A program made the translations under genes and the position numbers. A stretch of 64,000 nt of DNA. Origin: Allostella sp. ATCC 35155 (GTDB lineage: Bacteria; Pseudomonadota; Alphaproteobacteria; ATCC43930; Allostellaceae). Within the stretch, counting starts at the first letter, position 1. Each line of letters opens with the position of its first letter. The notes beneath the pieces are model-generated. The model was not told the origin of the DNA. It saw only the letters and a list, made by a program, of their open reading frames with translations, and ran no database searches. The stretch is taken from positions 3,654,001 to 3,718,000 of the forward strand of contig AP019701.1 in assembly GCA_006738865.1 (NCBI GenBank). Direction: 5' to 3'. This document shows positions 1-64,000 of the stretch, in pieces.

Positions 1-1
1 C

Positions 2-1738
2 GGCATGATCGGCAGCTTCGAGGCGATCATCCCGCGCGAGATGCGGCTGGAGGTGCCGGAACGGCTGGATGCCAGGGGCGAGGTGCTGATCCCGCTCGAC
101 GAGGAGGCCCTGGCGGCGGCGGTGAAGCGGCTTCTGGAAACCGGTGCCGAGGCGCTCGTCATCAGCTTCCTCCATTCCTACGTCAATCCCGCGCATGAGC
201 GCCGCGCGGCCGAGATCGCCCGCGGACTGTGGCCGAACGGCTTCATCTCGGTCGGGTCCGAGATCCTGCGCGAGGTGCGCGAGTTCGAGCGCAGCAGCAC
301 GGCCGCCGTCAACGGCTACATCCAGCCGATCATGGCGCGCTACCTGGGACGGCTGCAGAAGGAGCTGAAGCTCGCCCGCTTCCGTAGCGAGCTTCTCGTG
401 ATGCAGGGCAATGGCGGCACCATGAGCGGGCGCGCCGCCGCCGACTATGCCGTACAGACGGTGATGTCGGGTCCGGCCGCCGGCGCGCTGGCCGCCGCGC
501 GCATCGGCCAGCAGTCGGGCCATCCCAACCTCATCGGCTGCGACATGGGCGGCACCAGCTTCGACGTGACGCTGATCCGCAACGGCGAGCCCGCGCTCTC
601 CGCAGAGAAGGACATCGCCTACGGCGTGCCCATCCGCGTGCCGATGATCGACATCCACACGATCGGCGCCGGCGGCGGCTCCATCGCCCGCATCACCAAG
701 GCGGGGCTGCTGCAGGTCGGCCCCGACAGCGCCGGCGCCAACCCCGGCCCCATCTGCTACGGCCGCGGCGGCACCGAGCCGACCGTGACCGACGCCAACC
801 TCGTGCTCGGCAAGCTCGATACGGCCGCCCTGCCCGGCGTCGCCGGCGGCGTGCCGCTGGAGGCGGTCAAGGCCGCCATCGTCGAGAAGATCGGCCAGCC
901 GCTCGGGCTCGATGCGGTCGAGGCAGCAGCGGCCATCATCACCGTGGCGAGCAACCATCTCGCCAGCGCCATCCGCCTCGTCTCGATCGAGCGCGGCTAC
1001 GACCCGCGCGACTTCGCCCTCTTCCCCTTCGGCGGCGCGGGGCCACTGCATGCGGTGGCGCTGGCGCGCGAGCTGGGCGTCCCGACGGTGCTGGTACCGC
1101 GCTTTCCCGGTCTCACCTCGGCGCTCGGCTGCATCCTGGCCGATCTGCGGCACGACTTCGTGCGCACCCTCAACGTGCCGCTGGCGACCGTCGATCCGAC
1201 GATGGTGGATGCGCTCTATGGCGAGCAGGAGGCCGAGGGCCGGGCCCAGATCGAGGGCGAAGGCGTGCCGATCGAGGGCATCGAGGCGGTGTTCGAGGCC
1301 GACCTGCTCTATCGCGGCCAGAGCCACGTCCTGCGCGTTCCCGTCACCCGGCCGTTCGATCCCGCCGCCGTCAAGGCCGCGCTGGAGGCGCGCTACAAGC
1401 AGCGCTTCGACATCGAGTTGATGGAGATGACAGCGATCCTCTCGAACCTGCGGACCGCGGTCTTCGGCCGTCGCCAGCGGATCGATTTCGCCATCTTCGC
1501 GCCGGCGCCGGGCGGCTCGCTCGAAGATGCGCGCGTCGGCGGCAGAGCCGTCCATTTCGGCGGCCGGTGGCTCGAGACGCCGGTCTATGCGCGCGACCGC
1601 CTGCCGGTCGGCGCGGCGATTGCAGGGCCGGCGATCGTGGCCCAGCTCGACACCACCATCCTGATCGAGCCGGGGTCGACCGCGACGGTCGACCCGGTCG
1701 GAAACCTCGTGATCGCCGTCGGCGTGCAGCCGGCCTGA
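2..1738 (+). CDS. Hydantoinase/oxoprolinase subunit A, 5'-truncated by the window edge
   Basis: This is the ATP-dependent A subunit of the HyuA/OplA family, which with HyuB opens cyclic amides such as hydantoins or 5-oxoproline. The reading frame is open to the left edge. Alignment by eye with the second hyuA (9016-11028) suggests that about 115 N-terminal residues, including the first GGTFTD nucleotide loop, lie outside the window. Visible signatures are NPAHE, the REFER-type motif (VREFERSS), a second nucleotide loop DMGGTSFDV, GAGGGS, GPDSAGANPGP and FGGAGPLHA. The Met at position 5 is probably internal. The stop is 15 bases before hyuB, so the two are cotranscribed. The GTSFDV loop differs from GTTTDV in the second copy, so the two subunits belong to different subclades. 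The exact substrate cannot be read from sequence. Confidence 0.93.
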   Translation, partial: GMIGSFEAIIPREMRLEVPERLDARGEVLIPLDEEALAAAVKRLLETGAEALVISFLHSYVNPAHERRAAEIARGLWPNGFISVGSEILREVREFERSSTAAVNGYIQPIMARYLGRLQKELKLARFRSELLVMQGNGGTMSGRAAADYAVQTVMSGPAAGALAAARIGQQSGHPNLIGCDMGGTSFDVTLIRNGEPALSAEKDIAYGVPIRVPMIDIHTIGAGGGSIARITKAGLLQVGPDSAGANPGPICYGRGGTEPTVTDANLVLGKLDTAALPGVAGGVPLEAVKAAIVEKIGQPLGLDAVEAAAAIITVASNHLASAIRLVSIERGYDPRDFALFPFGGAGPLHAVALARELGVPTVLVPRFPGLTSALGCILADLRHDFVRTLNVPLATVDPTMVDALYGEQEAEGRAQIEGEGVPIEGIEAVFEADLLYRGQSHVLRVPVTRPFDPAAVKAALEARYKQRFDIELMEMTAILSNLRTAVFGRRQRIDFAIFAPAPGGSLEDARVGGRAVHFGGRWLETPVYARDRLPVGAAIAGPAIVAQLDTTILIEPGSTATVDPVGNLVIAVGVQPA

Positions 1739-1753
1739 GGAGAGCACGGAGCC

Positions 1754-3433
1754 ATGGCCATCGATCCCGTCACCCTCGCCGTCATCCAGAACGGCCTGCG
1801 CCAGATCGCCAGCGAGATGGACCTCGTGCACGAGAAGACGTCGTTCTCGCCGGTCATTTCCGAGGCATTCGACCGTTCAAACGGCATCTACCACCGCGAC
1901 ACGGGCGAGGTGATCACCCAGGGCGAGATGGGCCTGCCGATCTTCGTCGGGGTCATGCAGTTCACGACCCAGGCGGTGATCGAGCGCCGGCGCGACCTCG
2001 AGCCGGGCGACATCGTCATCGTCAACGACCCGTATCTGGGCGGCACCCATCTGATGGACGTCAAGATGGTGAAGCCCTTCTTCTATCGCGGGAAGCTGTG
2101 GTGCTACCTGTCCAACACCGGCCACTGGCCGGACACGGGCGGCATGGTGCCGGGCGGATTCGCCACCAAGGCGACCGAGATCCAGCAGGAGGGGCTGCGC
2201 ATCCCGCCGGTCAAGCTCTACCGGCGCGGCGAGATGGTCCAGGACATCGTCGACATGATCCTGACCAACATCCGCGTACCCGAGGAGCGGATCGGCGACA
2301 TCAAGGCCCAGGTCGGCGCGCTGACCGTCGGCGAGCGCCGGCTGACCGAGCTGCTCGACCGCTACGGCGCCGACACCGTCGAGGCGGCGATCGTCGAGCT
2401 CAAGGCCCGCTCCGAACAGCAGATGCGCGCCTATATCGAGAGCGTGCCGGACGGCACCTACCGCTTCTCGAGCTTCATCGACAGCGACGGCATCGTGAAC
2501 CAGCCGCTGGAGATCGCCCTCGACATGAGGGTCGAGGGCTCGGACATCCATTTCGACCTGTCGCGCTCCTCGCCGCCCTGCAAGGGGCCGCTCAACGGCG
2601 TCTGGGGGGCGACGCAGTCGGCCGTCTATGTCGCGATCAAGCACATCTTCCCCGACGTGCCGATCAATTCCGGCTGCTTCGCGCCGCTGCACATCGCCAA
2701 GCCGACCGGCACCTTCCTGGTCGCCGAATACCCCCGTCCGGTCGCCGGCTGCGCCTCGGAAGTGGCGCAGCGCGTGATGGAGGCGGTGTTCGGCGCGATG
2801 GGCGAGGCCATTCCAGACCGCATGTTCGCCTCCCCCGCCGGCACCAGCGGCAACTTCAGCCTCGGCGGCTACGACCCCGGCGAGAAGCGCGACTACATCA
2901 TGTATTTCTTCTCCGGCGGCGGCTATGGCGGCTGGTGGGAGACGGACGGCCTGACCAACGGCTGCTCGACGGTCGGCATCTCCAAGACCCAGCCGGTCGA
3001 GATCCTGGAGCAGCACTATCCGCTGGTCTTCGAGGAATACGCGCTGCGCGAGGGTTCGTCCGGCGCCGGCCGGCACCGCGGCGGCTACGGCATCAGCTAC
3101 CGCATCCGCCTGCTGCGCGGCACCGCCATGGCGTCCTTCCTGATGGACCATGGCCTGGAGGGTCCGCCCGGCCTGATGGGCGGGGCGCCCGGCGCGACCA
3201 ACGAGCTGATCGTCTGCCAGGACGGCGTGACGACGGTGCCGGAGCACATCTCCAAGGGTGAAGGCTACGAGCTGCACGCGGGCGACTGGGTGCAGGTGCG
3301 CACGCCGGGCGGCGGCGGCTACGGCGAGGCCGTGCTGCGCGACCCGGCCCAGGTCCGCCGCGACATTGCCCGCGGCTACATCACCGCCGAAGAGGCGAGG
3401 CAGTGGTACCCCCCGGCATCCGCCGCAGAGTAG
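1754..3433 (+). CDS. Hydantoinase/oxoprolinase subunit B
   Basis: HyuB/OplB-family partner of the preceding A subunit, 559 residues, the usual length. It starts MAIDPVTLAVIQNGL, typical of the family, and carries the conserved NDPYLGGTHLMD motif at about residues 91-102. Further on are HWPDTGG and LNGVWGATQSAVY, and the C-terminal RTPGGGGYG signature lies near residue 515. The start is 15 bases after hyuA behind a GGAGAG ribosome site. Cytoplasmic; expected to form a heteromer with HyuA and perform ATP-driven ring opening or carboxylation of a small amide or ketone. The following ABC binding-protein gene begins 41 bases downstream, so import and hydrolysis of the same compound is a reasonable inference. 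Confidence 0.93.
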   Translation: MAIDPVTLAVIQNGLRQIASEMDLVHEKTSFSPVISEAFDRSNGIYHRDTGEVITQGEMGLPIFVGVMQFTTQAVIERRRDLEPGDIVIVNDPYLGGTHLMDVKMVKPFFYRGKLWCYLSNTGHWPDTGGMVPGGFATKATEIQQEGLRIPPVKLYRRGEMVQDIVDMILTNIRVPEERIGDIKAQVGALTVGERRLTELLDRYGADTVEAAIVELKARSEQQMRAYIESVPDGTYRFSSFIDSDGIVNQPLEIALDMRVEGSDIHFDLSRSSPPCKGPLNGVWGATQSAVYVAIKHIFPDVPINSGCFAPLHIAKPTGTFLVAEYPRPVAGCASEVAQRVMEAVFGAMGEAIPDRMFASPAGTSGNFSLGGYDPGEKRDYIMYFFSGGGYGGWWETDGLTNGCSTVGISKTQPVEILEQHYPLVFEEYALREGSSGAGRHRGGYGISYRIRLLRGTAMASFLMDHGLEGPPGLMGGAPGATNELIVCQDGVTTVPEHISKGEGYELHAGDWVQVRTPGGGGYGEAVLRDPAQVRRDIARGYITAEEARQWYPPASAAE

Positions 3434-3474
3434 GACCGGGACCGTTCGGAACAGGGACGAGGGAGACGAGGATC

Positions 3475-4653
3475 ATGGCGAACAAGCGCACGGTCGGAGT
3501 TCGCGGGGTCGGCCGCCGCAAGGTTCTGGCCGGCATCGCGGCCACCACGGGGCTCACCATCTGGTCGCCCCGCCTGTCGGCCCAGTCGGGCGAGATCGCG
3601 GTCGGGGCGATGGTGCCGATCACCGGCCCCTTCAACGTCTCGGGCCAGCAGTACCACTTCTCGCTGCAGATGGCGCAGGACGAGATCAACGCCAAGGGCG
3701 GCGTCGCCGGCAAGAAGCTGAAGATCGTCTTCGAGGACGTGAAGGATTCGAACAGCGTCGCGGTCAACGCCTATCTCAAGGTCGTCCGCGACACCAGTCC
3801 GCCCTTCGTGTTCCTGTCGAGCTATACGACGCAGAACCTCGCGACCGAGCCCGAGGTCACCAAGGCGCAGATCCCCGGCATGTATGCCGGCGGCGGCGAC
3901 GCCATGCACATGAAGAAGAACCCCTGGCTCTTCCGCATCCGCCCGGCGGACGGCATCCAGGCCCTGGCGCTGGCGAAGCACGCGACCGAGGGGCTGGGCA
4001 AGAAGAAGATCGGCATCCTCTACGTCCAGAACGATTTCGGCCAGCCGGGCGCGATCGCCGCCGAGAAGGTGATCAAGGCCGCGGGAGCGACCACCGTCGG
4101 CCTGGAGGCCTATTCCTTCACCGACAACGACATGTCGGCCCAGATCCAGAAGCTGAAGGGCGCCGGCGCCGACTGCCTCATCTGCATCTCCTACGGCAAG
4201 GACGGGGCGCTGATCCTCAAGCTGGTCAAGGAGATGGGGATCGACCTGCCGATCGTGATCTCGTCCGGCGTGATGGTGCCGGCGGCGCGCAACCTGATCG
4301 CGCCCGACGAGCTGGCGAACGTCAACGGCGTCATGGACGCCTATCTCGCGCCCGAGCGCGGGCCCGAGGTCGCCGCCTACATCAAGAGCTTCAAGGACCG
4401 CTTCAAGATCGAGCCGGACCCGTTCGGCTCCTGCTACTACGACGGCGCCTGGATCCTGAAGCAGGTGCTGGACAAGGTCGGCCCGGACCGCGCCAAGATC
4501 CGCGACGAGCTGAAGGCCCTCAAGGGCTACAAGGGCATCACCAACACCTTCTCGACCGACGCCGACGGCAACATGGTGCATTCGCTGGCCGTCTTCAGCA
4601 TCAAGCCGGGAACCCGCGAGCCGGTCTTCATCCGCACCGTGTCCGCGGCCTGA
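3475..4653 (+). CDS. Branched-chain-type ABC transporter substrate-binding protein
   Basis: Periplasmic binding protein of the LivJ/type-1 family, 392 residues. The start at 3475 is preceded by GGGAGACGAGG and gives an N-terminus with a twin-arginine-like stretch (GRRKVLAG, about residues 13-20) followed by a hydrophobic segment ending at LSAQ, so export may be by Tat. The mature protein opens EIAVGAMVPITGPF, the standard first strand of this family, and keeps the alternating two-lobe pattern (IGILYVQNDFG; GADCLICISYG). It heads the liv-like genes to 8016. It follows hyuB directly, so the ligand is more likely an amide or amino-acid derivative than leucine itself; that is inference. A longer in-frame reading from 3403 overlaps hyuB and lacks a signal peptide. 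Confidence 0.93.
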   Translation: MANKRTVGVRGVGRRKVLAGIAATTGLTIWSPRLSAQSGEIAVGAMVPITGPFNVSGQQYHFSLQMAQDEINAKGGVAGKKLKIVFEDVKDSNSVAVNAYLKVVRDTSPPFVFLSSYTTQNLATEPEVTKAQIPGMYAGGGDAMHMKKNPWLFRIRPADGIQALALAKHATEGLGKKKIGILYVQNDFGQPGAIAAEKVIKAAGATTVGLEAYSFTDNDMSAQIQKLKGAGADCLICISYGKDGALILKLVKEMGIDLPIVISSGVMVPAARNLIAPDELANVNGVMDAYLAPERGPEVAAYIKSFKDRFKIEPDPFGSCYYDGAWILKQVLDKVGPDRAKIRDELKALKGYKGITNTFSTDADGNMVHSLAVFSIKPGTREPVFIRTVSAA

Positions 4654-4660
4654 GCCGTCC

Positions 4661-4686
4661 GGAGCCGGCGCCCGCGCGCCGGCTCC
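4661..4686 (+). terminator. Perfect 11-bp GC hairpin between binding protein and permease
   Basis: Arms GGAGCCGGCGC (4661-4671) and GCGCCGGCTCC (4676-4686) with loop CCGC sit 7 bases after the binding-protein stop. No T-tract follows, so it is more likely an mRNA-stabilising or attenuating hairpin than a full terminator. It would favour more binding protein than permease. Confidence 0.6.
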
Positions 4687-4717
4687 ACTCGCACCCTTGG
4701 GGGGAGTGCCGGCGCCG

Positions 4718-5596
4718 GTGTCGCAGCAACTGATCCAGCTCATCGTCAGCGGCCTCGCGGTCGGCGCGGTCTACGCGCTGGTCGGCCTCGCCTTCATCAT
4801 GGTCAACGAGGCGACCGGGGTGGTGAACTTCGCGACCGGCCAGATGGTCGCGATCGGCTGCTTCCTCTCGGTCACGACCGGGATCCAGATGGGCCTGCCG
4901 CTCGCCGCCGCCTATCCCCTGGCGCTGGCCGGGATGGCGCTGTTCGGCATGGTCTTCTATGCCGTCGTCTTCCGGCCGCTGCAGGACCGTCCGGTCGTCA
5001 CCGTCATCATCGGCACGGTGATGATCGGCATCGTCATCCAGAATTCGGCCCTCATCACCTGGGGGTCGGTGCCGTTCCGGCCGCGCTCGCCGTTCGGGCG
5101 CCAGGTGGTCGATGTCTTCGGCGCCGCCATCTCCGCACACGCCCTCTTCGTCATCGCCGTCTCGTTCCTGATGATCGGGCTGCTCTACGCCTTCATCTAC
5201 CGCACGACGATCGGCGCGCGGATGCGGGCCGTCGCCCAGGATCGCGACGCCGCCCGGCTGATGGGCATCGGCGTCGACCGCATGTTCGTCCTGACCTGGG
5301 TCATCGCCGGCCTGCTGACGGGCACGGCCGGGCTGCTGGTCGGGCCGATGTGGTTCGCGGACGTCAACATGGGCGACCCGATCGCGCTCAAGGCTTTCGC
5401 CGCGATCATCATCGGCGGCTTCTCGAGCGTGCCCGGCGCCATCGTCGGCGGCATCCTGGTCGGCCTCGCGGAAATGCTGGGCGCGGCCTATGTCTCGTCC
5501 GCGTACAAGGACGGCCTCGTCTTCCTCGTCATGATCCTCTTCCTGCTGGTGCGGCCACAGGGGATCTTCGGCGAGCGCATCGGGCAGCGCGCATGA
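4718..5596 (+). CDS. livH: Branched-chain-type ABC permease LivH
   Basis: Inner-membrane permease of the LivH family, about 292 residues, hydrophobic throughout with roughly eight membrane segments. It opens SQQLIQLIVSGLAVGAVYALVGLAF, the normal LivH N-terminus, and carries the FATGQMVAIG segment. Three in-frame starts are possible: TTG 4697, GTG 4706 and GTG 4718. The GGGGGGAG ribosome site at about 4699-4706 has a sensible spacing only to 4718, so I chose that. The stop overlaps livM in an ATGA. It pairs with LivM to form the channel for the upstream binding protein. Confidence 0.9.
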   Translation: MSQQLIQLIVSGLAVGAVYALVGLAFIMVNEATGVVNFATGQMVAIGCFLSVTTGIQMGLPLAAAYPLALAGMALFGMVFYAVVFRPLQDRPVVTVIIGTVMIGIVIQNSALITWGSVPFRPRSPFGRQVVDVFGAAISAHALFVIAVSFLMIGLLYAFIYRTTIGARMRAVAQDRDAARLMGIGVDRMFVLTWVIAGLLTGTAGLLVGPMWFADVNMGDPIALKAFAAIIIGGFSSVPGAIVGGILVGLAEMLGAAYVSSAYKDGLVFLVMILFLLVRPQGIFGERIGQRA

Positions 5597-6549
5597 GGCC
5601 GCCGCGCAATCGGCTCGCCGTCGCGGCCGCCCTCGTCGCCTTCCTGCTGGCGCTGGCCCTGCCGGCCTTCGTCAGTGGCTACGGCATCCGCATCCTGAAT
5701 CTCGCCCTCATCTCGGCGATCGCCGTCATCGGCCTCAACTTCGCCTTCGGCTATGCCGGCCTCATCACCCTGGCGCAGGCCGGCTTCGTCGGCTGTGGCG
5801 CCTACCTGACGGCGATCCTGTCGACCACGGCGGGCCTGCCGCCGCTGCTGTCGATCCCGCTGGCGGTCGTCGGCACGACCGCGATCGGCGCCGCGGTCGG
5901 GCTGCCGATGCTGCGCCTCAAGGGCCACTACCTCGCGCTGGCGACGCTCGGGTTCAACGTCTCCTTCGTCATCGTCGCGACCAACTGGAAGTCGGTCATG
6001 GGCGGCACCGACGGCATCTCCGGCATCCCGTCCTTCGCCGTGCCCGGCTTCGCCTTCGCCACCGACCACCGCTACTACTACGTCCTCTGGCTGGCGCTGG
6101 CGCTCGCCACCGGGATCGCGTGGCGCATCCGCTACTCGCACATCGGGCTGGCGATGATCGCGGTCCGCGACGACGAGATCGCGACCGGCGCCGCCTCGGT
6201 CGGCGTCACGCGCATCAAGGTCCAGGCCTTCTCCCTGTCCGCGGCCTATGCGGGTCTCGCCGGCGCGCTCTTCGCCCACATGACCAACTTCGTCGCGCCC
6301 GACGACTTCGCCCTCAGCCATTCGATCATCTACCTCGCCATGCTGATCATCGGCGGCGAGGGCTCGATCCTGGGGGCGATCGCGGGTGCGGTGATCGTCA
6401 CCTTCATGCCCGAACTGATGCGCGACCTGGGGCAGGCCTACATGATCATCTTCGGCAGCCTCATGCTGCTGATCCTGATCTTCCTGCCCAAGGGCCTGCT
6501 CAGCCTCGCCGCCATGGCGGCCCGCCGGATCGGGATCTCCGGCCGATGA
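5593..6549 (+). CDS. livM: Branched-chain-type ABC permease LivM
   Basis: Second permease subunit, 318 residues, with the LivM hallmarks NFAFGYAGLITLAQAGFVGCGAY near residues 50-72 and HYLALATLGF about 60 residues on. Near the C-terminus, IIGGEGSILGAIAGA is the loop that contacts the ATPases. The ATG overlaps the livH stop by four bases (ATGA), and its own stop overlaps livG in the same way, so translational coupling is expected. Inner membrane. Confidence 0.93.
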   Translation: MRPPRNRLAVAAALVAFLLALALPAFVSGYGIRILNLALISAIAVIGLNFAFGYAGLITLAQAGFVGCGAYLTAILSTTAGLPPLLSIPLAVVGTTAIGAAVGLPMLRLKGHYLALATLGFNVSFVIVATNWKSVMGGTDGISGIPSFAVPGFAFATDHRYYYVLWLALALATGIAWRIRYSHIGLAMIAVRDDEIATGAASVGVTRIKVQAFSLSAAYAGLAGALFAHMTNFVAPDDFALSHSIIYLAMLIIGGEGSILGAIAGAVIVTFMPELMRDLGQAYMIIFGSLMLLILIFLPKGLLSLAAMAARRIGISGR

Positions 6550-7322
6550 CGACGATCCTCGCCGTCGACGGCCTGTCGAAGAGTTTCGGCGGCGTCCATG
6601 CGGTCCAGTCCGTCTCGCTGGCGGTGCCGCAGGGCATGATCTTCTCCGTCATCGGCCCCAACGGTGCCGGCAAGACGACGCTGATCAACGTGCTGACGGG
6701 CATCCTGCCTTCGTCCGGCGGCACGGTGCGCTTCGCCGACCGGACCATCACCGATGCGCCGGCCCATGTCATCGCCGCCGCGGGCATGGTCCGCACCTTC
6801 CAGAACGGGCGTCTCTTCCACCGGCTCACCGTGATCGAGAACGTCCTGGTCGGCGCGCACCATCGCCTGCCGCAATCCGTCTGGTCGGCCATCACGGGCG
6901 GTGTGGCGGCGCGGCGTACGGCCGAGATCCGTTCCCGCGCCCGCGGCCTGCTGGAGACGCTGGGGCTGATCGACGACGCCGACCGGCTGGTGGGTGCCCT
7001 GCCCTACGGCCGCCAGCGCATGGTCGAGATCGCCCGCGCACTCGTCTCCGAACCCAAGCTGCTGCTGCTCGACGAGCCGGCCGCCGGGCTCAATTCGGGC
7101 GAGGTCGAGCGCCTGCGCGAGGTTCTTCTGGGCCTGCGCCGGGACGGGCTGACGATCCTCCTGGTCGAACACAACATGGGGCTCGTCATGCGCGTCGCCG
7201 ACCGCATCGCCGTGATCCATTTCGGAGAGAAGATTGCCGAGGGCACCCCCGCCGAGGTGCGCGGCGACCCCAAGGTCCTGGAAGCCTATCTCGGGCACGG
7301 ATACCGCCATGCTGGAGATTGA
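6546..7322 (+). CDS. livG: Branched-chain-type ABC transporter ATPase LivG
   Basis: Cytoplasmic ATPase, 258 residues. Walker A is GPNGAGKTT (about residues 37-45), the signature is the LivG-type LPYGRQRMVEIARAL, Walker B is LLLLDEPAAGL and the switch histidine lies in LLVEHNMG. The C-terminus EAYLGHGY is characteristic of LivG. The start at 6546 overlaps the livM stop (ATGA). Its 3' end overlaps livF by 14 bases. Confidence 0.94.
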   Translation: MTTILAVDGLSKSFGGVHAVQSVSLAVPQGMIFSVIGPNGAGKTTLINVLTGILPSSGGTVRFADRTITDAPAHVIAAAGMVRTFQNGRLFHRLTVIENVLVGAHHRLPQSVWSAITGGVAARRTAEIRSRARGLLETLGLIDDADRLVGALPYGRQRMVEIARALVSEPKLLLLDEPAAGLNSGEVERLREVLLGLRRDGLTILLVEHNMGLVMRVADRIAVIHFGEKIAEGTPAEVRGDPKVLEAYLGHGYRHAGD

Positions 7323-8016
7323 GCGCCTCGCCGTCGCCTACGGCGCGATCGACGCGCTGCACGGCATCTCCCTCACGGTCGGCGAAGGCGAAGTGGTGGC
7401 GCTGCTCGGCGCCAACGGCGCCGGCAAGACGACCCTCCTGCGCACCATCTCCGGGCTGCATCGACCAAAAGGCGGCGAGGTGCGCTTCCGCGGCGAGGCG
7501 CTCGGCCGCAGCTCCGCCGAAAGCCGTGTGCGACGCGGCATCGCCCATGTGCCGGAGGGCCGGCGCATCTTCCCCGGCCTGACGGTGATGGAGAACCTCG
7601 ACGTCGCCACCACCATCTGGCGCCGCCGCGGCATGAGCGCGGCCGGCGACCTCGAGCGGGTCTTCGCGCTGTTCCCGCGCCTCCAGGAGCGGGCGGGGCA
7701 ACTCGGCTGGTCGCTGTCCGGCGGCGAGCAGCAGATGCTGGCGATCGGCCGCGCGCTGATGGCCCGGCCGCGGATGCTGCTGCTGGACGAGCCGTCGCTG
7801 GGCCTCGCGCCGCGCCTGTCGGAGGAGGTCTATCGCCGCATCGCCGAGATCAACGGCGACGGCGTCACCGTGCTGCTGGTCGAGCAGAACACCGTCCTGG
7901 CGCTCGAGGTGGCGCACCGCGCCTACGTCATCGAGAATGGCCGCATCGTGCTCGACGGCCCGGCGCGCGACCTTGCCCGGCACCCGCGGGTGCGCGAGGC
8001 CTATCTCGGAGCCTGA
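7309..8016 (+). CDS. livF: Branched-chain-type ABC transporter ATPase LivF
   Basis: Second ATPase of the importer, 235 residues, starting MLEIERLAVAYGAIDALHGISL. Walker A is GANGAGKTT, signature LSGGEQQMLAIGRAL, Walker B LLLDEPSLGLAP, and the switch region VEQN, the LivF variant of the LivG VEHN. It ends REAYLGA as the family does. It is nested 14 bases into livG, so the order SBP-H-M-G-F is complete and canonical. An oxygenase gene follows after 5 bases. Confidence 0.94.
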   Translation: MLEIERLAVAYGAIDALHGISLTVGEGEVVALLGANGAGKTTLLRTISGLHRPKGGEVRFRGEALGRSSAESRVRRGIAHVPEGRRIFPGLTVMENLDVATTIWRRRGMSAAGDLERVFALFPRLQERAGQLGWSLSGGEQQMLAIGRALMARPRMLLLDEPSLGLAPRLSEEVYRRIAEINGDGVTVLLVEQNTVLALEVAHRAYVIENGRIVLDGPARDLARHPRVREAYLGA

Positions 8017-8021
8017 TCGCC

Positions 8022-9026
8022 ATGCCCGACACCACCGCCCTCGCCGCCGCCGTTCCGACCATCGACATCGCGCCCTTCCTCGCCGGCCGGCCGGGCGCGG
8101 CGGCCGGGATCGGGCAGGCGATCGACCGCGCCTGCCGCGAGGTCGGGTTCCTCACCATCGTCGGCCACGGCGTGCCGGCCGGGCTGGTGGCGGCGACCCG
8201 CGACCAGGCGCGCGGCTTCTTCGACCTGCCGCGCGAAGAGAAGGAGAAGGTCGCCCGCGCCGCGCCCGCCTTCAACCGCGGCTGGGGCGCCGTCGGAGAG
8301 GAAAGCCTCGGCAAGAGCCTGGGCGCGGCATCGGCTCCCGACTACAAGGAATATCTCGGCATCGGGCCGGTCGACACCTCGGACGATCCCTATTTCACCC
8401 GGCCCGAGGCCTTCCCGCATTTCGCGGCCAACCGTTGGCCGGAACGGCCGCCCGAGCTGCGGGACACTTTCACGGCCTATTTCCGGGCGATGGAGCGTCT
8501 CGCCGCCGATCTGATGCGGCTCTTCGCGGTCGCCCTCGACCTGCCGGAAGGCTTCTTCGCCGACAAGATCGACCGCCAGTGCGGCAGCCTGCGCCTCATC
8601 AACTACCCCGCCCAGGAGGCCGGGCCAACGGACGGGCAGCTGCGCGCCGGCGCCCATACCGACTATGGCAGCCTGACGATCCTCCATGCCGAGGACCGGC
8701 CCGGCGGCCTGCAGGTGCGCCGCACCGACGGCACCTGGATCGACGTACGGCCGAACCCCGACTGCTTCGTGGTCAACATCGGCGACCTGATGGCGATGTG
8801 GACCAACGACCGCTGGGTCTCGACCCTGCATCGGGTCGGCAATCCGCCCCGCACGGACGCGGCCGTCAGCCGGCGGATCAGCCTCGTCTTCTTCCACCAG
8901 CCGAACTATGACGCGATGATCGAATGCCTGCCGAGCTGCCTCGCCGCCGGCGAAGCGCCGCGCCACCCGCCAATCACGTCCGGAGCCCATCGCCTGCTCA
9001 AGCTGAACCGCGCCAATGCCTACTGA
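8022..9026 (+). CDS. Isopenicillin-N-synthase-like 2-oxoglutarate/Fe(II) oxygenase
   Basis: Soluble non-haem iron oxygenase of the IPNS/2OG-FeII_Oxy family, 334 residues. The N-terminal DIOX_N segment reads VPTIDIAPFL and FLTIVGHGVP. The iron ligands are visible as H212 and D214 (GAHTDYGS) and H270 (STLHRV); R285 and S287 (RIS) form the usual 2-oxoglutarate carboxylate clamp. It lies 5 bases after livF and overlaps the second hyuA by 11 bases, so it is in the same transcript as two amidohydrolase modules. A likely job is hydroxylating or desaturating the imported substrate before or between ring-opening steps; that is inference from position. Purine or pyrimidine hydroxylation is an alternative. 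Confidence 0.9.
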   Translation: MPDTTALAAAVPTIDIAPFLAGRPGAAAGIGQAIDRACREVGFLTIVGHGVPAGLVAATRDQARGFFDLPREEKEKVARAAPAFNRGWGAVGEESLGKSLGAASAPDYKEYLGIGPVDTSDDPYFTRPEAFPHFAANRWPERPPELRDTFTAYFRAMERLAADLMRLFAVALDLPEGFFADKIDRQCGSLRLINYPAQEAGPTDGQLRAGAHTDYGSLTILHAEDRPGGLQVRRTDGTWIDVRPNPDCFVVNIGDLMAMWTNDRWVSTLHRVGNPPRTDAAVSRRISLVFFHQPNYDAMIECLPSCLAAGEAPRHPPITSGAHRLLKLNRANAY

Positions 9027-11028
9027 ACCCGGCTGGCAGGTCGGCATCGACATCGGCGGCACCTTCACCGACCTCGTCGCCCTCCACCCCGGCACCGGCG
9101 AGGTCCGCTCGATCAAGGTTCCGACCCGCCGGGCCGATCCCGTCGCCAGCATCCAGGCGGCGCTCACCGCGGCGGAGCTCGACCCGGCCCTGGTCGACGA
9201 CCTCGTCCACGGCACGACGCTGGTGACGAACGCGATCGTCGAGGACCGGGTCGAGCCGGTGGCGCTCGTCACCACCCGGGGCTTCGAGGACGTGCTCGAC
9301 ATCGGCCGCGCCGGCCGCCAGCACCTCTACCGCCTCGACGCGCTGCCGCGCCGACCGGCCCAGGTGCCGCCGGCGCGCCGGGTCGGCCTCGCCGAGCGCC
9401 TGGACCATGCCGGCAATCCGGTGCTGGTGCCGGATGCCGCCGCACTCGCCGCCGCCGCCGAAGCGGTGCGCGCGACGGGCGTCGAGAGCGTCGCCGTCTC
9501 GCTGCTGCACGCCTACGCCAATCCGGCCCACGAGCAGGCGATGGCGGCGGCGCTGGACGGGGTCGCGCCGTTCCTGTCGCTGTCGCATCTCGTCAACCCG
9601 GAGACGCGCGAGTTCGAGCGCACCGCGGCGACGGTCCTCAACGCCTCGGTCATGCCGATCGCCGCCCGCTATCTCGACCGGCTGCAGCGCGAGGTGAAGG
9701 GCGCGCGACTGCACGTCATGCATTCGGCCGGCGGCATGGCCTCGCCGGAAGCCTCCGCGCGCCGGCCGCTCGCCATGGCGCTGTCCGGTCCGGCCGCCGG
9801 CGTGTCGGCCGCAGCCCGCGTCGCGGGCGAGCTCGGGCTCGACCGGGTGCTGAGCTTCGACATGGGCGGGACCACCACCGACGTCTGCCTCGTGGTCGGC
9901 GGCGCGGCCGAGATATCGACCGACTCCAAGCTCGCCGGGCGGCCGGTCCGCCAGCCCATGGTCGCGGTCGAATCGATCGGCGCCGGTGGCGGCTCGCTCG
10001 TCCAGTACGGCACGGGCGGCCTCACCATCGGGCCCGAGAGCGCCGGCGCCGACCCTGGCCCCGCCGCCTATGGCCGCGGCGGCACCCGTCCGACCGTGAC
10101 CGACGCGAATGCAGTGCTGGGCTACCTCGACCCCGCCAAGCGCCTGGGCGGGGCGATCACGCTGGACGTCGCCGCGGCCGACGCCGCCCTGCGCCCGCTG
10201 GCCCGTCAGCTCGGCGTCGGCGTCGTCGAACTGGCGCTCGGCGTCCAGCGCGTCGCCAACGCCGCGATGGTCCGCGCGCTGGCCCGCGTCACCGTCGAGC
10301 GCGGCGTCGACGGCCGGCAATGCACCCTGCTGGCCTTCGGCGGCGCAGGGCCGATGCACGCCGTCGGCCTCGCCAAGGAGTTCGGCATCGCCGAGATCCT
10401 GGTCCCGCGCTTCTCGTCGGCCTTTTCCGCGCTCGGCTGCGTCGTCGCCGACATGAGCTACACCCAGCAGCAGGCGGTCCGCCTCCTCAGCCAGGCCTGG
10501 GACGGCGAACGGTTCCAGGCCCTCCATGACGGGATGCTGGCCGGCCTGACCGAGCCCCTGCTGCGCCAGGGACATGCGACCGACACGGTCACGGTCGAGC
10601 GGACAGCCCTCGTCCGTTATGTCGGGCAGAGCTACGCCGTCGAGGTTCCGTTCGCGCTGCCGCTCGACCTCGACCGGCTGGGGGCCGATTTCCGGCGCCG
10701 CCACCAGGACATCTACGGCTACGCCACGCCCGAGCACTGGGAGATGCAGAGCCTGCGGATGCGCGCTTCGGTACCGCGCCAGACGCGCTTCGGCGCCGTG
10801 CCCGTGCCGGCCGCCGCACCGCGGCCGATCTCGACCGCGCCCGGCTGGTTCGAGCCGGCCGCACCGCACCAGACGCCGCGCTTCGACCGCGACCAGCTGC
10901 CGCCCGGCTGGCGCTTCGACGGCCCCGTCATCGTCGAAGATGCCTGGTCCACCATCGTCGTGCCGCCCGGCTGGACGGTCGGCGCCGACGCCATGGGCCA
11001 TCTCCGGATCCGCGAGACCACCCGATGA
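9016..11028 (+). CDS. Hydantoinase/oxoprolinase subunit A (second copy)
   Basis: Full-length HyuA/OplA family protein, 670 residues. The N-terminal actin-like fold opens VGIDIGGTFTDLVALHP (about residues 9-25); the REFERTAAT segment is near 195. The second nucleotide loop DMGGTTTDVCLV is near 285, followed by GAGGGS, GPESAGADPGP and FGGAGPMHAVGLA. The start at 9016 lies inside the end of the oxygenase gene, and the stop overlaps hyuB by four bases (ATGA), implying tight coupling. It differs from the first copy in the nucleotide loop (GTTTDV against GTSFDV), so this is a paralogue of another subfamily, not a recent duplicate. ATP-dependent cleavage of a cyclic amide or similar bond is expected. 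Confidence 0.94.
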   Translation: MPTEPGWQVGIDIGGTFTDLVALHPGTGEVRSIKVPTRRADPVASIQAALTAAELDPALVDDLVHGTTLVTNAIVEDRVEPVALVTTRGFEDVLDIGRAGRQHLYRLDALPRRPAQVPPARRVGLAERLDHAGNPVLVPDAAALAAAAEAVRATGVESVAVSLLHAYANPAHEQAMAAALDGVAPFLSLSHLVNPETREFERTAATVLNASVMPIAARYLDRLQREVKGARLHVMHSAGGMASPEASARRPLAMALSGPAAGVSAAARVAGELGLDRVLSFDMGGTTTDVCLVVGGAAEISTDSKLAGRPVRQPMVAVESIGAGGGSLVQYGTGGLTIGPESAGADPGPAAYGRGGTRPTVTDANAVLGYLDPAKRLGGAITLDVAAADAALRPLARQLGVGVVELALGVQRVANAAMVRALARVTVERGVDGRQCTLLAFGGAGPMHAVGLAKEFGIAEILVPRFSSAFSALGCVVADMSYTQQQAVRLLSQAWDGERFQALHDGMLAGLTEPLLRQGHATDTVTVERTALVRYVGQSYAVEVPFALPLDLDRLGADFRRRHQDIYGYATPEHWEMQSLRMRASVPRQTRFGAVPVPAAAPRPISTAPGWFEPAAPHQTPRFDRDQLPPGWRFDGPVIVEDAWSTIVVPPGWTVGADAMGHLRIRETTR

Positions 11029-12602
11029 GGAACACCGTCGATCCCTTCACCGTCGAGGTCATCCGCCACGCGCTGACCGCGGCGGCCGAGGAAATGTCCT
11101 TCGTCGTCATGCGCTCGGCGCGGTCGCCGCTGCTGCGCGAGGCGGGCGACCTGTCCTCGGCGATCACCGACCACAAGGGCGACCTCATCGCCCAGGGCCG
11201 CGACATCCCGATCCATCTCGGCGTCATGAGCTTCACGGTGAAGAAGTTCCTGGAACGGGTGCCGGCCGAGCGGCTGCGGCCGGGCGACGTCTGGTTCCTC
11301 AACCTGCCCGAGGTCGGCGGCAACCACCTGCCGGACGTCAAGGCGATCCGGCCGATCTTCCTCGAGGGCCGCCTCTTCGCCTTTGCCGTCAGCCTTGCCC
11401 ATTGGGGCGACATCGGCGGTGCCTGGGCCGGCAGCTACTTCGCGGCCGCCACCGAGACCTGGCAGGAGGGCGTGCGCATCCCGCCGCTGCGCCTCGTCAC
11501 CGCCGAAGGCATCGACGCCGAGAAGCGCGACTTCCTCCTCGCCAACCTGCGCGGACCGGCCGAGCGCGAGGGCGACCTGCTGGCCCAGGTGGCCGCCACG
11601 CGGGCGGCGGAGATCCGGCTCGAGCGGCTCTGCCAGGAGCATGGCGCGGCCACCATCCGCGCCGCCCTCGACCGCCTCGACGACCTCTCCGAGGCGCAGA
11701 TGCGCGAGGCCATCACCGGCCTGCCCGACGGCGTCTGGGAGGGCGAGGATTTCCTCGACGACGATGGCCCCGGCGGGCGGCCGGCCGCCATCCGCGTCCG
11801 CGTCGAGATCGCGGGAGACCGCGCACGGTTCGACTTCTCGGGCACCGACGACGCCGTGGCAGGTCCGCTCAACACGACGCCCTTCGTCGCCATGGCCGCG
11901 GTCTACTACGCCATCAAGGCGGTGGCCGGACCCGAGATCCAGCCCAACGGCGGCTGCTACCGGGCGCTGGAGGTGGTGACACGGCCCGGCTCGATCCTCG
12001 AACCCGGCATCGACCGCCCCGTCGTCGGCGGCAACCACGAGACCTCGCAGCGTGCGGTCGACGCCATCATGCTGGCGCTCGCCGGCGCCGTGGCGGAGCG
12101 CCTGACGGCCGGCGGCTCGACCACGGCGGGACTGCTGATCTTCGGCGGGCGGCGGCGCGACGGCGCGATCGGCACCTTCTACGAGACCCATGGCGGCGGC
12201 GAAGGGGCCCGCATCGACCGCGACGGGCAGCCGGTCGTGCGCGTCCACCTGACCAACACGATGAACACGCCGGTCGAGATCGTCGAGGCGGAATACCAGC
12301 TGCGCGTCGACGAGCAGCGCCTGCGTCCCGCATCCGGCGGCCAGGGCCGCCACCGCGGCGGCGACGGCATGGTCCGCGGGTACACGGTGCTGGCGGACGG
12401 GCTGTCGCTGACGACGATGTTCGAGCGCCGCGTCGTGCCGCCCTATGGCCTTGCCGGCGGTGCGCCGGGCCTGCCCTTCCGGGCCACCCTCCACCGCGAG
12501 GGGGAATCCCTGGAACTGCGCGGCAAGGCGAATCTCGACCTCCGCGCGGGCGATCGCGTGGTCATGGAGACGTCGGGCGGCGGCGGCTACGGCGGCGACT
12601 GA
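11025..12602 (+). CDS. Hydantoinase/oxoprolinase subunit B (second copy)
   Basis: HyuB/OplB-family protein of 525 residues, coupled to the preceding A subunit through an ATGA overlap. It keeps AHWGDIGGAWAG, the GPLNTTPFVAMAAVYYAIK core and the closing TSGGGGYGG. Its second motif is unusual: where the family and the first copy read NDPYxGGTHLxD, this protein reads NLPEVGGNHLPD (about residues 93-104), so the Asp and Tyr next to the Asn are replaced. That suggests a different substrate or metal environment. A perfect inverted repeat follows 12 bases after the stop, then a TRAP transporter, so this is probably the last enzyme gene of the transcript. Confidence 0.93.
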   Translation: MRNTVDPFTVEVIRHALTAAAEEMSFVVMRSARSPLLREAGDLSSAITDHKGDLIAQGRDIPIHLGVMSFTVKKFLERVPAERLRPGDVWFLNLPEVGGNHLPDVKAIRPIFLEGRLFAFAVSLAHWGDIGGAWAGSYFAAATETWQEGVRIPPLRLVTAEGIDAEKRDFLLANLRGPAEREGDLLAQVAATRAAEIRLERLCQEHGAATIRAALDRLDDLSEAQMREAITGLPDGVWEGEDFLDDDGPGGRPAAIRVRVEIAGDRARFDFSGTDDAVAGPLNTTPFVAMAAVYYAIKAVAGPEIQPNGGCYRALEVVTRPGSILEPGIDRPVVGGNHETSQRAVDAIMLALAGAVAERLTAGGSTTAGLLIFGGRRRDGAIGTFYETHGGGEGARIDRDGQPVVRVHLTNTMNTPVEIVEAEYQLRVDEQRLRPASGGQGRHRGGDGMVRGYTVLADGLSLTTMFERRVVPPYGLAGGAPGLPFRATLHREGESLELRGKANLDLRAGDRVVMETSGGGGYGGD

Positions 12603-12614
12603 CGATCGCCTGGC

Positions 12615-12650
12615 ATTCGCAGTTCGCCGCTTGACCCCTGAACTGCGAAT
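12615..12650. repeat. Perfect 11-bp inverted repeat upstream of the TRAP operon
   Basis: ATTCGCAGTTC (12615-12625) and GAACTGCGAAT (12640-12650) are exact reverse complements separated by 14 bases, in the 183-base gap between hyuB and dctP. The arms are less GC-rich than the surroundings. No T-tract follows, so an operator for a dimeric regulator or a Rho-type hairpin are both possible. Confidence 0.6.
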
Positions 12651-12785
12651 CCCGAAAGATGAAATCACCGTAATCCCCGGCCTGCCGGAGATCGATTGCG
12701 GGACAACAGCGGGCGCGGAGCCGGGAGCATACCCGGCCGGCACCGGCAACGGCTGCGTCCGGCGATGCGGTCATGGGAGGAACAC

Positions 12786-13781
12786 ATGGTGGCTTACTCG
12801 GCACGCGTTGCCGGAATGGGCGTGGCTGCCCTTCTGGCATTTTCGGCAGGCTCGGCGGTCCTGGCGCAAGACCTCAGCATGGGCAACGTCAATCCGCCCA
12901 AGCACGGCACTTCGGTAGCAGCCCAGCACTTCATCGACAAGCTGGCCGAACTCTCGGGCGGCAAGATCAAGGTCGCGCATCACCATTCCGGCGCGCTGGG
13001 CGGCGAGCGCGAAGTCGCCCAGCAGATCCAGCTTGGCGCCGTCGACTTCGGTCCGATCACGACCGCACCGCTGTCGACGCTGATCCCGGAAATGTCGGTC
13101 TTCCAGCTACCTTACATCTTCCGGGACTATCAGCACCTCTTCAAGACGCTCGACGGCGACGACACCGTCGTGAAGTACTATTCGGGCGTGCTCGACAAGA
13201 AGGGGCTGAAGCTCGTCGGCTTCATCGCCGCCGGCTATCGCGGCATCTACGGCCATCACCCGATCAACTCGATCGCCGACGTCAAGGGCAAGAAGATCCG
13301 GGTTCAGGAAGACAAGATCCTGGTGGCGACCTTCAAGGCGCTCGGCATGATCTCCACGCCGATCGCCTTCCCCGAAGTCGCGACGGCCTTGCAGACCAGG
13401 GTCATCGAGTTCGCCGAAGGCGGCGTGAATACTTTTTACCACAACAAGTTCTACGACATCGTGAAGAACGTCGCCGACGTCCGCCACACCCATCAGGCGA
13501 TCGCCCTCATCATGGCCAAGGGCAGCTGGGCCAAGCAGGACGCCGCCGGCAAGAAGGCGATCACGGACGCTTGGGCGTCGACGCGGGATTTCAACCGCAA
13601 GTTCATCCTGGAGGAGGACAAGTCCATCCAGGACAACGTGCGCGCCAAGGGCGTCGCCATCACCAAGCCCGACGCCGGCCCCTTCCGCGACGCGACCAAG
13701 AGCGTCTACGAGGATTTCTATGCGACCCCGGCCGGCAAGGACGCGCGCAAGATCGTCGACCATATCCTGGCGGTGAAGTAG
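12786..13781 (+). CDS. dctP: TRAP transporter substrate-binding protein DctP
   Basis: Periplasmic solute-binding protein of the DctP family, 331 residues. The ATG at 12786 has a GGGAGGA ribosome site and begins a Sec signal peptide (hydrophobic core AALLAFSAGSAVLAQ, cleavage near residue 26). The mature part keeps family landmarks: SGALGGEREVAQQIQLGAVD, the switch segment FQLPYIFRDYQHLFK, and LKLVGFIAAGYRGIYG. The basic/aromatic region GKKIRVQED contains the Arg expected to bind a ligand carboxylate. It directs uptake through the next two genes. Ligand unknown; an organic acid is the family norm, and adjacency to the hyu block suggests an acid made from, or parallel to, the ABC substrate. Confidence 0.92.
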   Translation: MVAYSARVAGMGVAALLAFSAGSAVLAQDLSMGNVNPPKHGTSVAAQHFIDKLAELSGGKIKVAHHHSGALGGEREVAQQIQLGAVDFGPITTAPLSTLIPEMSVFQLPYIFRDYQHLFKTLDGDDTVVKYYSGVLDKKGLKLVGFIAAGYRGIYGHHPINSIADVKGKKIRVQEDKILVATFKALGMISTPIAFPEVATALQTRVIEFAEGGVNTFYHNKFYDIVKNVADVRHTHQAIALIMAKGSWAKQDAAGKKAITDAWASTRDFNRKFILEEDKSIQDNVRAKGVAITKPDAGPFRDATKSVYEDFYATPAGKDARKIVDHILAVK

Positions 13782-13785
13782 CGCC

Positions 13786-14307
13786 ATGGCGCAGAACCAT
13801 GGCGGCGGCGGGCCCCGGGAGGGCCCGCCGCCGGGCGTTCTTACGCGCATCTATGACGGGCTCGGCCTCGTCGGCGGCCTCATCCTCGCCGTCATGACGT
13901 TCGCGGTCTTCGTCCAGGTCGTCTTCCGCTATCTCGGCCTGACGGTGATCGACGGGCTGGAGGAGATCCCGCGCTACCTCTTCATCTGGCTGGTCATGAT
14001 CGGGTCGGCGGCGGCGATGTGGCGCGGCGAGCATACGGCGCTCGACTATTTCGTCCTGCGCTTCGGACCGAAGGGACAGGCGATCACCCGGATCGTATCG
14101 CTGTCGGCCTGCATCTGGGTCTTCCTCTATCTCATCAAGCTGAGCTGGACGCTGGTGCCCAACGCCCAGCTGCAGACCAGCGCCGGGCTCGAGCTGCCGC
14201 TCGGCTACGTCTTCGTGGCCGTGCCGGTCGGCGCGGCCCTGATCCTCGTGCCGCTGGTCCTCCAGCTCGCGAAAGCCGTGAGGGCGCTATGGCCGAAACG
14301 CTCCTGA
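13786..14307 (+). CDS. dctQ: TRAP transporter small permease DctQ
   Basis: Four-helix small membrane subunit, 173 residues, beginning 4 bases after the dctP stop. The helices lie about residues 25-45, 58-75, 95-115 and 140-160, and EIPRYLFIWLVMIGSA is the typical DctQ signature. The first 17 residues are a Gly/Pro-rich tail (GGGGPREGPPPG) that forms a perfect hairpin in the mRNA. Its 3' end overlaps dctM by 19 bases. Confidence 0.9.
   Translation: MAQNHGGGGPREGPPPGVLTRIYDGLGLVGGLILAVMTFAVFVQVVFRYLGLTVIDGLEEIPRYLFIWLVMIGSAAAMWRGEHTALDYFVLRFGPKGQAITRIVSLSACIWVFLYLIKLSWTLVPNAQLQTSAGLELPLGYVFVAVPVGAALILVPLVLQLAKAVRALWPKRS
13804..13832 (+). repeat. Perfect 12-bp GC hairpin inside the first codons of dctQ
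   Basis: Arms GGCGGCGGGCCC (13804-13815) and GGGCCCGCCGCC (13821-13832) with a 5-base loop lie in codons 7-16 of dctQ, just after dctP. The structure would slow ribosome entry into dctQ or shield the dctP message from 3' decay. It matches hairpins at the binding-protein/permease junctions at 4661 and 50302. Confidence 0.6.
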
Positions 14308-15575
14308 TCGTCTTCGTCGTCTTCATCCTGCTGGGGACGCCGATCTCGATCGCGCTCGGGGTCGGGGCCTTCGGCGCGGCCATTTTCTACCCGGTGCTCA
14401 ACCCGATCATCGTGCCGACCCGGTTCGTCGGGCTCCTGTCGGATTCCTACCTGCTGCTCGCAGCCCCCCTCTTCATCCTCGCCGGGAACATCGCGGCGCG
14501 CGGTGGCGTGGCCCGCGTCATCATCGACCTCGCGACGGCCGTCGTCGGCCGCTTCCGTGGCGGTCTGGCCTACGTCAATGTCGCCGACAGCATGGTCTTC
14601 GGCGGCATCTCGGGGTCAGCGGTGGCCGATGTCGCCGCGCTCGGCACCTTCCTCATCCCGCAGATGGAGCGGAAGGGCTACGACCGCGACTTCGCCACGG
14701 CCCTGACGGTGGCGACCGCGGTGGTCGCGCCGATCATCCCGCCCTCCATCATCGCCGTCATCTATGCCTGGATGGCGGACCAGTCGGTGGCTGCGATGTT
14801 CGCCGCCGGGGTCATTCCGGGCCTGCTCGTCGGTCTCGGCATGGCGATCCCGGTCTTCGTCATCTCGCGCAAGCGCAACTATCCGCGCGAACAGCCGCCG
14901 ACCCTGCGCCAGTTCCTGCGCGTCCTGTGGGCCGCGACGCCGGCCCTGATGATCCCGATCATCATCATGGGCGGCATCCTCTTCGGCATCTTCACGCCGA
15001 CCGAGGCCGCCGCCGTCGCCGCGGTCTATGCGCTGGTCGTGCCGCCGATCTTCTACCGCCAGCCCTCCTGGCGCGAGCTGCCGGCGATCTTCGCCGACTC
15101 CGCCCGCCTCTCGGGCGTCATCGGCCTCATCATCGGCTTCGTCGGCGCCTTCGGCTGGGTCCTGACCTACTCGAAGTTCCCCTTCATGGTCGCCGAGGCG
15201 ATCTCGCAGATCGCGCCGCACTGGTTCATCTTCATCTTCATGGTGATCTTCCTCTACCTCATCCTCGGCACCTTCCTCACGCCGTCCGAGATCATCCTGG
15301 TGACGGTGCCGGTGCTGCTGCCGGTGGCGGAGGCGATCGGCGTCCACCCGATCCATTTCGGGCTGGTCTGCGTCGTGGCCTCGGCGATCGGGCACGTCAC
15401 CCCGCCGGTCGGCCTCTGCCTCTTCGTCGGCATGGCGGTGAGCGGGTTGCCCATGGAAAAGCTCGTCCCGCCGCTGCTGCCCTTCATCGCGGCGATCGCG
15501 GGCGTGCTGCTGCTGCTCGCGGTCTTCCCCGAACTGACGCTGTTCGTGCCGCGCCTGCTCGGCTTCATCACATAA
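14289..15575 (+). CDS. dctM: TRAP transporter large permease DctM
   Basis: Large 12-helix permease, 428 residues, beginning AETLLIVFVVFILLGTPISIALG. Conserved stretches are FGGISGSAVADVAALG with the preceding NVADSMV, VAPIIPPSIIAVIYAW, GIFTPTEAAAVAAVYAL, and near the end HPIHFGLVCVVASAIGHVTPPVGLCLF. Inner membrane; uses an ion gradient to import the acid delivered by DctP. It starts inside the end of dctQ and closes the long + strand block; a bidirectional hairpin terminator follows. Confidence 0.94.
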   Translation: MAETLLIVFVVFILLGTPISIALGVGAFGAAIFYPVLNPIIVPTRFVGLLSDSYLLLAAPLFILAGNIAARGGVARVIIDLATAVVGRFRGGLAYVNVADSMVFGGISGSAVADVAALGTFLIPQMERKGYDRDFATALTVATAVVAPIIPPSIIAVIYAWMADQSVAAMFAAGVIPGLLVGLGMAIPVFVISRKRNYPREQPPTLRQFLRVLWAATPALMIPIIIMGGILFGIFTPTEAAAVAAVYALVVPPIFYRQPSWRELPAIFADSARLSGVIGLIIGFVGAFGWVLTYSKFPFMVAEAISQIAPHWFIFIFMVIFLYLILGTFLTPSEIILVTVPVLLPVAEAIGVHPIHFGLVCVVASAIGHVTPPVGLCLFVGMAVSGLPMEKLVPPLLPFIAAIAGVLLLLAVFPELTLFVPRLLGFIT

Positions 15576-15578
15576 GGA

Positions 15579-15610
15579 AAGGGGCCGCCGGATCGCTCCG
15601 GCGGCCCCTT
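15579..15610. terminator. Strong bidirectional hairpin between dctM and the TauD-type gene
   Basis: A 14-bp perfect stem, AAGGGGCCGCCGGA (15579-15592) with TCCGGCGGCCCCTT (15597-15610) and loop TCGC. It lies between convergent stop codons at 15575 and 15635, with short A- and T-containing flanks, and can serve both strands. Confidence 0.85.
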
Positions 15611-15634
15611 CCAAACCGCGACGCTGCGGCCGTA

Positions 15635-16630
15635 TCAGCCGCGGAACTGGCGGCGGTCGCCCTTGCGCAGCCAGAGGCGCAGCAGGTGGCGGCGCTTCTC
15701 CGGCTCGTCATGGTCGACATAGGGCGTGCGGCCATGGACGATGAAGCGGTTGTTCAGGATCTGCATCTGCCCCGGCTCCATGAAGAAGTCGTGGCGGTAC
15801 TCGGGGTTGCCGAGGAAGCCGTCCAGCATCTCGACCGACTGCACCCCCGCCTCGTCCAGCACCCGGCCGGTCTTGGCATAGCCGCGGCGGATGACTCGGG
15901 CGTTGAAGCGGATGCGCAGGCCGCCGTCCGGCTCGATCCCGAAGATCGGATACCAGTTGCTCTTCCCGGCATCGGGTGCCTGGTACTCCTGGTGATGGCG
16001 GTAGAAGGGCTGGTACATGCGCGCCAGCAGGTCGGGATGGCGGTCCTGGAAATGGACATGGGCCGCGTAGGCGCTGGACAGCGAACTCTTGCCGCCCGAC
16101 TTGGCGGTGTTGAGGCACAAGAGGCTGATGTAGTTCGGCGGCGCCTCGCCCATCGAGCTGTCATTGTGCATGTCGAGCCCCTCGGGCGTCAGCGCGGTGC
16201 GCGTCTCGCCGGTGTAGGGCTGTCCGTCATGGCGGACGTCGTAGATCATCGTGCCGGGCCAGTCCTGCGCCACCGGCGGCTCCAGCAGGCTGCCGATCAG
16301 CCAGTAGATGTCGGTCAGCTCGCGCTTGGACCAGCGGTCGACCGGCAGCCGGTCGAGGATGACGAAGCCGAGCCCCTCGTCGAGGCGCTGCTTGATCCCG
16401 GCCATCCATTGCCGGCAGGCGGACATCGCGAAATGTTCGGGCAGCAGGATCAGCGTCGGCACCGGCGCCTTGCGCTGCTCCGCCACCACGGCGTCGAGTT
16501 CGGCAAGGCATTCATCCGGCAGGCGGACGACGAAATCCGCATCGCGGAGATCGGGGCCGAGCCAGACATGCGGCGAGGACGGGGACACCCGCGCCGGCGG
16601 GCGCTCGAGCGTTGCAAGATCGGTCGACAT
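15635..16630 (-). CDS. TauD/TfdA-family 2-oxoglutarate dioxygenase
   Basis: Soluble Fe(II)/2OG dioxygenase, 331 residues from the ATG at 16630. The iron triad is H155 and D157 in MHNDSS and H299 in IVHGRTPY, followed by the arginine-rich C-terminal RRHLLRLWLRKGD that normally supplies the 2OG clamp. SMGEAPPNYISLLCL matches a subgroup of TfdA-like enzymes that act on small organic acids. An upstream in-frame ATG at 16747 would add 39 residues of low-complexity character and is less likely. The substrate is unknown. It lies opposite the hyu/TRAP block, so it may share that pathway or be unrelated. Confidence 0.9.
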   Translation of the reverse strand: MSTDLATLERPPARVSPSSPHVWLGPDLRDADFVVRLPDECLAELDAVVAEQRKAPVPTLILLPEHFAMSACRQWMAGIKQRLDEGLGFVILDRLPVDRWSKRELTDIYWLIGSLLEPPVAQDWPGTMIYDVRHDGQPYTGETRTALTPEGLDMHNDSSMGEAPPNYISLLCLNTAKSGGKSSLSSAYAAHVHFQDRHPDLLARMYQPFYRHHQEYQAPDAGKSNWYPIFGIEPDGGLRIRFNARVIRRGYAKTGRVLDEAGVQSVEMLDGFLGNPEYRHDFFMEPGQMQILNNRFIVHGRTPYVDHDEPEKRRHLLRLWLRKGDRRQFRG

Positions 16631-16770
16631 GGCGAGCGGGACTCCACCGAGTGCTGCGGCAGTCGGGAAGTAGGCCGGCCCCGCCGCCTGTCGGTCAAGC
16701 GGCAATATCGTGCCGCGGGTGCCACAATCGGTCCCAATTTTCATCATGCGGAACTCTCGCTCCGGCGCAC

Positions 16771-18033
16771 TCACCCCTTCTCGAAGTCGATGCGCTCGGC
16801 GACCGGCAGGCCGAGGAGGAAGCGGCGCAGGCAGTCGAGCCCCATCTCGGTCGCGCCCAGCCGCACCCATTCCCGCCCGCCCAGCACCCGTGCCTCGCGC
16901 GTCTCGACGCGGTCGCCGGCGACGATCGCGATCCGGATGGTGCCGCCGAGATCGATGCGGTCGCTGCCCTCGTCGAGGGCGACCAGGACGGCGAGCGCGT
17001 GGCTGGCACCGCTGGCCGCCGCGATGCCCCGGGCGACCGCGACCGCGACCGCCGCATCGTCTTCCGGCAGGGCCGGCAGGCCGGCGGCCGCGGCGAGTTG
17101 ATCCGGATCGCGGCTGGCGACGGCGCGGCGCAGCACGCGCTCGGCCCCCGGCTGCGGCGCGAAGCGGGCGGCGATCTGGCCGCCGGTGAAGGTCTCGGCG
17201 ACGGTGAGCGTGCCGCCCGCAGCCACCAGGGCCGCCAGCACCTCGCCCTCCAGCGTCCGATCGTCCTCGGCGACGATGAAGTTGCCGAGCCGCTCGCGCA
17301 CGAAGGCGGTCACCGGCTCCAGCTTGCGCTGGACCTCGTCCATGTCGCGCCCGCGGACGGTGATCTTGGTCTCGAGCTGCGGATAGTGGGCGCGGAAGCC
17401 GAGCTTCACGCTGCCGTCGGGCGCCAGCTCCTCCAGGCCGGCCAGCATCGTGTCGGCGCGGGATTCGCCGATGCCGTAGGAGTGGAAGCGCTTGAGATGG
17501 ATCACCGCCTGCACGCCGCTCATCTTCAGGAGGCGCGGGATGATCTGGTCCTCCAGCATCCGGCGCAGCTCGCGCGGGACGCCGGGGGTGAAGAAGAAGC
17601 GCGCGCCCGCGATGTCGAGCGCGAAGCCGCAGGCGGTGCCGACCGGGTTGTCGAGGATCTCGGCCGTCGCCGGCAGCATCGCCTGCTTGCGGTTGTTGGG
17701 CGGCATGATGCGGCTGCGGCGCTGGAAGTACTCTTCCATGCGGGCCAGCCATTCCTCGCTCAGCACCAGCTCGACCCCTGCCGCCTTGGCTGCCATCTCC
17801 TGCGACAGGTCGTCGACGGTAGGCCCCAGGCCGCCATTGACGATGACGGCGTCGGCCCGGCCCGCGGCCAGGCGGAAGGCCGCCATCAGGCTGTCGCGAT
17901 CGTCGCCGACCGTCGTGCCCCAGATCACCTGGAGACCGAAATCCTCCAGCTTCTGGCTGATATAGCTGAAGTTGCTGTTGACGATCTTGCCGCTCAGGAC
18001 TTCGTCGCCGGTGCAGAGGATCTCGATGCGCAT
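16771..18033 (-). CDS. cinA: CinA-family protein with a degenerate nicotinamide-nucleotide amidase domain
   Basis: The 420-residue length is that of full CinA. The N-terminal MoCF/COG1058 domain is well kept: RIEILCTGDEVLSGKIVNSN at the start, VNGGLGPTVDDLSQE near residues 65-79, and FFFTPGVPRELRRML. That domain carries the ADP-ribose pyrophosphatase or molybdopterin-binding-like role. The C-terminal PncC domain (about 260-410) is divergent: the family AESCTGG reads AETFTGG at 279-285, so the conserved serine is Thr281, and the following glycine-rich GGVVAY-type strand is not recognisable. NMN deamidation is therefore doubtful. It ends 34 bases upstream of the LLM gene's coding start on the other side, with no obvious operon partner. 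Confidence 0.88.
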   Translation of the reverse strand: MRIEILCTGDEVLSGKIVNSNFSYISQKLEDFGLQVIWGTTVGDDRDSLMAAFRLAAGRADAVIVNGGLGPTVDDLSQEMAAKAAGVELVLSEEWLARMEEYFQRRSRIMPPNNRKQAMLPATAEILDNPVGTACGFALDIAGARFFFTPGVPRELRRMLEDQIIPRLLKMSGVQAVIHLKRFHSYGIGESRADTMLAGLEELAPDGSVKLGFRAHYPQLETKITVRGRDMDEVQRKLEPVTAFVRERLGNFIVAEDDRTLEGEVLAALVAAGGTLTVAETFTGGQIAARFAPQPGAERVLRRAVASRDPDQLAAAAGLPALPEDDAAVAVAVARGIAAASGASHALAVLVALDEGSDRIDLGGTIRIAIVAGDRVETREARVLGGREWVRLGATEMGLDCLRRFLLGLPVAERIDFEKG

Positions 18034-18067
18034 AGGGCCTCGGATTGGGATGGAGCGAAGGCAGGAT

Positions 18068-19084
18068 TCAGGCGGAGACGGGCAGCAGCTCGCGCGCCAG
18101 CAGCTCGTAGCTGCGATGGCGGGCGCGCTCGTCATGGGCCCAGGTGACGATGGCGATCTCGTCCAGCGCGAGACGGCGGGCGAGGTCGCGGATGCGCTCG
18201 CCGACCGCGGGGCCGGTCCCGACGAAGGCGTTCTGCCGCATCTCGGCGATCCGCGCCTGCTCCATCTCGGAATAGGTATGGGCGGCGGCCGCCTCCGGCG
18301 ATTCCAGCGCCAGGAAGATGCCGCGGTCGCGGAACAGCCGCCAGCGGGCGCGGGGGGTGAAATGGTACTGCGCCTCCTCCTCCGTGTCGGCCGCCAGCGC
18401 CCAGACGCAGATGCCGGCGCGCGGTGCCGGATGGCGCGGGCTCGGACGATAGCCGCTGCGATAGAGGTCGAGCGCCTGCTGGCCGCCCCGGCCGTCGGTG
18501 AAGAACCAGGCGAAGCTGTAGGGCAGCCCGAAATGGGCCGCGACCCGCGCCCCGAAGTCCGAGCTGCCGAGAATCCAGACCTCCGGCACCGTCTCGCCCT
18601 GGGGATAGGCCTGGACGGCGGCGAAGGGATGCCCCTCGGGCAGCGGCTCGCCCGCCAGCCAGCACTGGATGTCGCGCACGTCGCTCGGGAACTGGTCGGG
18701 CCGCTCGTTGGCGAGCGGGTTGAGGGCGAAGGCGGTGCGCCCGTCCGATCCCGGCGCCCGCCCGAGCCCGAGATCGATGCGGCCGGGCGCGATGGCGTCC
18801 AGAACGCGGAACTGCTCGGCCACCTTGTAGGCCGAATAGTGCGGCAGCATCACGCCGGCGCTGCCGACGCGGATGCGGTCGGTCGTGGCGGCGATGGCCG
18901 CGATGAGGATTTCCGGGGCCGAGCCGACGATGGTCGGGTGGTTGTGGTGCTCGGACACCCAGAAGCGATGATAGCCGAGCGCCTCGCAGTGGCGCGCGAG
19001 CGCGATCGTGTCGCGGATCGCCTGGCCCTGCGGGCGGCCGGCGGCCGCGATCGACTGATCGAGGATGGAGACGGTGAGAGGCAA
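18068..19084 (-). CDS. LLM-class flavin-dependent oxidoreductase (luciferase-like)
   Basis: 338-residue TIM-barrel protein of the bacterial luciferase-like monooxygenase family, MsnO8/YhbW-type subgroup. It opens LTVSILDQSIAAAGRPQGQAI, then ALGYHRFWVSEHHN and PEILIAAIAATTDRIRVGSAGVMLPHYSAYKVAEQFRVL, which is the classic flavin-binding face. IDLGLGRAPGSD follows. It would use reduced FMN or F420; the subgroup is FMN-type. Substrate unknown. It is 34 bases upstream of cinA on the same strand and may be cotranscribed with it. Downstream on the + side lies the decayed aldolase/glpD locus. Confidence 0.9.
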   Translation of the reverse strand: MPLTVSILDQSIAAAGRPQGQAIRDTIALARHCEALGYHRFWVSEHHNHPTIVGSAPEILIAAIAATTDRIRVGSAGVMLPHYSAYKVAEQFRVLDAIAPGRIDLGLGRAPGSDGRTAFALNPLANERPDQFPSDVRDIQCWLAGEPLPEGHPFAAVQAYPQGETVPEVWILGSSDFGARVAAHFGLPYSFAWFFTDGRGGQQALDLYRSGYRPSPRHPAPRAGICVWALAADTEEEAQYHFTPRARWRLFRDRGIFLALESPEAAAAHTYSEMEQARIAEMRQNAFVGTGPAVGERIRDLARRLALDEIAIVTWAHDERARHRSYELLARELLPVSA

Positions 19085-19231
19085 TGGAGGCTCCCGCTGG
19101 CGGGGATGATCGGGACGTGGCGCCGATCATACTCCGCCCGGCCGCGGATGCGACCTCGGTGCCGCGCCGGTCGCGGATGCGACCTCAATGCCGAGGACGG
19201 GCGCGGAAGCGGTCGCGCTTGGCCGTCACGC

Positions 19232-19330
19232 TCAGCCATCCTTCTCAGGCCGGACGACCGAGAGGCTTGCCGCGTCGCGCGCGATGCCGGCGCCGTCGAT
19301 CCCGCCGCCGACGACCGCCAGATCGACCGT
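19232..19330 (-). pseudogene. Remnant of a glycerol-3-phosphate dehydrogenase (GlpD-like) N-terminus
   Basis: Just downstream of the aldolase stop, the - strand reads VDLAVVGGGIDGAGIARDAA followed by SLSVVRPEKDG and a stop. This is the FAD-binding N-terminus of the GlpD family (normally DLxVIGGGINGAGIARDAAGRGLSVxLxE). About 32 residues remain of roughly 500; there is no start codon in a plausible place, the GRG before LSV is reduced to one residue, and nothing of the enzyme follows. It sits where the second gene of a polyol-phosphate operon would be expected. Confidence 0.75.
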
Positions 19331-19350
19331 TGCGGTCGTCGGCGGCGTCT

Positions 19351-20028
19351 TCAGGTCGGCTTGCGGTCCTGCAGGCCATAGGTCGCGAAACCACGCCGCG
19401 CATCGGCGATCTGCTCGGGCGACAGCAGCATCGGCCCGCCCGGGAGCAGCAGCGCGTGATAGTACTGCTTGGCGATCGTCTCCAGTTCGACCGCCAGCCA
19501 CATCGCCTTGTCGAGGTTCGCGCCCATCGCGATCATGCCGTGGTTGGCGAGCAGGCAGCCGTTGCGCCCCTCCAGCGCCTTCAGCGCGTTCGCCGACAGC
19601 TCGGGCGTGCCATAGGTGGCATAGTCGGCGCAGCGGATCTCGTCGCCGCCGAAGGCCGCGACCATGTAGTGGCAGGACGGAATCTCGCGCCGCGCGATGG
19701 CCAGCGCCGTGGCGAAGGTCGAATGGGTGTGGACGACCGCGCCGGCATCCGGCCGGGCCCGCAGGATGTCGCGGTGGAAGCGCCATTCGGTCGAGGGCTT
19801 GAGCGGCCCTTCCCAGTCGCCGCTGTCGTCGGCGATCACGATCGAGCAGATGAGGTCGGGCGTAAGCTGGTCATACGGAGTGGCGCTCGGCGTCACCAGC
19901 ATCCGGTCCCCCCAGCGCGCCGAGATGTTGCCCGAGGCACCCTGGTTGATGCCCGAGGCGTTCATCCACCGGCAATTGTCGATGATCCCCTGGCGCAGCG
20001 CGCGCTCTTCCTTGTCCAATCCGGTCAC
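19351..20028 (-). CDS. Class II aldolase/adducin family protein
   Basis: Zinc-dependent class II aldolase, about 225 residues. It carries RWMNASGINQGASGNISARW, LVTPSATPYDQL, the zinc site VHTHSTFATALA and the third-ligand region LANHGMIAMG. Members cleave or decarboxylate sugar phosphates (fuculose-1-P aldolase, ribulose-5-P epimerase, 3-oxo-tetronate-4-P decarboxylase); the exact reaction is not decidable here. The start is uncertain: GTG 20028 abuts a GAGGA sequence, whereas TTG 20019 has better spacing and fits family N-termini. A longer reading from 20235 lacks family support. Next to a SorC regulator and remnants of glpD and a phosphodiesterase, it looks like the surviving enzyme of a polyol-phosphate operon. 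Confidence 0.88.
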   Translation of the reverse strand: MTGLDKEERALRQGIIDNCRWMNASGINQGASGNISARWGDRMLVTPSATPYDQLTPDLICSIVIADDSGDWEGPLKPSTEWRFHRDILRARPDAGAVVHTHSTFATALAIARREIPSCHYMVAAFGGDEIRCADYATYGTPELSANALKALEGRNGCLLANHGMIAMGANLDKAMWLAVELETIAKQYYHALLLPGGPMLLSPEQIADARRGFATYGLQDRKPT

Positions 20029-20259
20029 TCCTCGGCAAAGTTGCAGGGCTGGCGCGCCCGCAATGTAGCACCGGGCCTTCTCGGCCGGCCGCGCGGCGGC
20101 ATAGACGGCCGAGCGCGGTGACGCGCCGGCGAGGGGCAGAGCAACGATGATTTCGGACAGGTTCCACGGCGACAGCGGCGGGGTCGGTGCCGTCCGACAC
20201 GAATCGGACAGCCTTGCTCGCAGCGATACCCGCATCGAACCGCACGGCGATCGGTTGCG

Positions 20260-21237
20260 TCATTCGTGGAGTCGGCGGCCCGGCCCGCGCGGCTGCTCGA
20301 CGCGCTGGACCAGGCTGCGGGCCGTGCGTTCGTCGGTGACGAGCCCCTTGAGCAAGCCGCTCGCCAGGATGGATGCGATGGCGTCGACCTTGCCGACGCC
20401 GCCGGCGATCGCGACCATCCGGCTGCGCCGCAGATCCTCCAGGTCGAGAGTCAGCGTGCGACGGCTGACCTCCGTCTCGACCGGCCGGCCGGCACGGTCG
20501 AAGAACCAGCCGAGCACCTCGCCGCAGCCGCCGTCGCGGCGGACCTGCTCCATCTCGGCGCGATCGAGCATGCCGGTGGCGATCAGCGATGCCTGCTTCT
20601 CGACGGCACCGAGCCCGACGAATAGCAGGCTGGCGCGCCGTGCCAGGTCGAAGACCTCCTTCACTCCGCGCTGGGCCATCAGCACCGCACGGTCCTCGAT
20701 CGTGTTGGCGACGAACGGCACCGGCAGGACGTAGGCCTCCGCTCCGGTGCGATCGGCCAGGCGGTAGATCACGTCGTGCGGATTGGCCGAATATCTGCGC
20801 GTCAGGCCACCGAGCAGCGAGACGAAGCGGGTGCGGCGCAGCGCCATGCGCAAGAGGTTGTCGGCGCATGCCGCCAGCGTACGGCCGTGGCCGACGCCGA
20901 TCAGCGTGTCCTCGTCGCGCTCGAGCACGCTCTTCAGGTACTGCGCGCCGGCGATCCCGAGCGCCTTGATCGGCAGCGGGTCGTCGTCGAGCGCGGGGAC
21001 GACGCGGCAGGAGTCGAGGCCATGCGCGGCCGCGAGCACGCCCTCCATCTGCGCGCACTCGGCGACCTCGCCATCGATGAAGACGCGGACCAGGCCGTCG
21101 CGCACGGCACGGGCGACGAGACGATGGGCCTTGAGCCGGGTGACGCCGAGACGCTCGGCCACCTCGGACTGGGTGAGGCCGCCGGCATAGTGCATCCAGG
21201 CCGCCCGCGTCGCGAGACCGATCTCGTCTTCCATCAT
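20260..21237 (-). CDS. SorC/DeoR-type sugar-binding transcriptional regulator
   Basis: About 325 residues. The N-terminal helix-turn-helix is GLTQSEVAERLGVTRLKAHRLV (about residues 20-41). It is followed by a sugar-phosphate-binding domain of the SorC family with IGVGHGRTLAACADNLL, SLLGGLTRRYSAN, VLPVPFVAN and, near the end, AIAGGVGKVDAIASILASGLLKGLVTDE, all landmarks of the effector pocket. Start at 21237 or 21234 behind a GAGGG box; a MQRRCEG extension to 21258 is possible. It lies upstream of the aldolase in the same direction, 231 bases away, and presumably controlled the now partly lost polyol-phosphate genes with a phosphorylated sugar as inducer. Confidence 0.9.
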   Translation of the reverse strand: MMEDEIGLATRAAWMHYAGGLTQSEVAERLGVTRLKAHRLVARAVRDGLVRVFIDGEVAECAQMEGVLAAAHGLDSCRVVPALDDDPLPIKALGIAGAQYLKSVLERDEDTLIGVGHGRTLAACADNLLRMALRRTRFVSLLGGLTRRYSANPHDVIYRLADRTGAEAYVLPVPFVANTIEDRAVLMAQRGVKEVFDLARRASLLFVGLGAVEKQASLIATGMLDRAEMEQVRRDGGCGEVLGWFFDRAGRPVETEVSRRTLTLDLEDLRRSRMVAIAGGVGKVDAIASILASGLLKGLVTDERTARSLVQRVEQPRGPGRRLHE

Positions 21238-21687
21238 ACCCTCGCACCGGCGTTGCATCCCGCGATTTCATTCGGGATGAGAAACGGCATCATCCTCGAC
21301 AATGACATCCGTCATCCGAGCGGAGTAGAGGGGCGCCAGGACGCTGGTGCGCACCACGGGTGTTTCACTGCCGGACTCGGTATTGGCTTCTTTGTCCTGT
21401 CACCTGACTGAAAACAAGCGTTCAGCAGCGTGATCTCGCTCGAGGCAGTCTTCGACGGGATCAGGGAGTGATGGACGACCCTTCCGAGAGGCTGGAGGAA
21501 ACGGTGCGCGAGGCGGCAGTCTCGCGCGAGGTGGGATTGGACGGCAATCCGGAACTCCCCTGGCGGATGGCGGCATTCTGGCTGATCTTGGCTTCCCTCT
21601 GCTGCCCGTCGAGGTGCGCATCGTGCCGACCTTCGAATCTGTAGCCAACGCCGCCCTGCCGTTGCCACGGCTGGTCGACGTGGGTGC

Positions 21688-22029
21688 ACGCTCTTCACCA
21701 GCTTCGCGCCCGAGGTGCTGGAGACGATCCGCACGATCGACCCGAAGGCCGGCCTCCTTGCCTCCGTCGACCGCCGCTCGGCCGAGATGATGGGCGGCGT
21801 CGGGCCGATGCTCGACCGCTTCCTTGCGCTCCAAGGCTGCCGGATCGCCGTCGAGCGCAACCTGATGACGGTCGCCCCCGACTGGTTCGTGCGCCGCATC
21901 GGCAGCGACCGGGTCGGCGTCCGGATGACCGACACGGTCGACGAGATCCATCACTGGATGGGCCAGCCGATCCGCCAGATCACCACCGACCGGCCGGACC
22001 TCGCGATCCTCGAACGCGACGGAGGCTGA
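21688..22029 (+). pseudogene. Degraded glycerophosphodiester phosphodiesterase (GDPD), C-terminal part
   Basis: The readable frame gives TLFTSFAPEVLETIRTIDP at its start and ends GQPIRQITTDRPDLAILERD. SFxPEVLxxxRxxxP and the terminal ITTDRPDLA are landmarks of the GDPD family (IITDRPDLA). The frame can be opened with a GTG at 21715 (104 residues), but the catalytic N-terminal half (HRG, PENT, ELD motifs) is absent. Upstream, 21430-21690 holds only out-of-frame fragments; VISLEAVFDGIRE at about 21450-21488 resembles the family PTLEAVFD segment and is cut by a stop. I read this as a frameshifted, truncated gene. A short functional protein cannot be excluded. Confidence 0.65.
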
Positions 22030-22034
22030 CGTCC

Positions 22035-23570
22035 ATGCGCCCGACCTCGTTCCGGATCTCCCGCCGTCGCCTGCTCGCCGGCGCGGCGCTTCTCGCGCCG
22101 CTCGCCGTGCTGCGCCACGGGCGGGCGCAGTCGGCCGACCCCTTCACCCTCGGCGTCGCATCCGGCTGCCCGCGCCCGGACCGGGTGGTGCTGTGGACCC
22201 GGCTCGCGCCGCAGCCGCTCGAAGGCGGCGGGATGCCCGACCAGTCCGTCCCCGTCGAGTGGGAGGTGGCGGCCGACGAGCGGTTCGAGCGCATCGTCCG
22301 GCGCGGCACCTTCGATGCCGTTCCTGCCCACGGCCACACCGTCCATGCCGAGCCGGCGGGGCTGGAGCCGGGCCGACCCTACTGGTACCGCTTCCGCGCC
22401 ATGGGGACCGAGAGCCCCGTCGGCCGCACCCGAACGGCCGCCGCCGCGGGCGCGCCCCTGGAACGGTTCCGCTTCGCCTTCGCCTCCTGCCAGATGTACG
22501 AGCACGGGTACTTCTCGGCCTACCGCCACATGGCGGCCGACGAGCTCGACCTCGTCGTCCATCTCGGCGACTACATCTACGAGATGTCCTGGGGCCGCCG
22601 GCATGTCCGCCGCCACAACGCCGCCATCCCGACCGAACTGTGGGAGTTCCGCGACCGCTGGGCGCTCTACAAGTCCGACCCCGACCTTCGCGCGGCCCAC
22701 GCGGCCGCCCCCTGGGTGGCGATCTGGGACGATCACGAGGTGGCCAACGACTATACCGGCGACCGCTCGCCGCGGATGGCCGATCCCGAGCAGTTCCTCC
22801 GCGTCCGCGCCGCCGCCTATCAGTGCTACTGGGAGCACATGCCGCTGCCGATGGCGGCCGCGCCGAGCGGCAGTGCCATGCGCATCTATGACCGCTATCG
22901 GTTCGGCGACATGCTCGACCTGACGCTGCTCGACGACCGGCAGTACCGCTCGCATCCGCCCTGCGGCGGCGGCCGCACGAGCACCACCGCCGACTGCTCC
23001 GAGCGCGGCGATGCCGCGCGCACCATGCTCGGCGCCGAGCAGGAGCGCTGGTTCGCCGAGCGCATGGCCGACGCGCAGGGGCGCTGGACCATCGTCGCGC
23101 AGCAGACCCTGATGGCCGAACTCGACCGCAAGGCCGGCGAGGGCAAGAGCTTCTGGATGGACGGCTGGGACGGCCATCCCGCCGCCCGCGAGCGGCTGCT
23201 CGGCGCCATCGCCGCCGGCCGCCCCGCCAATCCCGTCGTCATCAGCGGCGACGTCCATGCCTTCTGGGCGGCCGACCTCAAGCAGGACTTCGACGACCCG
23301 GCCTCGCCCACCCTCGCCAGCGAGATCGTCGGCACCTCGATCAGCTCGCAGGGGCCGAGCGAGAGCACGATCCGCACGGGCCTCGCCGAGAACCCGCACA
23401 TCCGCTACGCCCGCGGCGACAAGCGCGGCTATGTCCGGATGACGCTGGAGAAAGGCTCGGCCCGCGCCGACCTGTTCGCCGTCGACGACCCCTTCGAGGC
23501 CGATTCCGCAGTCAGCCCCCTCGCCGCCTTCGCGATCGAGGACGGCCGCCCCGGCGTGGTGCCGATCTAG
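22035..23570 (+). CDS. phoD: PhoD-like alkaline phosphatase, Tat-exported
   Basis: 511-residue metallophosphoesterase of the PhoD family. A twin-arginine signal, SRRRLLAGAALLAPLAVLRHGRAQ, occupies about residues 9-32. Then come the Ig-like PhoD N-domain (FTLGVASGCPRPDRVVLWTRL) and the metallophosphatase core: FAFASCQ, VVHLGDYIYE, WDDHEVANDY, and ISGDVHAFWAADL near residue 405. Periplasmic; hydrolyses phosphomonoesters or diesters, using Ca and Fe in characterised relatives. Its stop overlaps the stop of the opposite-strand membrane gene in a shared CTAG. A GDPD remnant precedes it by 5 bases, so it was probably once second in a phosphodiester-scavenging unit. Confidence 0.93.
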   Translation: MRPTSFRISRRRLLAGAALLAPLAVLRHGRAQSADPFTLGVASGCPRPDRVVLWTRLAPQPLEGGGMPDQSVPVEWEVAADERFERIVRRGTFDAVPAHGHTVHAEPAGLEPGRPYWYRFRAMGTESPVGRTRTAAAAGAPLERFRFAFASCQMYEHGYFSAYRHMAADELDLVVHLGDYIYEMSWGRRHVRRHNAAIPTELWEFRDRWALYKSDPDLRAAHAAAPWVAIWDDHEVANDYTGDRSPRMADPEQFLRVRAAAYQCYWEHMPLPMAAAPSGSAMRIYDRYRFGDMLDLTLLDDRQYRSHPPCGGGRTSTTADCSERGDAARTMLGAEQERWFAERMADAQGRWTIVAQQTLMAELDRKAGEGKSFWMDGWDGHPAARERLLGAIAAGRPANPVVISGDVHAFWAADLKQDFDDPASPTLASEIVGTSISSQGPSESTIRTGLAENPHIRYARGDKRGYVRMTLEKGSARADLFAVDDPFEADSAVSPLAAFAIEDGRPGVVPI

Positions 23571-25090
23571 GCGCCGCAGATCGCCCGTGCGCGCGCCGCG
23601 AGTGCGCCTGCAAGATCGATCATCGGTGCGCCGGGCGGCGGGGGGGCGCCGGGCGGCAGGACGACGAAGCGCGGCGCGGGCGCCTCGCCATGGACCTGGC
23701 GCCAGGCGTGGCGAAGCATGGCGTGGGCCGACCAGGGGCGCGCACTCGAGGGCAGGCCGAACTCGTCGAAGCGCTGCCAGGCGAGGCAGCCGGGAACCGA
23801 GAAGGCCGGCACCAGCACGACCGGCTCGGCCGTCTCACCCGGTCGCGGCGGCCGCAACGCCCGCAGCGAATCCACCAGGATCCGCCACTCCTCGCGCTGG
23901 ATGCGTACCAGCCCGCGTCCGGCGGCGTTCGCGCTGGCGGCAAAGCCGTAGGCGGCGACGAGCGCCAGCAGCAGCGGTGCCGATGCCGCCGCCATGCGCC
24001 GCGGCAGCAGTTCGACGAGCGCCAGGACGGCCGCGGCGGCGAGCACCGCCAGCGTCATTGCCATCGGCAGGCTCGAGCGGAACGCGGGCCAGCTCTCCGC
24101 CACGGCGAGGTTGGGCAGGAACGCCAGCACGACGAGGCCGGCCTGCGCCGCCATCGCCAGCACCGCGATCCCGACGTCGCGATGGCGCACCAGCGTGCCG
24201 AGCGCCACGACGGCGAGCACGGCCAGGCCGAAGCGCGGCACCGGCTGCAGGTTGAACAGGTTGATCGCCTGGCGCAGCGGCACGCCCAGAAACCAGATCA
24301 GCTTGTGCCAGGGGTCGAGCGCGAGGGCGGCACGCGCGGACAGGCCGCCCGGCACCGCCATCGGCAGCACCAGCACGAACAGGGCATAGGCCGCGACCAC
24401 CGCGACGAACACCGCGGCCGCGGGGGCCACCGCGACACGCAGCGTCGTCGCCGTCGCGGGCCGGCGGACCAGCCCGATCGCCACGCCCGCGACGAACGCC
24501 ATTGCCCCCGGCTGATAGATCGAGAGCGCGGCGGCCAGCAGGCAGGCCGCCGCCGCCGCGCGCCCCAGCGAAGGCCGCTCGTCCCTCCATGACGGCAGCG
24601 CCAATCCAGCCGCCGCGAGGCCGAGGGAGATCGCGACCAGCGGACCGACCAGGGTCGCCCAGGCGGCGGCCACGGCGAAGCCCGGCAGCGCCAGGACGAT
24701 CAGGCCCAGTGCCGCGGCAGCCGGCAGCGGCCAGGCGTGGCGGACCCCCAGGGCGAAGATCTGCGCCGCGATCAGCGCCTCCAGCGCGACGTTGACGAGG
24801 CGGAGGAGCCCGAGGTCGCAGACGTCGCGCAGCGGTGCGAGGACGATGTTGAGAAGGAGGCCGTAGAGCGGCCGGCCATCCTGGGCCAGCCAACCGAGAA
24901 ACGGCCAGTCGGGCAGCGGACGCGTCGCATCGAGGAGGACATAATCGTCGACGAAGCCGAAGCAGGCGCCCGACAGGGGCGGGCGGATCGCCAGCAGCAG
25001 AACCAGCACGGCCGCGAAGAACAGCGCCACCCCGGGGATGCGCGCGGGCTGCACCAGCGAGGGAGCGAACGACGACTGCACTGACGACAC
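23567..25090 (-). CDS. Polytopic membrane protein, GT-C glycosyltransferase-like
   Basis: About 507 residues with roughly eleven hydrophobic segments and a hydrophilic C-terminal periplasmic or cytoplasmic domain of about 110 residues. The first loop after helix 1 has FGFVDDYVLLDATRPLP and then WLAQDGRPLYGLLL. An acidic pair in the first loop followed by a GRPL segment is the layout seen in GtrII- or ArnT-like GT-C membrane glycosyltransferases, which use lipid-linked sugars. That assignment is by pattern only. The start is unsure: GTG 25090 was chosen because the sequence further upstream is low-complexity and runs toward the divergent sua5 gene. It overlaps phoD tail to tail by 3 bases. Confidence 0.75.
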   Translation of the reverse strand: MSSVQSSFAPSLVQPARIPGVALFFAAVLVLLLAIRPPLSGACFGFVDDYVLLDATRPLPDWPFLGWLAQDGRPLYGLLLNIVLAPLRDVCDLGLLRLVNVALEALIAAQIFALGVRHAWPLPAAAALGLIVLALPGFAVAAAWATLVGPLVAISLGLAAAGLALPSWRDERPSLGRAAAAACLLAAALSIYQPGAMAFVAGVAIGLVRRPATATTLRVAVAPAAAVFVAVVAAYALFVLVLPMAVPGGLSARAALALDPWHKLIWFLGVPLRQAINLFNLQPVPRFGLAVLAVVALGTLVRHRDVGIAVLAMAAQAGLVVLAFLPNLAVAESWPAFRSSLPMAMTLAVLAAAAVLALVELLPRRMAAASAPLLLALVAAYGFAASANAAGRGLVRIQREEWRILVDSLRALRPPRPGETAEPVVLVPAFSVPGCLAWQRFDEFGLPSSARPWSAHAMLRHAWRQVHGEAPAPRFVVLPPGAPPPPGAPMIDLAGALAARARAICGA

Positions 25091-25240
25091 ATCTGCCCCC
25101 GGGCGCGGACGAGCGACGGAAGGCGGCCGATCGTGGACCCGATCGCGGCTCGGCAGCCGTGCGGGGACGATTGCCAAAGGCCGCCGGATTCGGTCAACCG
25201 CACTTGCGAGGGCGCCGCGGAACGGCGACATGATGGCACC

Positions 25241-26257
25241 GTGATCCGATCCGAGCCCTCTGTCACCGCCGACATCATCCGCGCGCCGACCGCCGCAGCG
25301 GTCGCCGAGGCTGCGCGCCTCCTCGCCGACGGCCGCCTCGTCGCCTTCCCGACCGAGACCGTCTACGGCCTGGGCGGCGATGCGACCAGCGACCGCGCCG
25401 TCGCCGCCATCTTCGCCGCCAAGGGACGGCCGCGCTTCAATCCGCTGATCGCCCATGTCGCGGACGTCGCGGCGGCCGAACGCATCGCGTGTCTCGACGA
25501 TCGCGCCCGGCGGCTGGCGGAACGGTTCTGGCCGGGCCCGCTCACGCTCGTCCTGCCGCGACGCCCGGAGGGCGGCGTTTCCCTGCTGGCGACGGCCGGC
25601 CTGGACACGGTGGCGGTCCGGGTGCCCGCCCATCCGGTGGCGCGGGCGCTGCTGACGGCCTTCGGCCGACCGGTGGCGGGCCCCAGCGCCAACCCGTCCG
25701 GCCGGGTCAGTCCGACCAGCGCCGCGCATGTCCTGGAGGGGCTGGGCGGCCGGGTCGCGATGATCCTCGACGGCGGCGATTGTCGCGTCGGCGTCGAATC
25801 CACGGTCCTCGACCTTTCCGGCCGGAATCCGGCGCTCCTGCGCCCCGGAGGCCTCGCCCGCGACCGTATCGAAGCGCTGCTGGGACATGTCCTGGCGGGC
25901 GCGGCACCGGCAGATCCGCAGCGCCCGACCGCGCCGGGCCAGCTCGCGAGCCACTATGCGCCCGATCGCCCCGTCCGCCTCGACGCCGCAAGCGTTGCCG
26001 CCGACGAAGCGCTCCTCGCCTTCGGGCCCGACATCCCCGCCGGCGCCGCCGTCACCCTGCAGTTGAGTGCGACGGGCGATCTGACCGAAGCCGCGGCGAA
26101 CCTCTTCGCCCATCTGCGGCGCCTCGACCGGCCTGGCCTGCGCGCCATCGCGGTCAGCCCGATCCCCGAGACCGGGCTCGGGGAAGCGATCAACGACCGC
26201 CTGCGCCGGGCGGCGGCGCCACGGCCGGCAGCCGATGGCCCGTCCAGGTTCGACTAG
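25241..26257 (+). CDS. L-threonylcarbamoyladenylate synthase (Sua5/YrdC/YwlC family)
   Basis: 338 residues, full Sua5 length: a YrdC domain (about 15-210) plus the smaller C-terminal Sua5 domain. Motifs include LLADGRLVAFPTETVYGLGGDA, KGRPRFNPLIAHV, RFWPGPLTLVL, VAVRVPAHPVA and the GPSANPSGRVSPT nucleotide-binding loop. The Sua5 linker appears as PTAPGQLASHYAPD. It makes threonylcarbamoyl-AMP from Thr, bicarbonate and ATP for t6A37 in ANN-decoding tRNAs. GTG 25241 is the start that puts the family N-terminus right. It is divergent from the membrane-protein gene and 49 bases upstream of the FAD oxidase. Confidence 0.94.
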   Translation: MIRSEPSVTADIIRAPTAAAVAEAARLLADGRLVAFPTETVYGLGGDATSDRAVAAIFAAKGRPRFNPLIAHVADVAAAERIACLDDRARRLAERFWPGPLTLVLPRRPEGGVSLLATAGLDTVAVRVPAHPVARALLTAFGRPVAGPSANPSGRVSPTSAAHVLEGLGGRVAMILDGGDCRVGVESTVLDLSGRNPALLRPGGLARDRIEALLGHVLAGAAPADPQRPTAPGQLASHYAPDRPVRLDAASVAADEALLAFGPDIPAGAAVTLQLSATGDLTEAAANLFAHLRRLDRPGLRAIAVSPIPETGLGEAINDRLRRAAAPRPAADGPSRFD

Positions 26258-26306
26258 CCCTGCCCCTTCCTCTAGATTGCCGACACCATTCCGGAGTGTT
26301 GCAGCG

Positions 26307-27737
26307 ATGACCGTGATGCCCAAGCCCGTTCCCCCCGACGCGCTCGACGCGATCCGCGCCATCGTCGGCCCCAAGGGCTGGGTCGACGATGCCGCCGACA
26401 TGGCGCGCTATCTGAAAGACGAGCGCGGCCTGTTCGTCGGTAAGGCTCCCGCGGTCGTGCGGCCGGGCTCGACCGAGGAGGTGGCGGCGGTCGTGCGCGT
26501 GTGCGCGGCCAACGGCATCGCCATCGTGCCGCAGGGCGGCAATACCGGCCTCTGCGGCGGCTCGGTGCCGTTCGAGAGCGGCGAGGCGATCGTGCTGTCG
26601 CTCGGCCGGATGAACCAGGTGCGCGCGGTCGACCCCATCAACTACACGATCACCGTCGAGGCGGGTGTCATCCTGGCCGAGCTGCAGGCCGAGGCCGACC
26701 GCCATGACCGCCTCTTCCCGCTCAGCCTCGGCGCCGAGGGCAGCTGCCAGATCGGCGGCAACCTCTCGACCAACGCCGGCGGCATCCAGGTGCTGCGCTA
26801 CGGCAATGCCCGTGACCTCGTGCTGGGGCTGGAAGTGGTGCTGCCGGACGGGCAGGTCTGGAACGGGCTGCGGGGCCTGCGCAAGGACAATACCGGCTAC
26901 GACCTCAAGCACCTCTTCATCGGCGGCGAAGGGACGCTCGGCATCATCACCGCCGCCGTCCTCAAGCTCTTCCCCAAGCCGCGGGAGGTGAAGACCGCCT
27001 TCGTCGCCCTGCCGGGGCACCGCGCGGCGCTCGAACTCTTCGCGCTCGCCCGCGGCGCATCGGGCGACCAGCTCACCGCCTTCGAGCTGATCCCGCGCAT
27101 CGGGCTGGAGTTCTCCGCCCGCCATGTCCACGGCGTCACCGATCCGCTGGAGCAGCCCTATCCCCACTATGTCCTGCTGGAAATGTCGTCGAGCGTGCCC
27201 GACGGCGACATCGGCCAGACCATGGAGAAGTTCCTGGAGACGGCCATGGAGCGCGGGCTGGTGCTGGACGGCACGGTCGCCGCGTCCGCCCAGCAGGCGG
27301 CCCAGCTCTGGCGCATCCGCGAGGGCATCGTCGAATCCCAGAAGCACGAGGGCGGCAGCATCAAGCACGACATCGCCGTGCCGGTGTCGCTGGTCGGCGA
27401 CTTCCTCGACGAGGCGAGCCGGCGGGTCGAGGAGCGGCTGCCCGGCATCCGCGTCGTCGCCTTCGGCCATATCGGCGACGGCAACATCCACTTCAACCTG
27501 AGCCAGCCGGTCGGCGCGGACACGGCCGCCTATCTCGCCCGCTGGGCCGAGTTCAACGCCATCGTCCACGGCGTCGTCGCGGAGCTGAACGGCAGCATCT
27601 CGGCCGAGCACGGGATCGGCCGGCTGAAGCGCGACATCCTGCCGGACTTCAAGAGCCGGCTGGAGCTCGACCTCATGCACAAGGTCAAGCACGCGCTCGA
27701 TCCCAAGGGGATCATGAATCCCGGCAAGGTGCTGTGA
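26307..27737 (+). CDS. FAD-binding oxidase, GlcD/D-lactate dehydrogenase type
   Basis: 476-residue VAO/PCMH flavoprotein. The FAD-binding half reads VPQGGNTGLCGGSVP and GGNLSTNAGGIQVLRYGNARDLVLGLEVVLPDG. The C-terminal FAD-oxidase domain has AFGHIGDGNIHFNLSQP, with the metal-binding GDGN segment, and SAEHGIGRLKRD. Relatives oxidise D-lactate, glycolate or D-2-hydroxyglutarate and pass electrons to quinone, cytochrome c or ETF; the choice is not visible here. The next gene, 13 bases on, is an acyl-CoA dehydrogenase, another ETF user, so an ETF-linked D-2-hydroxyacid dehydrogenase is a reasonable guess. Confidence 0.92.
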   Translation: MTVMPKPVPPDALDAIRAIVGPKGWVDDAADMARYLKDERGLFVGKAPAVVRPGSTEEVAAVVRVCAANGIAIVPQGGNTGLCGGSVPFESGEAIVLSLGRMNQVRAVDPINYTITVEAGVILAELQAEADRHDRLFPLSLGAEGSCQIGGNLSTNAGGIQVLRYGNARDLVLGLEVVLPDGQVWNGLRGLRKDNTGYDLKHLFIGGEGTLGIITAAVLKLFPKPREVKTAFVALPGHRAALELFALARGASGDQLTAFELIPRIGLEFSARHVHGVTDPLEQPYPHYVLLEMSSSVPDGDIGQTMEKFLETAMERGLVLDGTVAASAQQAAQLWRIREGIVESQKHEGGSIKHDIAVPVSLVGDFLDEASRRVEERLPGIRVVAFGHIGDGNIHFNLSQPVGADTAAYLARWAEFNAIVHGVVAELNGSISAEHGIGRLKRDILPDFKSRLELDLMHKVKHALDPKGIMNPGKVL

Positions 27738-27750
27738 CGGAGGCCGGCCG

Positions 27751-29526
27751 ATGAGCGCCTATGCCGCCCCCGTGCGCGACATGCGCTTCGTCCTGCGCCA
27801 TGTCGCAGACCTCGACGCCGTCGCGCGCCTGCCCGGCGCCGAAGGCGCCGATCCCGAACTGGTCGACCAGATCCTGGAGGAGGCCGCGCGCTTCGCCGGC
27901 GGCGTGCTTGCGCCGCTCAACCGGCCGGGCGACCAGGAGGGATCGCGCCTGGAGAACGGCGTCGTGCGTACGCCCGCAGGCTTCCGCGAAGCCTATCGCG
28001 CCTTCGTCGATGCCGGCTGGAACAGCCTGCCCTTCGACCCCGCCCATGGCGGCCAGGGCCTGCCATGGCTGGTCGGCACCGCCGTCGGCGAGATGTGGGC
28101 CTCAGCCAACATGGCCTTCTCGCTCTGCCCGCTTCTGACCCAGGGCGCCATCGACCTCCTGTCGCACCACGCCTCGCCCGAGCAGAAGGCGACCTACCTG
28201 CCGAACATGATCGCCGGCACCTGGACCGGCACCATGAACCTGACCGAGCCGCAGGCGGGCTCCGACCTCGGCCAGATCCGCAGCCGCGCAGTCCGTCGCG
28301 ACGACGGCACCTATGCCATTTCCGGGCAGAAGATCTTCATCACCTGGGGCGACCACGACCTCGCCGAGAACATCGTCCACATGGTCCTGGCGCGCACGCC
28401 GGACGCGCCGGCCGGGTCGCGCGGCATCTCGCTCTTCATCGTGCCGCGCTTCCTGCCCGACGCCGAGGGGCGCCCGGGTACGGCGAACGACGTGCGCACC
28501 GTCTCGCTGGAGCACAAGCTCGGCATCCATGCCAGCCCGACCTGCGTGCTCTCCTTCGGCGACGGCGGCGGCGCCACCGGCTTTCGCGTCGGGGAGGAGA
28601 ATCGCGGCCTCGAATACATGTTCACCATGATGAACAACGCCCGCCTGTCGGTCGGGCTGGAGGGGGTGGCGATCGCCGAGCGCGCCTACCAGCAGGCCCG
28701 CCACCATGCGCTGGCGCGGGTGCAGAGCCGCGAACTCGGCGCGCCCGACCCGGCGCCGGTCGCGATCGCCCGCCATCCGGACGTGCGGCGCATGCTGCTC
28801 GCGATGCGGGCCCGGGCCGAGGCGACGCGGGCACTCGCCTATACGGTGGCGGCATCCCTCGATCACGGGCTGCGCCATCCGGATCCGGCCGAGCGCCAGC
28901 GCCATCAGTCCTTCGTCGACCTGATGATCCCGGTGGTCAAGGCCTGGTCGACCGACCTCGGCGTCGAGGTCGCATCGACCGGCATCCAGGTCCATGGCGG
29001 CATGGGCTTCATCGAGGAGACGGGCGCCGCCCAGCATCTCCGCGACGCCCGCATCGCCCCGATCTACGAGGGCACCAACGGCATCCAGGCCAACGACCTC
29101 GTGTTCCGCAAGCTGGGGCGGGACCGCGGCGCGGCGGCCGAGACCCTGATCGAGCGCATGCGCGCCGACCTGCGCGCGCCGATGCCCGACGGCATCGCCG
29201 AGCCCGTGTCGGACGGCGTCGAGTCGCTGGCGGCCGCGACGGTATGGATGGTCGAGGCCCAGAAGGCCGAGCCGGCCCGTGCGGCGGCCGGCGCCGCCGC
29301 CTATCTGCGCCTGCTCGGGACGGTCGCCGGCGGCTGGCTGATGGCGAAGTCGGCGGCCGCGGCCGCGACAGCCCTCGACGCGGGCGAGGATCCGGAGTTT
29401 CACCGCGCGAAGATCGCGGTTGCGCGCTTTTATGCCCGCCATGAGATGCCGGCCGCCGCCGCCTGCCTCGCAGCTCTGAAAGACGGCGCGGATTCGGTCG
29501 TGGAGTTCGATCCGGACTGGCTCTGA
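27751..29526 (+). CDS. Acyl-CoA dehydrogenase, DmdC/FadE-type long form
   Basis: 591 residues, the length of the DmdC/3-methylmercaptopropionyl-CoA dehydrogenase-like subgroup, longer than the usual 380-residue enzymes. It opens SAYAAPVRDMRFVLRHVADLD. The flavin region is GTMNLTEPQAGSDLGQIRSRA, the NNARLSVGLEGVAIAERAYQQA helix is central, and MGFIEETGAAQHLRDARIAPIYEGTNGIQANDLVFRKL carries the catalytic Glu in YEGT. A C-terminal Acyl-CoA_dh_C domain follows. FAD-dependent alpha,beta-desaturation feeding ETF. Start 13 bases after the FAD oxidase stop with GGAGGC upstream. Substrate not determinable. Confidence 0.92.
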   Translation: MSAYAAPVRDMRFVLRHVADLDAVARLPGAEGADPELVDQILEEAARFAGGVLAPLNRPGDQEGSRLENGVVRTPAGFREAYRAFVDAGWNSLPFDPAHGGQGLPWLVGTAVGEMWASANMAFSLCPLLTQGAIDLLSHHASPEQKATYLPNMIAGTWTGTMNLTEPQAGSDLGQIRSRAVRRDDGTYAISGQKIFITWGDHDLAENIVHMVLARTPDAPAGSRGISLFIVPRFLPDAEGRPGTANDVRTVSLEHKLGIHASPTCVLSFGDGGGATGFRVGEENRGLEYMFTMMNNARLSVGLEGVAIAERAYQQARHHALARVQSRELGAPDPAPVAIARHPDVRRMLLAMRARAEATRALAYTVAASLDHGLRHPDPAERQRHQSFVDLMIPVVKAWSTDLGVEVASTGIQVHGGMGFIEETGAAQHLRDARIAPIYEGTNGIQANDLVFRKLGRDRGAAAETLIERMRADLRAPMPDGIAEPVSDGVESLAAATVWMVEAQKAEPARAAAGAAAYLRLLGTVAGGWLMAKSAAAAATALDAGEDPEFHRAKIAVARFYARHEMPAAAACLAALKDGADSVVEFDPDWL

Positions 29527-29821
29527 ACCGGGCTTCGGTGGGGGGGGCCGGAAATGGTTCGCCCCGCGGTGGGCCGGGGGGAACGGCGCCGCGGGGCGAC
29601 AATGACTCCGTCTGGGGAGGAGAAGAGACGGAGTTCTCTGTGACCCCGGTCGGGGAACCCGGGTCACGATCCCGCTGGGGGGCGGGGTATGAGGGCATTC
29701 TGCCTCGCCGGCACGCGCCGTGCAGTGACGGCCGTCACAGGTTCCACACGACCGTGGTCGGGTTGACAGCGCCGCGGCGCGGCGCCCACTCTCCGCCTCC
29801 GCCAAGCCCTCCCCTCGACCG
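29527..29821. other. 295-base intergenic region, G-rich, no gene seen
   Basis: Between the acyl-CoA dehydrogenase and the second LIV-type binding protein. It contains runs of G (29539-29545, 29575-29581), an imperfect hairpin at 29641-29666 with TGACCC/GGGTCA ends, and CCCTCGACCG just before the next start. Possible short readings lack codon bias or a ribosome site. It probably holds the 3' end of one transcript and the promoter of the next; no clear -35/-10 pair was recognised. Confidence 0.5.
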
Positions 29822-30949
29822 ATGCGTGCAGCCGCCCTCCTCCCGATTATCGCGCTGATTGCCCTGCCCGCCGCCACTCCGGCGCGGGCCGAGACGAGCG
29901 CGACGATCCCGGTGCTGGCGCCCCTCACGGGTTTCCTCGCCCTGGAGGGCGCGAGCCAGCGCAACGGCGCCCTCCTCGCCTTCCGGCACCGCCCCGCGAT
30001 CCGCGTGCACAGCGAGACGGTCGACACCGCGACATCGCCGGAGCAGGCGCTGAACGCCTTCGCGCGCGTGCTGCGCGGCGGCGCGCCGACCGCCGTGGCC
30101 GCACCGATGCTGGGCACCCAGATGCTGGCGCTGCTGCCGCCGGCGGCCGAGGCCGGCGTGCCGCTGGTAACGGTCTCCGGCACGGCCGAGATCACCGAGC
30201 GCGGCAGCCCGTGGGTCTTCCGCTTCTTTCCCGGCGACGATGTCGTGAAGGCCGCGCAGGCGCGCTACGTCGTCGAGGAGATGGGCCGCCGGCGGGTCGC
30301 CCTCATCCACCAGACCACGGCCTACGGCCAGAGCGGACGCCGCCACCTGGTCGCGAACTTCGAGCGCCTCGGCGCCGAGATCGTGTTCGAGGATGCCCTC
30401 GCCCCGACGCTCAAGGACATGGCGCCGGTGCTGACCCGCGCTCGCGCGGCGCGACCCGACGTCCTGGTGCTGCAGCTCCACGCCGAGCCGACGGCCCGGC
30501 TGGTGCGGCAGGCCGCCCGGCTCCGCCTCGGGCTGCCGATCGTCGCCGGCTCGGCGATGCATCAGCCGGCGACGGCCGCCCTGCTCGAGCCGGCCGAATT
30601 GGAGGGCGTATGCGCGGAGAGCGGCTCGTCCCCCATCTCCGGCGGCAGCGCGGCGATGGAGCGGTGGGTCGCCGACTACCGCGCGCGCTTCGACACCGAA
30701 CCCGACGCCTTCGCGCTCGCGCAGTACGACGGCGTGTCGATGGTGCTGGATGCGGTGGCCGCGGGCGCCCGCAGCGGCGAGGAGGTTCGTGCCCGACTCG
30801 CGACGGACGCGTATGAAGGCTTGGCGATGCGCTATCGCAGCGACGGTCACGGAAACATGGCGCACGACGCGGTCATCCTCTGCTACGACGGCCGCGATCG
30901 GACGCCGCGAATCGTCCGGCGCTACCGGGACGTCCTGAAGAACGGGTGA
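29822..30949 (+). CDS. Branched-chain-type ABC substrate-binding protein (second system)
   Basis: 375-residue type-1 periplasmic binding protein. The Sec signal peptide is ALLPIIALIALPAATPARAE (cleavage near residue 24). The mature protein opens TIPVLAPLTGFLALEGASQRNGALLAF, then VTVSGTAEITERGSPWVFRFFPGDDVVKAAQARYVVEEMG and YGQSGRR, as in LivJ-like proteins. A C-terminal FALAQYDGVSMVLDAV segment closes the fold. It heads a four-gene transport operon. Sequence identity to the 3475 binding protein is low by eye, so the ligand probably differs. No purine or amino-acid motif settles what it binds. Confidence 0.9.
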   Translation: MRAAALLPIIALIALPAATPARAETSATIPVLAPLTGFLALEGASQRNGALLAFRHRPAIRVHSETVDTATSPEQALNAFARVLRGGAPTAVAAPMLGTQMLALLPPAAEAGVPLVTVSGTAEITERGSPWVFRFFPGDDVVKAAQARYVVEEMGRRRVALIHQTTAYGQSGRRHLVANFERLGAEIVFEDALAPTLKDMAPVLTRARAARPDVLVLQLHAEPTARLVRQAARLRLGLPIVAGSAMHQPATAALLEPAELEGVCAESGSSPISGGSAAMERWVADYRARFDTEPDAFALAQYDGVSMVLDAVAAGARSGEEVRARLATDAYEGLAMRYRSDGHGNMAHDAVILCYDGRDRTPRIVRRYRDVLKNG

Positions 30950-30986
30950 GCATGACGGCCGAGACCGCCCCGATGCCGACTGCGCC

Positions 30987-31862
30987 ATGACGGATGTGCT
31001 GCAGCTGCTGCTGTCCGCCCTGTCGCTGGGCTCGACCTACGCGCTGGTGGCGCTGGGCTTCGTGCTGGTGCTCAACGCGACCAACGCGGTGAACTTCGCG
31101 CAGGGCGAGCTGGTGGTGGCGGGCGGCTTCCTCGCCGTCGCGCTCTCCCCGATGGTCGACCTGCCGGGCATCGTGCTGCTGCCGGCGGTCATGCTCGGGG
31201 CCGGCCTCATCGGCGTCGTCCTCTCCCTCGTCGCCTTCCTGCCGCTGCGCCGCCGGCCGCCGACGGCCGTGTTCATCTCGACCATCGCCTTCGGTATCAT
31301 CGTCCAGAATGCCGTGCTCGCCGTCTCCGGCCCCGAGCCGGCGACCGCCAGCCCGCTCCTCGCCGCGGGCGGGACGCGCATCGGCGATACCGCGGTGGGC
31401 TGGCAGTCGCTCGCCATGATCGCGACGGCCGCCGCCCTGGTCGGGCTGCTGCACCTGCTGCTGGAGCGCACCCAGTTCGGGCGCCGGCTGCGGGCGACGG
31501 CGCAGGATCCGGAGATCGCGCGCGCCCTCGGCATCCCGGTCGTGCCGCTGATCCTGGTCGCCTTCGCGCTCGCGGGCGCGCTGGCCGGGGCCGCCGGGCT
31601 GCTGGTCGCCAACCAGTTCTTCCTCTCCCCCTCCGACGGCGCCAACTACATGCTGAAGGCCTACATCGCCGTCGTCATCGGCGGCTGGGGCCGGACCTGG
31701 GGCGCGGTCCTGGGGGCATTGCTCATCGCCGTCTTCGAATCCTTCGCCGCGGCCGCCGTCGGGCATCTCGCCGCCGAGGCGCTGCTCTATCTGGTGCTGC
31801 TCGCGGTCCTCCTCTTCCGGCCGAGCGGCATCCTCGGCGAAGCCGCAGGGCGGCGCGCGTGA
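30987..31862 (+). CDS. livH: Branched-chain-type ABC permease LivH (second system)
   Basis: 291-residue inner-membrane permease. It begins TDVLQLLLSALSLGSTYALVALGFVLVLNATNAVNFAQGELVVAGGF, an especially clear LivH N-terminus, and later has GRRLRATAQDPEIARALGI and AYIAVVIGGWGRTWGAVLGALLI, the ATPase-contact loop. The stop overlaps the next start in a GTGA. The 37-base gap to the binding-protein gene holds no hairpin, unlike the first ABC system. Confidence 0.93.
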   Translation: MTDVLQLLLSALSLGSTYALVALGFVLVLNATNAVNFAQGELVVAGGFLAVALSPMVDLPGIVLLPAVMLGAGLIGVVLSLVAFLPLRRRPPTAVFISTIAFGIIVQNAVLAVSGPEPATASPLLAAGGTRIGDTAVGWQSLAMIATAAALVGLLHLLLERTQFGRRLRATAQDPEIARALGIPVVPLILVAFALAGALAGAAGLLVANQFFLSPSDGANYMLKAYIAVVIGGWGRTWGAVLGALLIAVFESFAAAAVGHLAAEALLYLVLLAVLLFRPSGILGEAAGRRA

Positions 31863-33667
31863 ACCGCATCGCCTTCTGGTTCGCGGACGGGATCCGGCTT
31901 CCGCTCATCTTCGCCGCCGGCGCCCTCGTCGCCTTCATGCTGCCGCTGGAGGCGCCGTACGCGATCCGCCTGCTGACGCAGGTCGCGATCTACGCGCTGC
32001 TCGGGCTCGGCTATCAGTTCGTCTTCGGCCTCGCCGGCGCCTTCTCGCTCGCCCAGGGTGCCTTCTTCGGCGTCGGCGCCTATGTCGCCGCACTCGCGGC
32101 CTTGCAGTGGGACTGGACCGGCAACCTCACCCTGCCCGCCGCCGTCGTCGTCGCGGTCGCGCTCGCCACCATCGTCGCCGTTCCGGTGCTGCGGCTGTCG
32201 ACGCACTATTTCGCGCTGGCGACACTGGGCATCGCGCAGGTTCTGCTGCTCCTCGCCATCGGCTGGATCGACCTGACGGGAGGGTCGAACGGGCTGGCCG
32301 GCATCGCCCCGCTGTCGCTGCTGGGCATCGCGCTCGACGGTTGGGGCGGCATGATCGCCGCCTGGCTGCTGGTCGCGCTGGTGGGCCTTGCGCTCTATCA
32401 GGTGCGCGGCAGCCTGACCGGGCTGGCCTTCGACGTGATGCGGACGGATTCCTTCGCCGCGATCGCCGCCGGCGTGCCGGTCGAGCGGCTGCGCTTCGCC
32501 GCCTTCCTCGCCAGCGCCGGCATCGCCGGACTGGCCGGCGCGCTGCAGGTCCATGCGATCGGGGTCGTGTCGCCCGAGGTGCTGGACTTCGACATCATGG
32601 TCCGGTGCCTCGTGATCTGCGTCGTGGGCGGCGTCGCGCGGACGTCCGGGGCCATCCTCGGCGCCTTCCTCGTCGTGCTCGCGCCCGAACTGTTCCAGGT
32701 GCTGGAAGGCTACCGCCTCCTTGCGTTCGGCGCCCTGCTGCTGCTCGCCATCCTGTTCTTCCCGGTCGGCATCGTCGGGTCGCTGGAGGCGCTCCGGGCG
32801 CGCTGGCTCGGCGCCACGCCCTTCACCCAGAAGCTGCCGACCTTGCGGGCGCCGGGGCGCTCGCTGCTGGCCACCACGCGGCCGGTCTTGTCGCTGGAGC
32901 GCGTCTCCAAGCATTTCGGCGGCGTCGTCGCGCTCGAGAGCGTGACGCTGAAGGTGCCGCGGGGCGAAATCTTCGGGCTGATCGGGCCGAACGGTTCGGG
33001 CAAGTCGACCCTGGTCAATGTCGTGACCGGCCTCGTTCCGCCCGACGAGGGCCGCGTCATTGTCTCCGGCGAGGACGTCACCGGGCGACCGGCGAGCCGG
33101 GTCGCGGCGTGCGGCGTCGCGCGCACCTTCCAGACCGTGCATCTCCATCCCGACCTGTCGGTGCTCGACAATGTCGCGGTCGCCCGGATCGGCGACCTGC
33201 CGGGCGGCCTGTTCGGCACGCTGGCGACGATCGGTGCCGACCGCCGCCTGCGCCGCGCGCGGGCCGAGGCGGTCGCGGTGCTCGATGCGCTCGGACTCGG
33301 GGGCGACGGGCTGCGCCCGGCCGGGTCGCTGCCGCCCGGGGCGCAGCGCCGCCTCGAACTCGCGCGCGCCCTGGCCCGCAACCCCGAGTTGGTGCTGCTG
33401 GACGAGCCGGCGGCCGGGCTGTCGGAGCCCGAGCAGGCCTATCTGGCGGAGCGCCTGCGCGTGCTCAAGACGCGCGGCCTCGCCATGGTCATCGTCGACC
33501 ACAATATGGGTTTCCTCCTCAGCCTCGCCGACCGCATCGCCTGCCTCGACCAGGGACGGCTGGTCGCCATCGGGACGCCCGACCAGGTGCGCCGCGATCC
33601 GGCCGTGATCGCCGCCTATATCGGCCTCGGCCGGAACGGCCACGCCGCGGCGGAGGCGACGCGATGA
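31859..33667 (+). CDS. Fused LivM permease - LivG ATPase
   Basis: One 602-residue frame carries two normally separate subunits. Residues about 1-315 are a LivM permease (GLGYQFVFGLAGAFSLAQGAFFGVGAY, HYFALATLGIAQV, VVGGVARTSGAILGAFLV). A linker of about 25 residues (ATPFTQKLPTLRAPGRSLL) follows. Residues about 340-602 are LivG: Walker A GPNGSGKST near 376, signature PPGAQRRLELARALA, Walker B LVLLDEPAAGL, and MVIVDHNMG with the switch His. The GTG start overlaps the livH stop and the stop overlaps livF in an ATGA. The fusion ties one ATPase to one permease half and forces 1:1 stoichiometry. No internal start with a ribosome site was seen at the junction. Confidence 0.93.
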   Translation: MNRIAFWFADGIRLPLIFAAGALVAFMLPLEAPYAIRLLTQVAIYALLGLGYQFVFGLAGAFSLAQGAFFGVGAYVAALAALQWDWTGNLTLPAAVVVAVALATIVAVPVLRLSTHYFALATLGIAQVLLLLAIGWIDLTGGSNGLAGIAPLSLLGIALDGWGGMIAAWLLVALVGLALYQVRGSLTGLAFDVMRTDSFAAIAAGVPVERLRFAAFLASAGIAGLAGALQVHAIGVVSPEVLDFDIMVRCLVICVVGGVARTSGAILGAFLVVLAPELFQVLEGYRLLAFGALLLLAILFFPVGIVGSLEALRARWLGATPFTQKLPTLRAPGRSLLATTRPVLSLERVSKHFGGVVALESVTLKVPRGEIFGLIGPNGSGKSTLVNVVTGLVPPDEGRVIVSGEDVTGRPASRVAACGVARTFQTVHLHPDLSVLDNVAVARIGDLPGGLFGTLATIGADRRLRRARAEAVAVLDALGLGGDGLRPAGSLPPGAQRRLELARALARNPELVLLDEPAAGLSEPEQAYLAERLRVLKTRGLAMVIVDHNMGFLLSLADRIACLDQGRLVAIGTPDQVRRDPAVIAAYIGLGRNGHAAAEATR

Positions 33668-34410
33668 TCGGCGCAGAGGCGACCGCGGATCCGGCGGTGG
33701 GCGCAGCCGCGGCGCTGTCGCTGTCCGGCGTCGATGTCGTCCGCGGCGCCGGCCGGGTCGCAGCAGGGATCGACCTGCAGGTCGAGGCCGGCACGATCCT
33801 CGCCCTCCTCGGCGCCAACGGCGCCGGCAAATCGAGCCTCGTGCAGGCGATCGCCGGGCTACTTCCTGTCGCCGCCGGCACGATCGCGATCGCCGGCACC
33901 GCCGTCCAGGACATGCCGGCCGATCGCCGGGCCCGCCTCGGGCTCGGACTAGCGCCGGAGGGGCGCCGGGTGTTCCCAGGCATGACGGTCCGCGACAACC
34001 TGCTCGCCGTCTGCCGGGCCGGCCGCGCGGCGCGCCACGAACGGGTCGCCTCCGTCTACGAGCTGTTTCCGCAATTGGCGGGCAAGGACCGCACGCTGGC
34101 CTGGCAGCTGTCGGGCGGGCAGCAGCAGATGCTGGCGATCGGGCGGGCGCTCATGAACCTGCCGCGCGTCCTTCTGCTCGACGAGCCGACCCTGGGGCTG
34201 GCGCCGGCGGTCGTGGCCGACCTCCTGGAGCGCCTGACCTGGGTCGCGGGGTCGGGGACGGCGGTGCTGATCGCCGAACAGAACGCCGCCGTCGTGTCGG
34301 TCGCCCATCGCGCGGCCGTCATGCGGGTCGGGCGGATCGTGCTGGCGGACGATGCCGCCCGCCTGGCGGCGGCGCCCGAACTCATCGAACGGGCAATGCT
34401 CGGCGCCTGA
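33664..34410 (+). CDS. livF: Branched-chain-type ABC ATPase LivF (second system)
   Basis: 248-residue ATPase: LGANGAGKSSL Walker A, LSGGQQQMLAIGRAL signature, RVLLLDEPTLGLAPAVV Walker B and IAEQNAA switch region. The VEQN/AEQN form marks it as LivF rather than LivG. The first 18 residues form an Ala-rich extension before LSLSGVDVVRGAG. Start overlaps the fused gene by four bases. It ends the operon; two hairpins follow within 50 bases. Confidence 0.93.
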   Translation: MIGAEATADPAVGAAAALSLSGVDVVRGAGRVAAGIDLQVEAGTILALLGANGAGKSSLVQAIAGLLPVAAGTIAIAGTAVQDMPADRRARLGLGLAPEGRRVFPGMTVRDNLLAVCRAGRAARHERVASVYELFPQLAGKDRTLAWQLSGGQQQMLAIGRALMNLPRVLLLDEPTLGLAPAVVADLLERLTWVAGSGTAVLIAEQNAAVVSVAHRAAVMRVGRIVLADDAARLAAAPELIERAMLGA

Positions 34411-34415
34411 CGAAC

Positions 34416-34454
34416 TCGGTCCGGGATGGACCGAAGCGCACCCTCGCGGTGCGC
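34416..34454 (+). terminator. Two tandem hairpins after livF
   Basis: TCGGTCC/GGACCGA (34416-34422, 34428-34434; loop GGGAT) and GCGCACC/GGTGCGC (34436-34442, 34448-34454; loop CTCGC) follow the stop directly. They lack a T-tract but mark the operon end. The next 70 bases are less GC-rich and probably carry the promoter of the PstS-like gene. Confidence 0.6.
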
Positions 34455-34525
34455 GATTCGCAACGCAAAACCTGCTATTCTGAGGTTACATGGATGGGCC
34501 GCCCATGCCGTGCAGGAGGGGATGC

Positions 34526-35608
34526 ATGAAACGAGCGACCAGGACGGGCCGGCGCCCGAGACTATCCGGAGTTCTCGCCGCGGCGTCGCTCGCCGTCGCC
34601 GGCGCTCTCGCACCGGCGGCGGCGGCCGAAGCGCCGATCAAGGTGGTCGGCTCGACGTTCGTGTCGCCGTTCCTGCGCAGCGTCTTCGACCGGCTGGTCG
34701 AGGCGAACCTCGTCGTTCCGCCGCAGCAGGAATACCGCGGCACGGTGCGGGGCCTGACCGAGTTCTGCCGCTCGGTCGCGCCGGACACGGCGAGCGTCGC
34801 GGCGATGTCGCGCCGGATGCGGACCTCGGAGTTCGAGGCGTGCCAGGCGAACGGCGTCGCCCAGATCATCGAAATCCAGCTCGGTTCCAACACGCTGGTG
34901 CTCACGGCCGGGCGCAAGGATGCCGACTTCGACCTGACCCTGCGCAATCTCTATGATGCGCTCGCCCGCGAGGTGCCCGCGGACGAGGAGTTCCTCCCCA
35001 ATACCCGGAAACGCTGGAAAGAGGTGGGTGACAACCTGCCCGACCTGCCGATTCGCGTCGCGGTGCCGGCCGAGGGCCTCGGGTCGCGCGGCTTCTTCGA
35101 GGATCGCTTCCTGCAGGCCGCATGCCGGAACATTCCCTCGATCCGCAGCATCTTCTCGGCCGAGTCCCGGGTCCGCCAGTGCGTCACGATGCGGAACGAC
35201 GAGCATGTGGTGGAGGTCGGCACGCCTTATGATCAGGCGGTGCGGCAGATCATGACCGGCGCGCCGGCCGGCACGATCGCCGTCGTGCCCTACAACATGG
35301 CGACCGCCATGAACGACCTGCTGAAGATCCTGCCGCTCGACGGCGTCCTGCCCTCCCCGACCACGGTCGCGGCGCGCACCTATCCGTTCAACCGGCCGCT
35401 CTTCGTCTACGTCAAGCGCGCCCATGTGAAGGACTATCGCGGTCGCGGCCCCGTCGCCGGGCTGCGCGAACTGATCACCGAGTTGACGCGCGAGCGCACG
35501 ATCGGACCCGACGGGTACCTGGTCGTCGAGGGCGTGGTGCCGCTCGCGGAAGACGAGCGGGAACGGGTCCGCAGCCGGGCCCTGCGACTGGCGACGATGG
35601 AGCGTTGA
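34526..35608 (+). CDS. PstS-like periplasmic phosphate-type binding protein
   Basis: 360 residues starting MKRATRTGRRPRL behind a strong AGGAGGGG ribosome site. A signal peptide ends near AAAAEAP (residue about 36). The mature start IKVVGSTFVSPFLRSVFDRL matches the PstS/PBP-like-2 opening (ixGSTxxxP). Later TIAVVPYNMA and YPFNRPLFVYVKRAHV are the hinge and sugar-phosphate-free C-lobe patterns of PstS-like sensors. No pstCAB follows; instead there is an unknown exported protein and a Na/Pi cotransporter. It may bind phosphate for signalling or present it to that carrier. This link is inferred from neighbourhood. Confidence 0.82.
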   Translation: MKRATRTGRRPRLSGVLAAASLAVAGALAPAAAAEAPIKVVGSTFVSPFLRSVFDRLVEANLVVPPQQEYRGTVRGLTEFCRSVAPDTASVAAMSRRMRTSEFEACQANGVAQIIEIQLGSNTLVLTAGRKDADFDLTLRNLYDALAREVPADEEFLPNTRKRWKEVGDNLPDLPIRVAVPAEGLGSRGFFEDRFLQAACRNIPSIRSIFSAESRVRQCVTMRNDEHVVEVGTPYDQAVRQIMTGAPAGTIAVVPYNMATAMNDLLKILPLDGVLPSPTTVAARTYPFNRPLFVYVKRAHVKDYRGRGPVAGLRELITELTRERTIGPDGYLVVEGVVPLAEDERERVRSRALRLATMER

Positions 35609-35610
35609 CG

Positions 35611-36375
35611 ATGCGCAGCATCCTCTTCCGGCCGCTCGCGGCCGCCGCAACCGCCCTGCTGCTGCTCGGAGCCGCGGCTTCGGAAGCCGCGGCCCAGGCC
35701 AATCCGCCGCCGAGCGGCGCCCAGGAGATGAAGCCCGAACCCCCGGTGCCGCTGCCGCCCCCGGCCAAGATGGCGGAAACGACGCGGGAGGAGGAGGCGA
35801 CTGACCTGATCCGCGACCGGCCGCGGACCCTGAACAAGCTGTGGGCCATGGTCGCCGGTGTCGCCGGCTGGACCGCCGACACGGCGATGGACGCGATTGA
35901 CGTCATCGCGCCGCCCTCCGCGAAGTCGCTGGCCTCGGCCCGCGACACCGGGCATCTCTTCAAGCTGCTCGGCCTCGCCGGCTACAAGATGAAGGAGATC
36001 GACAATCTCGTCGGCCTCATTCCCGGCCTGTCGTTCAAGTTCGGGCTGGTCCGCGAGGTGTCGGAGGCCGATCTCGACTATCTCGACGAGCAGATGGATC
36101 TGCACCGGCTGAACAATCCGGGGCTTCTGTCCGAGCTGCAGCGGGGCATCGTGTCCACGGTGGTCGCGATCAACTCGGGCGGCGGCATGCAGGTGTCCGA
36201 GCTGAAGCTGACGGTCCTGCCGCTGCCCAAGGCCGAGTTCGCGATCACGCCCTCCGAGGCGGCGCTGAGCGAGGAAGGCAGCGCCCTGATGCGCGCGATC
36301 CAGCGGGTCGACCGCCGGCTCCGCGACCTGGCGAAGACCGAGGTCCGCGCCGCCGTCAGCGAAGCCCGTCAGTAG
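35611..36375 (+). CDS. Exported protein of unknown function between PstS-like and Na/Pi genes
   Basis: 254 residues from ATG 35611 (a TTG at 35605 overlapping the previous stop is possible). A clear signal peptide, RPLAAAATALLLLGAAASEAAAQ, is followed by a Pro-rich stretch (PPPSGAQEMKPEPPVPLPPP) and then a helical, charged domain. That domain reads DRPRTLNKLWAMVAGVAGWTADTAMDAIDVIAPPSAKSL and later VSEADLDYLDEQMDLHRLNNPGLLSELQRG. No family recognised. No cysteines and no membrane anchor after the signal, so it is probably periplasmic. It is translationally close to the PstS-like gene (2-base gap) and 81 bases upstream of the cotransporter, suggesting a helper of phosphate uptake or envelope structure. 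Confidence 0.8.
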   Translation: MRSILFRPLAAAATALLLLGAAASEAAAQANPPPSGAQEMKPEPPVPLPPPAKMAETTREEEATDLIRDRPRTLNKLWAMVAGVAGWTADTAMDAIDVIAPPSAKSLASARDTGHLFKLLGLAGYKMKEIDNLVGLIPGLSFKFGLVREVSEADLDYLDEQMDLHRLNNPGLLSELQRGIVSTVVAINSGGGMQVSELKLTVLPLPKAEFAITPSEAALSEEGSALMRAIQRVDRRLRDLAKTEVRAAVSEARQ

Positions 36376-36384
36376 CGCCGCGTT

Positions 36385-36412
36385 CCGTCCGCCCCGCCCG
36401 TGGGGCGGACGG
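36385..36412 (+). terminator. Perfect 11-bp hairpin before the Na/Pi cotransporter gene
   Basis: Arms CCGTCCGCCCC (36385-36395) and GGGGCGGACGG (36402-36412), loop GCCCGT, 9 bases after the stop of the unknown protein. There is no T-tract. It is likely an intra-operon attenuator or stabiliser that sets the cotransporter lower than the two exported proteins. Confidence 0.6.
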
Positions 36413-36456
36413 CGCCGCTCCCGCCCCCGCCTCCGACCGAACGGAAGGCTGGCCGC

Positions 36457-38109
36457 ATGCTCGAGCTGTTCCTGGGCGTGTTCGCTGGGCTCGGGCTGTT
36501 CTTCGTCGGCATGCGCCTGCTTTCGGCGCACCTCAAGCAGTATGCCGGCAATCGGGTCCGCGTCGCCGCCGCCCGGCTGGCGCGACGGCGCTGGCTTATG
36601 ATCCTGCTCGGAGCGGGCGCCGGCGTGGCGACCCAGAGCACCAATGCCGTCACGGCCGCCGCCACCGGCCTCGCGACCGCCCAGGTCATCTCGATCCGCG
36701 AGGCCTTCCCGCTGATCGCCTGCGCCAATATCGGCACCTCGGCGATCGTCTTCCTGGCGGCGGTGGATTTCCATCTCGTGGTGCTGGCCGCCGCCGGTAT
36801 CGCCGGGCTGCTGTTCTATCTCAAGCTCGACCAGTCACCGCGGCATCGCGCCTATGTCGGCGCGATCCTCGCCTTCGTGCTGATCCTGTTCGGCCTCGAC
36901 ATGGTGGGCGAGGAGGCCAAGCGCCTGCGCGCCGACCCGATGCTGCAATCCTTCTTCGCCTCGCTCTCCGGCCTGCCGGTGCTGGCCTTCCTGGTCGGCG
37001 CGGCCCTGGTGCCCGTCCTGCAGACCGCCAAGACGGTGGCCGTCGTCGTGGCGCTGCTGGCGCAGTCGGGCGCCCTCGGTCCGGTCGAGGCGGCCTGCGC
37101 GGTGATCGGCGCCAACCTCACTTCGGCCGCCAACGTCGCGTTCCTGACGAACAGCGTCTCGCCGATGGGCCGGGCGCTGGGCCTCTACCAGGCGCTCCTC
37201 AAGGTGATCGGCTCGGCCCTGGCGACCCTGGCCCTCGGCGCCCTCCTCCTGGTCGAGCCGGATCTGATCCGGGCCTTCGATCCGACCGAGGCACCATTCT
37301 TCGTCGCCCTCGTCTACCTCCTGATGCAGTCGGGGGCCTATGCGGTCGCGCTGGCGGGCGAAGGGCCGATCGCCGCGCGCCTGAACGCCATGATCGTCCG
37401 CCGCCAGCGTGACGATCCGGCGGAGCCCCGGTTCATCAGCCGGCAGGCGCTGGGCGATCCGGCGACGGCGACCGAACTGGCGTTCAAGGAACATCTCGAC
37501 GTGCTGAACGGTCTCGCGACGGGCCTCGACGGCGTGCGCCACGACCGGCAGACGGCCACCGCCAAGCCGCGCGAGTGGGTGGCGATCGGACGCATGTTGC
37601 GGGAGTTCCTGGAGGCCCTGACGGACCGGGCGGAGGACGAGTCGGTGCGCCGGCGCACCGGCTCCCTGCAACGGCTGCACAATCTCGTCGTCGACATCCA
37701 GCCGCAGGTGCGGCGCCTGGCCGACAACATGGCGCGGTCGGGGGGCGATCCTGCCGTCGCCGAGCCGATGTCGATGATGGTCGAGAGCGCGCACGCCCTG
37801 CTGGAACAGTTCGCCGCCACCTGCCGCACGCGCGATCCGATCGACATCGCCCATATGACGGAGCTGACCGGCGACCGCGCGCCGATCACCGAGCGCATCC
37901 GCCTCGCCGTCATGTCGCAGAATGCCGCCGGCGCCGAGGCCGAGCGTGACCTGTTCGACTGCTGCATCACCTTCGAGCGCATCATCTGGCTGATCCGGCG
38001 CTATCTGCTGCTGTCGGACGAACCGGGCTCGCCCTACCTCGACGGCGTCGCGGACGGCCGATCCCGTGGGAGCGGCACGGAAGTTTCCCCCGAGGGAGAG
38101 CCGTTCTGA
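36457..38109 (+). CDS. Na/Pi cotransporter family protein with PhoU-like domain
   Basis: 550 residues. The N-terminal half has two Na/Pi-cotransporter repeats: the first has the GVATQSTNAVTAAATG signature (residues about 57-72), the second PVLQTAKTVAVVVALLAQSG. About nine membrane segments run to residue 310. The C-terminal 220 residues are soluble and helical, resembling PhoU (SLQRLHNLVVDIQPQVRRLADNMA). This is the NptA/YjbB architecture, moving phosphate with Na+; YjbB itself exports. ATG 36457 follows a GGAAGG site. Next to a PstS-like protein it supports a role in phosphate balance. Confidence 0.9.
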   Translation: MLELFLGVFAGLGLFFVGMRLLSAHLKQYAGNRVRVAAARLARRRWLMILLGAGAGVATQSTNAVTAAATGLATAQVISIREAFPLIACANIGTSAIVFLAAVDFHLVVLAAAGIAGLLFYLKLDQSPRHRAYVGAILAFVLILFGLDMVGEEAKRLRADPMLQSFFASLSGLPVLAFLVGAALVPVLQTAKTVAVVVALLAQSGALGPVEAACAVIGANLTSAANVAFLTNSVSPMGRALGLYQALLKVIGSALATLALGALLLVEPDLIRAFDPTEAPFFVALVYLLMQSGAYAVALAGEGPIAARLNAMIVRRQRDDPAEPRFISRQALGDPATATELAFKEHLDVLNGLATGLDGVRHDRQTATAKPREWVAIGRMLREFLEALTDRAEDESVRRRTGSLQRLHNLVVDIQPQVRRLADNMARSGGDPAVAEPMSMMVESAHALLEQFAATCRTRDPIDIAHMTELTGDRAPITERIRLAVMSQNAAGAEAERDLFDCCITFERIIWLIRRYLLLSDEPGSPYLDGVADGRSRGSGTEVSPEGEPF

Positions 38110-38125
38110 TATTCTGGCGCCGCCA

Positions 38126-38154
38126 GCCGGGACGTCGTCCCGGCCGAGCTTTTT
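38126..38154 (+). terminator. Rho-independent-type terminator
   Basis: Stem GCCGGGAC (38126-38133) and GTCCCGGC (38137-38144) with a 3-base loop, followed by CGAGC and five T (38150-38154). It sits between the cotransporter stop at 38109 and the bactofilin start at 38161, so the bactofilin is either read through at low level or has its own weak promoter. Confidence 0.7.
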
Positions 38155-38160
38155 CCGGAC

Positions 38161-38580
38161 ATGCGACAGGAGCGGGATCGAGTGACTGCGGGACCGACGA
38201 ACGAGAGCTATCTTTCGGTCGGCGAGGGCGTGGAGATCGCCGCCACGATCGAGCGCTGCAGCCGGATCTACGTCGCCGGAAAGGCGCGCCTGCAGACCGC
38301 CTGCAAATCCTTCGTCCTCGACGCCGGCGGGCGTGTCGAGGGTACCATCGAGTGCGAAACCGCGGAGGTCCGCGGACGCTTCGAAGGCGAGATCCGCGCC
38401 TCCCAGCGCCTGATCGTCCACGAAACCGGCCAGATCGAAGGTGAAATCCGCTACGGCCGGCTCGAAGTCGCCGACGGCGGCCGCCTGACCGGCCGGATCG
38501 AGACGCTGGCCGGCCCGACGGCGGACAGCCTGCGTGCCGGCGTCGAGCCCTACCGCGCCCCCACCGGCGCGACCGTCTGA
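38161..38580 (+). CDS. Bactofilin (polymer-forming cytoskeletal protein)
   Basis: 139 residues with the bactofilin beta-helix core from about 22 to 120: YLSVGEGVEIAATIERCSRIYVAGK, then successive rungs VEGTIECETAEVRG, FEGEIRASQRLIVHETGQIEGEI and YGRLEVADGGRLTGRIETL. Termini are short and disordered as usual. Bactofilins self-assemble without nucleotide into membrane-associated filaments that position cell-wall enzymes. There is no adjacent M23 peptidase gene, the usual partner. The terminator just upstream argues that it is not simply the last gene of the phosphate operon. Confidence 0.9.
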   Translation: MRQERDRVTAGPTNESYLSVGEGVEIAATIERCSRIYVAGKARLQTACKSFVLDAGGRVEGTIECETAEVRGRFEGEIRASQRLIVHETGQIEGEIRYGRLEVADGGRLTGRIETLAGPTADSLRAGVEPYRAPTGATV

Positions 38581-38583
38581 TCG

Positions 38584-38624
38584 GGCCGACCGACAACCGA
38601 TCCAGACGGTTCCGATCGTCGGCC
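38584..38624. terminator. Imperfect hairpin between convergent bactofilin and bioY
   Basis: Outer arms GGCCGAC (38584-38590) and GTCGGCC (38618-38624) enclose an inner AACCG/CGGTT stem. It fills the 54-base gap between convergent stops and may end both transcripts. Confidence 0.45.
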
Positions 38625-38634
38625 GGGGGCGGCT

Positions 38635-39189
38635 TCAGCCGCGCCCCGGCCCGGCGATCGCGCGCGCCGCGAGCGCGACCACGGCGATCTTGATGAGATC
38701 GCCCAGGACGAACGGCAGCAGGCCGACCTCGACCACGCGCGCCAACGGGACGAACAGAGCGAGCCAGGCGAGCCCGGCGCCGTAGAGGACGGCGAGGCCG
38801 ACGAGCATCGCCCCGACGCGTCCGACCGTTCCCCTGCCCCGGGCCAGCGCTCCGGCGGACCAGCTGGCGCCCAGCATCCCCAACAGGTACCCCCCAGTCG
38901 GACCCAGCATGTAGGGCAGCCCGACGCCCCGCTCCGGCGTACCCGAGAACACCGGCATGCCCATCGCGCCCGCCGCGAGATAGGCGAGGAACGTGGCGGT
39001 GGCGAGCCGCGGGCCCGTCGCCAGCGCGATGGCCATGACTGCGAGAGTCTGCAGGGTCATCGGAACGGGCCAGGACGGCACATGGACCTTGGCCGAGACG
39101 GTCAGGATCGCCACGCCCGCCAGGATGATGCCCGCCGTACGCATCGCCGCCCGCGCGTCGCGGCGCGTCATCCGGATCGCATCGCTCAT
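38635..39189 (-). CDS. bioY: Biotin transporter substrate-binding subunit BioY
   Basis: 184 residues, six membrane helices, S component of an ECF transporter. It carries KVHVPSWPVPMTLQTLAVMAIALATGPRLA, then YLAAGAMGMPVFSG and PYMLGPTGGYLLG, the biotin-pocket motifs of BioY. The ATG at 39189 follows a GAGGG site with 4-base spacing. bioM and bioN are not in view; solitary BioY proteins occur in alphaproteobacteria. The upstream region carries two BioR-like boxes, so repression by biotin status is likely. A GntR-family gene lies directly upstream on the same strand. Confidence 0.94.
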   Translation of the reverse strand: MSDAIRMTRRDARAAMRTAGIILAGVAILTVSAKVHVPSWPVPMTLQTLAVMAIALATGPRLATATFLAYLAAGAMGMPVFSGTPERGVGLPYMLGPTGGYLLGMLGASWSAGALARGRGTVGRVGAMLVGLAVLYGAGLAWLALFVPLARVVEVGLLPFVLGDLIKIAVVALAARAIAGPGRG

Positions 39190-39201
39190 CAGACCCTCAT
39201 T

Positions 39202-39211
39202 TTATAGATTA
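39202..39211. promoter_or_regulatory. BioR-like operator 1 upstream of bioY
   Basis: TTATAGATTA matches the reported alphaproteobacterial BioR consensus TTATMKATAA at nine of ten positions. It is 13 bases from the bioY start, where bound repressor would block the promoter or ribosome site. Confidence 0.7.
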
Positions 39212-39253
39212 GAACGGGTCTTTTTCTATAGAGTGATCCACAAACGCCGTCGA

Positions 39254-39263
39254 TAATAGATAA
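39254..39263. promoter_or_regulatory. BioR-like operator 2 upstream of bioY
   Basis: TAATAGATAA here reads TTATCTATTA on the bioY strand, again nine of ten to TTATMKATAA, with the same ninth-position change as box 1. The two boxes are 52 bases apart start to start, about five helical turns, in the only A/T-rich stretch nearby. It lies 4 bases beyond the stop of the GntR gene. Confidence 0.7.
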
Positions 39264-39267
39264 TCGA

Positions 39268-39936
39268 TCACCCGACGATCGCGAACCGACCGGGCAATAT
39301 TCGATCGGGCGGTGGCGCAGGCGCCTCGCCGATCCACCGCACATGCCGCCCGAGGATGGCACAGGCCGATTCGATGTCCCCGGCCCGGAGGCTGGCCAGA
39401 ATCGCGCGGTGGTCATGATCGGTGCGCGCCTCCCAGTCGGCCCGCCAGGCGGCGAAGAGGAAGCGCGCGCTCGCCTGATGCAGGTCGTCGATCGCGGCGA
39501 GCAGGCGCGGCATCCCGCATGGGGTCGCCAGCAGGCGATGGAAGCGACGGTTCGCCGCCTCCCAGGACCGGACGTCGCGCGATTCGTCGGCGGCCCGGGT
39601 CGCGGCGTCCGCCTCCTCCAGGATCGCCGGAGTGAGGTTCGGCACGGCATGGCGAAGCGCGAGCACCTCCAGCGCCGCCCGCATCTCCGCCACCTCCCGC
39701 ACCTCCGCCAGGCCGAAGGACGCCACCCGGACGCCGCGCCGCGGCATGCTGACGGCGAGCCCTTGGGATTCCAGGCGCCGGAACGCCTCGCGCACGGGGA
39801 CGTGGCTGGCACCGAACTCGGCCGCGACATGGTCCTGGCGCAGGCGCGAATCCGGCGCGATCTCGCCGGCGATGATGCGCTCGGCGAGGGTCCGGCTGAT
39901 GCGGACCGCCAGCGTCTCGTCCCGCCCGCCGCCCAT
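39268..39936 (-). CDS. GntR-family regulator with FCD domain (candidate BioR)
   Basis: 222 residues: an N-terminal winged helix (ISRTLAERIIAGEIAPDSRLRQDHVAAEFGASHVPVREAFRRLESQGL, about 13-60) and an FCD ligand domain with ALEVLALRHAVPNLTPA, NRRFHRLLATPCGMPRLL and the metal-type HDHRAILASLRAGDIESA near residue 175. Two readings compete. It lies immediately upstream of bioY, whose control region has BioR-like boxes, and BioR is a GntR protein often encoded beside bioY. It also starts 11 bases after hutF on the same strand, so it could serve histidine use, although the usual HutC has a UTRA rather than FCD domain. I favour BioR moderately. Confidence 0.87.
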   Translation of the reverse strand: MGGGRDETLAVRISRTLAERIIAGEIAPDSRLRQDHVAAEFGASHVPVREAFRRLESQGLAVSMPRRGVRVASFGLAEVREVAEMRAALEVLALRHAVPNLTPAILEEADAATRAADESRDVRSWEAANRRFHRLLATPCGMPRLLAAIDDLHQASARFLFAAWRADWEARTDHDHRAILASLRAGDIESACAILGRHVRWIGEAPAPPPDRILPGRFAIVG

Positions 39937-39946
39937 CGGACGGCGC

Positions 39947-41311
39947 CTATGCCGCCAGCAGACGGCGCATGGTCGCCGCGAAGCGGCGGCCGACGCGCTC
40001 GCGCGCGACGTGCCGGCCCTCGGTCACGACCGCCCGGCCGCCGATCCACACGGACCGCACCAGCCGGCCGTCGCCGGCGAATATCCACCCGTCGAGCCAG
40101 TGGTCGCCCCCGCGCCCCACCAGGGCAGGATGGTCCGGGTCGAGCAGCACGATGTCGCAGCGGCGGCCGGGCGCCAGCGCGCCGACGGCGCGGCCCGTCG
40201 CCGGAGTGCCGCCCGCCAGCGCCCGGTCGTACAGCGACCGACCGGTGGATCGCCCCTGCGCCGCCTCGGTGACGTTGCGGGTCTCGTCGCGCAGCCTCTG
40301 GCCGTACTCCAGCAGCCGCAGCTCCTCGGCCGCATCGATGCGCACGTTGCTGTCGCTGCCGATGCCGAAGCGGCCGCCCTGCGCAAGGAAGGGCGGCAGG
40401 GGATAGATGCCGTCGCCGAGATTCGCCTCGGTGATGGGGCAGAGGCCGGCGACGGCACCCGACGCCGCGATCCGTGCCACCTCCCCCGGGCTGACGTGGG
40501 TCGCGTGAACGAGGCACCAGCGACCGTCGACCGGCACCTCGTCCAACAGCCAGTCGACCGATCGGCGGCCGCTCCAGGCGAGGCACTCCTCGACCTCCCG
40601 CCGCTGCTCGGCGATGTGGATGTGGATCGGTGCCGCGCCCGCGTCGGCGACGACGTCCGCCAGGGTGTCCCGCGTGACTGCCCGGATCGAGTGGGGCGCG
40701 ATCCCGACGACGGCGTCGGCCACGTCCCGCAGCGCGTGCCGGGACGCCGCGACGATCCGAGCGAACTCGTCGGGCTCGCTGACGAAACGCCGCTGCCCCG
40801 GCTCCGGCGCCCCGCCGCCGAAACCGCAGAAGCGATAGAAGACCGGCAGGTGGGTCAGCCCGATGCCGCTCTCGGCCGCCGCCCGCGCGATGGCGACCGC
40901 CATCTCGGCCAGGTCGGCGTAGCGCCCGCCGTCCGGCGCATGGTGCAGATAGTGGAACTCGGTCACCGCGGTGAACCCGCTCTCGACCATCTCGACATAG
41001 GCCTGGGCGGCGATCGCGGCGACATCGTCGGGGTCGAGCCGGGCGAGGAAGCGGTACATGACCTGCCGCCAGCCCCAGAAATTGTCCTCGCCGGACCCAC
41101 GCCGCTCGGCCAGGCCGGCCATGCCGCGCTGGAACGCATGGCTGTGCAGGTTCGGCAATCCGGGCACGGCGATCCCGTCATGTGCCTCGCACCCCGCCTT
41201 CGCCGCTCCGCGCTCGACGCCGCCGATCCAGCCCCTCTCATCGACGGCGATGCGCACGTCGTCGGCCCACCCGTCCGGCAGCAGAGCATGGGCGAAATGC
41301 AGCATCTTCAT
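39947..41311 (-). CDS. hutF: Formimidoylglutamate deiminase HutF
   Basis: About 454 residues of the amidohydrolase superfamily. Metal and catalytic motifs are [16 protein letters not shown] (HxH), [44 protein letters not shown] and [11 protein letters not shown]. It converts N-formimino-L-glutamate to N-formyl-glutamate and ammonia, the two-step branch of histidine breakdown. Start chosen at 41311 ([15 protein letters not shown]); an ATG at 41323 adds MCLA. It is divergent from hutI with a 74- to 86-base shared control region. No hutG (N-formylglutamate deformylase) is visible in the window. Confidence 0.93.
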
Positions 41312-41397
41312 CGCAAGGCACATCCTGGTCCGGGTCGATCGCGTGTATCGTAGCCCCCGGCGTGACGCCGCGGCGAGGAGGGTTTGGGGGAACAGGC

Positions 41398-42612
41398 ATG
41401 GAGGCCGATCGCATCCTCGTCGATGGCCGCGTCGCGACCATGGAGCCCGGACCGGACGCCTACGGCACCGTTGCCGGCGGCGGCGCGGCAGTAGCGCTCG
41501 CCGGTGAGCGCATCGCCTGGGTCGGCCCCATGGACGACCTGCCGACCGGGCTCGGCCGGGCGGAACGCATCCCGCTGGACGGTCGCTGGGTGACGCCGGG
41601 CCTCGTCGACTGCCACACCCATCTCGTCCATGGCGGCGACCGGGCGCGCGAGTTCGAACTGCGGCTGGAGGGCGCCTCCTACGAGGAGCTGGCGCGCGCG
41701 GGCGGCGGCATCCTCTCGACCGTGCGGGCGACGCGCGCCGCCAGCGAGGGGGAACTGGTCGCGGGCGCCCTGCCCCGCCTCGATGCCCTGATCGCCGAGG
41801 GCGCCACCACCGTCGAGGTCAAGTCCGGCTACGGCCTGACGCCGGACGACGAGGCGAAGATGCTGCGCGCGGCCCGGCGCCTGGGGCGCGAGCGGCCGGT
41901 CGGCATCCGCACGACATTGCTCGCCGCCCACGCGCTGCCGCCCGAATTCGCCGGCGATCCCGACGGCTATGTCGACCTCTGCTGCGGACCGATCCTCGAC
42001 GCCGTGGCGGCCGAGGGGCTGGCGGACGCCGTCGACGCCTTCTGCGACCGCATCGCCTTCACCCGCGCCCAGACCGAGCGCGTATTCGCCGCCGCCCGCG
42101 CGCGCGGCCTGCCGGTCAAGCTGCATGCCGAGCAGCTGTCCAACCTCGGCGGCGCCGCGCTCGCCGCCGCGATGGGCGCGCTGTCGGCCGATCATCTGGA
42201 GCATCTCGACGATCCCGGTGCGGCCGCGATGGCGGCTGCCGGCACCGTCGCCGTGCTGCTGCCGGGGGCCTTCTACTTCCTGCGCGAGACGAAGCTACCG
42301 CCGGTCGAGATCCTGCGCCGCCTCGGGGTGCCGATCGCGATCTCGACCGACCTCAATCCCGGCTCCTCGCCCCTCTCCTCACCGCTCCTGGCGATGAACA
42401 TGGCCTGCACCCTCTTCCGACTGACGCCGGCCGAGGCCCTGACCGGGATGACGCGGAACGCCGCCCGGGCGCTGGGTCTCGGCGACGAGATCGGCACGAT
42501 CGCGCCCGGCAAGCGCGCCGACCTCGCGATCTGGGAGGTCGAGCGGCCCGGCGAACTCGCCTACCGGATCGGTTTCAACCCGCTGTGGCGGCGGCTGTGG
42601 AGTGGCAGATGA
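41398..42612 (+). CDS. hutI: Imidazolonepropionase HutI
   Basis: 404 residues. It begins [18 protein letters not shown] after a GGGGGAA ribosome site. Amidohydrolase motifs: [70 protein letters not shown] and [13 protein letters not shown]. It hydrolyses 4-imidazolone-5-propionate to N-formimino-glutamate, feeding HutF. The stop overlaps hutH in an ATGA. Confidence 0.95.
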
Positions 42613-44147
42613 CGACGACCGTGACGCTCGGCCTCGAGGGCCATCCGCTCGCCGCGTGGCGGGCGATCCTCCATGACCGGGCGCCGGTCGCGCTCGATCC
42701 GGCGGCCCGGCCGCGCGTCGCGGCGGGGGCCGAGACGATCGCCGCCATCGTCGGACGCGGCGCCCCCGTCTATGGCGTCAACACCGGATTCGGCAAGCTC
42801 GCCCATGCCCGCATCGAGGCCGACGACCTCGCCACCCTGCAGCGCAACCTCGTGCTCTCGCACGCGACCGGTGTCGGCCCGGCATTGCCCGACCCGGTGG
42901 TGCGCCTGATCCTGGCGCTGAAGATGGCCAGCCTCGCCCGCGGCGCCTCCGGCGTGCGCTGGGAGACGGTGCAGTTCCTGGAGCGGATGCTGGCCGCCGA
43001 CATCCTGCCGGTGATCCCGGCCCAGGGCTCGGTCGGCGCGTCGGGCGACCTGGCGCCGCTCGCCCACATGGCGGCAGCGATGATCGGCGTCGGCGACGCC
43101 CGCGCCGGCGGCGAGGTGCTGCCGGCCGCGGCCGCGCTGGCGCGTGCCGGCCTCACGCCCCTGGCGCTGGGGCCCAAGGAAGGGCTCGCGCTCCTCAACG
43201 GGACGCAGGTTTCGACCGCCCTGGCGCTCGACGGCCTCTTCGCCATCGAGCGCGTGTTCCGTGCCGCCCTGGCGGCGGGCGCGCTCTCGCTCGACGCCGC
43301 GCTCGGCTCGGACACGCCGTTCGACCCGCGCATCCACGCGCTGCGCGGTCATGCCGGCCAGAGCGACGTCGCCGCGGCGCTGCGCGCGCTGGTGGCCGAC
43401 AGCGGCATCCGCGCCTCGCACAAGGATTGCGGCAAGGTCCAGGATCCCTACTGCCTGCGCTGCCAGCCGCAGGTCATGGGCGCCTGCCTCGACCTCCTGC
43501 GGCAGGCCGGCCGGACGCTGGCGATCGAGGCCGACGCCGTCTCCGACAATCCGCTGGTCTTCGCCGAGACGGGCGAGGTGCTGTCGGGCGGCAACTTCCA
43601 CGCCGAGCCGGTCGCCTTCGCCGCCGACATCCTGGCGCTCGCGACGGCCGAGATCGGCTCGCTCGCAGAGCGCCGCGTCGCCATGCTGACGGACGGCTCG
43701 ATCAGCGGCCTGCCGCCCTTCCTCACCCGGCGGCCGGGCCTCAATTCCGGCTTCATGATCGTGCATGTGACGGCGGCCGCCCTGGCCGCCGAGAACAAGC
43801 AGCGCGCCGCCCCCGCCAGCATCGACAGCCTGCCGACCTCCGCCAACCAGGAGGACCATGTCTCGATGGCGACCCATGCCGCCCGCCGGCTGGGCGAGAT
43901 GGCGGGCAATGCCGCCGCCATCGTCGGCATCGAGCTTCTGGCGGGCGCCCAGGGCGTGGACTTCCATGCGCCGCTCGCCTCCAGCCCGATCCTGGAGCGG
44001 GTGCGCGCCACGATCCGCGCCGCGGTGCCCCATCTCGACGAGGACCGGTTCCTCGCACCCGACCTCGCCGCGGCCCGCAGCCTCGTCATCGACGGCGCCA
44101 TCGCCGCGGCTGCGGACGCGGCCTGGACGACAATCGCACTGGACTGA
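42609..44147 (+). CDS. hutH: Histidine ammonia-lyase HutH
   Basis: 512 residues. The MIO prosthetic group forms from A144-S145-G146 in [33 protein letters not shown] near residue 55 carries the catalytic tyrosine, and [28 protein letters not shown] are the tetramer active-site loops. It converts L-histidine to trans-urocanate and ammonia. Start at 42609 overlaps the hutI stop (ATGA); an upstream reading from 42585 has no ribosome site. Confidence 0.95.
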
Positions 44148-44220
44148 CCGACGAAGCGCCTCCCCGGACGGCGCCGGCTCGGCTAGGCTCCCCTGGACGA
44201 CTGCCCGAAAGGACTTCCCG

Positions 44221-45024
44221 ATGCTGCCGAGCGACGCCGAGATCGAGGCCTACCGCGCCGACGGAGCCGTCTGCCTGCGCGGGGTGCTTGGCCCGGAATG
44301 GCTGGCGCTGCTGGCCGAGGGCGTCGAGCGCAACCTGCGCGAGCCGGGCCCCTTCGCCAAGCGCTACACGCCGGACGGCAAGCCCGGCATGTTCTTCGGC
44401 GACTACTGCAACTGGCACCGCATCCCCGAATACGAGGCGGTGCTGCGGAGTTCACCCCTGGCCGCCGCCGCCGCCCGGCTGATGGGATCGTCCAAGGTCA
44501 ATCTCTTCCACGAGCATGTGCTGGTGAAGGAGCCGGGAACGGAGGAGCGCACCCCCTGGCACCACGACCAGCCCTACTACGTCGTCGACGGCGCCGACAT
44601 CATGAGCATGTGGATCCCGCTCGACCCGGTCGCGCGCGAGATCAGCCTGGAGTTCGTCGCGGGCTCCCACCGCTCGGGCAACTGGTACACGCCGCGGCGC
44701 TTCGCCGACGGCAACGACCATCCGGCGCAGCAGAAGAACTTCACGCCGGTGCCGGACATCGAGGCGGAGCGTGACCGCCACCGCATCCTCGGCTGGGCGC
44801 TGGAGCCGGGCGACCTCATCGCGTTCCATGGCCTCGCCCTGCATGGCGCGCCCGGCAACTCGACCGGCGTGCGGCGGCGCATCGTCTCGGCCCGCTGGAC
44901 GGGGGACGATGCCCGCTATGTCCTGCGCGAGGGCTTCATGTCGCCGCCACCGCCCGAGACGGGCACGCCCGAGGTCGGCGCGCCGATGGACTCCCCGGCA
45001 TTTCCTGTCGTCTGGCGGGCCTGA
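44221..45024 (+). CDS. Phytanoyl-CoA dioxygenase (PhyH) family protein in the hut operon
   Basis: 267-residue Fe(II)/2OG oxygenase of the PhyH family. Iron ligands: H114 and D116 in WHHDQPYY, and H208 in FHGLALHGAPGN; the Arg that binds 2OG lies in VRRRIVS near 219. The N-terminal SDAEIEAYRADGAVCLRGVLGPEW is typical. It sits between hutH and hutU, 73 bases after the first and 3 before the second, so it belongs to the transcript. PhyH-type enzymes in bacteria hydroxylate amino acids and small acids as well as acyl-CoAs. A substrate related to histidine or urocanate (for example a methylated or reduced imidazole) is inference only. Confidence 0.9.
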   Translation: MLPSDAEIEAYRADGAVCLRGVLGPEWLALLAEGVERNLREPGPFAKRYTPDGKPGMFFGDYCNWHRIPEYEAVLRSSPLAAAAARLMGSSKVNLFHEHVLVKEPGTEERTPWHHDQPYYVVDGADIMSMWIPLDPVAREISLEFVAGSHRSGNWYTPRRFADGNDHPAQQKNFTPVPDIEAERDRHRILGWALEPGDLIAFHGLALHGAPGNSTGVRRRIVSARWTGDDARYVLREGFMSPPPPETGTPEVGAPMDSPAFPVVWRA

Positions 45025-45027
45025 GCC

Positions 45028-46698
45028 ATGGTCAACGCCCGTCTCGACAACGCCCGCATCGTCCGCGCCGCGCGCGGCCTCGATCGCACCGCGCGCAGCT
45101 GGCAGACCGAGGCCGCCCTGCGGATGCTGATGAACAATCTCGACCCCGAGGTGGCCGAGCGGCCGCACGAGCTGGTGGTCTATGGCGGGATCGGACGGGC
45201 GGCGCGCGACTGGGACAGCTTCGACCGCATCGCGGCGGCGCTGCGTCGGCTCGAGGACGACCAGACCCTGTGCGTGCAGTCGGGCAAGCCGGTCGGCATC
45301 TTCCGCACACATGCCGACGCGCCCCGCGTGCTGATCGCCAACTCGAACCTCGTCGGCAAGTGGGCCAACTGGGACCATTTCCACGAGCTCGACCGCAAGG
45401 GCCTGATGATGTACGGCCAGATGACGGCCGGTTCCTGGATCTATATCGGCTCCCAGGGCATCGTGCAGGGCACCTACGAGACCTTCGCGGAGGTCGGGCG
45501 CCAGCACTATGGCGGCGACCTCGGCGGACGCTGGATCCTGACCGGGGGCCTCGGCGGCATGGGCGGCGCGCAGCCGCTGGCGGCGACGATGGCCGGGGCC
45601 TCGCTGCTGGCCGTCGAGTGCCAGCCGAGCCGCATCGAGATGCGGTTGGCGACGGGCTACCTCGACGCCCGCGCCGACAGCCTCGACGAAGCGCTGGCGA
45701 TGATCGACCGCGCGTGCCGCGACCGGCGGCCACGCTCGATCGGCCTGCTCGGCAATGCGGCCGAGATCTTCCCCGAGCTGGTGCGGCGCGGCGTCCGGCC
45801 GGACGCGGTGACCGACCAGACCTCCGCCCACGACCCGATCAACGGCTATCTCCCCGCCGGCTGGTCGCTGGAGGAGTGGGAGGACCGGCGGGCGCGCGAC
45901 CCCAAGGCGGTCGAGGCGGCGGCGATGCAGTCGATGGCGGTGCAGGTGCGGGCCATGCTCGACTTCCACCGCATGGGTGTGCCGACCCTCGACTACGGGA
46001 ACAACATCCGCCAGATGGCGAAGGACATGGGCGTCGCCGACGCCTTCGCCTTTCCGGGCTTCGTGCCGGCCTATATCCGGCCGCTCTTCTGCCGCGGCGT
46101 CGGGCCGTTCCGCTGGGCCGCCCTCTCCGGCGACCCCGAGGACATCTACCGCACCGACGCCAGGGTGAAGGAGCTGATGCCGGAGGACCGGCACCTCCAC
46201 AACTGGCTCGACATGGCGCGGGCCCGCATCCGCTTCCAGGGCCTGCCCGCCCGCATCTGCTGGGTCGGCCTCGGCGACCGCCACCGCCTCGGCCTCGCCT
46301 TCAACGAGATGGTGGCCAAGGGCGAGATCGGGCCGATCGTCATCGGCCGCGACCATCTCGATTCCGGCTCGGTCGCCAGCCCCAACCGCGAGACCGAGGC
46401 GATGCAGGACGGCAGCGACGCCGTCGCCGACTGGCCGCTGCTCAACGCGCTGGTCAACTGCGCCTCGGGCGCGACCTGGGTCTCGCTCCACCATGGCGGC
46501 GGCGTCGGCATCGGCTATTCGCAGCACGCCGGCATGGTGGTGGTCTGCGACGGCAGCGAGGCGGCCGCGCGGCGGCTGGAGCGCGTGCTGTGGAACGACC
46601 CCGCGACCGGCGTCATGCGCCATGCCGACGCCGGCTACGACATCGCCATCGACTGCGCCGGTCGCAACGGCCTCGACCTGCCGTTCCTGTCCGCCTGA
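45028..46698 (+). CDS. hutU: Urocanate hydratase HutU
   Basis: 556 residues, standard length. Signatures: [28 protein letters not shown] at the start, [52 protein letters not shown] (the NAD-binding glycine loop), [17 protein letters not shown] and [23 protein letters not shown]. Tightly bound NAD+ acts as electrophile to hydrate urocanate to imidazolonepropionate. It starts 3 bases after the PhyH-type gene and completes the HutH-U-I-F chain in this window. Confidence 0.95.
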
Positions 46699-46725
46699 TA
46701 CCCATTCCGAGGATGCCGCCCCGTC

Positions 46726-48729
46726 ATGCCCACGAGCCCCCGCATCGCCATCGCCGCCCGGACCAGCTTCGCCGACGGCCATGAATTCGGCGCCGCCGGC
46801 GCCTACGAGAAGCTGTCCGGGCGCGCCCATTTCGCGGTCGACCCGGCCGAGGCCGCGTATGCCGGCATCGTCGACCTCCACAAGGCGCCGCGCAATGCCG
46901 AGGGGATGGTCGAGTTCGCCGCCGACATCATGATCCTGAAGCCGGTCGACGCGGCGCGCGGCAATCGCCGGCTCTTCTTCGGCTACGGCAATCGCGGCAA
47001 CAAGCGCGAGCTGCAGTTCTTCAACGACGCACCGCCCACGAACGACCCGACGACCCTGGCCCATGCCGGCAACGGCTTCCTCTTCCGCCGCGGCTACACG
47101 ATCGTCTGGGCGGCCTGGGAGGGCGACCTGCTGCCGGGCAACGGCCGCCTGGTGCTCGACGTGCCGGTCGCGACCGAGGACGGCCGGCCGATCACCGGGC
47201 CGGTGCGCAGCGAGTTCATCGTCGAGAAGCCGACGACGACACTGCCGCTGTCCGGCCGGGCCTCGACCCGCAGCTATCCGGCCGCCTCGCTCGATACGAC
47301 GAAAGCGAGCCTGACCCGGCGCCGCTACCAGGGCGATGCGCGCATCGCCATTCCGGCCGACCAGTGGGCCTTCGCCCGCATCGAAGGCGGTAGCGGCCTC
47401 GACAACCAGGGGGCCGAACAGGCGGCGATCCCTTCCGACGCCAACATCCACCTGCCGGCGGGCTTCCAGCCCGGCTGGATCTACGAGCTGGTCTATACCG
47501 CCCGCGACCCCCGGGTGCACGGGCTGGGGCACGTCGTCGTGCGCGACCTCGTCAGCTTCCTGAAGCATGACGGCAGCGCCGGCAACCCGCTCGCCGGCAC
47601 GGTCGACAAGGCCTATTCCTGGGGCCGGTCGCAGACCGGCCGCTGCATCCGCGACTTCATCTACCAGGGCTTCAACGCCGATGCGGACGGCCGGCAGGTC
47701 TTCGAGGGCGTGCTGCCGCACGTCTCGGGCGGCGGCCTCATGTGGATGAACCACCGCTTCTCGCTCGTCGTCTCGCCGGCGGGGCAGCAGTACGAAGACC
47801 ATGCGACCATGGCCGACCGCTTCCCCTTCTCCTATGCGGCCTCGGTCGACCCGCATAGCGGCCGGGAGGACGCGATCCTGAAGCGGCCGGAGACGGACCC
47901 GCTGGTGCTGCACACCCAGTCCGCCATCGAGTACTGGCAGCGCCGCGGCTCGCTTGTCCACACCGATGGCCACGGCAACGACCTGCCGCAGCCGGACGGC
48001 GTTCGCGTCTATCTGTGGGCCAGCTCGCAGCACTTCGCCGACCCCAACGTGAAGCGGCCGGCGCGCGGGATCTGCCGCAACTATCTCAACATCGTCCAGA
48101 CCTCGATGCTGTTCCGCGCCATGCTCGACGCCCTCGACCGCTGGGCGACCGACGGCACCCCGCCGCCCGCCAGCCGCATCCCGCTGCGCGCCGACGGGAC
48201 GCTGGTGACGGCCGAGGAGTGGCGCCGCCGCTTCCCCGCGATCCCGGGGGTCGCGCTGCCGACCGCCGCCAATGCCTGCCCCCTGCTGGATTTCGGGCCG
48301 CGGGCGAAGGACGGCATCATCGACCAGGAGCCGCCCGCGGTGCTGGCGGCGGAGGGCTACCCGACGCTGGTGCCGGCGGTCGATGCCGACGGCAACGACG
48401 TCGCCGGCGTCCGCGCGCCGATGGTGGGCGCGCCGCTCGGCACCTACACCGGCTGGAACATCCGCGAGCGCGGCCATGGCCACGGCGCCATGCACGAGTT
48501 CACCGGCAGCTACATCCCCTTCGCCGACACCGAGGAGGAGCGTGCGGCGACCGGCGATCCGCGCCCGTCCGTCCTCGCCCGCCATGCGACGCCGGCCGAG
48601 TATGTGGCGGCGATCGAGGCCGCCGCGCGTGCCCTCGTCGCCGACGGACTGATGCTGGAGGAGGACGTGCCGCGCGCCGTGGCGGCAGCGGCCGACTGGG
48701 GCCGGCCGCTGCACGACGTCCGGCTGTAG
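46726..48729 (+). CDS. Large alpha/beta-hydrolase domain protein (Abhydrolase_10 type)
   Basis: 667 residues without a signal peptide. Family landmarks are FADGHEFGAAGAYEKLSGRAHFAVDP, RRLFFGYGNRGNKRELQFFNDA and GFLFRRGYTIVWAAWEGDLLPG. The nucleophile motif GRSQTGRC lies near residue 300, and IRERGHGHGAMHEFTGSYIPFADT near the C-terminus. These large hydrolases are poorly characterised; some act on esters or diketones. It begins 27 bases after hutU and may be read with the hut genes, but no hut role is known for the family. An esterase or C-C hydrolase for a neighbouring compound is the safest statement. Confidence 0.85.
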   Translation: MPTSPRIAIAARTSFADGHEFGAAGAYEKLSGRAHFAVDPAEAAYAGIVDLHKAPRNAEGMVEFAADIMILKPVDAARGNRRLFFGYGNRGNKRELQFFNDAPPTNDPTTLAHAGNGFLFRRGYTIVWAAWEGDLLPGNGRLVLDVPVATEDGRPITGPVRSEFIVEKPTTTLPLSGRASTRSYPAASLDTTKASLTRRRYQGDARIAIPADQWAFARIEGGSGLDNQGAEQAAIPSDANIHLPAGFQPGWIYELVYTARDPRVHGLGHVVVRDLVSFLKHDGSAGNPLAGTVDKAYSWGRSQTGRCIRDFIYQGFNADADGRQVFEGVLPHVSGGGLMWMNHRFSLVVSPAGQQYEDHATMADRFPFSYAASVDPHSGREDAILKRPETDPLVLHTQSAIEYWQRRGSLVHTDGHGNDLPQPDGVRVYLWASSQHFADPNVKRPARGICRNYLNIVQTSMLFRAMLDALDRWATDGTPPPASRIPLRADGTLVTAEEWRRRFPAIPGVALPTAANACPLLDFGPRAKDGIIDQEPPAVLAAEGYPTLVPAVDADGNDVAGVRAPMVGAPLGTYTGWNIRERGHGHGAMHEFTGSYIPFADTEEERAATGDPRPSVLARHATPAEYVAAIEAAARALVADGLMLEEDVPRAVAAAADWGRPLHDVRL

Positions 48730-48761
48730 CCGGCGGCGCAGCCAACGGGGAGGAGAGCATC

Positions 48762-49157
48762 ATGATCGTCGCATGCCGCCGCATCCTCGCGGCCGTCGCC
48801 ATCCTGTCGCTGGCCGCGCCGGCGGCCGCGCAGTCGCTCGGCCAGCGGATCGCCCGGGATCTGTGCAACTACGACCTGCCGGTCGGCCAGATGGTCGTGA
48901 CCGCCACCGAGGCCGAGCAGTTCCGAGCCATGGCGCCCGGCACGCGCGAAACCTACCGGGCGACCGGCGGCAGCAGCCCCTCGCCGATCCAGCAGTTCGA
49001 GCGGCTGCCGGACGAGACCTACCAATGCTATTTCGAAAAGCGGTGGACGCGCGGCAGCTTCGAGGAACGGCTGACGGCGACCGCGCCGATCACCCTGACC
49101 GGCTCGGTCGCCCTCTACACGCTGCAACTGGGCGCCTGGCTCTCGCAGCGCCAGTAG
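48762..49157 (+). CDS. Small secreted protein of unknown function
   Basis: 131 residues behind a GGGGAGGAGAG ribosome site at 48762. Signal peptide ILAAVAILSLAAPAAAQ (cleavage near residue 24). The mature part is about 107 residues with two cysteines, C35 and C89, able to form a disulfide, and an aromatic, charged end (CYFEKRWTRGSFEERL; YTLQLGAWLSQRQ). No family recognised. It is 32 bases after the hydrolase and followed by a 34-base palindrome, so it ends that transcript. Confidence 0.75.
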   Translation: MIVACRRILAAVAILSLAAPAAAQSLGQRIARDLCNYDLPVGQMVVTATEAEQFRAMAPGTRETYRATGGSSPSPIQQFERLPDETYQCYFEKRWTRGSFEERLTATAPITLTGSVALYTLQLGAWLSQRQ

Positions 49158-49169
49158 CGCGCGGGCCTG

Positions 49170-49203
49170 CGATCGCCGTTTCCGGGCCCGGAAACGGCGA
49201 TCG
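49170..49203. terminator. Perfect 34-base palindrome between two operons
   Basis: Positions 49170-49186 (starting CGATCGCCGTTTCC) are the exact reverse complement of 49187-49203 (ending GGAAACGGCGATCG), with GGGCCC at the centre. As RNA it would fold into a 15-bp stem with a tight loop. It is 12 bases after the small secreted gene's stop. There is no T-tract on either side. It is probably a terminator-like hairpin; a DNA site for a symmetric protein is the alternative. Confidence 0.7.
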
Positions 49204-49348
49204 GCCGCCGCCGCCGACGGTCATTCGAGCCACGCCCGCCGGTTGCAAAGACCACGGCTCTACCACCCCTCGGCCCATTAGCACTTGATCCCGGCGCCGT
49301 TCGACGCTTGATTGCCCCACCGACTCAAACCCAGGTGGGAGGAAAGAA

Positions 49349-50290
49349 ATGAAGTCGAACAGGCTGATCGGTGTCGCGATCCTGGCGGCGGGCTTCACCG
49401 CGGGAGCGGCAGAGGCCCAGACGATGAAGCTCATGACCGGCCCGCAGGGCGGGTCCTGGTATCCGCTGGGCGGCGCCATCCAGGCGATCGTCGAGAAGGC
49501 GATGCCGGGGACCAGCGTGCAGGTTCTGCCCGGCGCCGGCATCTCGAACGTCCGCGCCGTGCAGGAAGGCAAGGCCGAACTCGGGTTCGGCAATGCGGTC
49601 TCGACGGTCGACGGCGTCAACGGCAATGCCCCGTTCAACGCCAAGCAGGACAATGTCTGCCACGTCGGCACCCTCTACTTTCAGTATTTCCACCTGGTCA
49701 CGACCGCCGATTCCGGCGTGAAGACGGTGGCCGATCTCGCCGGCAAGACGGTGACGACGCAGCAGCGCGGCAACACCGGCGAGCAGATGACCCGGGCGGT
49801 CCTCGAGGTGAACGGGCTGACCTACGACAAGCTGCGGCGTGTCAACTTCGGCAACTACAACGACTCCGTCTCGCAGCTGAAGGACGGCCAGGCCCAGGGC
49901 TTCGGCCTGATCACGACCGTCCCCGCCTCCTCGGTCATGGATCTCGCCAGCGCCCGCGACGTCCGCGTCCTCGAGGTGCCGGACGACAAGCTGAAGGCGC
50001 TGCAGAAGATCAACGGCGGCTATGACAAGCGGATCATCAAGGCCGGCTCCTATCCCAAGCAGGACAAGGACGTGCAGACGATCGGCACCTGGACGCACCT
50101 CATCGCGTCCTGCAAGCTGCCCGAGGATCGCGTCTACAACCTGACCAAGGCGCTGGTGCAGAACATCCCGTCGCTGGCGGCGGTGGTCAGCGCGGTCAAG
50201 GAACTGTCCGCCAAGGACATGGCGACCGATGTCGGCGTCCCGTATCACCCGGGCGCCATGAAGTACTACAAGGAAGCCAAGGTGCTCTGA
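49349..50290 (+). CDS. TAXI-family TRAP substrate-binding protein
   Basis: 313 residues with a signal peptide (GVAILAAGFTAGAAEAQ, cleavage near residue 24). The mature protein opens MKLMTGPQGGSWYPLGGAIQAIVEKAMPGTSVQVLPGAG. This is the TAXI (TRAP-associated extracytoplasmic immunogenic) signature region, followed by NVRAVQEGKAELGFGNA and LAGKTVTTQQRGNTGEQMTRAVLEV. TAXI proteins bind small acids or glutamate/aspartate-like ligands. Start behind GGGAGGAAAG. A true terminator-like hairpin follows its stop, then the fused permease. Confidence 0.93.
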   Translation: MKSNRLIGVAILAAGFTAGAAEAQTMKLMTGPQGGSWYPLGGAIQAIVEKAMPGTSVQVLPGAGISNVRAVQEGKAELGFGNAVSTVDGVNGNAPFNAKQDNVCHVGTLYFQYFHLVTTADSGVKTVADLAGKTVTTQQRGNTGEQMTRAVLEVNGLTYDKLRRVNFGNYNDSVSQLKDGQAQGFGLITTVPASSVMDLASARDVRVLEVPDDKLKALQKINGGYDKRIIKAGSYPKQDKDVQTIGTWTHLIASCKLPEDRVYNLTKALVQNIPSLAAVVSAVKELSAKDMATDVGVPYHPGAMKYYKEAKVL

Positions 50291-50301
50291 GGCACCTCGA
50301 C

Positions 50302-50329
50302 AGGGCGCGGCCAGGACTGGCCGCGCCCT
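50302..50329 (+). terminator. Perfect 12-bp hairpin with short T/C tail between TAXI protein and permease
   Basis: Arms AGGGCGCGGCCA (50302-50313) and TGGCCGCGCCCT (50318-50329), loop GGAC, then TCTTCC. It is 11 bases after the binding-protein stop. Partial termination here would give more binding protein than permease. The first ATG of the permease (50336) abuts this structure and lacks a ribosome site. Confidence 0.8.
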
Positions 50330-50374
50330 TCTTCCATGTCCGGTGCCGATCCTTTATCGCCAGGGTGGCTGCCC

Positions 50375-52228
50375 GTGAGTTCTGAGAGTTCCGACGCCGT
50401 CGCGCGGATCGTTCGGCAGACGGCGACGCTGCTGGCGATCGCCATGTCCGTCTATCACCTCTATGTCGGCGTCACGGGTGCGCCGGAAGCGTTCTTCTTC
50501 CGCGGCGCGCACCTGATGTTCACGCTGGTGCTGATCTTCCTGATCATGCCGTCGTTCCGGCGCAAGGTGCCGCACGCGGTCGACTATCTGATGATGGTCC
50601 TGTCGGTGGCCGCGATCGGCTATCTCTGGGCCAACCACGACTATCTCTATTCGCGGTTCGTTTTCGTCGACGATCCGACGACGACCGACCTCATCCTCGG
50701 CACGATCCTGGTCCTGATCGTCCTGGAGTCGACGCGCCGCGTCATCGGCCTCGCCCTGCCGATCACCGCCATCCTCTTCGTCGTCTACGGGCTGGCCTTC
50801 GGCAACATGCGCCCCGAGCAGTTCATCGAGATGATGTACCTGACGACGGAGGGCATCTTCGGCATCCCGCTGGGCGTGTCGGCGACCTACGTCATCCTCT
50901 TCATCATCTTCGGTGCCTTCGTCGAGCGCAGCGGCACGGGCCAGTTGTTCATGGACTCGGCCAACGCCGTCGCCGGCCACACGGCCGGCGGCCCGGCCAA
51001 GGTCGCCGTCATCACCAGCGGCCTCTTCGGCACGATCTCCGGCTCGGCCGTCGCCAACGTGATGACGACGGGCACCTTCACCATCCCCATGATGCAGCGC
51101 ATCGGCTATCGGCCGGCCTTCGCCGGTGCGGTCGAGGCGGTCGCATCGACCGGTGGGCAGATCATGCCGCCGATCATGGGCGCGGCCGCCTTCGTCATGG
51201 CCGAGTTCCTCGGCGCGAGCTACCTGCAGATCACGGTCTACGCGCTGATCCCGGCCGTCCTCTATTACTGGGCGGTGTTCGCGGCCGTCCATCTGGAGGC
51301 GCGGCGCGTCGGCATGCGCGGCATGCCGCGGGACGAGATGCCGGCCTTCCTTCACGTGCTGACCGCGCGCGGCCACCTCTTCGTCCCGCTCGTGACCGTC
51401 GTTGCCGTGCTCTTCATGGGCTACAGCGCACCCTACGCGGCCGTCTGGGGCGTCTTCTCGGTCGTTCCCATCATGCTGCTGCGCCAGCTGACGCGGCGCG
51501 ACGTCAGCTTCGCGATGATCATGCAAGCGCTGGAATCGGGCGCCCGCTCCACCCTGGCGATCGCCGCGGCCTGCGCCTGCGCGGGCATCGTCATCGGCGT
51601 CATCGCCCAGACCGGGCTCGGCCTGACCTTCACCAGCATCGTCATCGCCGCCTCGCAGGACTCGCTGGTGCCGGCGCTGGTGCTGACGATGCTGGCCGGC
51701 ATCGTGCTGGGCATGGGCCTGCCCACCACGCCCGCCTACATCATCCAGGTGGCGCTGCTGGTGCCCGCCCTGATCAAGCTCGGGGTGGTTGCCCCGGCCG
51801 CCCACATGTTCGTCTTCTACTTCGCGATCCTGTCGGCGATCACGCCGCCGGTGGCCCTTGCCGTCTATGCCGCGATCGGCCTGTCGAAGTCGCCCATCTG
51901 GGAGACGGGGCTGGCCGCGGTGAAGCTCGGGGCAACCGGCTACATCGTCCCCTTCATGTTCGTCTTTTCGCCCGAACTGCTGATGATCGGCGACTGGCCG
52001 GCGGTCGCTGCCGCCACTTTCACCGCCACCATCGGCGTCACCTGCCTTGCTTCCTCGCTTCATGGCTTCGCGCTCCGGCCGCTCGACGGCTGGCAGCGGG
52101 TGGTGCTTCTGGCGGGCGCGCTGGCGCTGATCAAGCCCGGTCTCATGACCGACCTGATCGGGGCCGGCTGCGTGCTGCTGGTCATCGGGACGCAACTGAT
52201 GGCGCGGCGGGCCGAGGCGTCGGGCTGA
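50375..52228 (+). CDS. TRAP transporter fused 4TM/12TM permease (DctQM type)
   Basis: About 617 residues. The N-terminal four-helix part (about 1-150) contains VYHLYVGVTGAPEAFFFRG and STRRVIGLALP. The large permease part has YGLAFGNMRPEQFIEMMYLTTEGIFGIPLGVSATY, FGTISGSAVANVMTTGTFTIPMM, STGGQIMPPIMGAAAFVMAEFLG and MGLPTTPAYIIQVALLVPALI. This fused form goes with TAXI proteins. I chose GTG 50375 because AGGGTGG lies 6 bases upstream; ATG 50336 would add 13 residues but abuts the hairpin and has no ribosome site. Inner membrane, ion-driven uptake. Confidence 0.92.
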   Translation: MSSESSDAVARIVRQTATLLAIAMSVYHLYVGVTGAPEAFFFRGAHLMFTLVLIFLIMPSFRRKVPHAVDYLMMVLSVAAIGYLWANHDYLYSRFVFVDDPTTTDLILGTILVLIVLESTRRVIGLALPITAILFVVYGLAFGNMRPEQFIEMMYLTTEGIFGIPLGVSATYVILFIIFGAFVERSGTGQLFMDSANAVAGHTAGGPAKVAVITSGLFGTISGSAVANVMTTGTFTIPMMQRIGYRPAFAGAVEAVASTGGQIMPPIMGAAAFVMAEFLGASYLQITVYALIPAVLYYWAVFAAVHLEARRVGMRGMPRDEMPAFLHVLTARGHLFVPLVTVVAVLFMGYSAPYAAVWGVFSVVPIMLLRQLTRRDVSFAMIMQALESGARSTLAIAAACACAGIVIGVIAQTGLGLTFTSIVIAASQDSLVPALVLTMLAGIVLGMGLPTTPAYIIQVALLVPALIKLGVVAPAAHMFVFYFAILSAITPPVALAVYAAIGLSKSPIWETGLAAVKLGATGYIVPFMFVFSPELLMIGDWPAVAAATFTATIGVTCLASSLHGFALRPLDGWQRVVLLAGALALIKPGLMTDLIGAGCVLLVIGTQLMARRAEASG

Positions 52229-52349
52229 GGCCCGGCGCGCCGCCCGTCGCGGCACGGCCGGCGCGGCAGGGATGGCCGGCGCGCGCGGAGATCGGGACGG
52301 CACACAGCCGCCGGTCCCCGGGAGCCGGCCGCGCGACGGCGGATCGGCC

Positions 52350-53750
52350 ATGCTGCGCCATGTGCCGGCGCCGCTCGCCGTCACGGACCGCAACCTCGTC
52401 CCGATCGCGACGTCGGCCGCGTGGGACGAGCGCCTCGCACCCGCCGGCGATCCGCGCGACTGGCCGGACGACGTCGTCGCCGGGCTGCTGGGGGCGATCG
52501 CTGCCGGGCGCGACGCCACCTTGCCCCTGCCCTCGCCCATCGACCCGCAGCAGCGGCTGCTGGTTTCGGTGCGTCCCTACCGCCAGGGCCGCCGCCGGCT
52601 GGCGGCGCTGCTGATCGAGCCCGAAGGTGCGGCCGTCGATCCGGCCGCCGAACGCGCGGCCGCGCTGGGCCAGTTGCTCGCCTCGATCGTCCACGAACTG
52701 AACAACCAACTCGCGACGATCCTCGCCCAGACCCAGCTCGTGCGACGCGCGGTGCGCAACCGGTCGCAGCAGGATCGCCTCGACCGCTCGATCGAGGCGG
52801 CCCGCCAGTCCGCCCGCATCGTCACCAACCTCCTCGACCTCGCCCGCCGACGCCCGGTGCGGCGCACGCCGCTGGCGCTGCCCGACATCGCCCGGCGCGC
52901 CGTCGAACTCGTCCGCGGCCGCATCGAGCAGGCGGGCATCGCCTTGTCGACGGACCTTCCGGACGGGCTTCCGGCGGTGGCGGGCGACGCGACCGGGCTC
53001 GGCCAAGTCGTGGTCAACCTCCTGACCAACGCCTGCGACGCGCTGGCCGAGGTGCCGCCGCCGCGTCGCCTGTCCCTGACGCTGCGCCATGATCCCGACA
53101 GCCGGATGCTGGAGCTGCGGGTCGCCGACAACGGGCCTGGAATGCCGCCGGCGGTCCTGCGCCGCATCTTCCAGCCCTTCTTCACCACCAAGCCGGAGGG
53201 CAAGGGAACCGGGCTCGGCCTGTCGCTCTGCGTCACCCAGGTCAAGGAACTGGGCGGCGGCATCACCGCCGCCAACCGGCCGGAGGGCGGGGCGGAGTTC
53301 CTCGTCCGCCTGCCCGAGAGCCTCGCCGGCGAGGCCGCCCGGCTGTCCCCGGCACACCGCCCGGCGGGCGGCGCCGCCATCCTCGTCGTCGACGACGACG
53401 GCGAGTTCGCCCGCTACGTCCAGTCGCTGCTGCGCCGCGACGGGCACGCCGTCGACCTAGCGGCCGACGGGCTCGAGGCGCTGCGCCGCATCGACCGCAG
53501 GCGCTACGACCTCATCGTCAGCGACATCCACATGCCCGGGATGGACGGCACCGAACTCTTCCGTCGCCTCGATACCCAGGATCGCGACGCCGCCGGGCGG
53601 GTCCTCTTCGTCACCGGGGATGTCGCCAACCCGGAACTCGAGCAGTTCTTCCTGCTCGCCGGCCGCCCGGTGATCGCCAAGCCGTTCGACGACGAGCGCT
53701 TCCTCTCGGTGGTGCGGCAGCTGCTGCCGGGCGGCGGCGGGACAGGCTGA
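52350..53750 (+). CDS. Hybrid histidine kinase with C-terminal receiver
   Basis: About 466 residues, no membrane segment or signal, so cytoplasmic. Residues 1-95 form a short PAS-like region (PAPLAVTDRNLVPIAT). The H-box is LASIVHELNNQLATIL with H115, N-box VVNLLTNACDAL near 225, then VADNGPGMPP and GKGTGLGLSLCVTQVKELGG. A receiver (about 343-465) has VVDDDGEF, the phospho-acceptor D392 in IVSDIHMPGMDG and K444 in IAKPF. The HELNNQL box is of the HisKA family that responds to soluble signals. No DNA-binding response regulator is adjacent. ATG 52350 chosen; an upstream ATG at 52272 adds a low-complexity tail. It follows the TAXI operon by about 120 bases and may control it. Confidence 0.9.
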   Translation: MLRHVPAPLAVTDRNLVPIATSAAWDERLAPAGDPRDWPDDVVAGLLGAIAAGRDATLPLPSPIDPQQRLLVSVRPYRQGRRRLAALLIEPEGAAVDPAAERAAALGQLLASIVHELNNQLATILAQTQLVRRAVRNRSQQDRLDRSIEAARQSARIVTNLLDLARRRPVRRTPLALPDIARRAVELVRGRIEQAGIALSTDLPDGLPAVAGDATGLGQVVVNLLTNACDALAEVPPPRRLSLTLRHDPDSRMLELRVADNGPGMPPAVLRRIFQPFFTTKPEGKGTGLGLSLCVTQVKELGGGITAANRPEGGAEFLVRLPESLAGEAARLSPAHRPAGGAAILVVDDDGEFARYVQSLLRRDGHAVDLAADGLEALRRIDRRRYDLIVSDIHMPGMDGTELFRRLDTQDRDAAGRVLFVTGDVANPELEQFFLLAGRPVIAKPFDDERFLSVVRQLLPGGGGTG

Positions 53751-53762
53751 CGCCTGCCCCGC
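53737..53762. terminator. Hairpin across the kinase stop codon
   Basis: GCGGGACAGGC (53737-53747) pairs with GCCTGCCCCGC (53752-53762) with one mismatch and loop TGAC. It spans the TGA and lies between convergent kinase and autotransporter genes. Confidence 0.5.
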
Positions 53763-53781
53763 GCCACCCTGTCGCCGTTCT

Positions 53782-56364
53782 TCAGAAGTTCACGCTCACC
53801 CGGCCGGTGACCGTGTGGCGGGTGTAGCCGTCGTTGCCGCTCTTGAACCCATAGGCGGCACCGATGGTCACCATGTCGTCGATGACCGCCTGGGCGCCGA
53901 GGTTGAAGCCGACCGCATGCTGGTTCTGCGACGGGAGCCCGACGGTCAGCGTGCCCAGCGAGGACGTGGTGCTGGCCAGGCTGAAGGTCGCATCCTCGCC
54001 CTTGTTCAGGAACTCCCGCTCGTACGAGATCTCGCCGAACGGCACGAAGCGGACGTTGCGGTCGCGCAGCTCGTAGGAGATCTGCCAGGCCAGCTTGCCG
54101 ACGAGCGAGTCGAACGAGCCGCCCGGATAGCGGATGTTGCCGCCGGCCGCCCCGTGCTCGGTATAGCCGTCGAAGTCGCCGCGGACGTAGCTGAGGCCGG
54201 CCACCGGTCCGGTCACCAGCCGGCCGGCGACGAAGTTGTAGCCGAGCTGGCCGCCGAGCGTGTGCGAGTAGCCGTCGAAGCTGCCATGGCCGGCAAGGTC
54301 GTAGGGATCCGGCCGGCGGACCTTGTCGAAGTTCTGGAACGTGTAGGCATAGAGGATGTCGGCGAAGAAGCCGCCGACCTCGTAGGAGCCGTAGGCGGCG
54401 AGGCCGACGCCGTCGGAGTCGAACTCCGTCCCGTTGCCGGCCTTGCCGCGGCCGGAGATGTAGGAGGCGGCCACACCGACCTTGAGCCCGCTGCCGAGCG
54501 CCACGTCGCCGCCCACCGTGACGGACGCACCGCGGTAGCTCTGCGACACGGTATGTCCGGTGATCGTCTGGTCGCGCTGGAACACGGAGTAGTCACCGAC
54601 GATCCAGGGGCCGAAGCGACCGGCCGGCGGGGCGAGGGCAACGTCCCCGGCCCGGCGCCGCGCCTGGCGCGACTGGCCAAGCTGCGACATCACGTTCCGT
54701 TCGGTGCCGCGCGCCTGCTGCTTGGTCGCGTCGGCGATCGCGGTCTGCAGCGCCGGCGCCTGCAGGCTCATCGCCTCGTAGTAGAGGGGGTTGACGTAGG
54801 TCGGCAGGGTCAGCTGGTAGACCAGGACCAGGCTGTCGTTCTCCAGCCCGGCATCGTAGGCCGTTCCGGCCGGCTGCCCGTTCGCGTCGAACAGGCCGCC
54901 CGCCATCTGGCCGCTGCGCGTCAGGAAGTCGTTGTCGTTGCCGACGAAGAGGAAATAGTCCTGCGGCGCGCCCTCCTTCAGGACCGGCGCCAGGCCCAGC
55001 GCCTCCCACTTCTCGGACAGGGTGAGGATGTTGGCGGGATTGGTGTTCGTGTTCATGCCGATCCGGCCGAGCTGGGTCGGGTTCAGCATGTTGACGAACT
55101 GGCTGCTCTGGACCGGCGTGATGGTGGGCGAGAGGACGCCCGACGGCGAGACGGGCGTCGTGCCCTGCTCGAAGCCGGTGCCGGCGATGTTGGTGGCACC
55201 CGCGATGTCCACCAGCAGGATGTCCTTGAAGACATGCGGGTTGGTCGTGCCGGTGCCGAGGCCGTTGCCGTCGCGCGAGAGGACGAGGAACTGCTTGTCG
55301 TTGAGGGCCAGGATCTCGCTCTGCGCCGCGGTCCGGTTGGTGGCCGAACCGTCCCCCGCCAGCGTGTATGTGGGAAGCTGCAGCACATAGTGGGCGACCG
55401 GATCGGTCGGCGTGCGCGACCCCGTGATGTCATAGATCATGAGGCGGGTATTGCTGCGCGTCTGCTGGGCCGAGCCGGCGGTGTCCTGAACCGTGGCGCT
55501 CTGCAGCAGGGCGACGAGATGCTTGCCGTCGGGCGTGACGGTCAGTCCCTCGAGCCCCTGGTTGTTGCGCCGTCCGGTGGCCGGAGCGCCATCGGAATTG
55601 AAGTTCACCGCCCCGCCGGCGGTGCGCGGCAGCAGGGCCGGCGGCGGCGTGATCGCGCCCTTCAGATTGCCGGACTTGTCGAAGTAGTAGATGCCGGCCG
55701 CATACTCGTCGCTGACGTAGAAGGAACCGTCGGAGAGGTAGACCAGTCCCTCGGCGTCGAGCGCGATGCGACCGGCACCCTGGCCGGTGGACGGCACCGG
55801 AAACGGCCCGAACCCGCCCTGGCTGCCGGTGCCGGCGGCCGGATCGAGACCGGTGAAGGTCTGCCCGGTGAAATCCTTCAGCACGGTCGTGCCGCGATAG
55901 GTCAGCTCGAGCTGCGACTGCGACGCCAGGCTGGCGGGCAGGGTTGCGGTGCCGGTGTACGGATTGAACGTGAAGTCGAACTGCTGCACGCGGCCGACGA
56001 AATCGGTCTTCAGCGTGTCGCTGTTGTAGCCGCGGTCGGGCAGGCCGAGCAGGATGCCGGAATAGCTGCCGTCGGCACGCTTGCGCCACGCCGACTGATC
56101 GATGGCGAACGACGAGAACGAGCCGAGCGTGTCGCCCAGGGTGTCGCGGGAGGAAGCCGCGACCCGGCCGGCCCCCACGAGGCCCTGGTTGACGAAGACC
56201 TCGCCCTGGAACGTCGTCGTCTCCGCACCGGCCGCCGTGGTGACCTGCGGCGTGGTGAACTGCGCCGCCGCCGGCATGACCAGGGCCGGCACGACCAGGC
56301 CAAGACTGGTTGACGCGAGCAGCATCGCGCGCGCGGCGCGGCCGCCGCGAAGCTTGCGATTCAT
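53782..56364 (-). CDS. Phytase-like esterase domain fused to an autotransporter beta-barrel
   Basis: 860 residues. The signal peptide spans about residues 1-34 (AMLLASTSLGLVVPALVMPAAAQ). The passenger, about 35-560, is an esterase-like-activity-of-phytase domain: FQGEVFVNQGLVGAGRV, YSGILLGLPDRGYNSDTLK, VYLSDGSFYVSDEYAAGIYYFDKSG, QGLEGLTVTPDGKHLVALLQS and FLFVGNDNDFL. A short linker leads to a C-terminal barrel (about 590-860) with WIVGDYSVFQRD, repeated aromatic-ended strands and the terminal VTGRVSVNF ending in Phe. Likely surface-exposed or released phosphoesterase/esterase. ATG 56364 follows GGGGGG; an upstream ATG at 56388 is less likely. Confidence 0.9.
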   Translation of the reverse strand: MNRKLRGGRAARAMLLASTSLGLVVPALVMPAAAQFTTPQVTTAAGAETTTFQGEVFVNQGLVGAGRVAASSRDTLGDTLGSFSSFAIDQSAWRKRADGSYSGILLGLPDRGYNSDTLKTDFVGRVQQFDFTFNPYTGTATLPASLASQSQLELTYRGTTVLKDFTGQTFTGLDPAAGTGSQGGFGPFPVPSTGQGAGRIALDAEGLVYLSDGSFYVSDEYAAGIYYFDKSGNLKGAITPPPALLPRTAGGAVNFNSDGAPATGRRNNQGLEGLTVTPDGKHLVALLQSATVQDTAGSAQQTRSNTRLMIYDITGSRTPTDPVAHYVLQLPTYTLAGDGSATNRTAAQSEILALNDKQFLVLSRDGNGLGTGTTNPHVFKDILLVDIAGATNIAGTGFEQGTTPVSPSGVLSPTITPVQSSQFVNMLNPTQLGRIGMNTNTNPANILTLSEKWEALGLAPVLKEGAPQDYFLFVGNDNDFLTRSGQMAGGLFDANGQPAGTAYDAGLENDSLVLVYQLTLPTYVNPLYYEAMSLQAPALQTAIADATKQQARGTERNVMSQLGQSRQARRRAGDVALAPPAGRFGPWIVGDYSVFQRDQTITGHTVSQSYRGASVTVGGDVALGSGLKVGVAASYISGRGKAGNGTEFDSDGVGLAAYGSYEVGGFFADILYAYTFQNFDKVRRPDPYDLAGHGSFDGYSHTLGGQLGYNFVAGRLVTGPVAGLSYVRGDFDGYTEHGAAGGNIRYPGGSFDSLVGKLAWQISYELRDRNVRFVPFGEISYEREFLNKGEDATFSLASTTSSLGTLTVGLPSQNQHAVGFNLGAQAVIDDMVTIGAAYGFKSGNDGYTRHTVTGRVSVNF

Positions 56365-56529
56365 CGGTACCCCCCAACAAGAAAGCAAATGCGCCGACCG
56401 CCCGCCGACGCCGCGCCACTGTGCGCGACTTCTGTGACGTCCTCATTGCAGGTAGGCGGTAGAACCAAAGCCGGCGGTTGCGCGACTGTCGCAAGGCAAC
56501 AGCCATCGGCTCAGGAGCCAACGATCCTC

Positions 56530-57021
56530 ATGCGCATCCTCCCTGCCCTCGCACTCGCCGCCGCCGCGGTCGCCCTGACCGGCGCTGCCCAGGCCCAGGA
56601 CCGACTTGCCCGTGGCAAGTACCTCGCCGCGATCATGGATTGCGGCGGCTGCCACATGCCGGGCGCGCTGACCGGCAAGCCCGACATGACCCGGATGCTG
56701 GCCGGCGAGTCGATCGGCTTCGAGATCCCGGGGCTCGGCATCTTCTATCCGCCGAACCTGACGTCGGACCCCGATACCGGCCTCGGCAAGTGGAGCCAGG
56801 CCGACATCGTCAAGGCCGTGCGCACCGGCGTCCGGCCCGACGGCCGGGAACTGGCGCCGGCCATGCCGTGGCGCGCCTACGCGGCGCTCAGCGACAGCGA
56901 CGCCCGCGCGCTCGCCGCCTACCTCAAGAGCCTGAAGCCGGTCGCGAACAAGGTGCCGGCGATGGTCGGCACCGGCCAGACGGCCAAGGCGCCGTACATG
57001 ACCGTCGTCGTTCCGAAGTGA
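56530..57021 (+). CDS. Periplasmic monohaem cytochrome c
   Basis: 163 residues. Signal peptide LPALALAAAAVALTGAAQAQ, cleavage near residue 23. The haem site is C38-G-G-C41-H42 (AAIMDCGGCHMPG) and the axial Met is probably M112 in APAMPWRAYAALSDSDARALAAYLKSLKPV, a pattern typical of cytochrome c subunits of membrane dehydrogenases. It lies divergent from the autotransporter gene and convergent with the TonB receptor. No dehydrogenase partner is adjacent. Start at ATG 56530; the reading frame extends upstream but without a signal peptide. Confidence 0.9.
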   Translation: MRILPALALAAAAVALTGAAQAQDRLARGKYLAAIMDCGGCHMPGALTGKPDMTRMLAGESIGFEIPGLGIFYPPNLTSDPDTGLGKWSQADIVKAVRTGVRPDGRELAPAMPWRAYAALSDSDARALAAYLKSLKPVANKVPAMVGTGQTAKAPYMTVVVPK

Positions 57022-57031
57022 GCGGCCGTGT

Positions 57032-57055
57032 CGGAGGGGCGCGAGAGCCCCTCCG
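57032..57055. terminator. Bidirectional hairpin between cytochrome c and the TonB receptor
   Basis: CGGAGGGGC (57032-57040) and GCCCCTCCG (57047-57055), loop GCGAGA, lie between convergent stops at 57021 and 57065. Confidence 0.75.
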
Positions 57056-57064
57056 GCCGGACCG

Positions 57065-59113
57065 TCAGAACCGGTATTCGCCGACCAGCCGCACCTCGCG
57101 GCCCCGCAGGGGCGTCACGTCCTTGAGCGGCGAGACGTGGTTGCGGCCTTCGGCATCGGTGAGGTTGCGTCCCTGCAGCCGCAGCGTCAGCCCGTCCTCC
57201 TCGCCCAGCGGGCGCCAGGCGATGTCGACGTTGACGACCGTATAGCCGCCGGTCTCCGTCTCGCCGGGCGCGGTGCGATCCTGGCGCAGGGCGCCCTGGA
57301 CCTCGCCGCGCAGGGTGAGCTGGCCGAAATCGGCGGTCGATCCGATGGTGTAGGAAATGGGCGGAATGCGCGGCAGCGCCGTCCCCGAGCCGCGGTTCTC
57401 CGCCCAGACGAAGTCGACCTTCCCGTCGAGGGCCAGCGTCCAGCCGTCGCCACGCAGGGCGGTCCAGCCCAGCTCCAGCTCGGCGCCGCGGAAGTCGGCG
57501 TCGGCCTGGCGGTAGCGGACGAGGTCGAGCCCATCCACGGTGCCGCCGGACAGGTCGCCGAAGATGAAGTTGTCGTAGCGGGCGGCGAACAGGTTGATAC
57601 CGCCCGTCACGTCCCCCGACCGGTGGCGCAGCGAGATCTCCGCGTTCCAGGCCGACTCCTTGCGCAGGTTGGGGTCGCCGACCTCGAAGGAACCCGTGGC
57701 GAGATGCGGGCCGTTGGCGAACAGCTCCTCGGCCGTCGGCGCCCGCTCGGTCCGGGACAGCGAGGCGCCGATCTGCCAGCCGCCACCCAGGCGATAGGTG
57801 GCGCCGGCCGAGAGGCTGGCGCCGGTAAAGTCGCGCTCGCGCCCCAGCGCTGCCGCCTCGACCCGGGTCTGCTCGAGACGGGCGCCGGCGGAGAAGGTCC
57901 AGGGACCGGTCTCGTAGCGCTCGACCAGGAAGGCCGCGAAGCTGTCGGTGACGGTCGGCGGCACGAAGGCTTCCTCACCGGCCGCCTTGAAGTCGCGCCG
58001 GCCGCCCTGGATGCCGACGACGCCCTTCAGCCCGCCCAGCGGCGCATGCTCGGCCTCCAGCCGTCCTTCCCAGCTGCGGTTGCGGAAGACCGTCCCCGCC
58101 TCGCCGTTCTCGAGTTCGGTGTGCTTGTAGTCCGCGAAGCCGACCCGGCCGCGCAGCTCGCGGATACCGGAAAGCGGCTCCCGGATGGCGAACTTCGCGT
58201 CGTAGCGCGTCTGCCGCATGTCGATGGCGACACGCTCCTCCTCGTGCTCGTCTTCGTGCGCGTGGTCCTCGTCGTGGTCGTGTTCCTCCTCATGATCATG
58301 GTCATCGTCCTCCGCATGGACATGCCCGCCGGCCGGAATGCCGTAGCGGGTCTGGAAGCGGGAGACCGAGAGGCCGACATAGCCCCAGTCGCCGACATAG
58401 CTGGCCCCGACGGCGCCGCCGCGGGAGCGCACGAAGCTGTTCTCGATGCGGCCCTCCCGGCCGCCCGCCGCATAGTCCGACGCGCTCTGGGCGAATCCCT
58501 CGGCATGCAGGACGAGGTTGCGGCCCAGCGCGGCATCGATGGCGGCGAAGGCGGACGCGTCCCGCGCCGCCGTCCCGTATTCCAGCCGGGCCGTGCCGGC
58601 GACGCCGCCGGCCGGCCGGCGCTCGGGGATGCGCCCGTCGATGAGATTGACGAGGCCGCCGACGGCCGCGCCGCCATAGAGCAGCGTCGCCGGGCCGCGC
58701 AGCACCTCGATCCGCTCGACCCCGGCCATCGGTGCGGCGACAGCATGGTCGGGGCTGACCGTCGATGCGTCGAAGGTATCGAGGCCGTTCTGCAGCACAC
58801 GCACGCGCGGGCCGGACTGGCCGCGGATGACCGGACGGCTGGCGCCGGGCGCATAGCCGGTGGCAGCGACACCAGGCACGCCCGTCAGCGTCTCGCCGAT
58901 GGTCCGGCCGCGGGCGCGGTCGAGCGCCTCGCCTTCCAGGAGCGCCGTGCCCTCGACGATGTCCGACCGCGTCTGGCCGAGCGGCGCCGTCACCATGATC
59001 GATCCGAGATTGACCGCCCCGCCCTCGACCATCTGGGCCGCCGCGGGCCCCGCCGCGGCCATGCCTGCCGCCAGCCAGGCGCTGCCGCGCAGGCCTCCCC
59101 ACCATGTCGCCAT
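57065..59113 (-). CDS. TonB-dependent outer-membrane receptor, ZnuD-like, His-rich loop
   Basis: 682 residues. A signal peptide (about 1-27) is followed by a plug domain: LGSIMVTAPLGQTRSDIVEG, GVAATGYAPGASRPVIRGQSGPRVRVLQNGLDTFDASTVSPDHAVA, VERIEVLRGPATLLYGGAAVGGLVNL. The barrel then ends VRLVGEYRF. Residues 264-290 form an acidic loop with nine histidines (bases about 58232-58324), typical of metal capture. SRTERAPTAEELFANGPHLATGSFEVGDPNL closely resembles the ZnuD family. A perfect TGTTATG-A-CATAACA palindrome 35 bases before the start fits Zur control. I infer zinc import when zinc is scarce. No znuABC is in the window. Confidence 0.92.
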   Translation of the reverse strand: MATWWGGLRGSAWLAAGMAAAGPAAAQMVEGGAVNLGSIMVTAPLGQTRSDIVEGTALLEGEALDRARGRTIGETLTGVPGVAATGYAPGASRPVIRGQSGPRVRVLQNGLDTFDASTVSPDHAVAAPMAGVERIEVLRGPATLLYGGAAVGGLVNLIDGRIPERRPAGGVAGTARLEYGTAARDASAFAAIDAALGRNLVLHAEGFAQSASDYAAGGREGRIENSFVRSRGGAVGASYVGDWGYVGLSVSRFQTRYGIPAGGHVHAEDDDHDHEEEHDHDEDHAHEDEHEEERVAIDMRQTRYDAKFAIREPLSGIRELRGRVGFADYKHTELENGEAGTVFRNRSWEGRLEAEHAPLGGLKGVVGIQGGRRDFKAAGEEAFVPPTVTDSFAAFLVERYETGPWTFSAGARLEQTRVEAAALGRERDFTGASLSAGATYRLGGGWQIGASLSRTERAPTAEELFANGPHLATGSFEVGDPNLRKESAWNAEISLRHRSGDVTGGINLFAARYDNFIFGDLSGGTVDGLDLVRYRQADADFRGAELELGWTALRGDGWTLALDGKVDFVWAENRGSGTALPRIPPISYTIGSTADFGQLTLRGEVQGALRQDRTAPGETETGGYTVVNVDIAWRPLGEEDGLTLRLQGRNLTDAEGRNHVSPLKDVTPLRGREVRLVGEYRF

Positions 59114-59147
59114 CCGAATGCCCCCAACATCTGAGATCCAATTGAGA

Positions 59148-59162
59148 TGTTATGACATAACA
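59148..59162. promoter_or_regulatory. Zur-like operator upstream of the TonB receptor
   Basis: TGTTATG (59148-59154), A, CATAACA (59156-59162) is an exact inverted repeat. It resembles the alphaproteobacterial Zur box core TGTTATA-N-TATAACA, differing at the inner base pair. It stands 35 bases upstream of the receptor ATG in an A/T-rich promoter region. Confidence 0.75.
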
Positions 59163-59250
59163 ATTTGACGATAGCCAAGCCGCGCCGGAACGAATGTCCC
59201 GGGGCGCAGGTTGGCGGGATCAGGAGATCCCCCGCCCTTGGAGAGCTGCC

Positions 59251-60102
59251 TTGGCCTCGACCCTCCCGCCGCAGACACAGCCGATCCAGCCCGGGCTGGA
59301 GTCGGAGATGCGCCCCGCACCCGACTGCAAGCCGCGCTTTCCCGGGGTCGGGCGCCTCGCCGGGCAGGTGGCGCTGATCTCCGGCGGTGACAGCGGCATC
59401 GGCCGCGCCGTCGCCGTCGCGATGGCGCGCGAGGGTGCGTCCATCGCCCTGCTCCATACCGAGCGCGAGCGCGGCGACGCGATCGACACGATCGAGATGA
59501 TCGAGGCGGAAGGCAGCCACGCCATGTCGCTGGCGGGCGATATCGGCGAAGAGGCGTTCTGCAGGCACGCCGTCGCGGCGGCGATCGAGCGCTTCGGGCG
59601 GCTCGACATCCTGGTGAACAACGCCGCCGAACAGCATCCCCAGGACGACCTCGGCGCGATCGACGCCGGGCAGCTCGAGCGGACCTTCCGCACCAACGTC
59701 TTCGGCTATTTCTTCCTGACCAAGGCAGCGCTGCCCCACCTCGGCGAGGGCGCCGCCATCGTCAACACGACCTCCGTCACCGCCTACAAGGGCAGCGGCC
59801 ACCTGATCGACTATGCCGCCACGCGCGGCGCCATCGTCGCCTTCACCCGCTCGCTCGCAGACTCCCTCGTCTCCCGCGGCATCCGCGTGAACGGGGTGGC
59901 GCCGGGCCCGATCTGGACGCCGCTGATCCCCGCCTCGTTCCCGCCCGACCGGGTGGCCGAGCATGGCCGCTCGACGCCGATGAAGCGCCCGGGCCAGCCC
60001 AACGAGGTCGCGTCCTGCTACGTCTTCCTTGCCAGCAAGGACGCCTCCTACATGACCGGACAGATCCTCCACCCCAACGGCGGCACCCCGGTCTCCGGCT
60101 GA
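59251..60102 (+). CDS. Short-chain dehydrogenase/reductase (YghA/YdaD-like)
   Basis: About 283 residues, classical SDR with an N-terminal extension (LPPQTQPIQPGLESEMRPAPD) as in the YghA/general-stress group. Rossmann motif ALISGGDSGIGRAVAVAMAREGA, NNAAEQHP in place of the usual NNAG, catalytic Ser in NTTSVTAYKGS, and Y-ATRG: the normal YxxxK motif reads DYAATRGAI, so the catalytic lysine is Arg. It ends GQILHPNGGTPVSG. TTG 59251 is chosen for its GGAGAG ribosome site and fit to the family; a reading from 59194 is possible. Its stop overlaps the topoisomerase start (TGATG). Confidence 0.88.
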   Translation: MASTLPPQTQPIQPGLESEMRPAPDCKPRFPGVGRLAGQVALISGGDSGIGRAVAVAMAREGASIALLHTERERGDAIDTIEMIEAEGSHAMSLAGDIGEEAFCRHAVAAAIERFGRLDILVNNAAEQHPQDDLGAIDAGQLERTFRTNVFGYFFLTKAALPHLGEGAAIVNTTSVTAYKGSGHLIDYAATRGAIVAFTRSLADSLVSRGIRVNGVAPGPIWTPLIPASFPPDRVAEHGRSTPMKRPGQPNEVASCYVFLASKDASYMTGQILHPNGGTPVSG

Positions 60103-61220
60103 TGCCGCGCGACGGCGACGCCCCGCCTCCGGTCGCCGCGGCGCTGGCGGGCGCCGGCCTCGTCCACAGCTCGGACGAGGAGCCCGGCATACGCCGCCGG
60201 CGTGCCGGGCGCAGCTTCGCCTATTTCGATCCGCAAGGCCGCCGCATCGCCGACGAGGCGACGCTGGCACGCATCCGCGCGCTCGTCATCCCGCCCGCCT
60301 ACCGCGCTGTCTGGATCTGCGCCGACCCCGCGGGACACCTGCAGGCGACCGGCCGCGACATGCGCGGGCGCAAGCAGTACCGCTATCACCCGCGCTGGCG
60401 CGAGGTCCGCGACGCCGCGAAGTTCGGGCGCATGCGGGCCTTCGGCCGCGCCCTGCCGCGCATCCGCAGAGCCGTCGACCGCGACCTCGGCCGCCCTGGC
60501 CTCAGCAAGGAAAAGGTCGTGGCCGCCGTCGTGCGCCTGCTGGAGCGCACGCTCATCCGCGTCGGCAACGACCGCTATGCCGCCGAGAACGGATCCTTCG
60601 GGCTGACCACCCTGCGCAAGCGGCACGCCGCCGTCGCCGCGGGCCGCATCCGGCTGGAGTTCCGCGGCAAGGGTGGCCGCCCGATCGCCGCCGAGTTCGG
60701 CGACCGGCGCATCGCCCGGCTCGTCGCCGCGTGCCGCGAACTGCCGGGGCAGCGTCTCTTCCAGTATCTCGGCGCCGACGGGGACCGGCATGCCGTCGGC
60801 TCCGAGGACGTCAATGCCTACCTGAAGGCCGTGACCGGCGACGACTTCTCGGCCAAGGATTTCCGCACCTGGGCCGCCACCCTGCTCGCCGCCTGCCACC
60901 TCGCGGCCGAGCCGCAGGCGGAGACGGACACCGATGCGCGGCGCGCGGTCGTCGAGTGCGTCCGCACCGTCGCGGCCCGGCTCGCCAACACGCCGGCGGT
61001 CTGCCGTCGCTGCTACATCCATCCGGGCATCCTCGACGCCTACGCGGCCGGCCGTCTGCCGCGCGACAGGCCCGACGAGACGGCGATGCTGCGGCTGCTG
61101 GATCGCCTCGAACGGACTGCCCCGGCGGGAGGGCGCCCGCCGCGGCGCCGGAACGTCCGCGGCCCGGCCCGCGTTGGAGCGGGACCCAAGCCTGCCGGAG
61201 CTCGCCCCCCATGTCCCTGA
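60102..61220 (+). CDS. DNA topoisomerase IB (poxvirus-type)
   Basis: 372 residues. N-terminal DNA-binding part: GIRRRRAGRSFAYFDPQGRRI, LVIPPAYRAVWICADP, LQATGRDMRGRKQYRYHPRWREVRDAAKF. Catalytic part: LIRVGNDRYAAENGSFGLTTLRKRH, LFQYLG, DFSAKDFRTWAATLLA and CRRCYIHPGILDAY, with Y305 the likely nucleophile. It relaxes supercoils through a 3'-phosphotyrosyl link. A basic/proline-rich tail of about 45 residues follows residue 327. Start overlaps the SDR stop and its end overlaps the OmpA gene by 10 bases. Confidence 0.93.
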   Translation: MPRDGDAPPPVAAALAGAGLVHSSDEEPGIRRRRAGRSFAYFDPQGRRIADEATLARIRALVIPPAYRAVWICADPAGHLQATGRDMRGRKQYRYHPRWREVRDAAKFGRMRAFGRALPRIRRAVDRDLGRPGLSKEKVVAAVVRLLERTLIRVGNDRYAAENGSFGLTTLRKRHAAVAAGRIRLEFRGKGGRPIAAEFGDRRIARLVAACRELPGQRLFQYLGADGDRHAVGSEDVNAYLKAVTGDDFSAKDFRTWAATLLAACHLAAEPQAETDTDARRAVVECVRTVAARLANTPAVCRRCYIHPGILDAYAAGRLPRDRPDETAMLRLLDRLERTAPAGGRPPRRRNVRGPARVGAGPKPAGARPPCP

Positions 61221-62494
61221 GATCCATTCTTCTCGCAGGCACCGTGATGCCGCTGGCCATCGCCGGCGCCGTTGCTGCACCCGTCGCCCCGGAGCGTTCG
61301 GGTCCGGTCCAGTTCGCGCAGGCGCAACCGTCCGACCGCGAACAGGACCGGCGACGCGGCGAGGAGCGGCGCGACGGCGACCGTCCACCCCCGCCGGCAC
61401 CGCCCGAGCGCCCGGAAACCGACAACCGGACGCGGGATGCCCAGGTGCCGCCCGGCCAGACGCCCCGCGCTCAGACACCCCCAGACCGAACGCCCGACAG
61501 CCGACCCGCGGCGGCGCCGCGGCGCCCGCCTGCGCCGCCCACCGTCGCAGCACCCAGCCGCGTGGCACCGCCGCCCGCGACCGCCGACGAGCTGCGCGCC
61601 CGCCGCATGGACGACATCCGCAGCACGCGGCGGGAGGTCCGGGAGGGTGATCGAACGGTGATCCGCGAGAGCGGTCGCACCATGATCCGCGAAGGCAACC
61701 GCACCATCGTCCGCCACAATGAGATGGATCGCTTCCGCGCCGGCGCCCGCGACGTCACCGTGCGTCAGCGCGGCAGCGAGACGGTATCGACGGTGGTTCG
61801 TCCCGGCGGCGCGCGCATCGTCACGGTGGTCGACGCCGACGGCCGGCTGATCCGCCGCAGCCGCCTCGATGCGCGCGGCAAGGAACGGGTCCTCATCGAC
61901 AACCGCCGTGCCTTCGCCCCCGACCGCGCCCGCTATCTCGACCTGCCGCCGCCGGTGGTGCGCATTCCGCGCGACCGCTACGTCGTGGCCGCCGCGGTGG
62001 CGTCCGCCGCCCTGCTCTACGAGACCCTGACGGCGGCGCCCGTCGAGCGGGTCGAGCGGCCCTATGCGTTGGACGAGATCCGCCATACCGCTCCGCTGCG
62101 CGACCGGATGCCGCGCATCGACCTCGACACCATCACCTTCGAGACCGGCTCCTGGACCGTCCCGCCCGATCAGGTCGGCCGGCTGGAAGCCATCGCGGAG
62201 GCCATGCGGCGGGCGATCCGGGCCAACCCTTCCGAGATCTTCCTGATCGAGGGGTACACCGACGCCGTCGGCTCGGACATCGACAACCTCTCGCTGTCCG
62301 ACCGCCGCGCCGAGGCCGTGGCGATCGCCCTTTCGGAGCGCTACCAGATCCCGGCCGAGAACCTAGCCACCCAGGGCTATGGCGAGGAATTCCCCAAGAT
62401 CGCGACCGAGGGGCCGGAGCGCGAGAACCGGCGCGTCGCGGTGCGCCGGATCACGCCGCTGCTGACCGGCCGCGGCGGCCCGCCGCGCGGATAG
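61211..62494 (+). CDS. OmpA-family outer-membrane/peptidoglycan-binding protein
   Basis: 427 residues. A signal peptide (about 1-22) is followed by a long disordered Pro/Arg-rich region (about 35-125). Next comes an Arg-rich repeat-like stretch (REGDRTVIRESGRTMIREGNRTIVR) and a C-terminal OmpA domain (about 315-420): IDLDTITFETGSWTVPPDQ, EIFLIEGYTDAVGSDIDNLSLSDRRAEAVAIAL and LATQGYGEEFP with ENRRVAVRR. The TDAVGSxxxNxxLSxxRA motif binds peptidoglycan diaminopimelate. It starts inside the topoisomerase gene, an odd functional pairing. YVVAAAVASAALLYE near 260 may be a membrane or amphipathic segment. Confidence 0.9.
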   Translation: MSLRSILLAGTVMPLAIAGAVAAPVAPERSGPVQFAQAQPSDREQDRRRGEERRDGDRPPPPAPPERPETDNRTRDAQVPPGQTPRAQTPPDRTPDSRPAAAPRRPPAPPTVAAPSRVAPPPATADELRARRMDDIRSTRREVREGDRTVIRESGRTMIREGNRTIVRHNEMDRFRAGARDVTVRQRGSETVSTVVRPGGARIVTVVDADGRLIRRSRLDARGKERVLIDNRRAFAPDRARYLDLPPPVVRIPRDRYVVAAAVASAALLYETLTAAPVERVERPYALDEIRHTAPLRDRMPRIDLDTITFETGSWTVPPDQVGRLEAIAEAMRRAIRANPSEIFLIEGYTDAVGSDIDNLSLSDRRAEAVAIALSERYQIPAENLATQGYGEEFPKIATEGPERENRRVAVRRITPLLTGRGGPPRG

Positions 62495-62575
62495 CGGCCG
62501 CAAGCCATGGACTCCGCCGCGCGCCAGCGCCATCTATCGCCGGCCGCGGCGCGAGCCGCATGCGTCTTCCGGGAA

Positions 62576-63130
62576 ATGCCGATGCTCTCCACCCCCGCAC
62601 AGGCCCGCGCCGTCCTCGCCTTCTGGCGCGATGCCGGCCCCGACCGCTGGTTCCAGAAGGACGAAGCCTTCGACCGCAGCTTCGCCGAGCGATTCGGCGA
62701 CCTCCAAGGCGACGCGGCGGCCGGGCGGCTCGACGGCTGGCTCGCGACGCCGGAGGGCGCCCTCGCGCTCGTCCTGCTGCTCGACCAGTTTCCGCGCAAC
62801 TGCTTTCGCGGCACGCCCGCGGTCTACGCGACGGACGCCAAGGCGCGGCGGACCACCGAGGCGGCGCTCGCCGCCGGCCATGACCAGGCGGTCGAGCCCG
62901 AGTTGCGGCTCTTCTTCTACCTCCCCTTCGCCCATTCCGAGGATCCGGCAGACCAGGAGCGGTCCGTCGCCCTGATCGGTGCCCTCGGGCCCGAGCCGGC
63001 CCGCCATGCCGAGGGGCACCGCGACATCATCCGCCGTTTCGGCCGCTTTCCGCATCGCAACGCCATCCTCGGCCGGGAAACGACCGCCGAGGAACAGCGC
63101 TTCCTCGACGAGGGCGGCTTCGCCGGCTGA
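62576..63130 (+). CDS. DUF924 family protein
   Basis: About 184 residues. Conserved DUF924 elements: AVLAFWRDAGPDRWFQKDEAFDRSFAERFGDLQ, LALVLLLDQFPRNCFRGTPAVYATD, LRLFFYLPFAHSEDPADQERSVAL and RRFGRFPHRNAILGRETTAEEQRFLDEG. The fold is helical and TPR-like. Function is unknown; RFGRFPHRN is invariant in the family. Starts at 62576 or 62582 are both acceptable; the reading from 62507 lacks family similarity. Cytoplasmic. Confidence 0.9.
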   Translation: MPMLSTPAQARAVLAFWRDAGPDRWFQKDEAFDRSFAERFGDLQGDAAAGRLDGWLATPEGALALVLLLDQFPRNCFRGTPAVYATDAKARRTTEAALAAGHDQAVEPELRLFFYLPFAHSEDPADQERSVALIGALGPEPARHAEGHRDIIRRFGRFPHRNAILGRETTAEEQRFLDEGGFAG

Positions 63131-63139
63131 CGGAGCGGG

Positions 63140-64000
63140 CTATCGCGCGTCCGCAAGCCGCCACAGCCAGGCGGTGCCGGCCAGCCCGGCCGCCGAGAAG
63201 ACCGTCATGGCCGCGAAGCCGGCGCCGCCGAACCAGCCATAGATGAGGCCGGCCAACGGCATGGCGATGCCGAAGGCGATGCCGCCGGCGATCGCGCTGT
63301 GCAGGCTCTGGGCGGTGGCGGAGCGCTCGGGTGCCACGGTCCCGGAGATGTAGATCATGGCGCCGAGATGGGCGGCGCCGAAGGTCGCGGCATGCAGCGG
63401 CTGGAGTATCAGCAGCAGCACCGGGTCCGACCCCAGCGCCATCAGCGGCCAGCGCACGATGCCGGCGATCCCGCCCGCCGCGAGCAGGCCGAGCGGGCCG
63501 ATGCGGGCCAGCGCCTTGCGGCCCCAGATGAAGAAGACGATCTCGGCCACCACCGATTCCGCCCAGAGGAGGCCGATGAACCCCGCCGACAGCCCCGCGG
63601 CCTGCCAGTGCAGCGTGCCGAAGCCGTAGAGCATGGCGTGGCTGCACTGCAGGCAGCCGGCGGCGAGGAGGAAGGCGACGAAGCGCCGGTCGGCGATGAG
63701 GATGCGCAGCGCGCCCGCGCGGTCGCGCTGACGCGGCGTGCGGATGTCGGGCAGGAACGCCGCGGCCACCGCCGTCGCCGCGACGGCGGCCACGATCAGC
63801 CACAGGACCCGGTCGGGCTGGCCGGCGATGGCGATGCCGCCGCCGGTCGCCGCCAGGGTGAAGCTGATCGACCCCCAGAGCCGCGCCCGGCCATAGTCGA
63901 TGCCGTGGCGCTGGACCGCCAGCACGGCGATATTGTCGCCCAGCGGCAGGATCGGCGTGAAGACCGCCGCCACCAGCCCGGCCAGCAGCAGGATCGCGAC
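63140..64000 (-). CDS. MFS transporter, phenylpropionate-permease (HcaT) type, 5' end outside the window
   Basis: The frame is open to the right edge, giving about 286 C-terminal residues; the first third is missing. Visible parts: PILPLGDNIAVLAVQRHGIDYGRARLWGSISF, the PPP-family signature; DRRFVAFLLAAGCLQCSHAMLYGFGTLHWQAAGLS; and LQPLHAATFGAAHLGAMIYISGTVAPERSATAQSL. About eight membrane segments are seen. Proton symport of an aromatic acid or nucleoside-like compound is expected. It is convergent with the DUF924 gene, 9 bases apart. Confidence 0.88.
   Translation of the reverse strand, partial: VAILLLAGLVAAVFTPILPLGDNIAVLAVQRHGIDYGRARLWGSISFTLAATGGGIAIAGQPDRVLWLIVAAVAATAVAAAFLPDIRTPRQRDRAGALRILIADRRFVAFLLAAGCLQCSHAMLYGFGTLHWQAAGLSAGFIGLLWAESVVAEIVFFIWGRKALARIGPLGLLAAGGIAGIVRWPLMALGSDPVLLLILQPLHAATFGAAHLGAMIYISGTVAPERSATAQSLHSAIAGGIAFGIAMPLAGLIYGWFGGAGFAAMTVFSAAGLAGTAWLWRLADAR

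Follow-up and report, generated by a model that had tools for sequence, protein, structure and literature searches.

The Hut pathway carries histidine to glutamate and, to our knowledge, uses neither oxygen nor 2OG at any step; the sequence-only reading of this DNA had said the same, in agreement with established knowledge. Why, then, does the gene of an apparent iron- and 2OG-dependent oxygenase lie inside the histidine-utilisation (hut) operon of Allostella sp. ATCC 35155, a bacterium of the genus called Stella below? The stretch analysed, referred to as the window, comprises 64,000 nucleotides, and it was compared with the rest of its genome and with related loci (numbered L). The answer reached here is that the oxygenase probably lets the bacteria use a modified histidine-like compound. 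The relevant features of the window are as follows.

39268..39936, minus strand: GntR/FCD regulator beside hutF, not HutC (PF07729 and PF00392)
39947..41323, minus strand: hutF, formimidoylglutamate deiminase, divergent (TIGR02022)
41398..42612, plus strand: hutI, imidazolonepropionase, first gene of the operon (TIGR01224)
42609..44147, plus strand: hutH, histidine ammonia-lyase, intact (TIGR01225, 668 bits)
44221..45024, plus strand: PhyH-family Fe(II)/2OG oxygenase, MysH-like, 267 aa, reading frame intact
44560..44568, plus strand: codons of H114 (and H115) and D116 of the facial triad; H114 and D116 invariant in 51 homologues
44842..44844, plus strand: codon of H208, distal iron ligand
44875..44877, plus strand: codon of R219, predicted 2OG carboxylate-binding arginine (H208+11; position taken from the family)
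45028..46698, plus strand: hutU, urocanate hydratase, intact (TIGR01228, 942 bits)
46726..48729, plus strand: Abhydrolase_10 protein, 667 aa, 3' of hutU (PF20091), retained in the hut operon throughout the genus

The oxygenase gene had been placed between hutH and hutU, 3 bases before the latter. Both neighbours are confirmed by TIGR models, and in the window 3 bases indeed separate its stop from the hutU start. The GntR/FCD regulator scores under every NCBIfam cut-off, and we know of no role of the Abhydrolase_10 protein in histidine breakdown. Since hutH, hutU, hutI and hutF are accompanied by formylglutamate hydrolase (FGase) genes elsewhere in the genome, the known pathway is complete without the PhyH enzyme. 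In other words, this enzyme performs no canonical Hut step: all steps are covered by other genes, and many hut clusters have no PhyH gene. In a profile search, ergothionase and thiourocanate hydratase were absent from the cluster, with HutU falling below the cut-offs of the thiourocanate models.

By profile match and predicted catalytic residues, the gene product is a PhyH-family (PF05721) Fe/2OG oxygenase. The Pfam match covers the full profile (85.9 bits, E 6e-24, cut-off 22), and all 51 aligned homologues keep H114, D116, H208 and R219. The earlier description of an intact iron dioxygenase with H114, D116 and H208 holds, as the three residues stand at these positions in a complete reading frame. 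The family is common in this genome, with 13 matches, so that the position within hut is the feature that calls for explanation. A 46% identical paralogue (G000:C1:3413997-3414779, locus L016/L100) lies directly 3' of an ornithine/lysine-type decarboxylase gene and adjoins a DMT-type transporter gene; these neighbours, identified by eye, hint that the wider branch acts on small amines or amino acids. In another alphaproteobacterium, five PhyH-family genes lie within about 5 kb of each other (L090, 3695-8814).

The gene occurs beyond this strain, whereas confinement to it had been named as an outcome that would refute a role in hut. All four genomes of the GTDB family, which consists of one genus (Stella), retain the order hutI-hutH-PhyH-hutU-abhydrolase, and hut-attached homologues occur at several further places in the tree. 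Stella vacuolata is a named relative, at 89% identity. Because the spacing before hutU varies among the sister species, from about 10 to 214 bases, the 3-base gap itself is not conserved. Within the genus, the gene is under purifying selection, with dN/dS values (0.15-0.22) like those of hutU (0.16-0.17) and hutH (0.21-0.24). In other genera of the same order, no close homologue was found.

Beyond this genus, hut clusters in Betaproteobacteria and in five further families of Alphaproteobacteria contain PhyH homologues of 44-69% identity. Across 387 genomes sampled from the class, PhyH homologues (accepted at E up to 1e-50) were found in 103 genomes, hutU in 110 and both in 63, counts that are uncorrected for kinship. 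The two genes lie no more than 7 kb apart in nine genomes from six families, against 0.31 expected under random placement, likewise with kinship ignored. The arrangements are diverse (genes in the compared loci were called by a simple codon-usage caller). PhyH is divergent from a cluster of Liv-type ABC transporter, hutC and hutU in L112, L113 and L109-L111; it heads a PhyH, NitT-type ABC and hutC operon adjoining hutU-hutH in L106 and L107; it is divergent from hutC, near hutF-hutI-hutG-hutU, in L108; and it stands directly 5' of hutU-hutH-hutG in a betaproteobacterium (L169).

When mapped on a maximum-likelihood tree (134 sequences), the label "hut-linked" changes seven times, and at least six of these changes are forced by well-supported branches. 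This indicates that the link to hut was made or lost several times. Many close homologues (64-69% identity) sit apart from hut genes, beside uppP, psd/pss or 2-oxoacid oxidoreductase genes, which shows that the enzyme is not inherently hut-bound; its position in the Stella operon could be a recent insertion. A pairing of PhyH with a particular hut transporter was considered and dropped, since Liv-type and NitT-type transporters also occur in PhyH-less hut clusters. In L106 and L107, a gene that was assigned by eye to a RutA-like flavin monooxygenase (4643-5725 and 5658-6740, respectively) is transcribed away from the hut-linked PhyH gene, and the two share a HutC-like operator region.

Regulatory sites provide a further connection. 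HutC binds the consensus TGTA-N2-TACA (PMC12977541). A scan of 2.0 Mb of loci for TTGTATATACAA, TTGTCTATACAA and TTGTATAGACAA, allowing at most one mismatch, returned 20 matches, where a simple composition model predicts about 1.5. Fifteen of the 20 are located in the interval that separates PhyH from its divergent neighbour (13 of 17 once duplicate loci are removed). A palindrome resembling the HutC operator is present in the PhyH promoter of 13 of the 14 hut-linked or cassette-linked loci outside Stella, for example CCTGTATAGACAGG about 25 bases 5' of the PhyH start in L106 and L107, and CATGTCTATACATG between PhyH and hutC in L108. The exception is L169, where an IclR-type gene precedes PhyH. 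Such sites also precede hutI/hutF, hutC and hutU in PhyH-less hut clusters, which supports reading them as HutC operators. Judged by these predicted sites, the PhyH genes of the relatives carry the operator of HutC-regulon members, and HutC itself is present in L113, L112 and L106 and, by annotation, in L225 and L226. A scan of the Stella window found no such operator, and its genome encodes no HutC above the TIGR02018 cut-off; co-regulation there thus rests on operon position, and the regulatory evidence comes from the relatives. A literature search found no report of PhyH or any other dioxygenase in hut operons or HutC regulons.

The nature of the enzyme is suggested by its structural relatives, the closest of which act on free small molecules. 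The best match in the PDB is MysH, both with the single sequence (E 2e-32) and with a profile (2e-47, the next being SnoK at 8e-17). An AlphaFold2 model (pLDDT 95.5) likewise matches MysH best (Z 32.4, rmsd 1.9 over 237 residues), followed by SnoK (26.9), SnoN, the proline hydroxylase H11 and the leucine hydroxylase GriE, with human PHYH (Z 22.2; sequence match E 3.5e-6) and EctD ranking lower. For MysH, the predicted reaction is hydroxylation of a glycine attached to nitrogen, upon which this group is released, a mechanism that is itself a proposal (PMC10510106). One residue, R160, sets the hut-linked homologues apart, being present in all of them versus 46% of the others. It was considered as a substrate indicator and set aside as too weak to name a substrate.

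A second oxygenase type appears in some of the linked loci. In Comamonadaceae (L128, L134, L135, L137 and L138, the last on a short contig), genes for a GlcD-like FAD oxidase, a HisC-like transaminase and a VanA-type Rieske oxygenase come after hutU-hutH and a HisJ-type ABC transporter, and a divergent PhyH gene stands next in line. These PhyH homologues, about 62% identical, share their promoter region with the Rieske oxygenase, which has O- and N-demethylases among its relatives in the PDB. A search of the Stella genome for such a partner gave weak matches only.

Cassettes of a Rieske oxygenase (plus reductase), HisC-like transaminase and FAD 2-hydroxyacid oxidase were located in L128 (6214-9832), L225 (9001-13895) and L226 (9001-13857). 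In Aureimonas (L225), the cassette, which includes a reductase, lies near hutC, a HisJ-type ABC transporter and hutH; in Mesorhizobium (L226), it lies near hutC, a HisJ-type ABC transporter and a CoA-transferase/acyl-CoA dehydrogenase pair. Weak HutC-like sites stand beside hutH and beside the CoA-transferase gene in these loci. The cassette beside hutC, HisJ-type transporter and hut genes is a second, undescribed hut-linked module. The CoA-transferase and acyl-CoA dehydrogenase genes (L226, 5400-7821), placed behind such a weak site, could serve the desaturation of imidazolepropionate through CoA esters. Taken together, the cassettes and the CoA-transferase pair indicate that hut regulons gather accessory modules, of which PhyH seems to be one. 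The PhyH-Rieske pairing exists outside hut too: on a plasmid of Paraburkholderia largidicola (L224, 8950-18670), a PhyH homologue forms a cluster with LysR, related Rieske, reductase and ABC transporter genes, with no hut genes.

Repeated ties to hut, through gene order and predicted repressor-binding sites, are the reason why the oxygenase probably opens feeding on a modified histidine-like compound, and within the hut regulon its substrate is likely to be a compound related to histidine. The substrate we infer is an imidazole and the reaction, by analogy, N-dealkylation, which is preferred because MysH is the nearest solved relative and because a demethylase-type Rieske partner occurs in Comamonadaceae. 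As a tentative proposal, a soluble Fe(II)/2OG oxygenase of the MysH-like PhyH branch may thus serve as an optional entry to the Hut pathway by N-dealkylating a histidine-related imidazole. It would hydroxylate a carbon bound to nitrogen, the first-choice target being an N-methyl group, as in tau- or pi-methylhistidine; the hemiaminal would then collapse to an aldehyde and histidine or urocanate, which would pass to HutH and HutU. A narrower version, put forward with greater reserve, is that HutC controls an Fe/2OG N-demethylase, which in Comamonadaceae has a Rieske counterpart, and that this enzyme converts N-methylated histidines or a similar modified imidazole into hut substrates. The original suggestion of an opening towards a modified imidazole fits the hut linkage and the HutC-type operators, while its list of methylated, hydroxylated or reduced compounds is not narrowed decisively by the sequence. 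The literature searched contained nothing relevant here on methylhistidine demethylation or imidazolepropionate breakdown.

Other readings share part of this evidence. The same linkage and operators would suit hydroxylation of another histidine-related substrate (histidine, hercynine or ergothioneine products, imidazolelactate or a histidine opine), feeding or diverting from the pathway; once MysH and SnoK/SnoN are set aside, the nearest folds include hydroxylases of free amino acids (H11, GriE) and the ectoine hydroxylase EctD. This is rather unlikely, as hydroxylating histidine would draw it away from HutH, the cluster has no ergothionase or thiourocanate hydratase, and HutU fits urocanase at 942 bits. 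Alternatively, the side chain of imidazolepropionate (dihydrourocanate) might be hydroxylated or desaturated to yield urocanate for HutU. PhyH lies directly 5' of hutU in Stella and L169, and the transaminase and FAD 2-hydroxyacid oxidase near the Comamonadaceae PhyH gene would be suited to imidazolelactate. A 1973 study by Coote and Hassall (cited in PMC9157411), going by its title, reportedly describes how Pseudomonas testosteroni grows on histidine, imidazolyllactate and imidazolylpropionate, which would also suit this route. However, MysH is not known to oxidise a plain carboxylic-acid side chain, and the Mesorhizobium HutC-like site precedes what would be an ordinary, PhyH-free desaturation system, so that we consider it improbable.

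A substrate unrelated to histidine, with the hut positions arising by chance or by hitch-hiking on hut transporter promoters, would agree with the 13 PhyH matches in the genome, with the uppP, psd/pss and 2-oxoacid oxidoreductase neighbours of close homologues and with the Stella window lacking an operator. Nine linked pairs against 0.3 expected, the at least six changes on the tree, and predicted operators that precede PhyH in nearly all linked loci outside Stella and occur almost nowhere else leave it a small chance. The Pfam name and common fold would also allow a true phytanoyl-CoA-type enzyme acting on an acyl-CoA, yet human PHYH falls far behind MysH in both sequence and structure matches and the operon holds no CoA genes, making this very improbable.

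If N-dealkylation feeding hut is correct, the enzyme would define a new oxygen-dependent branch of histidine catabolism and the first dedicated microbial entry route for the abundant N-methylated histidines that we know of. Recruitment of an oxygenase to the hut operon or regulon in several lineages points to an overlooked side entrance to a textbook oxygen-free pathway, and the genes to examine for it are now named. Moreover, "phytanoyl-CoA dioxygenase" is a misleading name for this branch of PhyH. The ways in which bacteria degrade methylhistidines, imidazolepropionate and imidazolelactate matter more broadly, since work cited in PMC9157411 associates imidazolepropionate, a metabolite of the gut, with insulin resistance.

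Four known systems offer a comparison. MysH (PDB 9c9n, 9ci4), from palythine-type mycosporine biosynthesis, belongs to the same PhyH subfamily, aligns over its full length at about 30% identity and has the iron triad and the C-terminal G-x-P-x-D...FP-x-V motif in common with the Stella enzyme. However, it has no counterpart of the 160-175 loop, where R160 is located in the Stella enzyme, it acts on a cyclohexenimine amino acid and its genes lie in mycosporine clusters; with hut genes as neighbours and no mycosporine cluster, the present enzyme is MysH-like but not a MysH. Human PHYH (2a1x) shares the fold, the HxD...H triad and the 2OG arginine, but it acts on acyl-CoA and is far more distant than MysH. 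With the Hut pathway and HutC regulon, the likeness lies in the complete set of hutH, hutU, hutI and hutF and in the HutC-type site in the oxygenase promoter of relatives. The difference is the oxygenase itself: published HutC regulons contain hut enzymes and transporters, and the text of Leyn et al. 2016 (PMC5343134) names no dioxygenase among their members. Finally, the Rieske methylxanthine N-demethylases NdmA/NdmB remove N-methyl groups to feed a core pathway, as is proposed here, but they belong to another protein family and resemble the Comamonadaceae Rieske partner, not the PhyH enzyme.
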